Of a DNA stretch of 64,000 nucleotides, positions 1 to 64,000 are shown piece by piece. The stretch is taken from NCBI GenBank assembly GCA_029252555.1, contig JAQXBF010000011.1, positions 62,001 through 126,000 of the forward strand, in the 5' to 3' direction. Positions within the stretch are counted from its first letter, which is position 1. Every line of letters begins with the position of its first letter. The notes under the pieces were generated by a model, which saw only the letters and a list, made by a program, of their open reading frames with translations, was not told the origin of the DNA and made no database searches. A program made the translations under genes and the position numbers. The DNA is from Porticoccaceae bacterium. GTDB taxonomy: Bacteria; Pseudomonadota; Gammaproteobacteria; Pseudomonadales; Porticoccaceae.

Positions 1-2
1 TT

Positions 3-1136
3 TTTGCCTATATGGTCCCGGCGATTTTTATCTCTATTATGATTACCGGCAACCCTATTCCCCAGCTGGGCTTTGGTTCTGAAGTACTGGATGGCTCTGG
101 GTTATCTGTGCTAGAAAAGCTTGATGGCGTCTTAACGGATCTGGGCTTTAGGGAATATACTCAGGGTAGCAAATCTACTATCGATGTCTTTGCTATTACC
201 GCAGCATTGATGTTTGGCACAGCGGGCCTACCCCATGTTTTGGTGCGCTTCTTTACCGTGCCCAAGGTCTCTGATGCGCGAAAGTCCGCGGGCTATGCGC
301 TGGTCTTTATCGCCATTCTCTACACCACAGCGCCAGCGGTAGCCTCCTTTGCCCGGCTCAACCTAGTCGATACGATTCACAACACCAGCTACGAACAGGC
401 GCCCAAATGGTTTAGTAACTGGGAGAGTACTGGCTTGGTGGGCTGGGAAGATAAGAATAATGATGGAGTCATGCAGTACAGTGCCGGCTCTGAGAACGAA
501 GTGAAAATTGATCGGGATATTATGGTGTTAGCTAACCCGGAGATTGCTAATCTGCCAGGCTGGGTCATTGCCCTTGTCGCCGCCGGTGGTGTGGCCGCTG
601 CCCTCTCAACTGCAGCTGGGCTGCTGCTTGTGATTTCCAGTTCAATCTCCCATGACCTATTAAAGCAGACGTTAATGCCCGCAATAACCGAAAAGCAGGA
701 ACTGCTATTTGCGAGAATTGCCGCAGCTGTGGCTGTCTGTATTGCCGGGCTCTTTGGTATCTACCCGCCAGCCTTCGTGGCTCAGGTGGTTGCCTTCGCA
801 TTTGGCTTGGCCGCCGCCTCTCTCTTCCCTGCGATACTGCTGGGTATATTCAGTAAACGTATGAATAAAGAGGGCGCAGTCACTGGCATGCTGGTTGGGC
901 TAATAACTACTTTTACCTATATTGTTTACTTTAAATTTGCCTCTCCTGAACTCAATAATGCCGATTATTGGCTATTAGGTATTTCACCCGAAGGGATAGG
1001 GTTTATTGGTATGTTGCTAAATATTGCAGCTGCTTTCGGGGTGAGTAAAATCACCGCTCCACCCCCTGCAGAGGTGCAGGATTTGGTGGACCATATTCGA
1101 ATTCCCTCAGGGGCGAGTGCGGCCCACAACCATTAG
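3..1136 (+). CDS. Sodium:solute symporter (SSS) family protein, C-terminal part, truncated by window start
   Basis: Open frame runs in from the left edge; multiple hydrophobic helices; motif GWVIALVAAGGVAAALSTAAGLLLVISSSISHDL typical of acetate/solute symporters of the SSS family. Confidence 0.85.
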   Translation, partial: FAYMVPAIFISIMITGNPIPQLGFGSEVLDGSGLSVLEKLDGVLTDLGFREYTQGSKSTIDVFAITAALMFGTAGLPHVLVRFFTVPKVSDARKSAGYALVFIAILYTTAPAVASFARLNLVDTIHNTSYEQAPKWFSNWESTGLVGWEDKNNDGVMQYSAGSENEVKIDRDIMVLANPEIANLPGWVIALVAAGGVAAALSTAAGLLLVISSSISHDLLKQTLMPAITEKQELLFARIAAAVAVCIAGLFGIYPPAFVAQVVAFAFGLAAASLFPAILLGIFSKRMNKEGAVTGMLVGLITTFTYIVYFKFASPELNNADYWLLGISPEGIGFIGMLLNIAAAFGVSKITAPPPAEVQDLVDHIRIPSGASAAHNH

Positions 1137-1197
1137 AGGGCTGTGGCTTATAAAAGGCAAAAAAAACAAGAATTTAAAAAAGGCAGTTTCAAAAAAG

Positions 1198-1216
1198 GGA
1201 GGCTAAAAAAGCCTCC
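1198..1216 (-). terminator. Rho-independent terminator (reads on minus strand)
   Basis: GGAGGCT-tttttt-AGCCTCC hairpin followed on the minus strand by CTTTTTTG; lies downstream of the pepN end. Confidence 0.6.
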
Positions 1217-1401
1217 TAAGCATAGGGTTACATACTGCCCAGACGGAACGCGCTAACGGGAATTAGCTCCCTAGAACTTCAGGATCTGGTCGTCTGGGCA
1301 TCGGTTCCGATCGTGCAATATCGGCAAACTGATACTTAAAGCTTAGCCCATAGTTTTGGCCTCTGCCCAAGGTTGTGGAAGATAAAGATACCACCGGCTA
1401 T

Positions 1402-4032
1402 TTACAAAGACTTCGAGACTATTTCTTGCAAATCCTTAACCAAATTTGGCTTATTCGCAATGTTTTGCAGTGCCTGCTTCATCAGCTCTCGGTTGGGTTC
1501 AGGGAATTTCTTCCACTTAGTTAGGGGCGTGACCAGTCTGGCGGCAACCTGCGGGTTAACCGTATTCAACGCCAGAATCTGTTCGGTTAAGAACTGGTAT
1601 CCAGAGCCATCCGGATTATGGAAATTAATATGGTTGGCATTTGCAAACCCGCCAATCAGACTGCGGATTTTGTTTGGATTGCTCATGCTAAATGCTGAGT
1701 GGTCCATCAAAGTTTGGACCCTCTCCAATCCATTCGGCTGAGCATTGGTAGCCTGAACCTGCAACCACAGGTTCATTACCAGAGCCTCATCTCTAAACTG
1801 TTCTTCAAACTGAGATAAAGCCTTGGCAGCATAGTCTGAGGCCTCTGGGCAATTAACCAAAGCAGTCAGCGCAGCTGCCTGGTCAGTCATATTATCAGCA
1901 CTCTGGAATTGAGCCCAAGCTAACTCAACACCCCTATCCACTAACATCAAATAACCCAAGGCGGTATTTTTAAGGCTGCGACCACCCATTTGTTGAACAT
2001 TGGGGGCATAGGCTTGTTTAGCATTGTAGTGGTGATAAATTGCCTCTAACTGGCTGGCGAGACAGCCTGCTAGTGCAGTGCGCAGAAACGACCTAGCATC
2101 ATGGATTGCCGTGACATGAATAATGTCTGTATTTTCATGGAGCAATGCCTCAGTGGGCAGCTGTAACATCAGCGCCACCATGGCTGGGTCAAGGGAAGTA
2201 TCAGACAGCAGCGCTTTATAGGCCTCAACTAACTGGCCATCAAGAATCATGGGACGCTCATGGAGGCTGTCGTGCATTAATTGGTTCAATACCGACAAAC
2301 TAAGGGCCTGACTGGCATCCCAACGATTAAAGCCGTCACTGTCATTGGCCATTAGGTGGGCTAGCTGCTCAGCACTGTAGGGGTAATCTAGTTTGACTGG
2401 CGCGGATAGACCACGCAGCAAGGAGGGAACTGGTCGCTCGTCGATATTCTCAATAACCAACTGCTGGCTGGCTTCTGTCATCTCAAAAACAACCTCTGTC
2501 TGGCCCGCATCATCAAGCACCATATCAGCGCCATCTGCACCGACCAGCCCAAGTTTCACTGGAATCAAAAAAGGAAGTTTTTCACTCTGCCCTGGTGTGG
2601 CTGGACAGCTCTGTTCAACATTAAGGGAAAATGTCTTGGCCGTCGCATCATATGCTGACCGCACTTTGAGTACCGGCGTACCGGACTGTTTGTACCAGCG
2701 ACGGAACTGAGTAAGATCACGGCCGCTGGCATCTTCCATAGCGCTAACAAATTCTTCAATAGTTACCGCTTCGCCATCGTGGCGATCGAAATACAGGTCA
2801 CTACCTTTGCGGTAAGTCTCTGCACCCAACAGGCTGTGATACATCCGCACAATTTCTGAGCCTTTTTCATACACGGTCACGGTGTAAAAATTATTGATCT
2901 CCATATAGGAATCGGGCTGCACCTGATGGGACATAGGGCCACCATCTTCTGCAAACTGATGGGTGCGTAAAAAAGAGACATCTTCAATGCGTTTTACCGT
3001 TGGCGAGTTCATATCCGATGAAAACTGAGAGTCACGGAATACTGTAAAGCCCTCTTTAAGGCTCAGCTGAAACCAGTCGCGAACATTGACGCGGTTGCCA
3101 GACCAGTTGTGGAAATACTCATGGGCCACAATTCCTTCAACACGCAAAAATGCAGCATCGGTCGTGGTTTTTGGGTTAGCCAATACCGCTGAAGTATTAA
3201 AAATATTTAGCCCCTTGTTTTCCATGGCCCCCATATTGAAGTCGTCTACGGCGACAATCATAAAGATATCCAGATCGTACTCACGACCATAGACTTCTTC
3301 GTCCCAGCGCATAGAGTTCTTTAACGACAACATAGCGTGGGCGCATTTATCCAAATCTTTTTCTTCGACAAAAATTTGCAGCGGAATATCACGGCCGGAC
3401 ATGGTAGTAAAACTGTCTTCCACTGCAGACAAGGTCCCCGCTACAAGAGCAAACAAATGCGATGGCTTTTTAAATGGATCGTGCCAGGTGACCGTATGGC
3501 GGCCATCATCAAGATCCGCTCGCTCGATGGCGTTGCCATTGGAGAGCAATACCGGATAGCTGACTTTGTCAGCTATGATCTTGACCGTAAATACCGACAT
3601 AATATCGGGGCGGTCCGGGAAATAGGTAATGCGGCGGAAGCCCTCAGCTTCACACTGGGTGCAGTACATGGTTCGCGACCGGTACAGGCCCATCATCGAG
3701 GTATTTAACTGGGGCTGTATCGACACTTCCGTACTGATAACACAGCTGGCAGGCAAGTTGGGCAGTATCAGTAGGTTATGGGTCAGGCTGAAGGCACTGT
3801 TATCAAGGCGCTGGCCGTCTACTTCAACCCACTGCAGCTCCACACTACCTTTACTATTGAGCTCTAAGGAAGCGACCTGATCTGTACTGGCAGGGTTGCG
3901 TCTCACCGCCAGCTTGGTAGTCACACGAGTCTGCTCGTCGCCAAGATCAAAAACTAAATCTGTGGTGTCCACTAAAAACGGAGAAACCTGATAATCCTTT
4001 AAATAAATAGTTTGCGGTAATGGATCTTTCAC
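1402..4032 (-). CDS. pepN: Aminopeptidase N (M1 family)
   Basis: 876 aa; GAMENKGLNIFN, HEYFHNWSGNRVNVRDWFQLSLKEG zinc-peptidase motifs; full-length PepN architecture. Confidence 0.97.
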   Translation of the reverse strand: MKDPLPQTIYLKDYQVSPFLVDTTDLVFDLGDEQTRVTTKLAVRRNPASTDQVASLELNSKGSVELQWVEVDGQRLDNSAFSLTHNLLILPNLPASCVISTEVSIQPQLNTSMMGLYRSRTMYCTQCEAEGFRRITYFPDRPDIMSVFTVKIIADKVSYPVLLSNGNAIERADLDDGRHTVTWHDPFKKPSHLFALVAGTLSAVEDSFTTMSGRDIPLQIFVEEKDLDKCAHAMLSLKNSMRWDEEVYGREYDLDIFMIVAVDDFNMGAMENKGLNIFNTSAVLANPKTTTDAAFLRVEGIVAHEYFHNWSGNRVNVRDWFQLSLKEGFTVFRDSQFSSDMNSPTVKRIEDVSFLRTHQFAEDGGPMSHQVQPDSYMEINNFYTVTVYEKGSEIVRMYHSLLGAETYRKGSDLYFDRHDGEAVTIEEFVSAMEDASGRDLTQFRRWYKQSGTPVLKVRSAYDATAKTFSLNVEQSCPATPGQSEKLPFLIPVKLGLVGADGADMVLDDAGQTEVVFEMTEASQQLVIENIDERPVPSLLRGLSAPVKLDYPYSAEQLAHLMANDSDGFNRWDASQALSLSVLNQLMHDSLHERPMILDGQLVEAYKALLSDTSLDPAMVALMLQLPTEALLHENTDIIHVTAIHDARSFLRTALAGCLASQLEAIYHHYNAKQAYAPNVQQMGGRSLKNTALGYLMLVDRGVELAWAQFQSADNMTDQAAALTALVNCPEASDYAAKALSQFEEQFRDEALVMNLWLQVQATNAQPNGLERVQTLMDHSAFSMSNPNKIRSLIGGFANANHINFHNPDGSGYQFLTEQILALNTVNPQVAARLVTPLTKWKKFPEPNRELMKQALQNIANKPNLVKDLQEIVSKSL

Positions 4033-4048
4033 TAGAACTGTCCTTAAA

Positions 4049-4894
4049 TTAATTTATTGAGAACTGCACATTGTAGGCAGTGTATTTACGAATATTGATC
4101 ACCCCAGTAGCAAGAATAAGGTACTGGCCTTTAATACCTTTTAACACCCCCTCAACAAGGGGTTGCTTGTCCAGGTTAAAGCTCTTTACCTTTTCCGGGA
4201 ATTCATGCACTGGAAAGTTAATTTCTGTCGTGCTCTCGCTATACAGACGCTGTAATGCTTGCAGACCAAACTCCTGTTCGAGTAATTCTAGACCAGCTTC
4301 TGACTTGATCAGAAGCTCATCGCGAATAGCCGCCAGATCCACTGGCTCAGCATTACCCTTAAGCATTTTTTGCCAGCTGGTCTTGTCGGCGACATGTTCA
4401 CGTATGCAGTCTTCAATCAGCCCTGCCTGGTAACGAGTTTGCACTCGGAAGATTGGCAGCCCCTGGGTGGCGCCCTGATCGATCCAGCGAGTCGGCAGCT
4501 GGGTGCCTCGGGTAATACCAACCTTGACCCCAGAGCTATTGGCCAGATAGACAAAATGGTCAGTAAAGCAGTACTTTTCACCCCATACCGGGTCGCGGCA
4601 GGTGCCATGATGAAAGTGGCATCTCTCTGGGCTCATAATGCAAGTATCGCATTGGGGCAGCTTGGTAAAACAGGGATAACAATAGCCCTGACTGAAGCTC
4701 TTTTTCGAGCGACGGCCACAATGTATGCAGTGAATATCGCCAATACGTTCGATGGCTATGTTCTTGCCAATCGCCTCGTTTAGTGGGAGTCGCTGATCGT
4801 CTAGAGGCAGTTGATAAGCAACGGTATCTCCATCGAGGGTAACATCCATTTTGGCCAAATGACCTGAAGCTTGTATCGACATTATTCTTCCCAC
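4049..4894 (-). CDS. DUF2797 domain-containing protein
   Basis: Paired Cys motifs (CIHCGRRSKKSFSQGYCYPCF; CDTCIMSPERCHFHHGTCRDPVWGEKYCF) followed by VYLANSSGVKVGITRG; recalled DUF2797 family pattern. Start may be the internal Met (MSIQ). Confidence 0.75.
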   Translation of the reverse strand: MGRIMSIQASGHLAKMDVTLDGDTVAYQLPLDDQRLPLNEAIGKNIAIERIGDIHCIHCGRRSKKSFSQGYCYPCFTKLPQCDTCIMSPERCHFHHGTCRDPVWGEKYCFTDHFVYLANSSGVKVGITRGTQLPTRWIDQGATQGLPIFRVQTRYQAGLIEDCIREHVADKTSWQKMLKGNAEPVDLAAIRDELLIKSEAGLELLEQEFGLQALQRLYSESTTEINFPVHEFPEKVKSFNLDKQPLVEGVLKGIKGQYLILATGVINIRKYTAYNVQFSIN

Positions 4895-5142
4895 TTTAAA
4901 GGTGTTTGCTGATCTTCATCGGCTGTATGTAAAGGCTCACAGGCGGTGGATTTTGATGGTACATAGCCGGTGCGCTGCTCCGCTGGCTTGCGCTGGTCAT
5001 AGGCAATCACGGCCTGTATACAGAGCTCTTTCTGGCCATCACTGAGTACCCGGCCGTCGGCCCACTTGCCAATCTCAATCGCCCGCTTAAGGCTTTCGTA
5101 AATCTCGGGAGTAATGCTCTCAAGTAACTGCTGCAAATCCAT
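4882..5142 (-). CDS. YeaC-like (DUF1315) protein
   Basis: 86 aa, MDLQQLLESITPEIYESLKRAIEIGKWADGRVLS...; overlaps next ORF by 13 nt. Confidence 0.7.
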   Translation of the reverse strand: MDLQQLLESITPEIYESLKRAIEIGKWADGRVLSDGQKELCIQAVIAYDQRKPAEQRTGYVPSKSTACEPLHTADEDQQTPLKWEE

Positions 5143-5166
5143 CGTTAGCCTATCTCCGCTTAAAGT

Positions 5167-5763
5167 TTACCTGCTCCTAGCTACAGCCAAGAGCCCAAAG
5201 ACCAATCCTAATAACATGCCAATCAGCAGGCCTCCAACATGGGCCCCATTGGCTACACCCACACCAAGCAACACTTCTAAAATTCCTGTCATGCCCACCA
5301 AAAGCCAGACCAGCATAAAACCAAGAATGCCTGGGGGCAGCTGCAGCAATGTCTGGCGCACAAATTGGCCTTTGATCCAAATATAGCCAAGTAACGCGTA
5401 AACCACACCAGACATACCGCCAAAGCTGCCACTGCCCTGCCAGCTGAACTGAATAATATTGGAGATGGCACCACTGACAAACACCAGTAACAACAGATGA
5501 ATTGAGCCATAAAGCTGTTCGATTCTAGCTCCGAGCATGGCCAGCCAAAGGCCGTTAAAGGCCAAATGCATAAGACCAAAATGCAGAAAAATTGGCGTTA
5601 CTAGCCGCCAGTATTGCCCTTCGGCCAGGCCTCCAACCATCAGTGCCCGAGCAATGGGAAAGGCAGTGCTGGCTAAAGCGGCTCCCAATACACTGCCCAA
5701 TAGCAGTAACGACACCGCAGGGTGCACTTTGGCGGCAACCCACCATCTGGAATTGTTCGACAT
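5167..5763 (-). CDS. Rhomboid-family intramembrane serine protease
   Basis: HLAFN motif, GGMSGVVYALLGY (GxSG nucleophile) and GAHVGG catalytic His in TM segments. Confidence 0.9.
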   Translation of the reverse strand: MSNNSRWWVAAKVHPAVSLLLLGSVLGAALASTAFPIARALMVGGLAEGQYWRLVTPIFLHFGLMHLAFNGLWLAMLGARIEQLYGSIHLLLLVFVSGAISNIIQFSWQGSGSFGGMSGVVYALLGYIWIKGQFVRQTLLQLPPGILGFMLVWLLVGMTGILEVLLGVGVANGAHVGGLLIGMLLGLVFGLLAVARSR

Positions 5764-5772
5764 AGGAGATTC

Positions 5773-6669
5773 CTAATCAGATGCTTTCTTTACGCCTAAT
5801 CGGCTACCCCAGCCCAGTTTTGAACGGCAAACACTATAAAAATTATTGTCTTTTGGATGAATTAACAGAATATCGTTATCGTGCTTTTTAATGGTGATCA
5901 CATCACCGGGCTCAGTACCAAAATCATTGTGGCCATCGCAGGTAATCAATGGGTGCAGTTCATTTCTGGAGCTGACCCGAATCTCTATTTGCGCATTGCC
6001 GTGCAGCACAATGGGGCGGCTGCTCAATGTATGGGGATTAAGCGGCACCACTACCATGGCATCCAACTCCGGAAACAGCAGTGGCCCACCAGCGCTCAGG
6101 GCGTAGGCAGTTGAGCCGGTCGGTGTGGCGACAATCAACCCATCAGAACGCTGGCTGTAGACAAATTCACCATCTACATATAATTCAAATGCCATCATGC
6201 GCACGGACATACCCGGGTGCATCACAATATCGTTGACCGCTGTGCCAGTACCAATCTCTAGGCCATTGCGCGTGACTGTGGTTTCCAGTAGAAAACGCTT
6301 AGTCTGCTTGTATTCACCTTGCAGTACCGGCCACACACGCTCTTCAATTTCATCTGGGGAAATATCGGTAAGAAAGCCCAGTCTCCCACGATTAATACCC
6401 AACAATGGAATGCCACAGGCCGCCATTTTGCGACAGGCACTTAGCATACTGCCATCGCCGCCCACCACAATACCCAGATCAATGGCGCCGGGAAACTGCT
6501 CAATCGGTAGAACTTTATTGATGGGCCAGTCCACTAAATTAGAGGCCTGTTCCTCGTACACCACCTCGCGCCCCTGGGCTAACAGAAACGCTTCCAGTTT
6601 TTGCAGGGACTCCTTAACCTCAGGCACAGCCAGGCTGCCAAGTAATCCAATACGCTGAAAATAGGACAT
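5773..6669 (-). CDS. nadK: NAD kinase
   Basis: GGDGSMLSACR, GFLTDI, SDGLIVATPTGSTAYALSAGGPL motifs; start placed at internal MSYFQRIGLLGS. Confidence 0.95.
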   Translation of the reverse strand: MSYFQRIGLLGSLAVPEVKESLQKLEAFLLAQGREVVYEEQASNLVDWPINKVLPIEQFPGAIDLGIVVGGDGSMLSACRKMAACGIPLLGINRGRLGFLTDISPDEIEERVWPVLQGEYKQTKRFLLETTVTRNGLEIGTGTAVNDIVMHPGMSVRMMAFELYVDGEFVYSQRSDGLIVATPTGSTAYALSAGGPLLFPELDAMVVVPLNPHTLSSRPIVLHGNAQIEIRVSSRNELHPLITCDGHNDFGTEPGDVITIKKHDNDILLIHPKDNNFYSVCRSKLGWGSRLGVKKASD

Positions 6670-6769
6670 AATGTGCTTCTTGTAAAAGTGTTTTGGCAAT
6701 TATACAGACTGTGGCCTGAATTCACGCAATTTCAGGCATAATAGCGGCAATCAGATTGGACATTAATGT

Positions 6770-7273
6770 ATGCAAGCAGCGAACAAAAGCATTGTACTTA
6801 TCGGCATGCCGGGCGCGGGCAAGAGCACTATTGGTATTCTGCTTGCCAAAGAGCTTGGGCTCGACTTTATCGATACCGATGTCAGTATTCAGGTGCAGCA
6901 GGGAAGAACCCTGCAGCAGATTACTGACGAGTCCGGCTATATGGTGCTGCGCGACTATGAGGAACAGGTGCTGCTCAGGGAAGATATTAGCCAGAAGGTC
7001 GTTGCCACCGGCGGTAGTGCCGTGTATTCAGAAGCTGGCATGGGGAGATTAAAAGCCCATGCCACCGTTATTTTTTTGGATGTTTCACTGCCGGTATTAG
7101 AACAGCGAGTCAGAAACTTCGACAAGCGCGGAGTAGCCCGTCGACCAGAACAAAGTTTTGCCGACTTATTTGCCGAGCGCAGCGCCCTTTATCAGCGCTA
7201 TGGGGATATCCGGATCGACTGCAGCCACCTCAGTGTTGATGAGGCGCTGCAGGCTGTAATCTCAGCCGTTTAA
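6770..7273 (+). CDS. Shikimate kinase family protein
   Basis: P-loop GMPGAGKST, DTD motif, ATGGSAVY in place of the canonical GGG loop. Confidence 0.8.
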   Translation: MQAANKSIVLIGMPGAGKSTIGILLAKELGLDFIDTDVSIQVQQGRTLQQITDESGYMVLRDYEEQVLLREDISQKVVATGGSAVYSEAGMGRLKAHATVIFLDVSLPVLEQRVRNFDKRGVARRPEQSFADLFAERSALYQRYGDIRIDCSHLSVDEALQAVISAV

Positions 7274-7283
7274 TTAACCAAAT

Positions 7284-8477
7284 TTATTTGAGAACAGACA
7301 AAATCGAGCTGCTTAGATAGTCGATATTATTGGAATTAACCCCAGCCAGATTGACCCGGCTAGATGACACGATATAGATACCAAACTCTTCGCGCAGATG
7401 GTCCAGCTGTGCCGTATTAAGCCCCAAAAATGAGAACATGCCCTTCTGCATTTTGACATGGGTAAAGTCGATACCGGCCACATTATTTTGAATGTTATCT
7501 GCGAGCAGGCTGCGCATGGATTGAATTCTACCGCGCACTTCAGCCAACTCAGCCTCCCAGTTAGCGCGCAACTGCTGGTCACCTAAAATAAGTGACACAA
7601 GCAGCGCACCGTGGGCCGGTGGCATCGAGTAAGTTTGACGGGCAACAGCCATTGCCTGAGATGCAACTATCTCAACCTGCTCAGGGCTTTCGGCAATAAA
7701 AGTGATCGAGCCAGTGCGCTCGCGATACAGGCCGAAATTCTTCGAGCAAGACGAGGCAACAACCAGTTCAGGTAAACGATCGGCCATCATGCGCAGGCCA
7801 TAGGCATCCTCATCCAGACCATCGCCCAACCCCTGATAGGCGGTGTCAATAAATGGAATAAAACCGCGCTCAAGAGCCAGATCAGCAATCTGGTCCCATT
7901 GCTCATGGGTTAGATCGGCACCAGTTGGGTTATGACAGCAACCATGTAACAGTACCATATCGCCCGCCGGCACCTGACGCAGGGTTTCCATCATGGCATC
8001 GGTGTTTATTTGGTGGGTATCACGGTCATAATAGGGATACTCTTCGATCTCAAACCCTGCACTGCCCAGCAGTGGAATATGATTGGGCCAAGTGGGCACA
8101 CCCACCCATAATTTGGCCTCCGGGCGAGCGCGCTGGGTAACTTCTGCACCAACACGCAGCGCACCAGAACCTCCGGGAGCCTGGATGCTTTTAATGCGCC
8201 CTGAATTGAGAATACTTTGGCCTGCGCCAAACAGCAGTTCTAAGGTGCGCTGGTTGTAATCTGGATCACCAGCAATACCCTGATAGGATTTGGTGGTCTC
8301 AAGCTGCATCAGCTGAGCTTCCGCTTCCTTAACAGAGGCCATGACTGGTGTATGACCATGATCGTCCATGTAAACACCTACACCCAAATCAATTTTGGTG
8401 GTGCGGGTGTCCGCTCTAAAAGCAGCCATTAATCCCAGAATGGGATCCATAGCGACGGGCTTCAAACTCTCAAACAT
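7284..8477 (-). CDS. tyrB: Aromatic amino acid / aspartate aminotransferase (class I)
   Basis: MFESLKPVAMDPILGLMAAFRADTR..KIDLGVGVY; LHGCCHNPTGADLT; SCSKNFGLYRERTG PLP lysine motif. Confidence 0.9.
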   Translation of the reverse strand: MFESLKPVAMDPILGLMAAFRADTRTTKIDLGVGVYMDDHGHTPVMASVKEAEAQLMQLETTKSYQGIAGDPDYNQRTLELLFGAGQSILNSGRIKSIQAPGGSGALRVGAEVTQRARPEAKLWVGVPTWPNHIPLLGSAGFEIEEYPYYDRDTHQINTDAMMETLRQVPAGDMVLLHGCCHNPTGADLTHEQWDQIADLALERGFIPFIDTAYQGLGDGLDEDAYGLRMMADRLPELVVASSCSKNFGLYRERTGSITFIAESPEQVEIVASQAMAVARQTYSMPPAHGALLVSLILGDQQLRANWEAELAEVRGRIQSMRSLLADNIQNNVAGIDFTHVKMQKGMFSFLGLNTAQLDHLREEFGIYIVSSSRVNLAGVNSNNIDYLSSSILSVLK

Positions 8478-8548
8478 TGCGGTTTCCTGATATTGGATTG
8501 GGGACAAAAAAACGGTGACGATATTCTACTATGTATCAATGTGTTTTT

Positions 8549-9319
8549 TTAGCCATTTGCGTTAAGAAAGCCAATTACCAAGCTATTAAACATCTGCGGC
8601 TTCTCCGCATGCAACCAATGGCCAGCACCATCGATTATCTTAAGCTCTGAAGTGGGAAATAATGACTTGATCAGAGGACGATGCTTTTCTTGAATATACG
8701 CCGATAGCTCTCCCTTCAAAAACAGGGTTGGCCCAGAAAATGGCTCTCCATGGGGTGCTTCGACCAGACTTTTACTGTAGTTGGCAACAATAGATTTAAC
8801 ATTGAGCTTAAGGCTATAGTCACCCACTGCATTGCGCCGGAGGTTTTTTAAGATAAAGGCTCTGGTCATTTCATCGGCAATATAGGTGGCAAGTATCTGG
8901 TCGGCATCTCGACGATTAGCAATACTGCGGCCATGCAAATCTCGCAAGCCATCAACCACAATGCTATTACTTTGGGGATAATCCACTGGGGCTATATCAG
9001 CAACAACTAGACTACGAACCCTGACAGGGCTTGTGAGTGCCACGTGCATACCCAGCTTACCACCGAGGGAATGACCAACAAGATGTGCCCTGTCCAACCC
9101 TAGATCATCCATCAGCTCGACAATATCATCGGCCATCAATGGAATGTCCATGGTGTCTTCATGGGGGGATTCACCATGGTTGCGAAGATCAACTGAGATC
9201 ACCCGATAATGGGGTGCCAGATCTTTGGCCAGATTCCCCAAATTGCTGAGAGAACCAAACATTCCATGCATTAAAATAATGGCTGGCCCTGTGCCTTGGT
9301 CGAGGTGATTAAGCTTCAT
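8549..9319 (-). CDS. Alpha/beta-fold hydrolase, YbfF-like esterase
   Basis: HGMFGSLSNLGNLA, GHSLGGK nucleophile elbow, GAGHWLHAEKP catalytic His region. Confidence 0.85.
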   Translation of the reverse strand: MKLNHLDQGTGPAIILMHGMFGSLSNLGNLAKDLAPHYRVISVDLRNHGESPHEDTMDIPLMADDIVELMDDLGLDRAHLVGHSLGGKLGMHVALTSPVRVRSLVVADIAPVDYPQSNSIVVDGLRDLHGRSIANRRDADQILATYIADEMTRAFILKNLRRNAVGDYSLKLNVKSIVANYSKSLVEAPHGEPFSGPTLFLKGELSAYIQEKHRPLIKSLFPTSELKIIDGAGHWLHAEKPQMFNSLVIGFLNANG

Positions 9320-9491
9320 TGGTGTCTCTGTGCTGATGGTGAGTTGGTTGTAAAACGGCTATTGGCTCTTATAGGTATTCTATTAAACCGCTTATCAGAT
9401 GAGAAGCGGTCTAGGGCTTTAGAGATTCTTCAGTCGCTGTGCTATTTCAGGATGACCGAGCACGCAGTGCATGGGAAGAATTTCCACTCAT

Positions 9492-10319
9492 TTATTGGGA
9501 TGCGCGATTGCGATACTTCTCTTTATTTTTGCGGCCCTGTTCGTAAAGTTTGGGGCGCAGACGGCGGCGCAATCCGGGGAATAAATAGCTCAAAGTCGTC
9601 ATTCTAGCGCCGAAACTGGGCATAGAAATCTCAGTCTCTTTGCCAGAGGCAATAGCCACAACTGCCTCAGCCACCTGTTCCGCCGAACTCATGGGTTGGG
9701 AGAAAACTATATCTTCAACCTGATCAATCTCATCCATAATAAAGCCGGTGTCAACAGGGCCAGGTGAGACTACACCTACGTTGATATTGGCCTCTTTAAG
9801 CTCGTCAGCCAACGCATAGGTGAAGGCGCGTAGGCCCGCTTTGGTGCCAGAATAGGTAGCGGCCCCCTGCAGTGGTGTGCGCCCTGCCAGAGAGCCAATA
9901 TTGACAATGGCTCCAGCCCCAGCCCGTCGCAAAAACGGAATCGCCGCACAGGACAGCACCATAGGTGCGCGCAAATTAATATCCACCATTGAGGCCACAT
10001 CATTGGGGTCAACCGACTCCAGATCGCCTCGAGAATGCATACCCGCATTATTAATCACCACATCAACCGAACCAAATTTGGCTTCAGCCTTTTTCAGGAG
10101 TTTAAGACATTCCTCAGTACTTGAAACATCCATTGCTACCGTCAGTACCTCACAACGATTGCCGCGCAACTCTTTGGCCATATTGTTTAGCCCGGTACGG
10201 CCTCGAGCCACTAACACTAACTTAGCATTCTGGCCAGCAAATGCCCGGGCGCAGGCAGCGCCAACGCCAGCCGAGGCTCCAGTTACAACAACGGTTTTTC
10301 CTGCAAAGCGACTGTTCAT
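9492..10319 (-). CDS. SDR family NAD(P)-dependent oxidoreductase
   Basis: TGASAGVGAACAR, NNAG, YSGTKAG motifs. Confidence 0.9.
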   Translation of the reverse strand: MNSRFAGKTVVVTGASAGVGAACARAFAGQNAKLVLVARGRTGLNNMAKELRGNRCEVLTVAMDVSSTEECLKLLKKAEAKFGSVDVVINNAGMHSRGDLESVDPNDVASMVDINLRAPMVLSCAAIPFLRRAGAGAIVNIGSLAGRTPLQGAATYSGTKAGLRAFTYALADELKEANINVGVVSPGPVDTGFIMDEIDQVEDIVFSQPMSSAEQVAEAVVAIASGKETEISMPSFGARMTTLSYLFPGLRRRLRPKLYEQGRKNKEKYRNRASQ

Positions 10320-10347
10320 TTCAATACCTTTTTTTTATTATTAAGAA

Positions 10348-11250
10348 CTACAATAGATCGGCCAAAGCTTTTTCCAGCAGAGGATACTGGAAGTTAAATC
10401 CACTGTCTTGGATTTTCCGTGGAATAACCCTCTGCCCCTGCAATAACAGCTCCTCGCCCATCTGTCCAAATAGAATTTTTACCATGAAAGCAGGCATGGG
10501 GAAAATTGCTGGTCGATGCACTGCTGCACCTAGCAGCCTACTGAAAAGGGCATTGCGCAATGGGTTAGGTGCTGTGGCATTCACTGGCCCTGTCAGAGCA
10601 GTATTATTGACGCAGTGCAGAATCAAAGCGGCCATATCGTCGATATGAATCCAGGGCATCCATTGCTGGCCATCGCCAATGGCCCCCCCCAGTGCCAGCT
10701 TAAATGGCGGCAGCATCTTGGCCAGCGCGCCCTCTTCCCCCAGCACTATGCCAGTGCGCAAATAAATCACTCGCACCCCTAATAATTCAAATTGCGCAGC
10801 AGCCTGCTCCCAGTTTTTACACAGCTGGTGAGAAAAATTATCGACTGGTATGCCAGCCTCATCAATTGGCCTGTCCTTTCCATTGCCTGCTCCATAGAAA
10901 CCGATGGCAGAACCACTGACCAGCACTTCAGGCTTCTGCGCTCTGGCGGCAAAAAAACGGTGCAGAGCTTCTGTGGCGCCTATGCGGCTGATAGCAAATT
11001 TTTGCTTGCGAGCCTCTGTCCAGCGGCCTGCTGCCAGAGGCTCCCCTGCCAAATTGACAACAGCATTGATAACCAAGTCATCAGTTAGCACATCTAAGGT
11101 ATCTATCAACTTTGCGGTCTGGGGCAGGCGCAGAGCTGCTGCGGTGGTATCCCGAGTCAGAACAATAACTCGCCAACCCAACTCAGTCGCTTGAATACTC
11201 AGATGGCGGCCAATAAAGCCGCTGCCGCCGGTTATCAAAACAGTTTTCAT
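10348..11250 (-). CDS. TIGR01777-type epimerase-like oxidoreductase (YfcH family)
   Basis: ITGGSGFIGRHL, NLAGEPLAAGRW, SGSAIGFYG, PFKLALGGAIGDGQQWMPWIHIDD. Confidence 0.9.
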   Translation of the reverse strand: MKTVLITGGSGFIGRHLSIQATELGWRVIVLTRDTTAAALRLPQTAKLIDTLDVLTDDLVINAVVNLAGEPLAAGRWTEARKQKFAISRIGATEALHRFFAARAQKPEVLVSGSAIGFYGAGNGKDRPIDEAGIPVDNFSHQLCKNWEQAAAQFELLGVRVIYLRTGIVLGEEGALAKMLPPFKLALGGAIGDGQQWMPWIHIDDMAALILHCVNNTALTGPVNATAPNPLRNALFSRLLGAAVHRPAIFPMPAFMVKILFGQMGEELLLQGQRVIPRKIQDSGFNFQYPLLEKALADLL

Positions 11251-11408
11251 AGACCTTCTCCCAATGGGTTTGCAACCGAAGTTTTATACGACCAAAAATC
11301 ATTATTGGCCACAATAATTATTTTGCTCCTGACTAACTGTATTGGTATTATAAGTAGCCTATATATTCACATCTTTTTCCCAAAAATCAAACACCATCGG
11401 GCATTAAT

Positions 11409-12512
11409 ATGAGTCTTGCTGATAAAGTATTGGCGGTAAACAACGATCTTCCTATTCGCACTGATGAACCTGTGCACAGCGGCAAAGTGCGCTGTGTTTA
11501 CTGGCTAACGGAAGCTGACAGTCGTCGGCTAATCTCGGAAAATAATTATGATGTGGCTCCTGGCGCGCCATTGGCGATTATGGTGATCAGTGACCGCATC
11601 TCAGCCTTTGAATGCATCTGGCACGGCGAAGGTGGCATGAATGGTATTCCCGGTAAAGGAGCTGCGCTAAACGCTATCTCCAACCAGTGGTTTAAACTAT
11701 TTCGCGAACAGGGTCTGGCCGATAGCCATATTCTGGATGTTCCCCACCCATTGGTGTGGATCGTACAAAAAGCTCGGCCCGTCATGATCGAAGCGATTTG
11801 TCGTCAATATATTACCGGCTCTATGTGGCGCTCCTATGCTAAGGGCGAGCGAGATTTTTGTGGCATTCAAATTGCCGAGGGTTTAGAGCGAGATCAAAAA
11901 CTACCCGAGCTTCTTATCACCCCTTCTACCAAAGGAATACTTACGGATATTCCCGGTGTACCAGAAGTAGATGATGTCAATGTTTCCCGATCAGATATCG
12001 AAAATAACTACCGGAGCTTTAAGTTCAACTCGTTGGAAGATATCGATGTCTACGAAAAATTACTTGGCGAAGGTTTTGATGTTATCAGCGATGAGTTAGC
12101 CAAGCTGGACCAGATATTTGTCGATACTAAGTTTGAGTTTGGCTATGTTACCGATCGCGCTGGCAGCGATAAGCTGATTTATATGGATGAAGTTGGGACT
12201 CCGGATTCATCGCGCATCTGGGATGGCCCTAGCTACAGAGATGGCAAGGTAGTGGAGAATTCTAAAGAGGGGTTCCGCCAGTTACTCCTCAGCCACTTCC
12301 CGGACCCGGATATTCTGCTGGATAAAAACCGTATGGAAGAGCGTCACGCTCTCGCGGCAGATAATGCCCTGCCAGAATCAGTGATGATGGCGGTATCGGA
12401 AACCTATGTCAGCATGGCAGAGAAAATCACCGGGCAACCTCTGGTCATCTCGGATAACCCCAAAGCGGAGATTATCCAGATTCTTAAAGAGCAATATGGG
12501 CTTATCGACTAA
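11409..12512 (+). CDS. purC: Phosphoribosylaminoimidazole-succinocarboxamide synthase (long form)
   Basis: [34 protein letters not shown] motifs; 367 aa. Confidence 0.93.
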
Positions 12513-13909
12513 CATTCAATGATGTTGACTGGCACCTCCAGAACATGGGTCGCCAGGCCACCTCTCGATGTTTCTTTATAGCGCTTATGCATATCTTCAC
12601 CGGTCTTGCGCATGGTGCGAATAACTTTGTCCAGAGATACAAAGTGAGAGCCATCTCCACGCAAGGCCAAACGCGCGGCGTGAATGGCTTTCACTGACGC
12701 CATAGCATTGCGCTCAATACAGGGCACCTGAACCAGGCCACCCACAGGGTCGCAGGTCAACCCAAGGTTATGCTCCATACCAATCTCAGCCGCATTTTCC
12801 ACCTGAGCCGGGTTACCTCCCAGCACCTCGGCCAGCGCGCCAGCCGCCATAGAACAGGCAGAACCCACCTCCCCCTGACAGCCCACTTCAGCGCCACTGA
12901 TCGAGGCATTCTTTTTATACAGAATACCAATGGCCGCTGCCGTTAACAGAAACCGCACTACCATTTCATCAGAAGCATTGGGTACAAATCGCGTGTAATA
13001 GTGCAACACTGCCGGAATAATGCCCGCCGCACCATTGGTGGGGGCTGTAACTACGCGGCCACCGGCGGCATTTTCTTCATTCACTGCCAGGGCATAGAGT
13101 GTCACCCAGTCCAATACAGACAGCGGGTCAGAAATAGCTGCCTCAGGGCGATGCAACAACTTTTGATGCAACTCCCGTGCGCGGCGAGGAACATCAAGGC
13201 CACCGGGCAATATGCCAACGTTGGCTATGCCGTTGCCAACGCAGGACTGCATCACTGACCAAATATCCATAAGCCCTTTTCTAGTCTCTTTCTCAGAGCG
13301 CCAGGCACTCTCATTCTCCAGCATCAAATCAGAGATACTAAGGCAATGTTTCTCGCAGTGCTGTAACAGTTCGTTTGCAGAATCAAAGGGGTAAGCAAGC
13401 TGCCGATTGTCTTCCAAGATACAGTCGGCATCCGTGGCATTGTCATCAACCACAAAGCCCCCACCCACAGAGAAAAAAGTGCGCTTACTCAACTTAGAGC
13501 CAGCCACATCGAAAGCCGTAAAAATCATGCCATTAGGATGAAAAGGAAGGGCCCTGCGACGATGCAATGTAAAATCTGCATCGTGGTCGTAATCAATACT
13601 ATGTTCACCTAGTAGGCAGAGGCGGCCATTGTCACGAATAGCCGCAACCCGCCCGGCAATAGTGGGGACATCGACCTGATCCGGAAGCTCACCCTCAAGC
13701 CCTAACAAAACCGCTTTAGGGGTGCCATGACCCTTCCCCGTGGCCCCCAGCGAACCAAACATCTCAGCAGTTACCCGCCTAACAGCCTCTAAATGCCCAC
13801 CTGCCTTGAGCCCCTGCACAAATTGGTTGCCTGCCAGCATGGGCCCCACCGTATGTGAACTTGAGGGGCCAATACCCACCTTAAATAAATCAAACGCACT
13901 GATCGCCAT
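12509..13909 (-). CDS. sdaA: L-serine ammonia-lyase
   Basis: [24 protein letters not shown]; Fe-S cluster Cys region; [20 protein letters not shown]. Confidence 0.95.
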
Positions 13910-14178
13910 GCTTCAACACTCTGCAACAATATGTCTTGGCTCCAAAGACTATTTAATGGGGCCCGTAACATTTAAAAATAGACCATAGATTTCAGTTTAG
14001 CGACATCTAACGCCATTCAAGTGGAGATGGTAAGTCGTAGTTATAACTGCCGTTATAACAAAACCGACCAAGGCATGGCTGTGCTCGCCAAAGCGCATAA
14101 AAAATGACCTCAGCTATTACATTTACTGGGTGTTTGGGTTAGAGTCCGGTTTTACCAAAATTGATGTGGCAGCCATTA

Positions 14179-14655
14179 ATGACCGAGAAACAAAGTATCA
14201 ATATCGACGCACGCAAACTGTTTAATCTAGGCGCCAATTTATTGGTTGCTGCCTTTGTTAAACAGAAACCAGAAGACGCTAAAAAACTGTTTAAAGACCT
14301 TAAACAGGGAATCAAAGTCAACTCAGGGCAGCTGACTTCTGAAACTACCGGTGCAATTATTCCTATCAAGTTAGAACTGGAACGCAGCGAATATCGCGGT
14401 CAGTTTAACTTTCCTAATTTTAATATTTACGTTAAAGCTCTGCTGCAAAAATTTGAGACTGAATCACGCAAAGACAAAGAGCTGAAAGAACTGCGTACAT
14501 TAACCAACGAGGCCAATGGTGGCATCCTGTTTAATCTTCCCAGCGGCGTACAAATCGGCGATGACATCAATGTGTTAATGATGTCGGTAGAGCCCCTTGA
14601 CGACTGTTTGGTGGTGCGTCTGATGTTTATGGATCCCGATCAGTTTAAGTCTTAA
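14179..14655 (+). CDS. Hypothetical protein (about 158 aa)
   Basis: Clear open frame directly upstream of the LuxR-type gene; no family recognised; start at internal MTEKQ chosen. Confidence 0.6.
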   Translation: MTEKQSINIDARKLFNLGANLLVAAFVKQKPEDAKKLFKDLKQGIKVNSGQLTSETTGAIIPIKLELERSEYRGQFNFPNFNIYVKALLQKFETESRKDKELKELRTLTNEANGGILFNLPSGVQIGDDINVLMMSVEPLDDCLVVRLMFMDPDQFKS

Positions 14656-14680
14656 TTAACAGCCCTAGAAAGGCCAAATA

Positions 14681-15511
14681 ATGAGCAATCAGCTACTGGA
14701 GTTCAGCGATAAGCTTGCGGCGATCATGCCGGAGATCGGCAGCGATAGGCTGCCCTCTCTGCTGCTGAGCATGCTGAATGGGCTGGTACCCTTCGATAAC
14801 GCGCTTATTATTCATTATTTTCAAGGTGAGGCTCCAAAGGTTCACTTCAATGATATCCCTCCCCTGGAGCGCAAAACACAGATTGAGCTATTTGTTAACA
14901 GCGCGTTTCTGCTAGATCCTTTTTACCGAGCCGCTGTCGACAACAAGCAATATGGCTTGCATCGGCTGAGTGATTTGGCTCCTGAGGGGTTTGAAAAAAC
15001 TGAGTACTATCGCAGCTATTTTAAGCATACTGAAATCAAGGATGAGGTCGGCTATATTATTCCTCTTTCCAGCGACCAGTTTCTCAATGTTTCTCTCAGC
15101 CGACTCTCATTTGCCCAGCGTTTTAATCGCACGCAAATAGCTATTCTGTCTGATATTACAGCGGTGGTAGAGGCTATTTGTAAGGCTCAGTGGGGCAATG
15201 AAGTCAGGTCATCTAATACTGCGCCAGACAACCAATTGCCGGGCCAGCTCGATAGTGCTCTGAAACATTTCGGCACCGCTTATTTGACCGATCGTGAATC
15301 TCAGGTGGTGCAGCTTTTTCTGCATGGTCACTCGACCAAATCTATCGCTGAACGTTTGGGTATCTCTCCGGAGACAGTCAAACTACATCGCAAGAATAGC
15401 TATGCCAAGCTGGATGTGTCTTCCCAGGCGGAGTTGTTTTATTTGTTTATTGATTCGCTGGCTAGTTTGACTAGTTATTCTGGTGGTGACCCTTTGGTTG
15501 GGTATTTGTAG
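14681..15511 (+). CDS. LuxR-family helix-turn-helix transcriptional regulator
   Basis: C-terminal LTDRESQVVQLFLHGHSTKSIAERLGISPETVKLHRKNSYAKLDVSSQAEL HTH; N-terminal sensor domain not recognised as autoinducer-binding. Confidence 0.85.
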   Translation: MSNQLLEFSDKLAAIMPEIGSDRLPSLLLSMLNGLVPFDNALIIHYFQGEAPKVHFNDIPPLERKTQIELFVNSAFLLDPFYRAAVDNKQYGLHRLSDLAPEGFEKTEYYRSYFKHTEIKDEVGYIIPLSSDQFLNVSLSRLSFAQRFNRTQIAILSDITAVVEAICKAQWGNEVRSSNTAPDNQLPGQLDSALKHFGTAYLTDRESQVVQLFLHGHSTKSIAERLGISPETVKLHRKNSYAKLDVSSQAELFYLFIDSLASLTSYSGGDPLVGYL

Positions 15512-15640
15512 ACTACTATCTTGTTTTGGGTTCATTTGGGTTAATTACTTCGCGGAGAGCCTCTTTACCCCCCTGTGAGACCGGCCCCACGGGTTCAGTG
15601 ATCTCAAGGGCAAATCTAGGCAAAATACAGAAACAGCAAA

Positions 15641-15667
15641 GAGATGCTTCGCTACGCCCAGGATGGC
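15641..15667 (-). repeat. REP-like dispersed repeat copy 1
   Basis: Minus strand GCCATCCTGGGCGTAGCGAAGCATCTC; similar to copies at 24648, 45435 and 54369. Confidence 0.55.
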
Positions 15668-15688
15668 AATAAGGGGGATAAGAAGTCG

Positions 15689-18256
15689 CTAGGAAAACAC
15701 CAAGTCATCACCTTTCAAGTCACCAGAAATCGTATCCCCCGGCGCATATTTACCCGCCAAAATACTCTCGGCCAATGGATTCTCAATCAACTGCTGAATA
15801 GTACGCTTAAGAGGCCGCGCCCCGTACACGGGATCAAAACCAACGTCCAACAACTTACCTAACACAGCATCTGTCAATGTCAGATTAAGGTCATGGTCAG
15901 CCAGCCGCTGGTTAAGGAGCTCAATCTGGATGTCGGCAATACCACGCAACTCATCCTCAGCCAATGGGTGGAACACCACAGTCTCATCAACACGGTTAAT
16001 AAATTCAGGCCGGAAATGAGCCCCCACAACATCCATCACTGCCGACTTCATAGTCTCATAATTCTCCTCACCAGCCAGCAGCTGAATCACATCAGAGCCT
16101 AGGTTAGAAGTCATCACAATCACAGTGTTTTTAAAATCAACCGTGCGCCCCTGACCATCAGTAAGGCGGCCATCATCCAACACCTGTAGTAGAATATTGA
16201 ATACATCGGGGTGAGCTTTCTCCACCTCATCCAAAAGTAACACAGAATAGGGGCGGCGGCGCACAGCCTCAGTAATATAACCGCCCTCTTCAAAGCCCAC
16301 ATAGCCTGGTGGAGCACCAATTAACCTTGCCACAGAATGTTTTTCCATAAACTCCGACATATCAATGCGCACCATTGCATCTTCACTGTCGAACAAAAAT
16401 TCCGCCAACGATTTACATAATTCAGTTTTACCGACACCAGTGGGCCCCAAAAACAGGAACGAACCATTGGGGCGATTCGGGTCAGCCAGTCCAGCTCGAG
16501 AACGACGCACTGCATTAGAGACTGCAACCACCGCCTCATTTTGTCCCATCACACGGCCGTGGAGAGATTCCTCCATGCGCAGTAACTTATCACGCTCACC
16601 CTCCAACATCTTAGACACTGGAATACCAGTCCATTTAGACACAACCTCAGCAATCTCCTCCTCCGTGACCTTATTGCGTAATAGCTGTTTTTCAACCTGC
16701 TCCTCAGCACCAGCACTAGCCATCTGCTTCTCCAATTCAGGAATAATACTGTATTGAATCTGAGCCATTTGCTCCAAATTACCGGCTCGGTGAGCGGCTT
16801 CCAAATTAACCTTGGCCTGCTCAAGCTCAGCCTTAATATGCGTAGTGCCTTGCATAGAAGCTTTTTCGGCCTTCCATATTTCCTCTAAATCGGCATATTC
16901 CTTTTCTAACTCACCAATATCATCTTCAAGTTTTTTCTGGCGTTTTTTAGCCGCTGCATCGCTGTCCTTTTTGACCGCCTCACGCTCAATTTTTAACTGA
17001 ATCAAACGGCGCTCAAGACGATCTAACTCCTCTGGCTTTGAATCAATCTCCATACGGATACGACTGCCCGCCTCGTCAATCAGGTCAATGGCCTTGTCCG
17101 GAAGCTGCCGGTCAGTGATATAGCGCTGAGATAATTTTGCCGCGGAGACAATTGCGCTATCAGTAATTTCAACACCATGATGCACCTCATAGCGCTCTTT
17201 AAGGCCACGCAAAATAGCAATGGTGTCCTCCTCATTGGGCTCTTCCACCAATACCTTTTGAAAGCGCCGCTCCAGTGCCGCATCTTTTTCAATATTCTGG
17301 CGATACTCATCCAGTGTTGTGGCACCCACACAGTGAAGCTCACCGCGAGCCAGAGCAGGCTTTAGCATATTGCCCGCATCCATCGAGCCCTCAGCTTTAC
17401 CTGCGCCTACCATGGTGTGAATCTCATCAATAAATAAAATAATCTGCCCTTCCTGCTTGGATAGGTCTTTGAGCACTGCCTTTAGACGCTCCTCAAAATC
17501 ACCACGGAATTTTGCACCGGCGAGCAGTGCGCCCAAATCGAGAGTCAGAACACGTTTATTCTTTAAACCTTCCGGCACCTCACCATTGATAATACGTTGG
17601 GCTAACCCCTCAACAATGGCAGTCTTACCTACCCCTGGCTCACCAATTAACACGGGGTTATTTTTAGTGCGCCGCTGCAACACCTGAATAGTGCGACGAA
17701 TCTCATCATCGCGACCAATCACCGGATCTAGTTTGCCCTGCTCAGCGCGCTCAGTCAGATCAATTGTGTACTTATCCAGTGCCTCTCGCTGTCCTTCCGC
17801 ATCGGCATCAGTCACCGCTTCACCGCCGCGTACCGCTTCAATTGCTGCCTTGGCTTTATTGGTATCACCAAACTTGGATAGGGTTTTACCCAATACACCA
17901 CTATCTTCCAGCGCAGCCCAGAGCACCATTTCACTGGAAATAAACTGATCGCCCTTTTGCTGAGCCGCACGATCGGCCATATTCATCAGCCGGCCCAAAT
18001 CTTGCGATAGATTGGCATCACCAGTGGGGGTCGTCACCTTGGCTAACTTATCAAGCTGTGTATTTAAGGCCTCTTGCAGGCTGTTGGCATCGTAGCCAGC
18101 GCGGTTGAGGATGGGCCGCACGGAGCCACCCTGCTGATTGAGCAGAGCCAATAGCAGATGTGCTGGTTCAATTGCAGAATGATCATTGCCCACAGCAATT
18201 GACTGGGCTTCGGCCAGCGCGTTTTGTAGCTGATTGGTTAATTTATCAATTCGCAT
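15689..18256 (-). CDS. clpB: ATP-dependent chaperone ClpB
   Basis: [19 protein letters not shown]; two AAA+ modules ([25 protein letters not shown]); middle coiled coil. Confidence 0.98.
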
Positions 18257-18294
18257 AACAGTTCCCGAAAAAGTATTTTTGTTGCCTACTATAT

Positions 18295-18323
18295 TATTTG
18301 GGGATGGCTGCGGGACTTTTCAA
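18295..18323 (-). promoter_or_regulatory. Sigma-32-like heat-shock promoter of clpB
   Basis: Minus strand TTGAAA-N14-CCCCAAATA about 40 nt upstream of the clpB start; resembles the CTTGAAA/CCCCATNT consensus. Confidence 0.55.
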
Positions 18324-18361
18324 TAGAGAATAAAACTGAATTGATCAAAATCAATGGGCAT

Positions 18362-18397
18362 AAAAAAACCCCGCTACCTAGAAAAGAGCGGGGTTTT
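18362..18397 (-). terminator. Terminator of the pnt operon (possibly bidirectional)
   Basis: AAAACCCCGCTctt...AGCGGGGTTTTTTT hairpin downstream of pntB. Confidence 0.8.
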
Positions 18398-18415
18398 ATC
18401 CAGCGCTTGCAATAA

Positions 18416-19861
18416 TTAGGCTTGGTTAAGCGCCGTGGTCATTTCAATCACCGCTTTTTTGCCATCGCCATAGACCATCAGGGTATGGTCCATCGCAAAC
18501 AGAGGATTGGGCAGTCCCGCAAAGCCGGGGCTGAGCGACCGTTTAATAACCACCACATTTTTGGCTTTATCCACATTGAGAATAGGCATGCCATAAATCG
18601 GGCTACCCTCTGACTCTCTGGCCATCGGGTTGGTCACATCGTTGGCACCGATAATAATCACTACATCAGTATCTTCGAAAGTAGGATTAATTCTGTCCAT
18701 CTCTACCAGCTTGTCGTAGGGCACTTCTGCCTCAGCCAAAAGCACATTCATATGACCGGGCATGCGCCCTGCCACAGGGTGGATACCATATTCAACTTCA
18801 GCTCCCTTGGCTTCCATTGCATCAGCTAACTCGCGCACTGCATGCTGAGCCTGAGCCATAGCCATACCATAGCCGGGAACAATCACCACGCGCTCAGCCA
18901 TCTCCAGCATCAGCGCCACTTCATCGGGCTGAGCACTGGTGACCTTACCGGCATAGATTTGTTCGGCATCCACCACATCACCACCGGCGGCCATTTTGCC
19001 AAACAGCACATTGGCCAGAGAACGGTTCATCGCCACACACATAATTTGTGTCAGAATTAAGCCAGAGGTACCCACTAAAGAGCCGGCCACGATCAATACG
19101 GTGTTGCCGAGGATAAACCCAGCAAGCGCCGCTGCAATACCGGAGTAAGAGTTAAGCAGCGCAATCACCACGGGCATATCTGCACCGCCAATGGGCATCA
19201 CCAGGAACAGACCCAATAGCAGTGCCAGGCAGACAATGCTAACCATGGCAACGGTATTGCCAGGGTTGAGCACTAACGCAATAACGGCAACCGTAGCCGC
19301 TAATAGCAGAATGCCATTACCAATGGGGCCACCGGGCAAGCCGTAGCTTTTCTTCATGAGCTCTTGCAGCTTGGTAAAGGCGACAAAACTACCAGTGAGA
19401 GTCACTGCACCAATCAGGACCGTGAGGCCGATTGACACCAATGCAATAGTGCCCTCGGCACCCTGCCCAAAGGCACTGGCACTGGTAACCACCGGAGTAA
19501 GCAGTTCGTCAAAGGACGAAGGTGCCGAGCCGAGATTGTCATAGTATTCAGCAAGCGCAATGGTAAGGGACGCACCACCACCAAAGCCATTTAACAGCGC
19601 AACCATTTGCGGCATAGAGGTCATCTGAATCTTCAGTGCCATCGTGGCACCAATAATGCCACCCACCAGAACACCGGCAATAATATAGTTGAAGTTGACG
19701 ATGCTACTGTCGAGTAAGGTAATCACTACCGCAATCAACATGCCCAGCGCCGACAATGTATTGCCCCGCACTGCAGTCTTGGGTTTGGTCAGACCTTTAA
19801 TGCCGAGAATAAACAAAATACCAGCAACCAAATAAACGAAATTAACAATGGAAGGACTCAT
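18416..19861 (-). CDS. pntB: NAD(P) transhydrogenase subunit beta
   Basis: 481 aa; IVPGYGMAMAQAQHAVRELADAMEAKGAEVEYGIHPVAGRMPGHMNVLLAEAEVPYD. Confidence 0.97.
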   Translation of the reverse strand: MSPSIVNFVYLVAGILFILGIKGLTKPKTAVRGNTLSALGMLIAVVITLLDSSIVNFNYIIAGVLVGGIIGATMALKIQMTSMPQMVALLNGFGGGASLTIALAEYYDNLGSAPSSFDELLTPVVTSASAFGQGAEGTIALVSIGLTVLIGAVTLTGSFVAFTKLQELMKKSYGLPGGPIGNGILLLAATVAVIALVLNPGNTVAMVSIVCLALLLGLFLVMPIGGADMPVVIALLNSYSGIAAALAGFILGNTVLIVAGSLVGTSGLILTQIMCVAMNRSLANVLFGKMAAGGDVVDAEQIYAGKVTSAQPDEVALMLEMAERVVIVPGYGMAMAQAQHAVRELADAMEAKGAEVEYGIHPVAGRMPGHMNVLLAEAEVPYDKLVEMDRINPTFEDTDVVIIIGANDVTNPMARESEGSPIYGMPILNVDKAKNVVVIKRSLSPGFAGLPNPLFAMDHTLMVYGDGKKAVIEMTTALNQA

Positions 19862-19864
19862 CGC

Positions 19865-20146
19865 TTACTTCCTCTTAAACATGGCAAGCATGCGATTAGT
19901 AACAAGATAACCACCAACCACATTGATGGTCGCCAAGGTTACGGCGATAAAACCGAGGCCATTGACCAGAACAGGCGAACTGTCGGACCCTGCGGCTAAC
20001 AGCGCGCCTACCAGCGTAATGCCAGAGACAGCGTTGGTGCCGGACATCAATGGCGTATGCAATGTAGGTGGCACCTTGGTGATCAGCTCAACACCGAGAA
20101 ATAACGACAGCACAAACAGCGCCAATAATAGAATTAAAATTTCCAT
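19865..20146 (-). CDS. pntA2: NAD(P) transhydrogenase subunit alpha, membrane part
   Basis: 93 aa, TPLMSGTNAVSGITLVGAL; between pntB and the soluble alpha subunit. Confidence 0.92.
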   Translation of the reverse strand: MEILILLLALFVLSLFLGVELITKVPPTLHTPLMSGTNAVSGITLVGALLAAGSDSSPVLVNGLGFIAVTLATINVVGGYLVTNRMLAMFKRK

Positions 20147-20149
20147 GGT

Positions 20150-21328
20150 TTACGCCTCTTCGGTCTGTAGTTCTGGCAAATTGAGTAGCTTGCGCATATG
20201 GGGGTGTGGCACTTCGCCCTCATGAGCAACAACGGTACCGGCGACAATCTCATCATTGAAGTCAAGATTAAGCGCGCACTCTTCATCAATAATAAGTTCG
20301 AGTAGAGTCTGCATATTTTTACCCAGCATTTGGCTAGCATGATAAGCCAAATCTGAGGGCACGTTTTCAGGACCCAAAATAGTCACATCATGGGCAATCA
20401 CTGTTTTGCCCTGCTCGGTCAAATCACAGTTGCCACCGCGCTCGGCGGCAAGGTCTACAATAACCGCACCGGGCTTCATAGCCTTGACCATATCCTCGGT
20501 TACCAGAATCGGTGACTTAGCTCCGGGAATAGCTGCTGTGGTGATAATAATATCTTGCTGAGCAACCACCTCAGTCATCAATTCGCGCTGACGGCGCAGG
20601 AAATCTTCGCCCTGCTCTTTGGCATAGCCTCCGGCGCCTTCCGACTCGCCAGTGTCCAAGTCGAGTTCTACTGGCTTGGCTCCAACGGAGAGTATCTGCT
20701 CACGAGCCGCTGGGCGCACATCATAGGCTTCCACCACTGCGCCAAGGCGCTTGGCTGTGGCGCAGGCCTGCAAGCCTGCAACGCCCACACCCATAATCAG
20801 CACTCGAGCTGGCTGTAATGTGCCTGCGGCGGTCATTAACATGGGGAAGATTCGAGGGGCAGCCGAGGCGCCCATCAGTACCGCTTTATAGCCCGCCAAC
20901 GTGGCCATGGATGATAAAACATCCATGCTCTGAGCACGGCTAATACGCGGTACTAGCTCCAGCGCAATCGCTGTAGCACCTTTATCAGCCACAGCTTGAG
21001 CGGCCTGGGGTGATGCCAGAGGGTCCATCATACCGATAATCAGTTGACCCTTGCGAATAAGCGCCAGATCACCATCACTGTTTTCATTGTTGGAGCCAAA
21101 GCTCTGAACTTGCAAAATAATATCTGCACTGGCAAATATCTCTGCGCGGTCTACTGTAATTGTTGCTCCAGCAGCTGTGTATTCTGCATCTGGGTAACCT
21201 GCTTCACTACCGGCATCTGCTTGAATAAGTACCTTTACGCTTTTGTCAGTCAAAGACTGTACATTGGCAGGGGACATGGCGACACGTTTTTCACCGGTTT
21301 TGATTTCCGAGGGAATACCGATAATCAC
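20150..21328 (-). CDS. pntA1: NAD(P) transhydrogenase subunit alpha, soluble part
   Basis: MIIGIPSEIKTGEKRVAMSP; GVGVAGLQACATAKRLGAVVEAYDVRP. Confidence 0.95.
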   Translation of the reverse strand: MIIGIPSEIKTGEKRVAMSPANVQSLTDKSVKVLIQADAGSEAGYPDAEYTAAGATITVDRAEIFASADIILQVQSFGSNNENSDGDLALIRKGQLIIGMMDPLASPQAAQAVADKGATAIALELVPRISRAQSMDVLSSMATLAGYKAVLMGASAAPRIFPMLMTAAGTLQPARVLIMGVGVAGLQACATAKRLGAVVEAYDVRPAAREQILSVGAKPVELDLDTGESEGAGGYAKEQGEDFLRRQRELMTEVVAQQDIIITTAAIPGAKSPILVTEDMVKAMKPGAVIVDLAAERGGNCDLTEQGKTVIAHDVTILGPENVPSDLAYHASQMLGKNMQTLLELIIDEECALNLDFNDEIVAGTVVAHEGEVPHPHMRKLLNLPELQTEEA

Positions 21329-21572
21329 TCAATTCTCCTAATTTTCAGACCATTAGTTAGACCACTTCTTAAGATCATCTATGATAACAAATTAAATGAC
21401 ATTACCTAAAGGCCTCGACTTAATAGCGACTATCACAGGAACATTGATCCACTCGCCAACCCCATCTTGCAGGATCTTTTAACACTTCACAGCCTTCAAT
21501 AACAAACGAGCTTGGTTGTCATGTAGTTGGTGTTTATCAGATACAGGCGGCGTTAACCGCAGGGCGGGGGTT

Positions 21573-22526
21573 TTAGTTGAGTCTAGCTACAGAAAAATCA
21601 GCCAGCTCAGTCATCACAGATTTAAATCTACTATCGGGCAGATGCTGCAGAGCCTGCTTGGCTAAATTCGCCTCCATCTGCGCACGCTCCATGCTGTAAG
21701 CAATGCCTCCAGAGGCCTGCACAGAGGCCAAAATTCCATTGAAATCATCAGTACTATGATTAGTGATAGCCTGGCAGATTAAATCACGCTGGCATTCGTC
21801 CACATGATCTCTGGCAAAGATAAGGGGCAACGTCATTTTACCCTCGGCTAGATCGTCTCCTACATTTTTGCCAATGGAATCAACATCACCTTGATAGTCC
21901 AGCACATCGTCTACAATTTGAAATGCCATACCCAGATGCCTGCCGTAGTCGGCCATAGCATTAGACTCAGCATCGGCCAGCAAGGCTCCAGTCTGAGCCG
22001 CAGCCTCAAATAACTTAGCGGTTTTGCGGTAAATCACCTGTAGGTAAATATCTTCGCTGATCCCTGGGTTACCGGCATTGGCCATTTGCTGAACTTCGCC
22101 TTCAGAGATAACGTTAGTGGCATCAGCCATCAAACCCATAATCGGCATATCGCCAACCTCAACCAACATTTGGAAAGCTCGAGAATAAAGGAAGTCACCC
22201 ACTAGCACACTGGGCGCGTTGCCCCACTGAGCATTGGCAGTTTCACGGCCACGGCGCAGAGCTGAGACATCGACCACATCATCATGCAAAAGCGTCGCCG
22301 TATGGATAAACTCAATCACTGCGGCCATTTTTATATGCTGGGGCCCACTGTAACCATTAGCTAAGGCACTGAGCAGAACCACCACAGGGCGCAGCCTCTT
22401 GCCACCGGAATCAACGATATAATGGCCTATGTTTTCCACCAGCCCCACATCAGATTGCAGCTGTCTCACAATCAAATTATTGACGGCGGAAAATTCTTCT
22501 CGGATGGCATCGTGGAAAGACAGCAT
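21573..22526 (-). CDS. ispB: Octaprenyl diphosphate synthase-type polyprenyl synthetase
   Basis: LLHDDVVD and DDVLD aspartate-rich motifs; GGKRLRP; 317 aa. Confidence 0.88.
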   Translation of the reverse strand: MLSFHDAIREEFSAVNNLIVRQLQSDVGLVENIGHYIVDSGGKRLRPVVVLLSALANGYSGPQHIKMAAVIEFIHTATLLHDDVVDVSALRRGRETANAQWGNAPSVLVGDFLYSRAFQMLVEVGDMPIMGLMADATNVISEGEVQQMANAGNPGISEDIYLQVIYRKTAKLFEAAAQTGALLADAESNAMADYGRHLGMAFQIVDDVLDYQGDVDSIGKNVGDDLAEGKMTLPLIFARDHVDECQRDLICQAITNHSTDDFNGILASVQASGGIAYSMERAQMEANLAKQALQHLPDSRFKSVMTELADFSVARLN

Positions 22527-22713
22527 TGATTATTGTGGTTCACCGATTATTATTCAGGCTGCATGCTAGGCAGACCCTCTCTTCCTGTCAACCCAAAATA
22601 TCTCGCTAGGCCAGCACTAGCAACAGATTTGACAGTGGATACTGGGTTTAATGGTTGCCGCAACGACCATAACTGGTTACGATGCGCGATTGGACTTAAC
22701 CCATAAGGAAGAC

Positions 22714-23235
22714 ATGTCTTTCATCCCGAAATCCTCGTACTCCAGAGAAGAAATTCTCGCTAGCAGCCGAGGCGAATTATTTGGCCCCGGTAACGCAAAG
22801 CTCCCAGCCCCTAACATGTTGATGATTGATCGTATTGTTGAAATTAACAATGACGGCGGCAAACATGGCCTCGGGCAAATCATCGCTGAAATAGATATTA
22901 CCCCGGACCTGTGGTTCTTCGATTGCCATTTTGAAGGGGACCCAGTAATGCCAGGCTGTCTTGGATTAGACGCCCTGTGGCAGCTGGTTGGCTTCTTCCT
23001 GGTGTGGAATGGCAATGGTGGTCGTGGCCGCGCACTGGGCGCTGGTAATGTAAAATTCTTCGGCCAGATATTGCCTACCGCTAAAAAAGTCACCTACAGG
23101 CTGGATTTAAAAAGGCTCGTACAGCGCCGCCTGATTATGGGCATCGCTGACGGGTCTGTTGAAGTAGATGGCCGTGAAATCTATACCGCTGAAGATTTAA
23201 AAGTTGGGCTGTTCGCCAGCACTGATGACTTTTAA
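22714..23235 (+). CDS. fabA: 3-hydroxydecanoyl-ACP dehydratase
   Basis: [26 protein letters not shown]; start placed at [13 protein letters not shown]. Confidence 0.97.
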
Positions 23236-23318
23236 TTTTTTAACCGCCGATAATTACTTCAAGTATTTGTTGAATTCTAAGTGCTAGATAACCTTTAGAA
23301 AACGTAAGAGGATTACCA

Positions 23319-24533
23319 ATGAGACGCGCAGTTATAACAGGGCTTGGCATTGTTTCCTGCCTTGGCAACGACAGGGAGACGGTCACCCTTGCCTTGCGAG
23401 AGGGAATTTCAGGCATTCGCCGTCGCGAAGACTTTGTTGAAATGGGCCTACGCTGCCACGTTGGCGCTGTGCTCGATATAGACCCCAAAGAACATATCGA
23501 TCGCAAAGTGCTGCGCTTTATGGGCGCCTCTGCCTCCTATGCCTATATTGCCACTGATCGGGCTATTGCCGATGCAGGGCTTACCGACGAGATGGTCGCC
23601 AACCCACGCACCGGTCTAGTTATGGGCGCTGGCGGTGTCTCTGGCGAAATGTTTACCGAAAGTATTGATGTTATGCGCGAGCGTGGCATCAAACGAGCTG
23701 GCCCCTATCGCGTGACCCAGATTATGGCCAGCACTGTCTCGGCCTGTGTGGCTACACCATTTAAAATTAAAGGTGTCAATTACTCCATGGCCTCTGCCTG
23801 TGCCACTAGCGCCCACTGCATAGGCCATGCCCTTGAGCTAATTCAGCTGGGCAAACAGGATATTGTCCTTGCCGGTGGCTCGGAAGATATGCACTGGTCT
23901 ATGGCTGGCCCTTTTGATGCTATGGGCGCCTTGACCAGCAAGTACAACGACACGCCAGAAATTGCTTCCAGAGCCTATGATGCAGAACGGGATGGTTTTG
24001 CGCCCGGCCTCGGTGCTGGAACCGTGGTTGTGGAAGAGCTAGAACATGCTCTGGCTCGCGGTGCCAATATTATCTGTGAAATCACCGGTTATGGTGCCAC
24101 GTCAGACGGAGCGGATATGGTATCCCCCTCTGGTGAGGGCGCGGAACGCAGCATGAAAATGGCGATGGAAACCGCCAGCGGAGCAATCGATTATATCAAT
24201 GCCCATGGCACCAGCACCCCGGTTGGCGATATTGCCGAGCTGGGTGCAATTCGCAATACCTTTGGCGATAACTGCCCGGATATCAGCTCTACTAAATCTC
24301 TCTCCGGCCACAGCCTGGGTGCTGCTGGTGTGCATGAAGCGATTTACTGCATGCTGATGATGGAAGGTGGTTTTGTCTCTGCCTCGGCCCATATTGATAA
24401 TCTCGATGAGCATGCTCAGGGGCTACCCATTCTGCTCGAGACCAAATACAAAAAACTAGACCGTGTTATGTCAAACAGCTTTGGCTTTGGCGGCACCAAC
24501 GCCACATTGGTGATGGAACGCTACACCGGTTAA
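23319..24533 (+). CDS. fabB: 3-oxoacyl-ACP synthase I
   Basis: [13 protein letters not shown] active Cys, [24 protein letters not shown]; follows fabA. Confidence 0.97.
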
Positions 24534-24556
24534 GATATTTAGATAGTATTAGAAAA

Positions 24557-24586
24557 GGCGGCCACCTGAAAGGGGCCGCCTTTTTT
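24557..24586 (+). terminator. Rho-independent terminator after fabB
   Basis: GGCGGCCacctgaaaggGGCCGCC + TTTTTT. Confidence 0.85.
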
Positions 24587-24647
24587 GGCTTTACTGTTGG
24601 CCCTAAATCACCCTAAACAAAACAGAGTCACCCTAACTATAGACCGA

Positions 24648-24674
24648 GCCATCCTGGGCACAGCGAAGGATTTT
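24648..24674 (+). repeat. REP-like dispersed repeat copy 2
   Basis: GCCATCCTGGGCACAGCGAAGGATTTT; overlaps the stop codon of the DUF885 gene. Confidence 0.55.
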
Positions 24675-26580
24675 ATCGACTACCCTCAACCCAACCCCTA
24701 ACCCGCATCTCCAAGATATCCAACGGTATGGGCCCCGCCTCCAACACAAAGTCATGGAAACTACGAATATCAAAATCATCACCCAACTCTGCCGTGGCAT
24801 AGGCGCGCAACTCTTTAATTTTTAACTCACCCATTTTGTACGCCAGCGCCTGACCAGGCCAAACAATATAGCGATCGATCTCTACGGTAATATCGTGCTC
24901 AGACTTGGCGCTATTGGCGATAAAAAAGTCTATCGCCCTCTGGCGGCTCCACCCTAGAGAATGCATCCCAGTATCCACTACCAAACGAACTGCCCGCCAC
25001 ATCTCGTAGGTCAACTGGCCAAATTTGCTGTAGGGGTCTTTATAAAAGCCCATCTCATCACCTAGGCTTTCAGAATAAAGGCCCCAACCCTCTACAAACG
25101 CGGTGACGCTATACATATCCCGACGCCAGCGGTGCAAGTTGGTCTGCTCTTGAGCCAAGGCAATCTGCAGGTGATGCCCGGGCATCGCCTCATGCACAGT
25201 CAAAGCTTCCATTTCCCAGATAGGCCTAGTGTGTAACGCATAGGTATTGGCAAAAAATATGCCCGCGCGCCCTACCGACTGGGCCCCAGGACTATAGTAG
25301 GCCGTGGTTTGAGATTTTTCTGCATAGGCTGGAATAGCTTTCACCCCATAGGGCAGTCTAGGCAACTTGCCAAATAGCGCTGGCAGCTGGGCATCGGCTT
25401 TTTTCGCAATATTGCGATACTCCCGCAGCAAATCTTCTTTGCTAGTGAAATAAAACTGCGGGTCGGTGCGCAAAAACTCGGTGAACTGATTAAAGTCCCC
25501 TTCAAAGCCTGAGCTGGCAATAACCCTGTCCATAGCCTCGCGGATTCGCTTAACTTCGCTGAGCCCAAGTTGGTGTATTTGCTGAGGAGTAAACTCAGTA
25601 GTGGTTAATCGCTGCACACGATGAGCATACCATTCACGCCCCTGGGGTAGGCTGGCAAGTCCAACTTCCTTCACCGCATTGGGCAGATAATGCTGCTCCA
25701 AAAATCTCAGAAGTTTGCTGTATGCCGGGGCGATTTTAGTCTTGTAAGCAGCGATTGCAGCCGCTTTTAGTTGTGCCTGTTGTGGCCCATCAATTGAATC
25801 CGGGAAGTGCTTGAAAGATGCCAACAAAGAGCTATCCATCGGGTCGTCAAATAGTTGATTTCTCACCTGCTGGGGTACGTCCCGTAGAGTAATGGCTGGC
25901 GGTGTTAAGCCCTTTCCCAGCCCTCGTTTAAGCAATGTTATATTTTGCTCAATCAGCGTATCGGCACTCTCCAGTCGGGCGACAATATTTCTATACTGGC
26001 CCACATTGCGCGCTGGCATCATCGAAATCATCCGTGCGACGCTCTGCTGTATCCCACCCATTTGGTTTAGCGGCATCAGATCATCAGAATAGTCCTGAGC
26101 CTCAACATCAAAAGACAAATCTTTGTGTACCAGCTTATAGTCGAGCCTGGCATCTGCGCCCAGAGCCAAAACATCAAGGGACTCCAGGGCCTCAAGCAGC
26201 AACATCGTTTCATTTTTGCGTTGCTCAATGGCGGCGGCAGACATATCAGTCCAGCGGTGATCCTGACTTGAATCACCCAGATAGGTGCCATACTCAGGAT
26301 ACTCATCTAAATGGTAGTCATAGATAACGTCCATTAGCTCTGCCAAGCGAGAATCCTGGCTGAGATTAGTTTGCTTGTCAGTGACTCGATCAAGCCGATC
26401 CTGAAAATCAGATAAGGCTGCTATTGCAGGCTGAGGGAAAAAAGCTAGCTGGCAACACACTAACGTTGCCAATAACATTAATTTGGGAAATACAGTTTTT
26501 ATCGGAGTTCGATTTATTATTGTCATGGTCGCCTCTTGTGCTCGCACCCAACACAGTCGGGTAAGGCGTAATACTGTCAC
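24673..26580 (-). CDS. DUF885 family (predicted metallopeptidase-like) exported protein
   Basis: HEAMPGHHLQIALAQE; EGWGLYSESLGDEMGFY; N-terminal hydrophobic signal-like segment. Confidence 0.85.
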   Translation of the reverse strand: MTVLRLTRLCWVRAQEATMTIINRTPIKTVFPKLMLLATLVCCQLAFFPQPAIAALSDFQDRLDRVTDKQTNLSQDSRLAELMDVIYDYHLDEYPEYGTYLGDSSQDHRWTDMSAAAIEQRKNETMLLLEALESLDVLALGADARLDYKLVHKDLSFDVEAQDYSDDLMPLNQMGGIQQSVARMISMMPARNVGQYRNIVARLESADTLIEQNITLLKRGLGKGLTPPAITLRDVPQQVRNQLFDDPMDSSLLASFKHFPDSIDGPQQAQLKAAAIAAYKTKIAPAYSKLLRFLEQHYLPNAVKEVGLASLPQGREWYAHRVQRLTTTEFTPQQIHQLGLSEVKRIREAMDRVIASSGFEGDFNQFTEFLRTDPQFYFTSKEDLLREYRNIAKKADAQLPALFGKLPRLPYGVKAIPAYAEKSQTTAYYSPGAQSVGRAGIFFANTYALHTRPIWEMEALTVHEAMPGHHLQIALAQEQTNLHRWRRDMYSVTAFVEGWGLYSESLGDEMGFYKDPYSKFGQLTYEMWRAVRLVVDTGMHSLGWSRQRAIDFFIANSAKSEHDITVEIDRYIVWPGQALAYKMGELKIKELRAYATAELGDDFDIRSFHDFVLEAGPIPLDILEMRVRGWVEGSR

Positions 26581-26703
26581 AAAAAATTCGACGGGGAAAT
26601 CATAGTGCTACGGTTAGGGCAAGATAAAGTTGAAGAGGAAGAGAAACTTAAACCAAGAACCGGGAGAAGAATAGGGAGCCACAGATGTAACTCCCCATCA
26701 ATA

Positions 26704-27180
26704 TTACAGCGCCGCCAGTATAGCCTCGGCACTTGAAGCTTCCAGAGCCCCGGCATCAACATTGAGCAAAGTCACATCGCCATCATCCACGACCATGGCA
26801 AAACGCTGGCTGCGTGCGCCCATACCAAAACCTGTGCCGTCCAACACCAGACCCAGAGCCTCAGTGAAAGTGCCATTACCATCGGCCAGCATCTGAATAT
26901 GCTCGGCATTGGCCGACTGGCCCCACGCGTGCATCACAAACACATCGTTAACCGACATACAGGCAACGGTGTCCACGCCTTTGGCTTTAATGTCGTCCAC
27001 ATGAACCACAAATCCAGGCAGGTGAGCGGCTGAGCAGGTAGGTGTAAATGCACCTGGCACAGCAAACAGAACCACTTTTTTACCACCAAACAGATCTGCA
27101 GTGCTTAAGCCCGTGGGACCCTCTGCACCCATTACTGTAAACATACCTACAGGTATTTTATCGCCAACTTGAATTGTCAT
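26704..27180 (-). CDS. Peroxiredoxin, Prx5-like
   Basis: FAVPGAFTPTCSAAHLPGFV peroxidatic Cys; VACMSVNDVFVMHAWG. Confidence 0.93.
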   Translation of the reverse strand: MTIQVGDKIPVGMFTVMGAEGPTGLSTADLFGGKKVVLFAVPGAFTPTCSAAHLPGFVVHVDDIKAKGVDTVACMSVNDVFVMHAWGQSANAEHIQMLADGNGTFTEALGLVLDGTGFGMGARSQRFAMVVDDGDVTLLNVDAGALEASSAEAILAAL

Positions 27181-27270
27181 ATCAACCTCATTTAATAATA
27201 GTTTTCAAAACAAGGCCGCAGCTAAATAATGTTAGCGCGGCCTGAGATGTTTTAGTTTTACCAGGCCAGC

Positions 27271-27762
27271 CTAGAACGGAATATCGTCGTCAAAAGTACC
27301 GGCCTGGGGAGCTGGTTGCGAGGAGCCCTGCTGCTGCGGTGCGCTCTGCTGGGAACCAGAGGCCTGGGGTGCCGACTGCTGATAGCCACCGCCTTGAGAC
27401 TGGTCGTAACCTGCCTGCTGGCCGCCACGGCTGTCAAGCATCTGCATTTCGCTAGCAACAATTTCTGTGGTGTAGCGGTCCTGCCCGTCTTGGCCCTGCC
27501 ACTTGCGGGTTCGCAATGAGCCTTCGATATAAAGCTTGGACCCTTTCTTAACATACTCGCCAGCAATCTCCGCCAGACGATTGAAAAATACCACTCGGTG
27601 CCATTCAGTGCGCTCCTGCTGGTCGCCCGTATTTTTATCTTTCCATGATTCAGATGTTGCAACACTAAGGTTAGTCACAGCGCCGCCAGATGGCATAAAG
27701 CGCGTTTCCGGATCCTGACCACAGTTGCCCACAATGATGACTTTATTGACTCCGCGTGCCAT
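27271..27762 (-). CDS. ssb: Single-stranded DNA-binding protein
   Basis: [24 protein letters not shown]-rich linker; terminal FDDDIPF tip. Confidence 0.98.
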
Positions 27763-27786
27763 TTATTTCCCCTGTTATTTTCTGAG

Positions 27787-29160
27787 TTAAGTACGGTTAA
27801 GGTAAGGCTTTAGGCTTGGCATATCCACCGTCTGCTTATCAACTTTGACGTAGGCCAAAGGCTCGCCTTGAATGAGGAGTATATCTTCTACCCCAGTTAT
27901 AGTTGAAACTATTTTTGCAAAATCCTGATGGTCTGTCTCACCCACCTGCAGCACTAATGTCTGCAGCGCTCTGGGGGACTGTAATCCCAAAGACAACAGC
28001 CACCAAATCCCCAGAACAGCCGCTATTAATAAAAACAGGCCGTTGACTCCGTAGTACTGCAAACTCCAACCACCCAAAACACCTCCGGCAAAGGCACCAA
28101 AAAACTGGCTCGACGAATAGATGCCCATGGCCGTGCCGCGATTGCCTACCGGGCAGACTTTGCTTAGCCAAGACGGCAGAGAAGCCTCAAGCAGATTAAA
28201 GGCAGCAAAGAAAGCCAACAGCATAAATGGTGTCAGCATGGCACCGCGCTGCAGCCCGAGTACCAGCATAGAGATAGCCAACAGGGCCACAGCCGAGACA
28301 AAGGTAAGCTTTTGTCGCCTGTAGCGTTCTCCTAGAATCATCACGGGAATCATGGCGAGGAAACCACCCCCCAAAAGGGCTCCATAGACCCACCATAAAT
28401 CCTCATTGGCAACACCCAACTCGTCAGTGAGAATAGTTGGAATCACCACAAATGCAGCCATCAGCGCCAGATGCAGGGCAAAAATACCCAGATTTAAACG
28501 CATCAGTGTCGGGTTTCTCAGCAATTGCCCTATATGCTTGATATCCGCTAATGTCTCGCGATTTTGCTGCACCACAACTGCCTTAGGCACCAGAGAGACA
28601 AACAGCAGAATGCCTAGTAAACCAAGCCCCGCCGTTAGCCAAAATATTCCGGACAGGCCAGCAGACGAGGCAATTATAGGGCCCAATATCATGGCCACCA
28701 TAAAGGACAGGCCAATACTGCCGCCGATAGCCGCCATCGCTTTGGTGCGATTTTCTTCAGAGGTGAGATCTGTAACCATCGCCATTAATGTGCTGGCGAT
28801 AGCACCCATACCCTGCATGCCGCGGCCAATCATCAGCCCGACCATACTGTCCGCCGTGGCCGCAAAAATACTGCCTGCCACAAACATCACCAAGCCACCG
28901 ATAATCACTGGGCGGCGCCCTATTTTGTCGGATAGCAGCCCCAGTGGGATTTGCAATATGGCCTGAGTTAACCCGTAGGCACCGAGGGTCAGGCCGAGCA
29001 TCATTGGCGATGCACCAGCATAGTCACCCATGTACAGCGTCAGCACCGGCAGCACCATAAATAGCCCCAGCATTCTGAAACTGTAAAGACTGGCGAGAGA
29101 CGCAGTAGCGCGCCGCTCTACGACAGAAAAGGCCGATGAAGATTGCGTGAGTTTAGTCAA
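27787..29160 (-). CDS. MFS transporter, YajR-like with C-terminal YAM-type domain
   Basis: 12 TM-like segments, LSDKIGRRPVIIGG; about 60-aa soluble C-terminus; adjacent to ssb and divergent from uvrA. Confidence 0.8.
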   Translation of the reverse strand: MTKLTQSSSAFSVVERRATASLASLYSFRMLGLFMVLPVLTLYMGDYAGASPMMLGLTLGAYGLTQAILQIPLGLLSDKIGRRPVIIGGLVMFVAGSIFAATADSMVGLMIGRGMQGMGAIASTLMAMVTDLTSEENRTKAMAAIGGSIGLSFMVAMILGPIIASSAGLSGIFWLTAGLGLLGILLFVSLVPKAVVVQQNRETLADIKHIGQLLRNPTLMRLNLGIFALHLALMAAFVVIPTILTDELGVANEDLWWVYGALLGGGFLAMIPVMILGERYRRQKLTFVSAVALLAISMLVLGLQRGAMLTPFMLLAFFAAFNLLEASLPSWLSKVCPVGNRGTAMGIYSSSQFFGAFAGGVLGGWSLQYYGVNGLFLLIAAVLGIWWLLSLGLQSPRALQTLVLQVGETDHQDFAKIVSTITGVEDILLIQGEPLAYVKVDKQTVDMPSLKPYLNRT

Positions 29161-29373
29161 GTTGATGTCAGTTACTGTTAGTGGAATTTGGAGAGTATCT
29201 TAACAGCGCAATGCAGCAGCGAAAATATTTATCATCAATTTTTTATAAATCAGGGTCTATTCGGAGCCACTTATCGTAAACAAAGAATCAATTTTGTTTT
29301 GCCCAGGCGCGATGCTGGGAACTATAATTATCAGCTTATCTCAGCCCTTTAATTAAACAAAAAAGAAGCACTA

Positions 29374-32196
29374 ATGGATACCATTCAGGTACGGGGCGCA
29401 CGCACCCACAATCTTAAGAATATTGATCTCGATATTCCCCGTGACAAGCTGATTGTTATCACGGGCTTATCGGGTTCGGGTAAGTCATCTCTGGCGTTTG
29501 ATACATTGTATGCCGAGGGCCAGCGTCGCTACGTGGAGTCATTATCCACTTATGCTCGTCAGTTCCTGTCGATGATGGAAAAACCCGATGTCGACCATGT
29601 AGAGGGGCTGTCCCCTGCCATCTCTATTGAGCAGAAGTCCACTTCCCATAACCCCAGATCTACTGTGGGTACTATTACCGAAATTTACGATTATCTGCGA
29701 CTGCTGTTTGCACGGGCGGGTGAACCGCGCTGCCCAGAGCATAGCCAGCCATTAAATGCTCAGACAGTAAGCCAAATGGTCGACCAGGTTATGGGTCTGC
29801 CGGAGGGCAGCAAGTTGATGCTGCTGGCACCAGTGATTAAAGATCGCAAAGGTGAACATGTGCATCTTTTTGATAGTCTGCGGCGCCAAGGCTTTATTCG
29901 CGCCAGAATTGATGGCCTTGTCTGTGACCTAGATGAAGCGCCCACTCTGGATAAAAAGAAAAAACATACTATTGAAGTGGTGGTTGACCGCTTTAAAGTG
30001 AAGGAGGATATTGGCCTGCGTTTGGCAGAATCCTTCGAGACGGCCCTAGCCTTGGCTGAGGGACTGGCCATCATTAGTTATATGGACGGTGGCACCTCAG
30101 ACCAAATTTTTAGCGCCAAATTCGCCTGCCCCATCTGTAACTACAGTCTTAACGAGCTAGAGCCTAGGTTATTTTCCTTTAATAATCCCGCCGGGGCCTG
30201 CCCTACCTGTGATGGTCTGGGTGTGCATCAGTTTTTCGATATAGACCGCGTTATTCAGCATCCAGAAGCCAGTATCTCTGAGGGGGCTATTCGTGGCTGG
30301 GACCGCCGCACATTGTTTTACTACAATATGCTGACCAGTCTTGCCGAGCATTACGATTTCGATATTGAGCAACCTTGGGAAAAACTCTCCGCTATCCACC
30401 AACAGAAGATTTTGTTTGGCAGCGACAACGAAGAGATCACCTTTAACTATGTCAATGACCGGGGCACAGTGTTCCGCCGCCAACATAGCTTTGAAGGTGT
30501 CATTAATAATATGGAGCGGCGCTACCGCGAGACCGAGTCCAACTCAGTGCGGGAAGAACTGTCCAAGTATATGGCAACCTCCGATTGCCCAGAGTGCTCT
30601 GGTACCCGTTTGCGCAAATCGGCGCGCAATGTATTTATCGATGATCGCCGAATTGAAGATATTGTCTGCATGCCCGTGGGCGACTGCTGTGACTATTTTG
30701 AAAATCTTAATCTGCCCGGCCGACAGGGCGAGATTGCCGAGAAAATCGTGAAAGAAATTCGTCAGCGTTTTAACTTCTTAGTGGATGTGGGCCTAAATTA
30801 TCTGTCCCTAAATCGCAGTGCCGACACTTTGTCCGGTGGTGAAGCCCAACGGATTCGGCTGGCCAGCCAGATTGGTGCCGGCCTTGTGGGCGTGATGTAT
30901 ATCCTTGATGAGCCCTCCATTGGCCTGCACCAGCGCGACAATGAAAGGCTATTAAAGACACTGGTACGACTGCGGGATCTGGGCAACACCGTTATTGTGG
31001 TTGAGCATGATGAAGATGCCATCGCCTCTGCTGACTACATTATTGATATAGGCCCAGGGGCTGGTATTCATGGTGGTGAAATTGTTGCCGAGGGCACCGC
31101 CAAGCAGATCAAGGGCAATAAAAATTCCATTACCGGCCAGTTTTTATCGGGTAAGCGTGGTATTTTAATTCCCAAAGTGCGCAATCAAGGTAAAGGCAAA
31201 ACCTTGAAGATTACTGGTGCCACCGGGAATAATCTGCAGAATATTGATCTGGAAATCCCCCAGGGTGTCCTTACCTGTATTACCGGTGTCTCTGGCTCGG
31301 GCAAGTCAACGCTGATAAACGGAACACTCTATCCAGCGGCGGCTGTGGCCTTAAATAAAGCGACCACCTTAAAACCAGCAGCCCATACCAAGATCACTGG
31401 TCTCAGCCACTTAGACAAATGCATTGATATTAATCAGAGCCCTATTGGTCGTACTCCCCGCTCTAACCCAGCGACCTATACAGGCATCTTTACCCCAGTT
31501 CGTGAACTCTTTGCTGGTACACAGGAAGCCCGCTCTCGAGGCTATAACCCTGGCCGCTTTAGCTTTAATGTCAAAGGTGGTCGCTGTGAGGCCTGTCAGG
31601 GGGATGGCGTGACCAAAGTAGAGATGCACTTCCTGCCAGATATCTATGTGCCCTGCGATGTCTGCAAAGGCAAGCGCTATAATCGCGAGACCTTGGATAT
31701 TCTCTATAAAGGTAAAAATATCCATCAGGTTCTAGAGATGACTATAGAAGATGCGCGAGAATTTTTCGATGCAATCCCCGCTATTGCGCGCAAACTGCAA
31801 ACCTTGATTGATGTGGGCCTGTCTTATATCAGCCTCGGGCAGTCGGCAACTACGCTGTCTGGAGGTGAAGCCCAGAGAGTCAAACTCTCCAAAGAGCTAT
31901 CAAAAAGAGATACTGGCAAGACTTTATATATTCTCGACGAACCCACCACCGGGTTGCATTTCCATGATATCGAGCAGCTTTTAGCGGTGCTTCACCGCTT
32001 GCGGGACCATGGCAATACAGTAGTGGTTATTGAACATAATCTGGATGTCATAAAGACAGCGGATTGGATTGTCGATCTGGGGCCAGAGGGTGGCTCCGGG
32101 GGCGGGCAGATTGTCGCTCAGGGTACTCCGGAAGAAGTGGCTCTGGTTAAAGGCTCCCATACAGGGCACTTTTTGAAGGATATTCTGGCGCGCTAA
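29374..32196 (+). CDS. uvrA: UvrABC excinuclease subunit A
   Basis: [53 protein letters not shown]; two ABC modules; 940 aa. Confidence 0.99.
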
Positions 32197-32912
32197 TCAA
32201 CGGCAGCTTCTGAGAAGCCAGCCTGCCAGGATGTGTAGTCTGCAATCATTTCATCAATAGCGGTCTGCTGATATTCCCGCAGGCCGCTGAGAATGATTTT
32301 CTTAACCCCATAGCCAACTTCATCCGCGCCATCCATCAGGCGAAACTGCAACTCAACATCGCCTCGCTTGCCATTCACAATCATCTTGCGGCCTGCCAAC
32401 GCCACCGCCGGCTTGACCAAATCCAATCGACTCAAATTTAGCGACATAGATTCATAGATCGCCAAAGGTCGCGCCGGATTAATCATGACATTCTGTTCGG
32501 CCATTAACGGCACCAGGATATAGGGGAAATTCTGCCCCGAGAAAAGCACATAGCTTCTCACTAACTGCTCTATCATCTGCTGGTTAAACTCAGGCTCCCC
32601 TATGCGGCTAACCTTTAGATAACATTTATCCCGAGCATCTAAGATTTCAAAATGACTCTCGGGCGCATTCGGAAACAGCAGGGCCGTATCTGCAGAAACC
32701 ATACCAGAGAAGGTAAAGGACATTTCCTGACTCAAGCCATAACGCTGCAGTGCAATGGCAAACAGTAAATCCCCAGGCACGCAGAACCGCTTGCTGTCTG
32801 CATCATGAATAGGGTTAAAGTCATTGCTTACGGACTTGGCAAAACGACTGCCCTGCTCTGCGCTGATGGTTAAATCTGTTGAGTTCTGACTGTAGAAGCT
32901 ATCGAGAAACAT
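32193..32912 (-). CDS. DUF3581 family protein
   Basis: [34 protein letters not shown]; recalled DUF3581 pattern. Confidence 0.75.
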
Positions 32913-32976
32913 AAATTGAGAAGTGCCCTGAAACTGTGCCGCGCATGGTAATGGGTTTTAGCCTCAGGTCAATAGC

Positions 32977-33019
32977 AATGTAATAAATACTTTACATTGT
33001 GTAATGTATTTATTACATT
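32977..33019. promoter_or_regulatory. 43-bp compound palindrome, probable operator
   Basis: AATGTAATAAATAC t TTACA ttg TGTAA t GTATTTATTACATT: outer 14-bp and inner 5-bp arms are exact inverted repeats; contains two TGTAA-N8-TTACA units. Confidence 0.7.
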
Positions 33020-33048
33020 ATGTCCACTGGCAACTTAGAAGAAGACTT

Positions 33049-33495
33049 ATGGACATATCGGCTCGAGAAAAAAATATCTGGTTAGAACTGCTTATTACAA
33101 TCGGTATTTCCGTTTATTATTTCTTCAAAACCTATCAGCTCAATGGCTGGTCTGAAGTTGCCAGTGTTGAAATGGGGTTAGTAGTGAGGAATGTTATCTT
33201 CATTGCCATAGTCGCCACTGTGATTCTTTATACTCTATTCAGCCGACAGCCTGAAGAGGACGAAGATGAGCGAGACAAGCTGATCAAAGCTAAGGGGAAC
33301 GTCTGCGCCTATTATTGTCTGACACTTTGCTGTGTTTTTCTTGTTGGCCATATTTTTATCAACGAAATCTCAATGCTTCCAAGTCGACTGCCGGAAGTGG
33401 ATGGAGCTTTCTTGGCACATTTACTACTGATCGCACTTATGCTCACAGAGGTGGTTAAGAGTAGCACTCAGTTAGTGGCTTACCGGAAACATTGA
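33049..33495 (+). CDS. Small membrane protein of unknown function (about 148 aa)
   Basis: Several hydrophobic TM-like segments; conserved-looking [19 protein letters not shown] loop; start at MDISAREKN because the upstream ATG lies inside the palindrome. Confidence 0.7.
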
Positions 33496-33499
33496 CGGC

Positions 33500-33724
33500 A
33501 TGGCAAAACAAACAATTGAAAATGACATCCGCAAGCTGCGCTTCGCTAAAGGAGAAATGACTCAGGCTCAGCTAGCTGCTGTGGTGGGCGTAACCCGCCA
33601 AACTATTCTTTCGTTGGAAGCCTGTAAATACTCTCCATCTCTAGAGCTGGCCTTTAGAATAGCGACGGTTTTTGAAGTACCTCTCGAACGGGTTTTCAGA
33701 TTCTCGGCTACAGAGTTAGACTAG
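33500..33724 (+). CDS. Small XRE-family HTH regulator
   Basis: 74 aa: [47 protein letters not shown]. Confidence 0.92.
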
Positions 33725-34101
33725 TCTAGCTCTGCCTCAAACTCCTCCAGAAGGTCCAGTGGCTCCATCTCCTGTCCCTCTAGCGCCTCATTCCAATTAA
33801 CGCCGGCCATAAGCACATCGCCATGCATACCAGGCAACCAGTCATCAAGAAACTCTTCCATTTCAATAGCCACCGGCTGGTAAATGCCCCAGTCGCCATT
33901 GCAGAGTGCCTGGGCCAGTCGCTGGTCTGACCAAAAAGGAATAACACCAATACTGTCACTCTCTGTAGAGCTTACTAGCGACCAGTTGCCTTCCCTGTCC
34001 TGTAGACCCCAGACACAGCCATTCTCTAGGCATTCCACCACCATGCGGTCAAGGTTTTCCTGTAGGTTATCGGACAGTAGCTCCACGGTTTTACTCAACA
34101 C
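33721..34101 (-). CDS. DUF2750 domain-containing protein
   Basis: [42 protein letters not shown]...; recalled DUF2750 pattern. Confidence 0.7.
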
Positions 34102-34296
34102 TTTTTAGTTTGACTCAGAGGGGTTTATAGTAACGCTTTTCGATCAGGCCACCAACGAGATACTGCGACAATGTGTCGCATTGAACAACCGGATAATTTC
34201 TTTAGTCTGCGCGGTTTTAATCGCTAACGTTAATCGACCAAAGACTATGAAATTCGGGTTAAAAGTAAACAGCCTTGCCTTGATCACAAGTGCTTT

Positions 34297-34324
34297 AATT
34301 AAACGCACCTCAATTAAACGCACC
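34297..34324 (+). repeat. 13-bp tandem direct repeat (AATTAAACGCACC x2)
   Basis: aattaaacgcacc-tc-aattaaacgcacc at the 3' end of the lipoprotein remnant. Confidence 0.8.
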
Positions 34325-34514
34325 CTCAGCTCCACCTTCTACAGTGCGATTGCTGACATGGACCTGGGCCGCACACTCTTCACAGTCGGCAAGGTCGACC
34401 TGATATTCATGAGGGTCTACTCCCAGCGTATCAATAATAGTTTTGTCTGGCGCACTGTAGCGATGTCCGCTAGCGCAACCAGCAAGAAACAGTGCGAATG
34501 CAACTGTTATTCAT
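34310..34514 (-). pseudogene. Degraded/frameshifted glycine-zipper-type lipoprotein
   Basis: Minus-strand frame ITVAFALFLAGCASGHRYSAPDKTIIDTLGVDPHEYQVDLADCEECAAQVHVSNRTVEGGAEGAFN* has a lipobox (LAGC) but no in-frame start (in-frame TGA precedes it; nearby ATG is in another frame) and stops where a glycine-zipper domain would begin. Confidence 0.5.
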
Positions 34515-34562
34515 AACTTGAAGATAATATATCCCTTAGCCGTCGATTAATCCTTTAATCAA

Positions 34563-34591
34563 AACGCCAACCAATGGGATTGGTTGACGTT
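34563..34591 (-). terminator. Terminator downstream of the SPFH gene
   Basis: AACGtCAACCAAT-ccc-ATTGGTTGgCGTTTT on the minus strand. Confidence 0.65.
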
Positions 34592-34636
34592 CTTTCGCTG
34601 GCCCCGAATCGGGCCTAATCTTATTTTGGCAAAAAG

Positions 34637-35488
34637 CTACTTGGTATTATTCATAATACCGCGCACCGCCGCAGGTATATCCGCAGGCAACACAACTAGC
34701 TTAGCATTGGATGAATTAGACAGATTTTTCATGGCATCAATATACTGCTCACCCAACAGATACATGGCAGGCAGTTCTTTGTCCTGAATAGCCTCATTCA
34801 CCTTGCTCAGTGCTGTTTTAGTTGCCTCGGCCAACACCACCTGAGCTTCCGCATCTCGTCGAGAGGCTTCCAGCCGACCATCGGCCTCAAGAATCGCTGC
34901 AGTTTTTTCACCATCGGCACGGGTCACAGTGGCTCGGCGCTGACGCTCTGCCGCCGCCTGTTCTTCCATCGCCTGCTGCATGGTGCCAGAGGGGTTAATA
35001 TCCTGAATTTCCACCGTCTTCAGAGTAATACCCCAGTCAGCAATATCATCGGATATTGACTCTTTCAGTTTGGCTTTAATCTGATCCCGAGAAGACAGTG
35101 CATCATCCAGGGCCATTTCACCAACAATTGAACGCAGAGAAGTCTGTACCAGAGTACGAATCGCCAACTCATAGTCCTCAACCCCGTATACCGCTCTCTC
35201 TGGGCTAATAATATTTATATAGGCTACCGCATTGGCAATAATGACCACGTTATCCAGGGTAATCACTTCCTGGGAAGGAATGTCTAAAACGATATCTTTG
35301 GTAGTGGCTTTAAAAGACACATCATCAATATAAGGGATAATTAAATTAAGGCCGGGGCTAAGAGACTGGTGATACTTACCCAGCCGCTGAACCACCCATT
35401 TAGATCCCTGGGGCACCAAACGAATACCTTTAAAAAGGGTAATGATCACCAATATTAAAAGTGCTACTACAACAAACGTACCTTGCAT
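34637..35488 (-). CDS. qmcA: SPFH/band-7 membrane protease regulator, QmcA-like
   Basis: GIRLVPQGSKWVVQRLGKYHQSLSPGLNLIIPYIDDV; paired with an NfeD protein. Confidence 0.88.
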   Translation of the reverse strand: MQGTFVVVALLILVIITLFKGIRLVPQGSKWVVQRLGKYHQSLSPGLNLIIPYIDDVSFKATTKDIVLDIPSQEVITLDNVVIIANAVAYINIISPERAVYGVEDYELAIRTLVQTSLRSIVGEMALDDALSSRDQIKAKLKESISDDIADWGITLKTVEIQDINPSGTMQQAMEEQAAAERQRRATVTRADGEKTAAILEADGRLEASRRDAEAQVVLAEATKTALSKVNEAIQDKELPAMYLLGEQYIDAMKNLSNSSNAKLVVLPADIPAAVRGIMNNTK

Positions 35489-35509
35489 TCTTCTATCTCC
35501 TTAAAACCA

Positions 35510-35962
35510 TCAACTAAGTTTAGCAACAACTAAAATATTGCCCGAAATTTCTTTAATATGCAGACGATCTCCAAGAGCCACCTCTGAGTCGCAGCTGAAC
35601 TCCCATTCGTCTTCTCCCAGAATAGGTGTGCTAAAACGCAACTTGCCGTTAGTCTCCCCTGCGGGAAGCTTGATCACTTGTCCAGACTCCCCGATCGCAG
35701 ACTCGCGGGCCAAACCGCTGTTACTGCGGTCGACCATCTTCGGCTTGACCAGCTTAAACCAAAGTATCGTAAAGACAATTGAGAAAACTGTCCACAGCAG
35801 TACCTGCATGCTAAATGGAATAGCGACTAGCAGCGCCACCAGCCCCACCACTAGCGCGCCCAAACCAAACCATAAAATAGTAAAACTCGGGACAAATATC
35901 TCTGCAACAATCAGCAGTACTCCCAACACCAACCAGTGCCAATACAGCATTTCAAGTTCCAT
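35510..35962 (-). CDS. NfeD family membrane protein
   Basis: GVLLIVAEIFVPSFTILWFGLGALVVG; C-terminal OB-like domain. Confidence 0.88.
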   Translation of the reverse strand: MELEMLYWHWLVLGVLLIVAEIFVPSFTILWFGLGALVVGLVALLVAIPFSMQVLLWTVFSIVFTILWFKLVKPKMVDRSNSGLARESAIGESGQVIKLPAGETNGKLRFSTPILGEDEWEFSCDSEVALGDRLHIKEISGNILVVAKLS

Positions 35963-36006
35963 TTAACGCCTCATCTCAATAAAAGTTGTCTACAGGGTAA
36001 CAAACT

Positions 36007-36477
36007 TCAGGGGGTTTCAGTAGCCATGTCACGGCACATCAATAACGCGTCCTCACGACCCAGCTCAGTTTTATAATATTCTCGCCGCTCGCCCACCTGC
36101 ACGAATCCTCTCTCCTGGTACAGGCGAATAGCTCGAAAATTAGACAGCCGGACTTCAAGATAGACCGATTTGATTTCGTTGGGTAAGTTATTGAGGAAAT
36201 AATCTAACATAACAGCGCCTAAGCCAATCCCCTGATGCTCTGGATGGATCGCGATATTATGTAATTCAGCCTGATCCAGAACAGCACTCATCACGGCAAA
36301 ACCGACAACCTTGTTATCGCTTTCCAACACCAATGAGTCATTCAGGCTGAGTTCAAATTGTTTAAGGCTCCATGGTGACTGAGAGCTAACGCACTCAATC
36401 TCCACCACCGGCAAAAGATCAGCGGCTGTCATGGGGCGAATTGTATTGGGCAAATTAGCTGACGGCTTTGTGGACAT
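36007..36477 (-). CDS. rimI: Ribosomal protein bS18-alanine N-acetyltransferase
   Basis: GNAT motif HNIAIHPEHQGIGLGAVMLDYFL; LEVRLSNFRAIRLYQERGF; start at MSTKPS. Confidence 0.9.
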   Translation of the reverse strand: MSTKPSANLPNTIRPMTAADLLPVVEIECVSSQSPWSLKQFELSLNDSLVLESDNKVVGFAVMSAVLDQAELHNIAIHPEHQGIGLGAVMLDYFLNNLPNEIKSVYLEVRLSNFRAIRLYQERGFVQVGERREYYKTELGREDALLMCRDMATETP

Positions 36478-37237
36478 ATCGCTGGGGCGAGAGAAAGCGA
36501 ATGGTCTGCCAAGTCTCTCGTTTACAACTGGGCTGTTCAATCATAGCTTTCAATGAGGGAACTAGCAGGGCTGTCACCTGACCAAAGACATCCACTTGGC
36601 CATTGGTCACCCCAGCTTGCTGCTCTGGCGTCAGTAGCCATTGGGCCGCGGCATCACCCAGTAAGAGTATAATTTTCGCTGATTTACTATCGATTCTGGC
36701 CTGAATTAAGGTCGCCAGAAATTCCCGCACCTCAGATTCACCCCCAGCCATATTGGGATAGGGGGGCCACTCCACCACATCCATCTGCGGCAAGTGGCTA
36801 CTGCCCTGCCCCATCGTTTGTAAAATATTACCCAATAGCAAAATCTGTTCAGGGTCTGGCAAGGAATCTTCAACAGAACTGCACACCAGCAGCTCATCGC
36901 TGGGTTGCCAGAGCGCCAGGCGCAGTTCAATCGCTGTTTCTGGCTCAGAGAACGTTACTGTAGATTGAGCCACAACAGTTAGTGGCGTCTCAGCTTTGTC
37001 TTCAAGACCAATATTGACCAACTCAGCCATAGACTTTTCGCGCATGGCAGTATTCACCCGGCTAACCCTGAACTCTGCAGCAGAGCTATCGGCCCCGGCT
37101 GACGCTGCAATATCTGGCTGTTGGGGCTGAGCCAATAGCTGAGGCTTTAGCTGCTCAGAAACCACAGGCAAATCTTTGCCCACGTATTGCACAATACCCA
37201 TTTGCTGCAAATATTGGTTTCTATACGCCTGGGACAT
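36455..37237 (-). CDS. Probable DNA polymerase III psi subunit-like protein (HolD-like), enlarged
   Basis: N-terminus RNQYLQQMGIVQYV resembles HolD WQLQQLGITQW; directly upstream of rimI as in E. coli holD-rimI; 260 aa versus about 137 aa in E. coli. Confidence 0.55.
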   Translation of the reverse strand: MSQAYRNQYLQQMGIVQYVGKDLPVVSEQLKPQLLAQPQQPDIAASAGADSSAAEFRVSRVNTAMREKSMAELVNIGLEDKAETPLTVVAQSTVTFSEPETAIELRLALWQPSDELLVCSSVEDSLPDPEQILLLGNILQTMGQGSSHLPQMDVVEWPPYPNMAGGESEVREFLATLIQARIDSKSAKIILLLGDAAAQWLLTPEQQAGVTNGQVDVFGQVTALLVPSLKAMIEQPSCKRETWQTIRFLSPQRYVHKAVS

Positions 37238-38796
37238 TACACGCCACCGAGCTGCGGATGAAGTCTCCCTGGATTACGCATCAGAGTCAGGGCGTTTAAA
37301 TAAGCTTTTGCACTGGCCAGCAGAATATCGGTATCTGCACCCTGACCATTGATAATGCGGCCATCTTTCTCCAGCCTTACGGTCACACCACCCTGAGAAT
37401 CTGTCCCCTGGGTAACAGCATTAACCGAGTAGAGCTGCAATTTGGTTTCACTGTTAATCAATTTTTCAATCGCATTGAAGATCGCATCTACAGCCCCGTC
37501 ACCACTGGCTTCGGCACTGTGTTCTTTTTCCTTATAGCGGATGCCCACTTTGGCCTGGGGCGACTGGCCGGTCTTGGACAGCACCTCCAAATCAATCAGA
37601 GTCAGCGCATCCCCCTCGGTACCTAGCTGCACATCGGATACCAATGCCTGCAAATCCTCGTCAAAGATTTCCCGCTTCTTATCGGCCAGCTCTTTAAACC
37701 GGACAAAGGCTTGATTAAAGTCGTCTTTACTGTCAAAACTAATATTCAGCTCTTCCAGCCTTGAGGCAAATGCAGCGCGACCCGACAATTTACCCAATGT
37801 CAGCTTATTGGTGCTCCAGCCAACATCTTCCGCCTTCATAATTTCGTAGGTTTCACGGAATTTCAAAATACCGTCTTGATGGATACCCGACTCATGGGCA
37901 AAGGCATTAGCCCCAACAATGGCCTTGTTGGGCTGCACAGGGAAACCCGTGATACTGGAAACCAGTCGAGAGGTTGGCACAATATGCACCGTATCTATAT
38001 TTGTAGTTACTGGAAATACATCTTTACGTGTGCGAATGGCCATTACCAACTCTTCCAAAGAGGCATTGCCCGCACGCTCACCCAACCCATTAATGGTGCA
38101 TTCCACCTGTCGGGCACCAGCTTGCACAGCGTTGAGACTATTGGCCACGGCCAGGCCTAAATCATTGTGGCAGTGCACCGAGAATATGGCTTTATCTGCA
38201 TTGGGAACTGTATTTAACAGGCGCTCAATCATCGACCCATATTCAGCCGGGTCTGCATAACCCACAGTATCTGGCAGGTTTATCGTGCGCGCACCGGCAT
38301 TGATAACGGCCTCGGTAATGCGGCACATAAATTCAAACTCGGTACGGCTGGCATCTTCGAGGGAGAATTCGACATCATCGATCAGCCCACGGGCTATTTT
38401 TACCGCGCCTACCGCCTGCTCCAGAACCTGATCTGGCTCCATCATCAGTTTGTGCTTCATATGAATAGGCGATGTCGCAATAAAGGTGTGAATGCGCCCG
38501 GCATTCGCTCCCTTTAGGGCCTTGGCAGCGCGCTCAATATCGCCGCTCACCGCACGGGAGAGGCTACAAATACGGCTCTCGGTAATAGTGTTGGCAATGG
38601 CCTGGACGGCTTCAAAGTCACCCTGGCTGGATACAGCAAAACCCGCTTCGATTACATCGACGCGCATTTTCTCAAGGGCTTTGGCAATACGAATTTTTTC
38701 ATCTTTGGTCATCGACGCGCCGGGGCTCTGCTCACCGTCCCGCAATGTGGTATCAAAGATAACTAATTTGTCTTTAGACTGTTGTGTAGAACTCAT
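37237..38796 (-). CDS. leuA: 2-isopropylmalate synthase
   Basis: [31 protein letters not shown]-terminal regulatory domain; 519 aa. Confidence 0.97.
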
Positions 38797-39103
38797 GCTC
38801 TTCTCTTCCTAATGGGAGCCACGGTTTTTGGTGGCTCTATTGTAAAACGATTTCGTCCCTCACGGGGCACAATTTCCACGCCCATTGATAGCGCGCTGAT
38901 AAAGATTTTGGATGAGGTATAACGATAGATGCCCCTTAGGGCAAGAGAAGAAGTAATCCACGTGCAGAAACAGAAGTTAGAACACTGCCGTTTGCGATTG
39001 CCGTAAGTTGGATTTTATTCATGGGAAGCATTCAAACAGTTTTTTTACCCAATGCCAAGGGCTGTGTTGCTTTGGCTATTACTCAAGCTCTTATATCGAG
39101 CTC

Positions 39104-39913
39104 TTATTTAAATTCTGATTTAGCGTTTAGACCCAGCTTTTTCCAAAGCCAAATTAGCGGTGCAGAAAAACCAAAGACAGTAGCCAGCATAAAAAGAATT
39201 CGCGGTGGGTCAATGGTGATCACCACAAAGCCCATCACCACACACAGAATCACAATAAAAGGCACCTTGCCCCGCAGGTCTACCTCTTTAAAACTGGGAT
39301 ACTTAAAGTTAGAAACCATCAACAAACCAGCTGCTGCAGTAATCACCGCACCTAGTACAGACAGCCCCTGTGATGCATCCAGTTCATAGGTAGACCAGAT
39401 AAAACCAGCGACCAGCGCTGCCGCCGCAGGGCTAGGTAGGCCAGTAAACACCTTGCCATCAGAGGCTTCAGCCTGAACATTAAACCGGGCCAGACGCAGG
39501 GCCGCACAGGACGCATAGACAAAAGCAGCTGCCAGACCCAGTTTACCTAGGTCACTAACACCCCAACCATAGGCGACCACAGCTGGTGCCACACCAAAAG
39601 ACACCATGTCTGACAAACTATCGTACTGCACGCCAAAATCACTCTGAGTGTTGGTCATACGAGCGACACGGCCATCCAATCCATCAAAAATCATCGCGGT
39701 AAAAATAGCGATAGCAGCTAATTCATACTGGCCGGTAAAACCGGACAGCACCGCATAAAAGCCAGCAAATAATGCACCAGTGGTCAGCAGGTTAGGCAGT
39801 AAATAAATACCTTTGCTACGCACTGGGGCGTCTGTAGGCTTCGCCTGCTTTAGGTTCACCACGTTTTCACTGGTATCAGATTTTTTATTCATATTCTCTT
39901 TGCCTGCACTCAT
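39104..39913 (-). CDS. pssA: CDP-diacylglycerol--serine O-phosphatidyltransferase
   Basis: DGLDGRVARMTNTQSDFGVQYDSLSDMVSFGVAPA CDP-alcohol PT motif. Confidence 0.93.
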   Translation of the reverse strand: MSAGKENMNKKSDTSENVVNLKQAKPTDAPVRSKGIYLLPNLLTTGALFAGFYAVLSGFTGQYELAAIAIFTAMIFDGLDGRVARMTNTQSDFGVQYDSLSDMVSFGVAPAVVAYGWGVSDLGKLGLAAAFVYASCAALRLARFNVQAEASDGKVFTGLPSPAAAALVAGFIWSTYELDASQGLSVLGAVITAAAGLLMVSNFKYPSFKEVDLRGKVPFIVILCVVMGFVVITIDPPRILFMLATVFGFSAPLIWLWKKLGLNAKSEFK

Positions 39914-40152
39914 CTCTGCGCATTATAGGCTATTTATAGACTGAAGAGTTGTCCTCGCTCTGAGTCGTCCTCTACAGCCCCACTGTCATACTGTACTCAA
40001 CTTCGCGGGAGATGCTGAAAAGAAGAAGCTTGAACACTGTTTGAGTACGGTGGATAACCAGTGTCTCTTTTTGTCGTGTTGACTGTAGCGAAACATCTTT
40101 GAATACCTCGAGGCGCTTGGGGCCCAGGAAAACAAAATGGAGACTGCTTTAT

Positions 40153-40962
40153 CTAACCTTCCAAAAAGCTCTCTTGCATCTTATCAATATCAGCCTGAGA
40201 CAATCCAAGCCCGCTGATCAGGTAGCTTTTAACATCTCCATACTCCGCATCAATGGCTTCCAGAAAAGCCACAATATTATCTTCATGGACAGAGCAGTAC
40301 GGAACCAACCAAGAGCGGTCCCAATGTTCAACCTTTGCATCCCGCAGATGGCCCTCGACAATGTCAATCAACTTATCTGAATTGTAATGCTCAATCGTCA
40401 ACATATAGTCTGCAACAATCGTATCCCTGGGGATATCAAGAGCCGACAAAATAAGCGCCGCCGCCATACCAGTTCGATCCTTGCCGGCCGAACAGTGAAA
40501 CACCGAAGCACTATCAGCGTTGTCGACAATATGACGCATAAAGCGACTAAACGCGGGGATAACCACCTGAATACAATTGCGATAGGAATTGACGACCAGC
40601 TCATGGGACGACTCAGCACTTAGCTGACCATCAAAGAGAAACTCCCAAAAGCGCGAGATATCACCAATCGAAACCTGATAGTCATCGATAAAGTCAGCCC
40701 TGATAGCACAGCTGGGGTTTTGGTTCTGTTCTTCTTCGCGACGAAAATCATGAATTCTGCTCACACCAATGGTTTCCAAGGTATTCAGGTCACCATCGGT
40801 CAAATTGGCCAGATGGCCACAGCGCATGATTTTGCGCCACTTCACTGTTTGGCCCTGCGTATTCACATAGCCACCAATGTCTCGAAAGTTAATGCCGCCC
40901 TCTAAGGGCACCAATCTCGATTGATTTTCTAACCCTGTCATATTGATCCTTTGCTTTACCAA
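40153..40962 (-). CDS. Tyrosine-protein phosphatase family protein
   Basis: FHCSAGKDRTGMAAALIL P-loop; GGINFRDIGGY N-terminus. Confidence 0.9.
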   Translation of the reverse strand: MVKQRINMTGLENQSRLVPLEGGINFRDIGGYVNTQGQTVKWRKIMRCGHLANLTDGDLNTLETIGVSRIHDFRREEEQNQNPSCAIRADFIDDYQVSIGDISRFWEFLFDGQLSAESSHELVVNSYRNCIQVVIPAFSRFMRHIVDNADSASVFHCSAGKDRTGMAAALILSALDIPRDTIVADYMLTIEHYNSDKLIDIVEGHLRDAKVEHWDRSWLVPYCSVHEDNIVAFLEAIDAEYGDVKSYLISGLGLSQADIDKMQESFLEG

Positions 40963-40983
40963 ATATACTAGTATACGAGCTTA

Positions 40984-41020
40984 AAAATAGAACGGCCCCC
41001 TCCTGTCAGGAAAGAGCCGT
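40984..41020 (-). terminator. Probable terminator of the ilvIN operon
   Basis: ACGGCtcttTCCTgacAGGAggggGCCGT then TATTTTT on the minus strand. Confidence 0.55.
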
Positions 41021-41026
41021 CAGCGG

Positions 41027-41075
41027 AATAAAGTGCCCTCAGCTAAATAAAGTGCCTTCAGCTAAATAAATAGCC
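41027..41075. repeat. 19-bp tandem repeat (2 copies plus partial third)
   Basis: AATAAAGTGCC(C/T)TCAGCTA at 41027-41045 and 41046-41064, then AATAAATAGCC. Confidence 0.85.
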
Positions 41076-41101
41076 GAACGAGTCTATACATTAGAGCATG
41101 G

Positions 41102-41596
41102 CTATACGCGCAAAAACTTATCTCCCCGACTAATACCGGAAACACCACTCCTAACAACTTCCATAATGCCAATTTCGCAAACCGCCTCAATAAAGGCATC
41201 CAGCTTTTCGCTATCACCGGCCAGTTGCACCGTGTAGCTATGGGGTGTTACATCGACAATTGCGCCACGGAAAATATCGACGCAGCTCTTCAGCTCGGCG
41301 CGAATATCATGGTCTGCAGCCTTGATTTTAACCAGCATTAGCTCCCGCTCAATATGGGAGCCAACGGTTAAATCAACCACCTTGATCGTGTCGATAAGCT
41401 TGTGCAGCTGTTTAACAATCTGCTCAGCCATCTGGTCATCACCCTGAGTTGTCAGCGTTAAACGAGACAATGTGTCGTCATCGGTGGGCGCAACGGTCAG
41501 AGTATCAATATTGTAACCACGCTGAGAAAACAGCCCGACAACCCTTGAAAGCGCACCGGATTCATTCTCCAACAAGATAGAAATTATACGTTTCAT
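41102..41596 (-). CDS. ilvN: Acetolactate synthase small subunit
   Basis: [40 protein letters not shown]. Confidence 0.95.
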   Translation of the reverse strand: MKRIISILLENESGALSRVVGLFSQRGYNIDTLTVAPTDDDTLSRLTLTTQGDDQMAEQIVKQLHKLIDTIKVVDLTVGSHIERELMLVKIKAADHDIRAELKSCVDIFRGAIVDVTPHSYTVQLAGDSEKLDAFIEAVCEIGIMEVVRSGVSGISRGDKFLRV

Positions 41597-43332
41597 TAGG
41601 TTCTCTCCGTCTTGTTCAACCACAGGTCACGCATGGAGCCACCGGGCATTTGCATCGGATAAACATGCTCCGAGCGATCAACACAGATGTCCATAAATAC
41701 AGTGCGATCTTGCATGGCAAAGCATTCGCGCATCTTCTCTTCTAGCTCATCTATATGGGTGACTTTCATACCCACATGACCATAGGCCTCTGCCAACTTA
41801 ACAAAGTCCGGCAGCGAGTCTTCATAGACAGACTCCGAGTAGCGGCTGCTATAGTTCATATCCTGCCACTGTCGAACCATTCCCAACGCAGCATTATTTA
41901 AATTGATAATCTTCACCGGCAAGTTGTGCTGAGTGCAGGTAGACAATTCCTGGATACACATCTGGATACTGCCCTCCCCGGTCACACAGGCGACATCTTT
42001 TTCCGGGAATGCGCGCTTGCAACCCATGGCCGCAGGCAAGCCAAAGCCCATGGTGCCGAGACCACCAGAGTTGATCCACATGCGCGGTTCATCAAACAGG
42101 TAGTACTGAGCTGCAAACATCTGGTGCTGGCCCACATCGGAAGTCACAATCGCTTCACCATTGGTAATTTTATACAGCATCTTGATCACATCTTGAGGCT
42201 TAATTAATGTCCCCTCACTAGGCTCATAGCGGGGCTGGGTATAAATACCCTTATCCGCACGCCACTGGTCAATCTGCTGCCACCATTCACCTAATGCCTC
42301 AGCATCTGATTCAATATCCAGCTGATCAGCAATAGTCAGCATCTCAGTCAGTACCGAAGTACAGGTGCCAACAATGGGGATATGAGCCTCAATATTTTTC
42401 GAAACCGTGGTTGGGTCAACATCAATATGAATGATCGTCGCATGGGGGCAGAACTTCTCTAGATCATTGGTCACCCGGTCATCAAATCGTGCGCCTACGG
42501 CAAAAATAACATCCGCATGGTGCATCGCCGTATTCGCTTCATAAGTGCCGTGCATACCCAGCATACCCAGATACTGGCGATCAGTGCCGGGATAACCACC
42601 CAGACCCATCAACGTATTGGTCACTGGAAAATTTAGCTTCTGAGCCAGAGCAATAAGATGTGGCGCCGCATTATCAATAACAATTCCGCCACCGGTATAA
42701 ATCACCGGGCGCTTAGCTTTGATCAATGTTTTAACCGCTCGCTTAATCTGCCCGCGGTGGCCTTTATCCGTTGGCTGATACGAACGCATCGTGGTCTCTG
42801 CAGGCCAGTGATAGGGGACCTTGTAGCTCGGGTCCGTGACATCTTTGGGGATATCGACAACCACAGGCCCAGGGCGGCCAGTAGAGGCTATATAGTACGC
42901 CTTGGCAATGGTCTCGGCGATATCTTCCGCGCGAGTAACCAGAAAGCTATGTTTAACAATCGGACGGGAAACGCCCACCATATCGGTTTCCTGAAATGCG
43001 TCCTGCCCAATCTTGGTCAGGGGCACCTGCCCGGAAATCACCACCATAGGAATCGAGTCCATGTAGGCAGTGGCAATACCAGTAATCGCATTAGTCGCAC
43101 CGGGCCCAGAGGTCACCAGCGCTGTGCCCACTTCACCGGTGGCACGGGAAAATCCGTCCGCAGCATGCACAGCGGCCTGCTCGTGACGAACCAGAATATG
43201 AAAGACGTCATCCTGTCGATATAGGGCGTCATAGATATGCAGCGCAGCGCCGCCGGGGTAGCCCCAAACGTCTTTAACGCCAGCATCTTTTAGAGCGCGG
43301 ATTAAAATATCACCACCTGATAATAGTTCCAC
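41596..43332 (-). CDS. ilvI: Acetolactate synthase large subunit (biosynthetic)
   Basis: [41 protein letters not shown]-binding region. Confidence 0.96.
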
Positions 43333-43708
43333 AATATGTCCTCAGCTAATTTAATCTATCGTCAGATAGAACAACCGTTCACATGGGCGGCAGAAGCTGA
43401 AACATCAAAAAGGATACCGCAGGTTGCGGTCGTTTCCAGCCACGCCGGTAAGCGTTTATGACTGTCTTCGGAGCTGCATGCTTTCGGTAAAAGCAGCACC
43501 ATCTCTTGAGATGACCAGCGGCACGGGTTGCGCCAACATGGTACTAGGGCTTAAATTCTGTCTCGATACGAGCAGAATGTGCGCAATTTACCATTTTTCA
43601 CAGATTAGTCAATGGCTTACCGATAAACAAAAACTTCCACAAACCGTCAAGATAAGCCAATATATGCTCAAAAATAATAAAAGATAAAATGCCCGAGGGA
43701 GATTCGCC

Positions 43709-45415
43709 GTGACTATTGCCTTACCAAAGCACCAGCCGTCAAGCCTGCAGCTAGCCCTAAAACTACTCTACATCGTTTTGCTATGCGGGTTGCTATCCAG
43801 CTGCGAGCAGCCCCAGCCTGACACAATGATTATTAATAATGTGCAGGGTTATAGCTTCGATAATGATCGGCAACTCTTTGAATTTAGCGCCCTAGTCGTT
43901 CGCGAGGGTCGCGTGCTCGCCACTGGCGATGCCCAACTCCTCAGTAAGTATCCCAATGCAACTGTTCAGGATGGTGGCGGTAACACATTAATGCCCGGCC
44001 TTATTGATGCCCATGGCCATATCTCTTCCCTAGGTTATTCCCTACTCAGCATCGATGTTCGCGGCCTCGCCTCCGCCGAGCAAGTGGCAGAAACAGTGGC
44101 GGCTTATGCCAACAAAAACCCCAACCTCAACTGGATTCAGGGCCGCGGCTGGAATCAGGTGTTATGGCAAGGTAAGCAGTTCCCAGATATGGCCGTTCTC
44201 GACGCGCAGATTTCTGATCGCCCAGTGTGGCTGGAACGCATCGACGGCCACGCAGGCTGGGCCAACAAAAAAGCCATGGAGCTGGCCGGTATTACCAGAG
44301 ACAGCGTATCCCCAGCCGGTGGAGAAATTATTCTTGATGAAGAGGGAGAGCCCAGCGGAATACTTATCGACAACGCCATGGGGCTGATGATCAATGTGAT
44401 CCCTGAACCCAATGACGCAGAAATCATCCTGGCCCTGGATGCTGTTAGCAAACATCTACTCAGCCTCGGCATCACCTCAGCCCATGATGCCGGCGTACTC
44501 TCCAACGAGCACAAAGTGTATCGCCAGCTCGCCGATCGCGGTGAAATGCAGGTGCGAATCTATGGTATGTATTCCTCCAGCGAAGATGACCTAGAGCAGG
44601 TACTCGCCGCAGGTCACAGCAGTGACCCTGAAGATATGTACTCCGTGCGCAGTATCAAGATCTATACCGACGGAGCCCTCGGCAGCCGCGGTGCAGCCAT
44701 GCTAGAACCCTATAGTGATCGCCCTGATCACCGAGGCCTATTGCTCACCAGCCGAGAAGAATTGCGCCGCCTGTTCGCCCTCGCTATCAATGCAGAATAT
44801 CAAATTGCTATCCATGCCATCGGCGATAGCGGCAACCGCATTGGTCTGGATGAAATAGAACAAGCCTACGCCAGCGTTGGTGGTCGCCATCTGCGTCATC
44901 GCATGGAACATGCGCAGGTCGTGGCTCTGGAAGACATCCCCAGGTTTAAAAGCCTGGATGTTATACCGTCTATGCAGCCCACCCACGCCACCAGCGATAT
45001 GAATATGGCTGAAGATCGCATTGGTGCCGAACGCCTCAAAGGTGCCTATGCTTGGCAGAGCTTCCTTAATCAGGGCAGCCGCGTCGTTTCCGGATCTGAT
45101 TTCCCCATCGAACTGGCCAATGCCTTCCATGGCATTCATGCCGCCGTCACAAGACAGGATAAAAATAATCAGCCAGAGAACGGCTGGATTGCCGAAGAAG
45201 CCATGAGCCTCGAAGATACCATGCGCTCATTCTCTATTGATGCCGCCTGGGCTGCTCACCAAGAGAATAGTCTTGGCAGCCTTACGCCGGGAAAGTGGGC
45301 CGACTTTATCTTAATCGACCAGGATATTTACAAAATTCCAGTGCAAGATATATGGAAGACAAAAGTATTGGAAACCTGGCTGGCTGGCGAGCTAGTGTAT
45401 TCGAAAGGGATGTAA
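43709..45415 (+). CDS. YtcJ-like amidohydrolase, predicted lipoprotein
   Basis: Lipobox LLSSC; GLIDAHGHISSLGYSL; HAIGDSGNRIGLDEIEQA; HRMEHAQVV. Confidence 0.88.
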   Translation: MTIALPKHQPSSLQLALKLLYIVLLCGLLSSCEQPQPDTMIINNVQGYSFDNDRQLFEFSALVVREGRVLATGDAQLLSKYPNATVQDGGGNTLMPGLIDAHGHISSLGYSLLSIDVRGLASAEQVAETVAAYANKNPNLNWIQGRGWNQVLWQGKQFPDMAVLDAQISDRPVWLERIDGHAGWANKKAMELAGITRDSVSPAGGEIILDEEGEPSGILIDNAMGLMINVIPEPNDAEIILALDAVSKHLLSLGITSAHDAGVLSNEHKVYRQLADRGEMQVRIYGMYSSSEDDLEQVLAAGHSSDPEDMYSVRSIKIYTDGALGSRGAAMLEPYSDRPDHRGLLLTSREELRRLFALAINAEYQIAIHAIGDSGNRIGLDEIEQAYASVGGRHLRHRMEHAQVVALEDIPRFKSLDVIPSMQPTHATSDMNMAEDRIGAERLKGAYAWQSFLNQGSRVVSGSDFPIELANAFHGIHAAVTRQDKNNQPENGWIAEEAMSLEDTMRSFSIDAAWAAHQENSLGSLTPGKWADFILIDQDIYKIPVQDIWKTKVLETWLAGELVYSKGM

Positions 45416-45434
45416 GTCAGGGTACCGAATCCAT

Positions 45435-45521
45435 GTCATGCAGAACGAGCGCAGCGAGTTGAAGGATCTCTGTAGGGTCTCCGCAGGACCTCTATAGATA
45501 CCTTGCCACGCTCAGTATGAC
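45435..45521 (+). repeat. REP-like imperfect palindromic element (copy 3, 87 bp)
   Basis: GTCATGCAGAACGAGCG...CGCTCAGTATGAC inverted termini and AGGATCTCTGTAGGGTC-tccgca-GGACCTCTATAGATACCT internal imperfect hairpin; core GCGCAGCGAGttGAAGGATCTC shared with other copies. Confidence 0.65.
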
Positions 45522-45538
45522 AGCCGCAGCGAACTCGG

Positions 45539-45922
45539 CTATACAGCCCGCTGCACTGAGCTGGTATTGGCAGTCCGCTCAACCGAATTATCCTGAGTGA
45601 GATAAACCAACCGCGGCTTGTGCCCAGCCAACTCAGCCTCAGAAAACTGCCCATAGGTTGCAATAATAATCCGATCCCCTACCTGACACTTACGAGCCGC
45701 CGCGCCATTCATCGAAATAATGCCCGACCCCGCTTCCGCAGCAATAATATAAGTGGTCAACCGCTCAGCATTAGACACATTGTAGATATAAATCTGCTGA
45801 AACTCGCGCATACCAGAGAGCGCGAGAAGATCAGAATCAATGGCGCAGGAGCCGTCATATCAGAGCTCTGCCTGAGTAACAGACCCCATATGTAACTTAG
45901 CTTTAAGAAAATTGGATATCAT
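45539..45922 (-). pseudogene. panD: Aspartate 1-decarboxylase with in-frame TGA at codon 21
   Basis: [90 protein letters not shown]...; aligns without indels to E. coli PanD over codons 1-26; TGA is plus-strand tca at 45860-45862. Confidence 0.88.
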
Positions 45923-45987
45923 AGAAAACTCCCTGTATCTCCCCGTAAATCCCTAATACGAAAAACAACCCTTCCTAACGATCAGCG

Positions 45988-46839
45988 CTACTCAAGAACA
46001 ATGCTCAAGTTATCAATAAGCCGAGCGGCCTCTGTAAACATAGCACCTAAAATAGTAATGTCCAGATCATCATCAGCCGCCAGATCAAGGGTCTTACTAT
46101 TGCTGACAGAAATATAATCAATACCAAAGCCCGCATCCATAATGCGCTGCTTGGCTTGTAGCTCCAGCCCTGAGAAATCTTTATTACCAGACTTAACCTG
46201 CTCAGCAATCCACTCAAGGCAATCCTTCAACACCGTCACATGAGGGCGCTCATCCTCAGTGATATAAACATTTCTCGAACTCATGGCCAAACCATCCGGC
46301 TCACGATGAATAGGCGCAGAACTAATCTGCACCGGCATACACAAATCTTCAGCCATGCGGCGAATAACCGCCAACTGCTGATAATCCTTGATACCAAAAA
46401 TAGCTTCATCAGGCTGCACAATATTAAACAACTTGCTCACTACCGTAGTCACACCCTCGAAGTGGCCTGGGCGGCTGGCACCACAGAGAACATCCGTCAT
46501 AGTTGGGCAGATCACCCTGCTCTGGGTATCAAGACCATTGGGGTACATTTCAATATCATCAGGGTGAAATAGATAGTCACAGCCAGACTCTCGCAGCTTG
46601 TCGCAGTCAGACTGATAGGTTCGTGGGTACTTATCCCAGTCTTCATTGAGGCCAAACTGCAGGGCGTTAACAAAGATAGAACAGACCACAACATCGTTGC
46701 TCTCGCGGGCCTGCTTAATCAGCGCCAAATGGCCCTCGTGAAGATTGCCCATGGTCGGCACAAAGCCAACGCGCAGCCCCTGCTGACGATCGTTATTTAA
46801 ATCATCTCGAAGACCACTGACGGTATGAAAAACCTTCAT
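45988..46839 (-). CDS. panC: Pantoate--beta-alanine ligase
   Basis: [30 protein letters not shown]-like [22 protein letters not shown]. Confidence 0.96.
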
Positions 46840-46876
46840 TAACGAAATCCTTTAAGTGACATTTTAATCGTGCGGT

Positions 46877-48325
46877 TTATTGATCAGAGAAATGGTCGCC
46901 GGCCAGATTTTCAAATCGCGTATACTTGCCCATAAACATCAATCGGCAGGTGCCAATCGGGCCATTACGCTGCTTGCCGAGAATTATTTCGGCAGTGCCT
47001 TTATCTGGGCTATCCTCGTTGTACACCTCATCGCGATAGATAAAGGCGATAACATCTGCATCCTGCTCAATAGCACCAGATTCACGCAAGTCTGCATTCA
47101 CCGGCCGCTTATTGGGTCGCTGTTCCACATTACGACTCAGCTGGGAAAGCGCGACCATCGGGCATTCATATTCTCGGGCCAGGCCTTTAAGCTCGCGAGA
47201 GATTTGTGAAATTTCCTGCACTCGCCCTTCGCCGCTATTAGTGCCACTCATCAGCTGCAAATAATCCACCATAATCATACCCGGCTGGGCCGCTTCATAA
47301 AGCGCCTCAGTATCCGCCGGTGTATCCGCGCCGTGCTCTTTGTGCCATTGTGCACGCAACTGCTCCACCCGCTCACGGGTAAACTGCTTAATTCTATTGC
47401 GCATTTCCAGTGGTGTAATACCCGCGGAATCATCAATAAATAATGGCCGATCTTTAAGGCGCTGAGCCGCACTGCTCAGACGCGGCCAATCGTCTTCAAG
47501 TAGATTTCCAGAACGCATTCTCGTGGCATCAATTTTGCCGATAGAAGACAGCATACGAGTCACCAGACTGCTGGCAGGCATCTCCAGGCTAAATACCAAT
47601 ACTGGACGATCCTGATACAGGGTCGCATGCTCAACCATATTCATAGCAAAGGAGGTTTTACCCATCGAAGGTCGACCAGCAATAATAATTAGATCCGATT
47701 TCTGCCAGCCAGAGGTCATCCCATCTAAATCAGAAAAGCCGGTGCTCAGGCCAGTAATGTCGGCATCATTTTTAAATAGCTCATCAAGGCGTTCAACTGC
47801 CTCTTTAATCAGCGAGTTAACCTCTTTAAAACCGCCTTTTTTGGGACGATTTTCAATAATTTCCTGTAGCCGCTTCTCGGCTTCTTCCAATAACTTGGCG
47901 CTGTCCCAACCCAGAGGATTGTAGCCTTTGCGCACAATGTCACTTGAAGCTCTAATCAGCTGGCGAACAATCGAGCGCTCCAGAACAATCTGAGTATAGG
48001 CCTTAACATTGGCCGAGCTGGGGGTATTGTGAGCCAGGTCTACCAGATACTCTGCGCCACCGGCGGCACCGAGCTGATTGGAATTTTGTAATGATTCAGT
48101 TAGTGTAATCGGGTCAAAGGGCTGACCGTCGGCGGCCAACGCGGCCATAGCATTAAAAATCAGCTGGTGATCAGCACTGTAGAAGTCGCTATCAGAGAGA
48201 ACTTCAGCTGTGGTGTCGAAGGCATCATTCTTCAACATCAACCCACCGAGAACAGCCTGCTCGGCCTCAATCGAATGTGGCAGTGGCTGGCTTATAGAAG
48301 GTTCTGCAAAAAGCGCTTCGTTCAT
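46877..48325 (-). CDS. dnaB: Replicative DNA helicase
   Basis: PHSIEAEQAVLGGLML; GRPSMGKTSFAMN; DYLQLM; 482 aa. Confidence 0.98.
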   Translation of the reverse strand: MNEALFAEPSISQPLPHSIEAEQAVLGGLMLKNDAFDTTAEVLSDSDFYSADHQLIFNAMAALAADGQPFDPITLTESLQNSNQLGAAGGAEYLVDLAHNTPSSANVKAYTQIVLERSIVRQLIRASSDIVRKGYNPLGWDSAKLLEEAEKRLQEIIENRPKKGGFKEVNSLIKEAVERLDELFKNDADITGLSTGFSDLDGMTSGWQKSDLIIIAGRPSMGKTSFAMNMVEHATLYQDRPVLVFSLEMPASSLVTRMLSSIGKIDATRMRSGNLLEDDWPRLSSAAQRLKDRPLFIDDSAGITPLEMRNRIKQFTRERVEQLRAQWHKEHGADTPADTEALYEAAQPGMIMVDYLQLMSGTNSGEGRVQEISQISRELKGLAREYECPMVALSQLSRNVEQRPNKRPVNADLRESGAIEQDADVIAFIYRDEVYNEDSPDKGTAEIILGKQRNGPIGTCRLMFMGKYTRFENLAGDHFSDQ

Positions 48326-48385
48326 GCTTAAATTCTTTAACCTGTTTCGTTGATGCTTAACATTTCTGTCTGCGTTAAAAACAAA

Positions 48386-48420
48386 AACGGCACTGCATCT
48401 TATTAAGAAGCAGTGCCGTT
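48386..48420 (-). terminator. Terminator of the rpsF-rpsR-rplI operon
   Basis: AACGGCACTGC-ttcttaataagat-GCAGTGCCGTT + TTTGTTTTT on the minus strand. Confidence 0.88.
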
Positions 48421-48469
48421 ATGCAATAACTTTACCTTAACTAGCTGATCTGCCGCTAGTGAACAGAAA

Positions 48470-48919
48470 TTACTCTGCTTCAATCACTACAGTAATTGTT
48501 TCTGTCACATCGGTGTGCAGCTGAACTTCAACCGCGAACTCACCAACGTGGCGCAGTGCACCTTCAGGCAGATTAATTTCGCTCTTAGTGATCTCGCCGC
48601 CAGCTGCATTAACTGCGCCTTCTAGCTCGCGCGTACCGACAGAGCCGAACAGCTTGCCTTCGTCGCCAGCAATGGCAGAGATAGTTACGCTACCAATGGC
48701 AGCCAACTTGGCCCCTCGAGCAGTTGCTTCTGCCAATTTGGCATCTGCAGCGGCTTCAAGATCTGCACGACGCAGTTCAAAATCAGCAAGGTTCTTCTCA
48801 GTGGCAAATACCGCCTTGCCCTGGGGAACCAGGTAGTTGCGACCGTATCCAGCTTTAACCTTAGCTGTGTCACCAATATTGCCTAATTTACCTAAATTTT
48901 CTAGCAGAATAACTTCCAT
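48470..48919 (-). CDS. rplI: 50S ribosomal protein bL9
   Basis: [36 protein letters not shown]. Confidence 0.99.
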
Positions 48920-48948
48920 CTCAATAACCTCTGTTACTTACTATCTGC

Positions 48949-49818
48949 TCATGTTTGACGATTTTTAACCGCCGCTAACCTTGAGCGTAAATTCAAAATG
49001 CTGTCAGCAAAACCTAAACCCACTAACAAAACACCAACGCTGGGGCCGAACACAACCAACCCGAAATACATAAATACTAACCACTGACTGCCCGCCTGCA
49101 AAAACTTCACGCTGTGGTGGGTAACAGCCAGACCAGATAATATTAACGGCACAGCCATTAACTCTGTCCAAAATTCATAACCGCTGGGTAATCTCAATCC
49201 AGCGATAACAGCTAACAGTAATAAGCCTGCAACCCCGGGGCTTAACCTAAAGCCATGGAATTCTTCACCGAAACCGCCAAGGTTATAAAGCAACGCCTGC
49301 CACCATCGGGCCACAAATAGACTCAGAATCGCACTAACCGCTAACATTAGCGCAACAAGACCAAGTATAAACTGACGCCCTGGTACGAAGGGCTCCTGCT
49401 CTACTTCCTGTTGCACCGCAACCTCTGCCAGCACATTGCTTATGCTATCTATTAAAAGATTCACATCAGCGCTAAAGAACAATCCAAAGCTCAGTGCAGT
49501 AATGCCACCAACCAGCATCGACATCAGCACGGTTGACTGCCATGAAGCTGTTAGTCTCAACACATTGGCTGAGACAACCATCATAAACAATGACGCTATA
49601 GACACCAGGGTTAGTAATGCGGGCCCTTCACTTAATGTGTAGCTTGCTAACAGCGGCAATACCGCCCAGAGCAACACCAACAACCCCTCATTACTACCTT
49701 TACGCAGCGTAACCAGCCCTATAGTAGCTGGGCTGATAAAGGGGAAAAAACTCCCCAGTAATGCAACGGCACAAGCTTGAGTGCGCCCGCGCATAATAAA
49801 CTCCGCCAGGGCCTGCAA
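48949..49818 (-). CDS. Multi-pass membrane protein (DUF2232/YybS-like)
   Basis: 289 aa with about 8 hydrophobic segments, located between rpsR and rplI. Confidence 0.65.
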   Translation of the reverse strand: MQALAEFIMRGRTQACAVALLGSFFPFISPATIGLVTLRKGSNEGLLVLLWAVLPLLASYTLSEGPALLTLVSIASLFMMVVSANVLRLTASWQSTVLMSMLVGGITALSFGLFFSADVNLLIDSISNVLAEVAVQQEVEQEPFVPGRQFILGLVALMLAVSAILSLFVARWWQALLYNLGGFGEEFHGFRLSPGVAGLLLLAVIAGLRLPSGYEFWTELMAVPLILSGLAVTHHSVKFLQAGSQWLVFMYFGLVVFGPSVGVLLVGLGFADSILNLRSRLAAVKNRQT

Positions 49819-49832
49819 GCTGCTAGCCCTAA

Positions 49833-50060
49833 CTACTTATGGCTATCAGTGTAAGGGAGCAGCGCAACGTAGCGTGCACGCTTGATAGCTTCAGAAAGCT
49901 CGCGCTGGTAGCGCGCCTTGGTACCAGTGATGCGGCTGGGAACAATCTTACCGCTCTCAGAGACATAACCTTTCAAGGTGTCCAAATCTTTATAATCGAT
50001 TTCAGTAGCGCCTTCGGCAGTGAAACGACAAAATTTTCTACGACGTACGAATCTAGCCAT
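49833..50060 (-). CDS. rpsR: 30S ribosomal protein bS18
   Basis: [67 protein letters not shown]. Confidence 0.99.
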
Positions 50061-50062
50061 GA

Positions 50063-50575
50063 TTATTCTCCTTTATCCGCTTCTGGTGCTTCTTCAGCTG
50101 GCGCCGTGGCGGCTTCTTGAACTGCTGACGAAGCTTCTTCTGTTACTTCTTCAGAAGCAGGTGCTGCAGCGGCAGCTTCTGCGGCCTTGGCTTCATCAGT
50201 CTTAGCTTTAGCAGCGTTGCGACGCTCGCGGGCTTCTTTATCAGCCTTCTCAGAATTTTCCTGCTTCATAATCGGTGATTCAGCAGTAACAGCTTCATCG
50301 CGACGGATAACCATGCTGCGAAGAACAGCATCGTTGTAGCGAAAAGTTGAATTGAGCTCATCGAGAACTTCCTGACCGCACTCGACGTTCATCAGGATGT
50401 AATGGGCTTTGTGAATTTTGTTGATTGGGTAAGCCAATTGACGGCGACCCCAGTCTTCCATACGGTGCACGGTTCCGTTAGCTGCAGTAATAGACGCAGA
50501 ATAACGCTCAACCATACCTGGGACTTGCTCGCTCTGATCTGGATGGACCAGGAACACGATTTCGTAGTGACGCAT
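50063..50575 (-). CDS. rpsF: 30S ribosomal protein bS6 with long Ala/Glu-rich C-terminal tail
   Basis: [25 protein letters not shown]; tail ...[38 protein letters not shown]. Confidence 0.97.
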
Positions 50576-50598
50576 TGTATCTCCTCATGGATTTAAAA

Positions 50599-50634
50599 GT
50601 CTCCCGGTCGGCCATTTAGCCTTCACGATGAGAC
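50599..50634 (-). ncRNA. Candidate S6:S18 ribosomal protein leader hairpin in the rpsF 5'UTR
   Basis: Minus strand GTCTC-atcgtgaa-GGC-taaatg-GCC-gaCCGg-GAGAC just upstream of rpsF; a 3'-side bulge with CCG is the hallmark of this leader class. Confidence 0.45.
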
Positions 50635-50767
50635 AAGGAGTGTCCGAACTCTAAAATCTTAAAAAAAGCCCGGACGCTTTAAGGCGCGGAAGTATAGAGA
50701 TTTGATGGCACAGTTGCAATACGCTGCAGATAAAGTTTTGCCTGGACCCAGAGCCACAGAAAACGGG

Positions 50768-51355
50768 CTATTTGTGGCGACTAGAGAGATCAGCCCGCAG
50801 ATAGAATACAGACCCAACATTGCTTCGCGGCTGATTCAAAATAAAGGTAATTGCCACCTCCTCTGCAGCCACCAGCACATGGAATAGAATCACTATGCGA
50901 AAGAAGCTGTCGGCATCCGACAAAATCAGCACATAGTATGCGGGTGCCATAAGCACAGCAGCCAATTTCGCACCCCAGGTATGGTAGCTCGGGTACTCAC
51001 CAAACTTGCGAAAGGCCAGCAGCGTCGGCAGGGTAAACGCCAACATAGTGGCCAACAGAAACTCCGCCTGCTTATCAAAAATGTCTGGCCAAATCAGATA
51101 CAGGCCCAGAATCATTGCCGCATAGGTGAGAATATCTCCCCAGCTATCCAACTTGGCGCCCAGCTCACTGGCCTGATTGAGCTTGCGTGCGAAGTAGCCA
51201 TCGAGAACATCGCTAATCAGGGATACCGCCAGCACCAATAGAAAAATACTACCTTCTTGCGCAGACGCAAGCCAGACCAACAAAGGCACCAAGGCTAGCC
51301 TTAGCATGCTAAGAATATTGGGAATTGAGTAGAGGTTATGCGCCGAGCGTTGCAT
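50768..51355 (-). CDS. CDP-alcohol phosphatidyltransferase family protein
   Basis: SDVLDGYFARKLNQASELGAKLDSWGDILTY (DGxxAR...GxxxDxxxD motif). Confidence 0.9.
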   Translation of the reverse strand: MQRSAHNLYSIPNILSMLRLALVPLLVWLASAQEGSIFLLVLAVSLISDVLDGYFARKLNQASELGAKLDSWGDILTYAAMILGLYLIWPDIFDKQAEFLLATMLAFTLPTLLAFRKFGEYPSYHTWGAKLAAVLMAPAYYVLILSDADSFFRIVILFHVLVAAEEVAITFILNQPRSNVGSVFYLRADLSSRHK

Positions 51356-51473
51356 CCTTTTCCTTATTAAAAATCAGCAAAAAAATATCCATAGGATCAA
51401 TATAAGATTAGCTGTTATCTCAAACAAAAAGCAACTGCCTAGATCAATTAGAGTTTAGACTTTATACACGAGC

Positions 51474-52211
51474 CTAGGTGCCAGCGCGCCGCTGGCGCAC
51501 CACCTCGAACAGACAGACACCAGTGGCCACCGAGACATTTAGACTGCTCACCTCACCCGCCATAGGTAATTTAGCCAAAAAATCACATTGTTTACGGGTT
51601 AATTGGCGCATACCAGCGCCCTCAGCACCCATCACCAGCACAATGGGGCCCTTGAGATCTAAATCATAGATAAACTGCTCCGCTTCACCCGCTGTACCTA
51701 CCACCCAGGCCCCCTGCCGCTGGAGCTTCTCCAGGGTACGGGTCAAATTAGTCACCATCACTAAAGGCATGGTTTCCGCGGCACCACAGGCTACCTTAGT
51801 CACTACCGGCGTTAAGCCCACAGAATTATCCTTGGGTACAATCACCGCATGCACCCCGGCACCGTCTGCAGAGCGCAGGCAGGCACCCAGGTTATGGGGG
51901 TCGGTGACACCATCCAGCATCAAAAAGAATGCATCCTGGCCCTTTTCTTCGGCCAACTTTAAGAGAAAGCCCTCATCGTAGGTCTCGCCCGGGCTGCATA
52001 GCGCCATGACACCCTGATGTCGGCCCTCGGCCTTGCCATCAAGCTGCTTAACCGTAGCCCACTGCAATGCAACGCCGTGCTGTTCGGCCAGTTTGTGAAT
52101 TTTTTGTAGGCGGTCATCCTGTCGACCTCGCTGCACATGCAGTTCACGCACCCGCTGAGGTGCTGACTTAAGCATGGTTTGCACCGCATGAATGCCATAA
52201 ATCCAATCCAC
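51474..52211 (-). CDS. rlmB: 23S rRNA (guanosine(2251)-2'-O)-methyltransferase
   Basis: IYGIHAVQTMLKSAPQRV; DGVTDPHNLGACLRSADGAGVHAVI; LNVSVATGVCLFEVVRQR (SpoU family). Confidence 0.95.
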   Translation of the reverse strand: MDWIYGIHAVQTMLKSAPQRVRELHVQRGRQDDRLQKIHKLAEQHGVALQWATVKQLDGKAEGRHQGVMALCSPGETYDEGFLLKLAEEKGQDAFFLMLDGVTDPHNLGACLRSADGAGVHAVIVPKDNSVGLTPVVTKVACGAAETMPLVMVTNLTRTLEKLQRQGAWVVGTAGEAEQFIYDLDLKGPIVLVMGAEGAGMRQLTRKQCDFLAKLPMAGEVSSLNVSVATGVCLFEVVRQRRAGT

Positions 52212-52363
52212 AAAACTCTCCTGCTGCTATTTAGTTAAAATACTGGACAATAATCACCGATTGCGCATTGTACTGGCTTTGGGCAAAATCCAAGCATGTT
52301 TAATAAGCCCATTATCAGAGCAACCCTAACAAATAATCCTAGCCGACATTAAATAAGAACATT

Positions 52364-52843
52364 ATGACCGAAGCCACAGACACCATCTCTGCCCCTGCTG
52401 CCAACCTGCTACGCCGCCTTATGGCGCTGGTATACGACGCATTTTTACTGTTTGCCATCACCCTGGGTTACGGTGCTTTCTTATTACTGATCAAGATACT
52501 GTTTAATGGCACCAATGAGCTTGAAAACATCCAGCCCGGGCTGGCTATGCAAACCTTAAGTTTCGCTGGTCTGCTGGCCTCTCTCGGGGGCTATTACTTT
52601 ATTTGCTGGCGCAAACAGGGCCAAACTCTGGGCATGAAAGCCTGGCGGCTAAAGCTTCAGCAGCCAGATGGCAGCATGGCAAGCCCAAAGCAATGTGTAT
52701 TGCGCACGTTGCTAGCGACTCTTTCCATGGCCGCCGCTGGCATTGGCTACTTGTGGTGTCTGCTGCCCGCGGCTAAAGGCTGCCTGCATGATATTTACAC
52801 TGGCACTGAAGTCGTGGTGCTGCCAAAAGAACAAAAAAAATAG
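52364..52843 (+). CDS. RDD family membrane protein
   Basis: [31 protein letters not shown]. Confidence 0.88.
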
Positions 52844-52854
52844 GACTGCCAACA

Positions 52855-54336
52855 ATGAGCGCCAACTATATTCTCGCCATGGATCAGGGTACTACCTCGT
52901 CCAGAGCTATTATCTTTGATAAGCGGCACACCATCGTCGAACAGGCGCAGGAGGAGTTTGCCCAGCATTTCCCAGACTCGGGTTGGGTGGAACACAACGC
53001 CAAGGATATCTGGCAGACCAGCCTGAATACCGCTCGCCAGGCCTTAGCCAGCTCGAGGATAGGCGCAGATCAAATCGCCGCCATCGGCATCACAAATCAG
53101 CGCGAGACCACTTTGCTCTGGGATCGCGACAGTGGCGAGCCGGTTTACAATGCTATTGTCTGGCAAGATCGTCGCACCGCCGACTTCTGCAATAGCCTCA
53201 AAGATCAGGGTCATGAGGCCATGATCACCGCTAAAACTGGCCTGCTGCTAGACCCTTATTTCTCTGCTACTAAAGTTGCCTGGATACTCGACAATGTGGA
53301 CGGTGCTCGCGCCAGAGCCGAAGCCGGTGAGCTGGCTTTTGGCACTATGGATAGTTGGCTGCTGTGGAATCTAACCGAAGGCGCGGCCCATGCTACAGAT
53401 GCCACCAATGCCTCCAGAACCATGCTCTACAATATTCACCAAGGGACATGGGATACGGAGTTACTGGCTCTGTTTAAGATTCCCAGCTCGGTGCTCCCGG
53501 AGGTCAAAGACTGTGCCGCAGACTATGGCATCACCAGCCTGCTGGGAGCTGATATCCCGATCTTGGGAATCGCCGGGGACCAGCAAGCTGCTGTCTTAGG
53601 CCAGGCCTGTTTTACCACGGGCATGATGAAATCTACCTATGGCACTGGCTGCTTTGCTCTGCTAAATACTGGGGAAACTGCGGTGACTTCGAGCAATCGT
53701 TTGCTGACTACCATTGCCTATCAACTCAATGGCAAGACCACCTATGCTCTTGAAGGCTCCATTTTTATTGCCGGCGCCGCGGTGCAGTGGCTGCGGGATG
53801 GGCTGGGCATTATTGCGTCTGCCAAACAGTCTGGTGAGCTAGCTGCCCAGGCTGATGATAACCAACAGGTTTATATGATCCCAGCTTTTACTGGCCTTGG
53901 TGCCCCTTGGTGGGATGCTAATGCTCGCGGTGCGCTTATAGGGTTGACCAGAGGCACTGGGCCTGCGGAAATATCTCGCGCCGCTCTAGAATCTGTGTGC
54001 TTCCAAACCCTGGATTTACTAAATGCGATGCAAGCTGATTGGGATCAGGCTGCAGATACTGTGCTGCGCGTAGATGGGGGCATGGTGGCCAGCGACTGGA
54101 CGATGCAGCGGCTAGCGGATATTTTGCAAGCTCCGGTGGATCGCCCTGTGATTGCTGAAACTACGGCTTTGGGTGCGGCTTGGCTGGCGGGCTCCAGAGC
54201 TGGCGTTTGGCCTGATCAGGAGGGTTTTGCTGCGAGTTGGCAGCTGGATAAAAACTTTGAGCCGCAGATGAGCGCGGAGGAGAGACATTCGAAAGTAGCG
54301 GGTTGGGATAAAGCGGTTAGGCGAGTGCTATCTTAG
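52855..54336 (+). CDS. glpK: Glycerol kinase
   Basis: [69 protein letters not shown]. Confidence 0.96.
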
Positions 54337-54368
54337 ATAGCAGCTGATGAATCTTAGCTCCTGCCGCT

Positions 54369-54395
54369 GTCATCGCGTGCGCAGCGAAGGATTTC
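54369..54395 (+). repeat. REP-like dispersed repeat copy 4
   Basis: GTCATCGCGTGCGCAGCGAAGGATTTC. Confidence 0.5.
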
Positions 54396-54527
54396 TTTGA
54401 TTCTGGGTTATTCCCCAAGGCGGCACGACTTTAGAGAGCATTGATCGTGTTTTTCTGGTTATCGTTGGGCTTGACTGAGCTGAGCCTGACGCAGTGGGTT
54501 TTAGGCTGCATTGTGGAGTGATTTTTG

Positions 54528-55415
54528 TTACTGAGATCCGACGACAATCGCTCCCGCAATGGCCAGCACCACACCAATCATCTTTCTTCTGGTGAGTTGT
54601 TCACCTAACAAAAAATAAGCTAAAAGAATGATAAAAACCGTGGACAGCTGATTGTAAATGGCGGCCCGGCCAGCCTCTAAATACTTAAACCCCGAAATCC
54701 AGCAAAGCATCGCCAGATAGGGGCCCAAAATGGCCATAGGAATTAGCGAATGCCACATATCCGGGCGAACAAACCCCAGTAACAACTCTTTGCAAACTGT
54801 GTTGGGAAATCGGAGCTGGGCAAATACAAATAGGGCCAGCGCAGCAATAGAGAGCCTGAAACTTGAGACCCACAACACTGACACCTCGCGGTAGATATCT
54901 CGTACCATCAGAATTGCTACCCCCATTGTGATATGGGCACCAGCAGCCAAAAGAATACCGATCCACAGATTTCTTGAGGTGGTATTGTCGGCCTTCATCA
55001 CCGTACCTACAAAAACACCTGACACAACCAACAGCCCGCCAATAATTTCCCAGCCATTAAGCATTTCCCCGTACATTGCGAAGCCCACCAGGGTAATCGC
55101 GGGTGTATAGGCACAGTTCGCAAGAGCTTGCAGGCTGGCTCCCAGCCGGTTAATTGAAGCTGCAATCATAGTGTCGGCAATGGAGATACCAATGACACCA
55201 CTGATCACTAGGCGCAAATAATCAATCTTGGAGAGTTCAATAAAGAGGGGTTCGCCCAGCAGTAACAGAGTGCTTACAGTGAGTAATAGGCCAACACAGA
55301 CCCGAAAAAAATTAAGCGGAAGTGGCGGTATTTGATGGCCGGCCACGCGCATAAAAATAACGGCAATAGAATTGCACAGCGCCGAGGCTATCGCGAGGTA
55401 ATCTCCCAAAGACAT
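54528..55415 (-). CDS. EamA/DMT family transporter
   Basis: Ten hydrophobic segments in two repeats; 295 aa. Confidence 0.88.
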   Translation of the reverse strand: MSLGDYLAIASALCNSIAVIFMRVAGHQIPPLPLNFFRVCVGLLLTVSTLLLLGEPLFIELSKIDYLRLVISGVIGISIADTMIAASINRLGASLQALANCAYTPAITLVGFAMYGEMLNGWEIIGGLLVVSGVFVGTVMKADNTTSRNLWIGILLAAGAHITMGVAILMVRDIYREVSVLWVSSFRLSIAALALFVFAQLRFPNTVCKELLLGFVRPDMWHSLIPMAILGPYLAMLCWISGFKYLEAGRAAIYNQLSTVFIILLAYFLLGEQLTRRKMIGVVLAIAGAIVVGSQ

Positions 55416-55493
55416 AACTAAATAACCCTGTGCCCCAGCGAATTTTTTTGGCCCTGAACTCGCTTAATATTTGCACGCCGCGTAGAAAATTTC

Positions 55494-56561
55494 TTAACCA
55501 CCGCGCCGCAATAGATAAAGCCCCACGGCAGCGCAGAAAAATACCGGCAGCAACACCGCCAGCACAGGCGGAAAACCAAACACAATACTAAAGGGGCCAA
55601 GCATATCCTGAATAATTCTAAAGCTGACACCGATCACCACACCGATAAAGATGCGAAACCCCATGGTTGAGTCTCGCAGTGGCCCGAAGACAAAGGATAT
55701 CCCAATCATAACTAGCCCAATGATCACCAGCGGCTGAAGCACTTTCGTCCAGAATGCCAGCTTGTATTGAGCATTATCGAGATTTTGCTGGTCGAGGAAA
55801 TCAATATATTGGTGTAGGCTCGCTATCGACAGGGAGTCTGGCGGCAGAATATTCAGTGTCAACACCTCAGGGGTCAGTTCCGAATCCCAGCGCCTGGTAA
55901 TTTGCTTATCGGTCTCAGTGCGGTCTTGTTCAAATCTGGTAATCGACACATTCTCTTCGACCCAAACATCCTCGGTAGCATTGTAAGTTGCTCTTGAAGA
56001 AAAACTCGCCTCCTGCAATCTGCGGTCATCGTCAAATTGAAAGCGGCTAACACCAAACAGCACACCACCGGGGAACACCGCATTAAAATGCATAAACTCC
56101 GTGCCCTCGTGATTCCAAAGCCCGGAAGAAGAATCTAGTGCTGAATCGCCTTTGCGCAGATACTCCCTGCGGCCGTCCGCCAACTGATCCAAGTAGGGAG
56201 AAAAGTACTCACCAATGGCCGCTGCCAGCAGCACAAATAGCAACACAGGCCTTATAACAAAGAACACAATACGCAACAGAGAGACACCAGAGGCGCGCAT
56301 TACAATCACCTCACCATTGCTAGCCAGCATCCCCAGCCCAAAAAGACAGCCAATCAGGGAGGAGAACGCAATATATTCATAAATAGTAGAGGGCAGCTTG
56401 GTACCCACATAAACAAGCGCATCGGAAAACTGATAGTTATTTCTCGTATCTCCCGCTTCGTCGATAATCGCCGCGACCACATCCAAGCCCACCAGCACCA
56501 GCAGTGCCAAGGTAATGGAAAAGAAAATCGTGGTTCCCACATGTCGAGAAAGACGGCGCAT
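55494..56561 (-). CDS. lptG: LPS export ABC transporter permease LptG
   Basis: 355 aa, YjgQ-type permease; 1-nt overlap with lptF. Confidence 0.93.
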   Translation of the reverse strand: MRRLSRHVGTTIFFSITLALLVLVGLDVVAAIIDEAGDTRNNYQFSDALVYVGTKLPSTIYEYIAFSSLIGCLFGLGMLASNGEVIVMRASGVSLLRIVFFVIRPVLLFVLLAAAIGEYFSPYLDQLADGRREYLRKGDSALDSSSGLWNHEGTEFMHFNAVFPGGVLFGVSRFQFDDDRRLQEASFSSRATYNATEDVWVEENVSITRFEQDRTETDKQITRRWDSELTPEVLTLNILPPDSLSIASLHQYIDFLDQQNLDNAQYKLAFWTKVLQPLVIIGLVMIGISFVFGPLRDSTMGFRIFIGVVIGVSFRIIQDMLGPFSIVFGFPPVLAVLLPVFFCAAVGLYLLRRGG

Positions 56562-57688
56562 TAGGCTATTCCATCTTTTGCGTCAGCTTTAACTGGCAGT
56601 CGTTGCGCTATCGCTGTCTTAATCTTGCCCCAGCCCAACAACAGAAAAGCAATGGCCAGAAACAACAGATGCACCGGCAGTAATGTCACTCCGATAGGCA
56701 CAGAACCTGACTCCAGTGCCCCACGCATTGCATTGAGCATCACCAAATAGGCGAAATAAAGCATCACCGCCGGCAACACCTTGGCATATCGACCCTGCCG
56801 CGGATCGGTGCGGCTTAAGGGTACCGCCAACAGGGTTACGATAAGCACCATTACTGGAATGGACAGCCGCCACTGCAGGGCCGCCTGATGCTTTATATTC
56901 TCTGAGCCAATCAATTCACTGGTAGGCAGAGCATTAATTTCTAGATCTTCTTTAATACCCTCAGGTTTTTCCAATCGAGAGCCGTATTCCTCGAATTGAG
57001 TAATCTGGTACTCAGGGCTACCAGGCACACCTTCAACTCGGTAGCCCTTGTCCAGAACCAAGTAACGATCAGTGCCATCTTCAGTCTTTTGCTGCCTGCC
57101 CCGCTCCGCAACCACCAATACCAACCTGCTATCAAATGCCTCTGAAGAACCAGCAGTAACGGCCAGAAACACATTTTCTAGTTCCTGCTCTTCGTTAACC
57201 TTCTCGGCATAGGTCACCCCTTTGCCGCCACGCAAGGTATAAAACTTTTTAGGGGTTAGCTTATCTAGCTCAGTCTTTTCTTCCTGCGCCGCAAAAATAG
57301 TCTCTGCCTTGGCCATGCCAGAAGGCGAAACCAACAGGCTTAACCACCCCACAACCAACGCCAGTAAAACCGCAACCACCCCTGTATAGCCGAGTAATTG
57401 CCCTTCAGAGATGCCGCAAGCCTTGAGCACAGATATCTCGTTCTCAATATAAAAACGGCCAAAGGAGAGCAGAATCGCCAGAAAGAATGCCAGGGGTAAT
57501 GTCAGCTCAAGAAAGCCGGGAATCCGGTAGCCAATCACCGCAAAGATAACACCGGGCTCCAAGTTACCTGCCACCGCATTGGCCAGATACTTCACAAAGC
57601 GACCGCTAATAAGCACCATCAGTAAAACAATACAGACGGCGAAAGTCGCGGACAGAATTTCCCGGCTCAGGTAGCGGAAAATAATCAA
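56561..57688 (-). CDS. lptF: LPS export ABC transporter permease LptF
   Basis: MIIFRYLSREILSATFAVCIVLLMVLISGRFVKYLANAVAG; divergent from pepA. Confidence 0.94.
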   Translation of the reverse strand: MIIFRYLSREILSATFAVCIVLLMVLISGRFVKYLANAVAGNLEPGVIFAVIGYRIPGFLELTLPLAFFLAILLSFGRFYIENEISVLKACGISEGQLLGYTGVVAVLLALVVGWLSLLVSPSGMAKAETIFAAQEEKTELDKLTPKKFYTLRGGKGVTYAEKVNEEQELENVFLAVTAGSSEAFDSRLVLVVAERGRQQKTEDGTDRYLVLDKGYRVEGVPGSPEYQITQFEEYGSRLEKPEGIKEDLEINALPTSELIGSENIKHQAALQWRLSIPVMVLIVTLLAVPLSRTDPRQGRYAKVLPAVMLYFAYLVMLNAMRGALESGSVPIGVTLLPVHLLFLAIAFLLLGWGKIKTAIAQRLPVKADAKDGIA

Positions 57689-57773
57689 AGTATTGGACTT
57701 ACAGCTATTGGGCGTAATGACACGGAATGGTATCCTTCGTGAGCTATTTTACTCAAACAATCTTGGAGCTAAC

Positions 57774-59231
57774 ATGGATTTTACTGCATCTTCCGCTAGC
57801 CTGTTAAACATTAAGGCGGATTCTCTCATTCTCGCGACCGGCTCACAACTGCAAAACAGTGCGGCCGAACTCGATAAATCCCTAGATGGGGCCATTTCAT
57901 CACTGGTAAAAGCAGGTGATTTCAGCGGCAAAGCTGGCCAGTCACTGGTGATCCATATTCCAGGTGCTTCGGGTAAACGTATAATTCTGGTAGGTACCGA
58001 TGGAGCCACCACCGCTCAGCAGCAGATCAAAGTGATTGAGGCCGGTGCCTCCGCCCTGCTAAAAACAGCCAGCACCAAAGCGGTCTGGGCCGGTGAAGGC
58101 CTTTCCGATGACGCAGAGTGGGAAGCCAGCATAGTTGCACGAAGCGTACAAACTGCCAGCTACAAATATGACAGCGGCAAAAAAGCCAAGCCGCAAAAAC
58201 TAAAATCAGTGACCTACTGGGCCAGCAGTAAAGCAGGTGCAAACGCCGCGAAAAAAGGCTTGGCCTATGGTGTCTCTGTGGGCAATGGCATGAACACTGC
58301 CCGGCAGCTGGGCAATCTGCCCGCCAATATATGCACCCCTACTTACTTAGCTAACCAAGCAAAAGCACTGGCCAAAGGTCAGGGAAAAGTGACCACCACT
58401 GTGCTTACTGAAGCGGAAATGAAGAAACTGAAAATGGGCTCATTGCTCTCAGTTTCTGCCGGTAGCGACCAGCCAGCCAAGCTGATTGTGATCAAATATC
58501 AAGGCACCAAAGCCAGCGTTGCACCAGTGGTACTGGTAGGCAAGGCCGTGACCTTCGACACTGGTGGCATCAGCCTTAAGCCAGGCGGCGGCATGGATGA
58601 AATGAAATACGATATGTGTGGCGGTGCCTCAGTGATGGGCGTAATGAATGCTCTGATTGAAAATCAGCTGCCAGTCAATGTGGTGGGTATTATTCCCGCG
58701 ACTGAAAATATGCCCAATGGCCAAGCTACCAAACCCGGTGATGTTGTTACCAGCATGTCGGGCCAAACCATTGAAATATTAAACACCGATGCCGAGGGCC
58801 GCTTGATTCTCTGCGATGCCCTAACCTATGCCGGCCGCTTTAAGCCAGATACCGTTATTGATATCGCCACGTTGACCGGTGCCGTGATTGGCGCACTGGG
58901 CAAAGTAACCGCAGGCCTGTTATCCAATGATGATGAGCTGGCCGAAGCACTGCTTGCCAGTGGCACTAAAAGTGGCGATCGCGCTTGGCGCATGCCTCTG
59001 TGGGAAGAGTACGACGAGCTGCTCAAGAGCAACTTTGCCGATATGGCGAATATTGGTGGGCCTCAAGCCGGCACCATTACCGCAGCCTGTTTCCTGGCTC
59101 GCTTCACTTTAAAATATAAGTGGGCACACCTGGATGTGGCCGGCACTGCATGGGTCTCCGGCGCACAAAAAGGTGCTACCGGTCGCCCAGTGCCTATCCT
59201 GATGGAATATATTCGTAGCAAAGCTTCTTAA
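57774..59231 (+). CDS. pepA: Cytosol (leucyl) aminopeptidase
   Basis: VGKAVTFDTGGISLKPGGGMDEMKYDMCGGASV; NTDAEGRLILCDALTYA; start placed at MDFTASSA. Confidence 0.96.
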   Translation: MDFTASSASLLNIKADSLILATGSQLQNSAAELDKSLDGAISSLVKAGDFSGKAGQSLVIHIPGASGKRIILVGTDGATTAQQQIKVIEAGASALLKTASTKAVWAGEGLSDDAEWEASIVARSVQTASYKYDSGKKAKPQKLKSVTYWASSKAGANAAKKGLAYGVSVGNGMNTARQLGNLPANICTPTYLANQAKALAKGQGKVTTTVLTEAEMKKLKMGSLLSVSAGSDQPAKLIVIKYQGTKASVAPVVLVGKAVTFDTGGISLKPGGGMDEMKYDMCGGASVMGVMNALIENQLPVNVVGIIPATENMPNGQATKPGDVVTSMSGQTIEILNTDAEGRLILCDALTYAGRFKPDTVIDIATLTGAVIGALGKVTAGLLSNDDELAEALLASGTKSGDRAWRMPLWEEYDELLKSNFADMANIGGPQAGTITAACFLARFTLKYKWAHLDVAGTAWVSGAQKGATGRPVPILMEYIRSKAS

Positions 59232-59267
59232 AATAGTACTTAAAAAAAAGACAGCGGAATATAACCA

Positions 59268-59696
59268 GTGACCAGCGTTTCATTTTATAAATTGGCAGGC
59301 GACCAACAGGTTGCCCTTGCGCTCGCCTGCCAATTAATTCAGAAATCCCTAAAAATGAACCAGCAGGTTTTATGCCTGGTGCCAGACAATGCCGTTGCCC
59401 AGCAGCTCGACGAAAAACTCTGGGGCTTTCAATCCACCGCCTTTGTACCCCATGCACTGGGGGTAGATAACGCACCAGTAGCCATCAGTATTGATAAAGT
59501 ACCGGGCGACCATCACCAGATATTGATCAACCTGCAGGCAGAGATTCCCACCTGGTTTAGTCGCTTTGATCGCGTGGTAGAAATTATTTACCCAGAGCCA
59601 GCCTATGAGCAGGCCAAGCGCGACAACTTCAAATTCTATAAAGAGCGAGGCTATGCCCTGAGCTTTCACGACCTCAGTGATAAGACAATCCAGTGA
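59268..59696 (+). CDS. holC: DNA polymerase III chi subunit
   Basis: SVSFYKLAGDQQVALALACQLIQKSLKMNQQVLCLVPD; between pepA and valS; GTG start. Confidence 0.9.
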   Translation: MTSVSFYKLAGDQQVALALACQLIQKSLKMNQQVLCLVPDNAVAQQLDEKLWGFQSTAFVPHALGVDNAPVAISIDKVPGDHHQILINLQAEIPTWFSRFDRVVEIIYPEPAYEQAKRDNFKFYKERGYALSFHDLSDKTIQ

Positions 59697-60148
59697 GTGA
59701 CGACCAAGACACCAGCGATATTGGTAGTACTAAAGCAGAGCATTCTTACTATGAAGGGCTACTTGAAGAACTCTACACTGTGCAAAAAAATCTGCTCCAC
59801 GAAGGCCAGCAAGATAGCCCAGCTGAAACAGCGGCAGCAGAACTCGACCTCACGTCCAACGACATCGATGAAGACTTTGATAGCCTTAAAATCCCTATCC
59901 TCACCCAGTCATTAAACCGCGAAATAGACCTAGAGCACGCTACCCGCAAAATCTTCGACGAGGCGCAGCACCATCTCTTTGAAAAGGGTGCAGAGGGGCT
60001 AGAGCCCGATGGTAATCTCCCAGTGGATGAAGAGCAGGTCAACGCCATCGTCAACAAACTAATGACCCGTCTGCGGCCCAAAGTTGAGCATCTACTGCGG
60101 AACAAAATTCGCAGTAAAGTAATCGAGCGTTTTAATCAGCAGAACTAG
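59693..60148 (+). CDS. Hypothetical protein between holC and valS
   Basis: 151 aa acidic protein with charged C-terminal helix; GTG start overlapping the holC stop by 4 nt. Confidence 0.7.
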   Translation: MSDDQDTSDIGSTKAEHSYYEGLLEELYTVQKNLLHEGQQDSPAETAAAELDLTSNDIDEDFDSLKIPILTQSLNREIDLEHATRKIFDEAQHHLFEKGAEGLEPDGNLPVDEEQVNAIVNKLMTRLRPKVEHLLRNKIRSKVIERFNQQN

Positions 60149-60220
60149 CCCCAAAAGCCTCCAGCCTCTATAATCTGCGGCTACCGAAAATCAGCCTTAT
60201 TTGAATAACCGAGCTCAGTA

Positions 60221-63109
60221 ATGGAAAAAACATTTGCCCCCCAAGAGATAGAAACTAAATGGTATAAAACTTGGGAAGACCGCGGTTATTTTTCCCCTGA
60301 GGCGGGAAGCGACAAAGATGCCTACAGCATTATTATTCCACCGCCCAATGTCACTGGTAGCCTCCATATAGGCCACGCATTGCAGCATGGCATTATGGAT
60401 GCCCTGACCAGATACAACCGCATGAAAGGCAAAAATGCGCTGTGGCAAGTGGGCAGTGACCACGCCGGCATCGCTACCCAGATGGTTGTTGAGCGCAAAC
60501 TAGCCGCCGAGGGCCAGCCTGGCCGCGAAGAACTGGGGCGGGAAAAATTTATAGCCAAGACATGGGAGTGGAAAGAAGAGTCTGGCGATACCATTATGCG
60601 CCAGATGCGCCGACTCGGTAACAGCGTCGACTGGAATACCGAGCGCTTCACCATGGACGATGGCTTCTACAAAGGCGTACAAGAAGCCTTTGTGCGCCTG
60701 CATGCCGATGGCCTGATTTATCGCGGCAAGCGCCTGGTTAACTGGGACCCCAAACTACACACCGCCATCTCCGATCTTGAAGTTGAAAACCGCGAAGTTA
60801 AAGGCAAGATGTGGAACCTGCGCTATCCACTGGCCGCTGGTGTAAAAACATTAGATGGCAAAGACTATATTGTTGTCGCCACCACCAGACCAGAAACATT
60901 GCTGGGAGACACCGGCATTGCGGTCAACCCGGAAGATCCAAGATACGCCAACCTGATTGGCCAGCATGTGGCTTTACCCTTGGCAGGCAGGCTGATTCCA
61001 ATCGTTGCCGACGAACATGCCAATATGGGAAAAGGCACAGGCTGCGTAAAAATTACCCCTGCCCACGACTTCAATGACTACCAAGTAGGCCAGCGCCACA
61101 AACTGCCCATGGTTAATATCCTCACCATGAACGCCGACATTCGCCAGACCGCGGAATGTGTGAATAGCGACGGGAGCGACAACGACGAAATGGATAACAG
61201 CTTGCCCGAGAAATATCAGGGCATGGAGCGCTTTGCCGCGCGCCGACAAATTGTGACCGATATGGACGCCCTCGGCTTGCTAGAAGAGATTGAAGAAAAC
61301 GATATGACCGTGCCCTACGGTGACCGTGGCGGGGTGGTTATCGAGCCCATGCTCACCAACCAATGGTATGTGGACGCCAAAAAACTGGCCGGCCCCGCCA
61401 TTGAAGCCGTGGAAGATGGCCGCATTAAATTCGTGCCCCAGCAGTACGAAAATATGTACTTCTCCTGGATGCATAATATCCAAGACTGGTGCATCTCACG
61501 CCAGCTGTGGTGGGGGCATCGTATCCCCGCCTGGTATGACGAAGCCGGCAAAGCCTATGTGGGCACCAGCGAAGACGATGTGCGCACCAAATACGACCTC
61601 GGGAATATTGCCCTTCACCAGGACGATGATGTGCTGGATACCTGGTTCTCCGCTGCTCTTTGGACCTTTGGTACATTGGGCTGGCCCGAGCAAACTGAAC
61701 GCCTAAAAACCTTCCACCCCACCGATGTACTGGTGACCGGCTTTGATATTATTTTCTTCTGGGTGGCGCGCATGATCATGATGAGCATGCACCTGATCAA
61801 AGACGAAAACGGCGAGTCCGAAGTGCCGTTTAAAACCGTGTATGTCACCGGTCTCATCCGTGACGAGCAGGGTCAAAAAATGTCCAAATCGAAAGGCAAT
61901 GTGCTCGACCCCTTGGATATGATCGATGGCATTGATATTGAGTCGCTACTGGAAAAACGCACTGGCAATATGATGCAGCCGCAACAGGCAGCCAAGATTG
62001 CTAGCCGCACCAGGAAACAATTCCCCGGCGGCATAGAGGCACACGGAGCAGATGCATTGCGCTTCACCCTCTGCGCACTGGCATCCACTGGCCGCGATAT
62101 TAACTGGGATATGAAGCGCCTCGAAGGCTACAGAAACTTCTGCAACAAGATATGGAATGCCTCTCGCTATGTGCTGATGAATGCGCAAGGGGAACAGGGC
62201 GCACTAGACTGCGGCCAAGACAACTCGACAGATTACAAACTAACTCTGGCCGACCGCTGGATCATCTCGCGCCTGCAATCCGCGGAAACCGAAGTCACCG
62301 CCGCCATCAACAGCTATAGGTTCGATCTAGCGGCACAGGCCCTTTATGACTTTGTGTGGAATGAATACTGCGACTGGTATCTGGAACTGTCTAAGCCCGT
62401 ACTCTGGGACGAAAACGGCAACTCCGCCATTCAAAAAGGTACCAGACGCACATTAGTGCGCGTATTAGAAGCCATCTTGCGACTAGCCCACCCCATGCTG
62501 CCCTTTATCACCGAAGAGATCTGGCAAAATATTGCGCCATTGGCAGGCATAGCATTAAACCCAGAGGGCGACACCATTATGTTGCAGCCCTTCCCTATCC
62601 CTGAGCAATCCAAAGTGGATACCGAGGCAGATGCCGATATCGACTGGGTTAAAAATGTCATCGTTGGCGTGCGCAATGTACGCGGTGAAATGAATATTTC
62701 TCCGGCCAAAGATTTACCGATTTACCTAACCCGAGGGGATGCGACCGCCAAACGCCGTTTAGACGAGAACCGTCAGTTCCTAAGTAAGTTAGCTAACCTA
62801 GAATCTATTACCTGGTTAGATAACCCCGCCGACGCACCATTGTGTGCGACCGCACTGGCCGGCGAATTGGAAATACTTGTCCCTATGGCAGGGCTAATTG
62901 ATGTTGAAGCAGAGCTAGCGCGCCTAGACCGTGAAATAGAAAGAATTGGCATAGAAGCCAAGAAACTAGTAGGCAAACTAGGCAACCCGAAATTTGCCGA
63001 CAACGCCCCCGCCGAAGTGGTGGCCAAAGAACGTGTAAAACTCGAGGACTTTGAAGGCTCTTTATCTCAGCTACAAGAGAAACGCAGCGCCATAGCAGAG
63101 ATGGCATAA
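60221..63109 (+). CDS. valS: Valyl-tRNA synthetase
   Basis: [15 protein letters not shown] (HIGH), KMSKSKGN (KMSKS); C-terminal coiled coil; 962 aa. Confidence 0.99.
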
Positions 63110-63120
63110 GTCGTTAACTA

Positions 63121-64000
63121 ATGGCCCAAAATCTCAACCCTCAACAGCAGGCTGCGCTGAAATATATCGATGGCCCGCTGCTAGTATTAGCTGGCGCTGG
63201 CAGTGGTAAAACCAGCGTAATCACCCGCAAAATTGCCTACCTGGTGGAAGACTGTGGCATTGCTGCGCGCAATATCGCCGCCGTAACCTTCACCAACAAA
63301 GCCGCCCGAGAAATGAAAGCCCGCATTGGGACATTACTCCCCAAAGAAAAAGCCGTGGGGCTTAAAGTTTCGACCTTCCACAATCTGGGCCTTACCATTA
63401 TTCGTACCGAGATCAAAGCCTTAGGCTTTCGCACCGGCTTCTCCATTCTCGACCAAGAAGACTGCCGCAAACTAATCAAAGAACTGCTAGTGCGCCGCAC
63501 CGAGTTAGATGAAAAGTTAATCGACACTGCCCAGAACACTATCTCCAACTGGAAGAACTCATTACTAGAACCAGGCCATGCCATAGGCGCAGCCAACAGC
63601 ACTGGCGAGCAAGGCATAGCTCTGCTCTATGAGCGCTATCAAAGAGCTCTAAAAGCCTATAACGCCGTGGACTTTGACGACCTGATAATGACCCCAGTGC
63701 TAATGTTCCGACAGCAGCCAGAGATACTGGCCAAATGGCAAAAGCGCATTCGATACTTACTAGTAGACGAATACCAGGATACCAACCTGGCCCAGTACGA
63801 GCTGGTCAAAACATTGGTCAATGAAAAACAGGCACTCACCGTAGTGGGCGATGACGACCAATCGATATATGCCTGGCGCGGTGCCAGACCGGAAAACCTC
63901 ATGCAGTTGCAGGAAGACTTCCCTGCCCTAAATATCATTAAACTAGAGCAGAACTATCGCTCTACAGGGCGTATCCTTAAAGCGGCCAACACATTAATAG
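63121..64000 (+). CDS. rep: ATP-dependent DNA helicase Rep/UvrD family, truncated by window end
   Basis: MAQNLNPQQQAALKYIDGPLLVLAGAGSGKTSVITRKIAYL; VDEYQDTNLAQYELVK; VVGDDDQSIYAWRGARPENL; open frame to window end (absent from the ORF track because no stop). Confidence 0.9.
   Translation, partial: MAQNLNPQQQAALKYIDGPLLVLAGAGSGKTSVITRKIAYLVEDCGIAARNIAAVTFTNKAAREMKARIGTLLPKEKAVGLKVSTFHNLGLTIIRTEIKALGFRTGFSILDQEDCRKLIKELLVRRTELDEKLIDTAQNTISNWKNSLLEPGHAIGAANSTGEQGIALLYERYQRALKAYNAVDFDDLIMTPVLMFRQQPEILAKWQKRIRYLLVDEYQDTNLAQYELVKTLVNEKQALTVVGDDDQSIYAWRGARPENLMQLQEDFPALNIIKLEQNYRSTGRILKAANTLI

Follow-up and report, generated by a model that had tools for sequence, protein, structure and literature searches.

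A 43-bp palindrome upstream of a membrane protein-XRE gene pair as the probable tandem operator of a proposed autorepressed sensor/repressor operon

What is the role of a near-perfect 43-bp palindrome located between a DUF3581 gene and a divergently oriented pair of small genes, one encoding a membrane protein and the other an XRE regulator? The preliminary description of this DNA recognized a compound palindrome with a single centre that can also be read as two TGTAA-N8-TTACA operators, and proposed that it is an autoregulated operator bound by the XRE protein, possibly with divergent control. Sequence and coordinates of the repeat proved to be as described: its arms (32977-32996 and 33000-33019), 20 nt each, are 95% complementary (19 of 20 pairs) and flank a 3-nt centre, and both TGTAA-N8-TTACA elements are present (32979-32996 and 33000-33017). 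A search of the whole 2.3-Mb assembly for this motif, as suggested in the same description, located it at the palindrome alone and nowhere else. Within the 64-kb window, that is, the whole stretch of DNA analysed, no other repeat combines 19 or more of 20 pairs with a loop of at most 8, and no comparable repeat occurred in 60 first-order Markov random windows. At the composition of the palindrome (84% A+T) the chance expectation is about 0.04 per window. The following features of the region are relevant.

32193-32912, minus strand: DUF3581 gene (Pfam E = 4.9e-93)
32945-32972, minus strand: predicted DUF3581 promoter TTGACC-16-TACCAT, abutting O1 without overlap
32977-32997, plus strand: putative operator O1, 21-bp unit with the 18-bp core TGTAATAAATACTTTACA at 32979-32996
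32991-33019, plus strand: predicted sigma-70 promoter of the pair, TTTACA-17-TACATT, embedded in O1/O2
32998-33018, plus strand: putative operator O2, 21-bp unit in the register of O1, with the 18-bp core TGTAATGTATTTATTACA at 33000-33017
33019-33039, plus strand: possible degenerate third site, weak, left half-site only (from alignment and three-site score)
33049-33495, plus strand: small membrane protein, 148 aa
33500-33724, plus strand: CylR2-like XRE (HTH_3) regulator, 74 aa, predicted to bind O1/O2
beyond the XRE gene, convergent: DUF2750 gene

The gene calls made previously (divergent DUF3581, membrane protein, XRE) were right in substance, with a gap of 4 nt separating the latter two genes. 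The XRE protein matches HTH_3 of Pfam with E = 4.3e-11 (43.1 bits; curated cut-off 23), and its DNA-reading helix, RQTI, is invariant across 65 XRE homologues. CylR2 is the closest named relative of solved structure (E = 8.2e-11; profile 2.5e-18), and the alignment of residues 8-68 with CylR2 residues 4-63 covers nearly the whole chain. Taken mechanically, the longest ORF of the membrane protein gene starts at 33004, within the palindrome; in alignments its relatives agree with a start at 33049. The structural model of the protein (pLDDT 90.8) comprises four long helices (5-29, 40-64, 74-107 and 119-147) with a DERDKLI motif (residues 73-79) between helices two and three, and D-E-R-D-x-x-I is nearly invariant in an alignment of 62 relatives. 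Comparison of the model with PDB structures did not retrieve a similar fold (best E = 2.6). A Pfam search with the window protein gave no match to DUF2178 (PF09946), a family that is matched weakly by 15 of the 62 relatives (best 2.3e-5), and on these sequence matches the protein may be called distantly DUF2178-like. Close homologues of the two genes co-occur, being present in the same nine of nine genomes of the window's family.

Two further inverted repeats were observed around the start of the membrane protein gene. ATGTCCA / TGGACAT (33020-33027, 33048-33056) flanks the start codon, which is included in the predicted hairpin; its upstream half was not visible in those upstream regions of relatives that were inspected. 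The other is a perfect 12-nt repeat, CACTGGCAACTT / AAGTTGCCAGTG (33025-33036 / 33155-33166), with one arm in the leader and the other within the gene.

Scanning bacterial genomes with the XRE protein yielded 80 loci from Bacillota, Chloroflexota, Bacteroidota and allies, Actinomycetota, Pseudomonadota and Planctomycetota, and further from Spirochaetota, Nitrospirota, Marinimicrobia, Acidobacteriota and, as one fragment, Verrucomicrobiota, the phylum names being in part assigned from the titles of the organisms. At every examined locus an ORF of usually about 148 aa lies directly upstream of the XRE gene and ends a few bases before its start; in the loci aligned this ORF is of the membrane type. 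For motif analysis, 84 non-redundant regions upstream of the membrane-XRE pair, representing at least nine phyla, were used. A motif-free scan, in which perfect 4-bp dyads were counted at each gap, revealed a strong excess at gap 12 (z = 12.5) and gap 10 (z = 11.3; all dyads, 84 regions), and ATGT-N12-ACAT is present in 54 of the 84 regions. Gaps 8, 10 and 12, all strongly in excess, represent one site read from different edges, and a lesser excess at gaps 1, 3, 5, 6 and 7 stems partly from the junction of adjacent sites. Relative to the best site, the score profile of ATGTA-N10-TACAT peaks exactly at +21, +42 and +63, and a spacing of 21 bp outscores all others from 10 to 44. Compared with dinucleotide shuffles, three-site arrays are present at P<=0.01 in 74 and two-site arrays at P<=0.05 in 77 of the 84 loci, scores that were tuned on the loci that revealed the motif, whereas the dyad scan is motif-free. 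Five loci (L045, L050, L067, L070 and L085) have no array just upstream of the pair and carry two-site arrays of 14-18/20 located 330-950 bp farther up, possibly ahead of an additional gene. The upstream region of L052 is truncated where its contig ends, and L017 and L057 have no array either just upstream or farther up. The comparison of orthologous upstream regions that had been proposed at the outset thus uncovered a motif and a 21-bp register that are conserved across phyla. In the window the three-site array scores 24/30, with a poor third site; the family consensus for O1 derived from the aligned arrays is ATGTAAAAAATACTTGACAT.

Some variation of this arrangement was noted. In L038, L072, L076, L079 and L084 (several of them Actinomycetota-type, one Chloroflexi and one other bacterium) the third operator is displaced by about half a helical turn with respect to O2, roughly 26 bp rather than 21. 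Sphingomonad-type loci (L045, L067, L070, L081 and L087) tend towards ATGTT/AACAT in place of ATGTA/TACAT with an unchanged recognition helix. CylR2-like regulators that are more distantly related (about 40% identity) are encoded beside other small membrane proteins in L131-L135; L131, L133 and L135 have one good site each (e.g. ATGTAAAGTAAACTTTACAT in L135), and the site type may therefore extend to a wider class.

The alignments also bear on why the repeat has a single centre. Across the family, the 10-bp core of O2 is 5.07/10 identical on average to the reverse complement of the O1 core, compared with 4.57 for shuffled pairings (sd 0.13; none of 2000 shuffles reaches 5.07), whereas direct, non-inverted similarity of the two cores is not raised above shuffled pairings. 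With 9/10 the window is an extreme case of this inverse likeness. Judged from these comparisons, the palindrome owes its single centre to the juxtaposition of two symmetric sites whose cores resemble each other inversely, and is in this sense a by-product. The compound palindrome noticed originally is thus present but is not itself the functional unit, which appears to be the tandem 21-bp operator, found here in two good copies. Mirror-image cores may be preferred by neighbouring dimers, and kinship among the loci could contribute to the effect.

The predicted promoter of the pair is interwoven with the two operators. The right arm of O1, TTTACA (32991-32996), coincides with the predicted -35 element and that of O2, TACATT (33014-33019), with the predicted -10 element. 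This arrangement is family-wide: the O1 right arm reads TTGACA or TTTACA, matching a -35 hexamer, and 17 bp further the O2 right arm reads TAC plus an A+T-rich end whose last base is T, matching a -10 hexamer. The alternation between TTGACA and TTTACA, with G or T as third base, seems to balance promoter consensus against operator consensus, and the window has the operator-like form. Array, spacing, overlap with predicted promoter elements and linkage to the gene pair are established by sequence comparison. The same overlap makes it very unlikely that an RNA hairpin formed by the repeat serves as a terminator, attenuator or leader. Its predicted fold is unusually good (-26.3 kcal/mol for 91 nt, z = -4.7), but as the predicted -35 and -10 elements lie within the repeat, the transcript of the pair should start past it. 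Moreover, a U-run terminator is absent, and relatives do not preserve the hairpin (inverse core identity of about 5.1/10 on average) but do preserve half-sites and 21-bp register. An RNA element was rejected on account of the internal promoter and a search of Rfam without a match.

In the window's genus the array tracks the gene pair and not DUF3581. When 30 DUF3581 loci were compared, all six with an adjoining pair scored 17-19/20 for a two-site array, and the 24 without a pair scored at most 13/20, the array being present in none of them. When at most one mismatch is allowed, 7 of the 8 genomes with a pair show the strict two-site pattern at that locus, and among 40 other genomes one has it by chance; a one-mismatch two-site search returned the pair loci, two stray matches and nothing more. 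Arrays are retained by pairs located away from DUF3581 (G025, G026) and likewise accompany the pair of another genus (G075). The distribution of the pair is patchy (8 of about 50 congeners). In several congeners devoid of it, DUF3581 and DUF2750 seem to be direct neighbours (window region 32193-34101), so that the pair looks as if it had been gained or lost there as a unit.

These data speak against a shared operator that would also govern DUF3581, an option raised in the preliminary description that we consider unlikely. O1 starts only 5 bp past the predicted -35 hexamer of DUF3581, and a bound protein could therefore affect that promoter. However, the promoter-like sequence upstream of DUF3581 (gcgcatactaatg...ctcaggtcaag) is shared by many loci with and without the pair, and pairs located elsewhere keep the array without DUF3581. 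Since the DUF3581 upstream region persists in congeners that possess neither pair nor array, divergent control is not supported, and a site linked to DUF3581 as such was ruled out by congeners with DUF3581 but without the array. It is hardly credible that the palindrome arose by chance in A+T-rich intergenic DNA or serves an unrelated regulator: its base composition might invite such a view, but the low expectation at that composition and the cross-phylum conservation ahead of one gene pair argue against both, and chance was ruled out by the cross-phylum array together with the genus comparison. A wide regulon in the genus was considered as well and dropped, two-site matches with three mismatches being uninformative as most genomes had no more of them than the reversed control. 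Within the window's own genome, single TGTA-N10-TACA sites are about as frequent as in the control (18 versus 20).

Taken together, we propose with a probability of roughly 0.88 that the palindrome is the O1-O2 pair recognized by the CylR2-like XRE protein and that the two genes form an autorepressed membrane-sensor/repressor operon. The palindrome is almost certainly an operator, and the XRE protein is very probably its binder. One XRE dimer would occupy each ATGTA-N10-TACAT site, and because 21 bp correspond to two helical turns, neighbouring dimers would lie on one face of the DNA and might cooperate. As the right arms of O1 and O2 are the predicted -35 and -10 elements, occupancy of both sites would shut out RNA polymerase and repress the membrane-XRE operon. 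It is plausible, and rather probable by analogy to the CylR1/CylR2 model, that the repressor is controlled by the membrane protein, which would perceive an envelope signal and lift repression by acting on the XRE protein. That CylR2, the closest named solved relative, has the membrane partner CylR1 points to a self-contained autorepressed switch. With respect to the earlier proposal of an autoregulated, XRE-bound operator, comparative genomics lends strong support to the operator and to its connection with the XRE gene; we infer binding and repression, and likewise the identity of the binding protein, the sign of regulation, cooperativity, sensing and the signal.

Alternatively, the pair might be a toxin-antitoxin unit consisting of a membrane toxin and an autoregulating XRE antitoxin, which would still bind the array. 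A two-gene operon with a 4-nt gap, presumed autoregulation and patchy presence are compatible with this idea, as is a weak similarity of the XRE protein to Y4mF antitoxins. Yet the XRE protein stays below every curated antitoxin cut-off and has a signalling repressor as its nearest named relative of solved structure, and for the membrane protein PADLOC gave no match and neither Pfam nor NCBIfam a toxin family; we therefore regard a toxin-antitoxin function as improbable. A defence system was rejected, only generic HTH matches having been found.

Autoregulation by XRE proteins and multi-site operators are already familiar. In the open-licence literature we found no description of the membrane-XRE pair, its array or DUF2178. 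The chances appear about even that we are dealing with an undescribed, phylum-spanning system in which a four-helix DERD-motif membrane sensor and a CylR2-like repressor respond to a common envelope stress or peptide, and whose invariant 21-bp tandem operator array is woven into its own promoter. The DNA code of a regulator, comprising half-site, spacing, register and promoter overlap, is seldom legible from sequence across this many phyla. It makes a widespread, uncharacterized family of membrane proteins testable, with the operator as a ready reporter for the sensed signal.

Several known systems invite comparison. The operators of the lambda and 434 phage repressors, proteins of the HTH_3 fold, also consist of adjacent dyad sites that overlap promoter elements. 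By contrast, the window array lies in a non-phage region and belongs to one gene pair, not to a bistable switch with two promoters. In Bacillus subtilis, SdpI and SdpR represent a membrane sensor and an autorepressor encoded in one operon; the likeness to the window pair concerns the mode of operation, SdpR being an ArsR-type and not an XRE regulator. Closer is the CylR1-CylR2 pair of the Enterococcus faecalis cytolysin operon, where CylR2 binds to a promoter and induction requires CylR1 (PMC3709268). Common to both cases are a short XRE repressor, homologous to CylR2 and encoded with a small membrane protein, and a repressor sited on a promoter, which is predicted for the window. The two differ in that CylR1 has three predicted helices and the window membrane protein four plus the DERDKLI motif, that the window module stands alone without lantibiotic genes and next to a divergent DUF3581 gene, and that its operators form a 21-bp array at the module's own promoter. 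The signalling step from CylR1 to CylR2 is poorly understood (PMC3709268, PMC5454873), and the pair described here may generalize it beyond one toxin operon.
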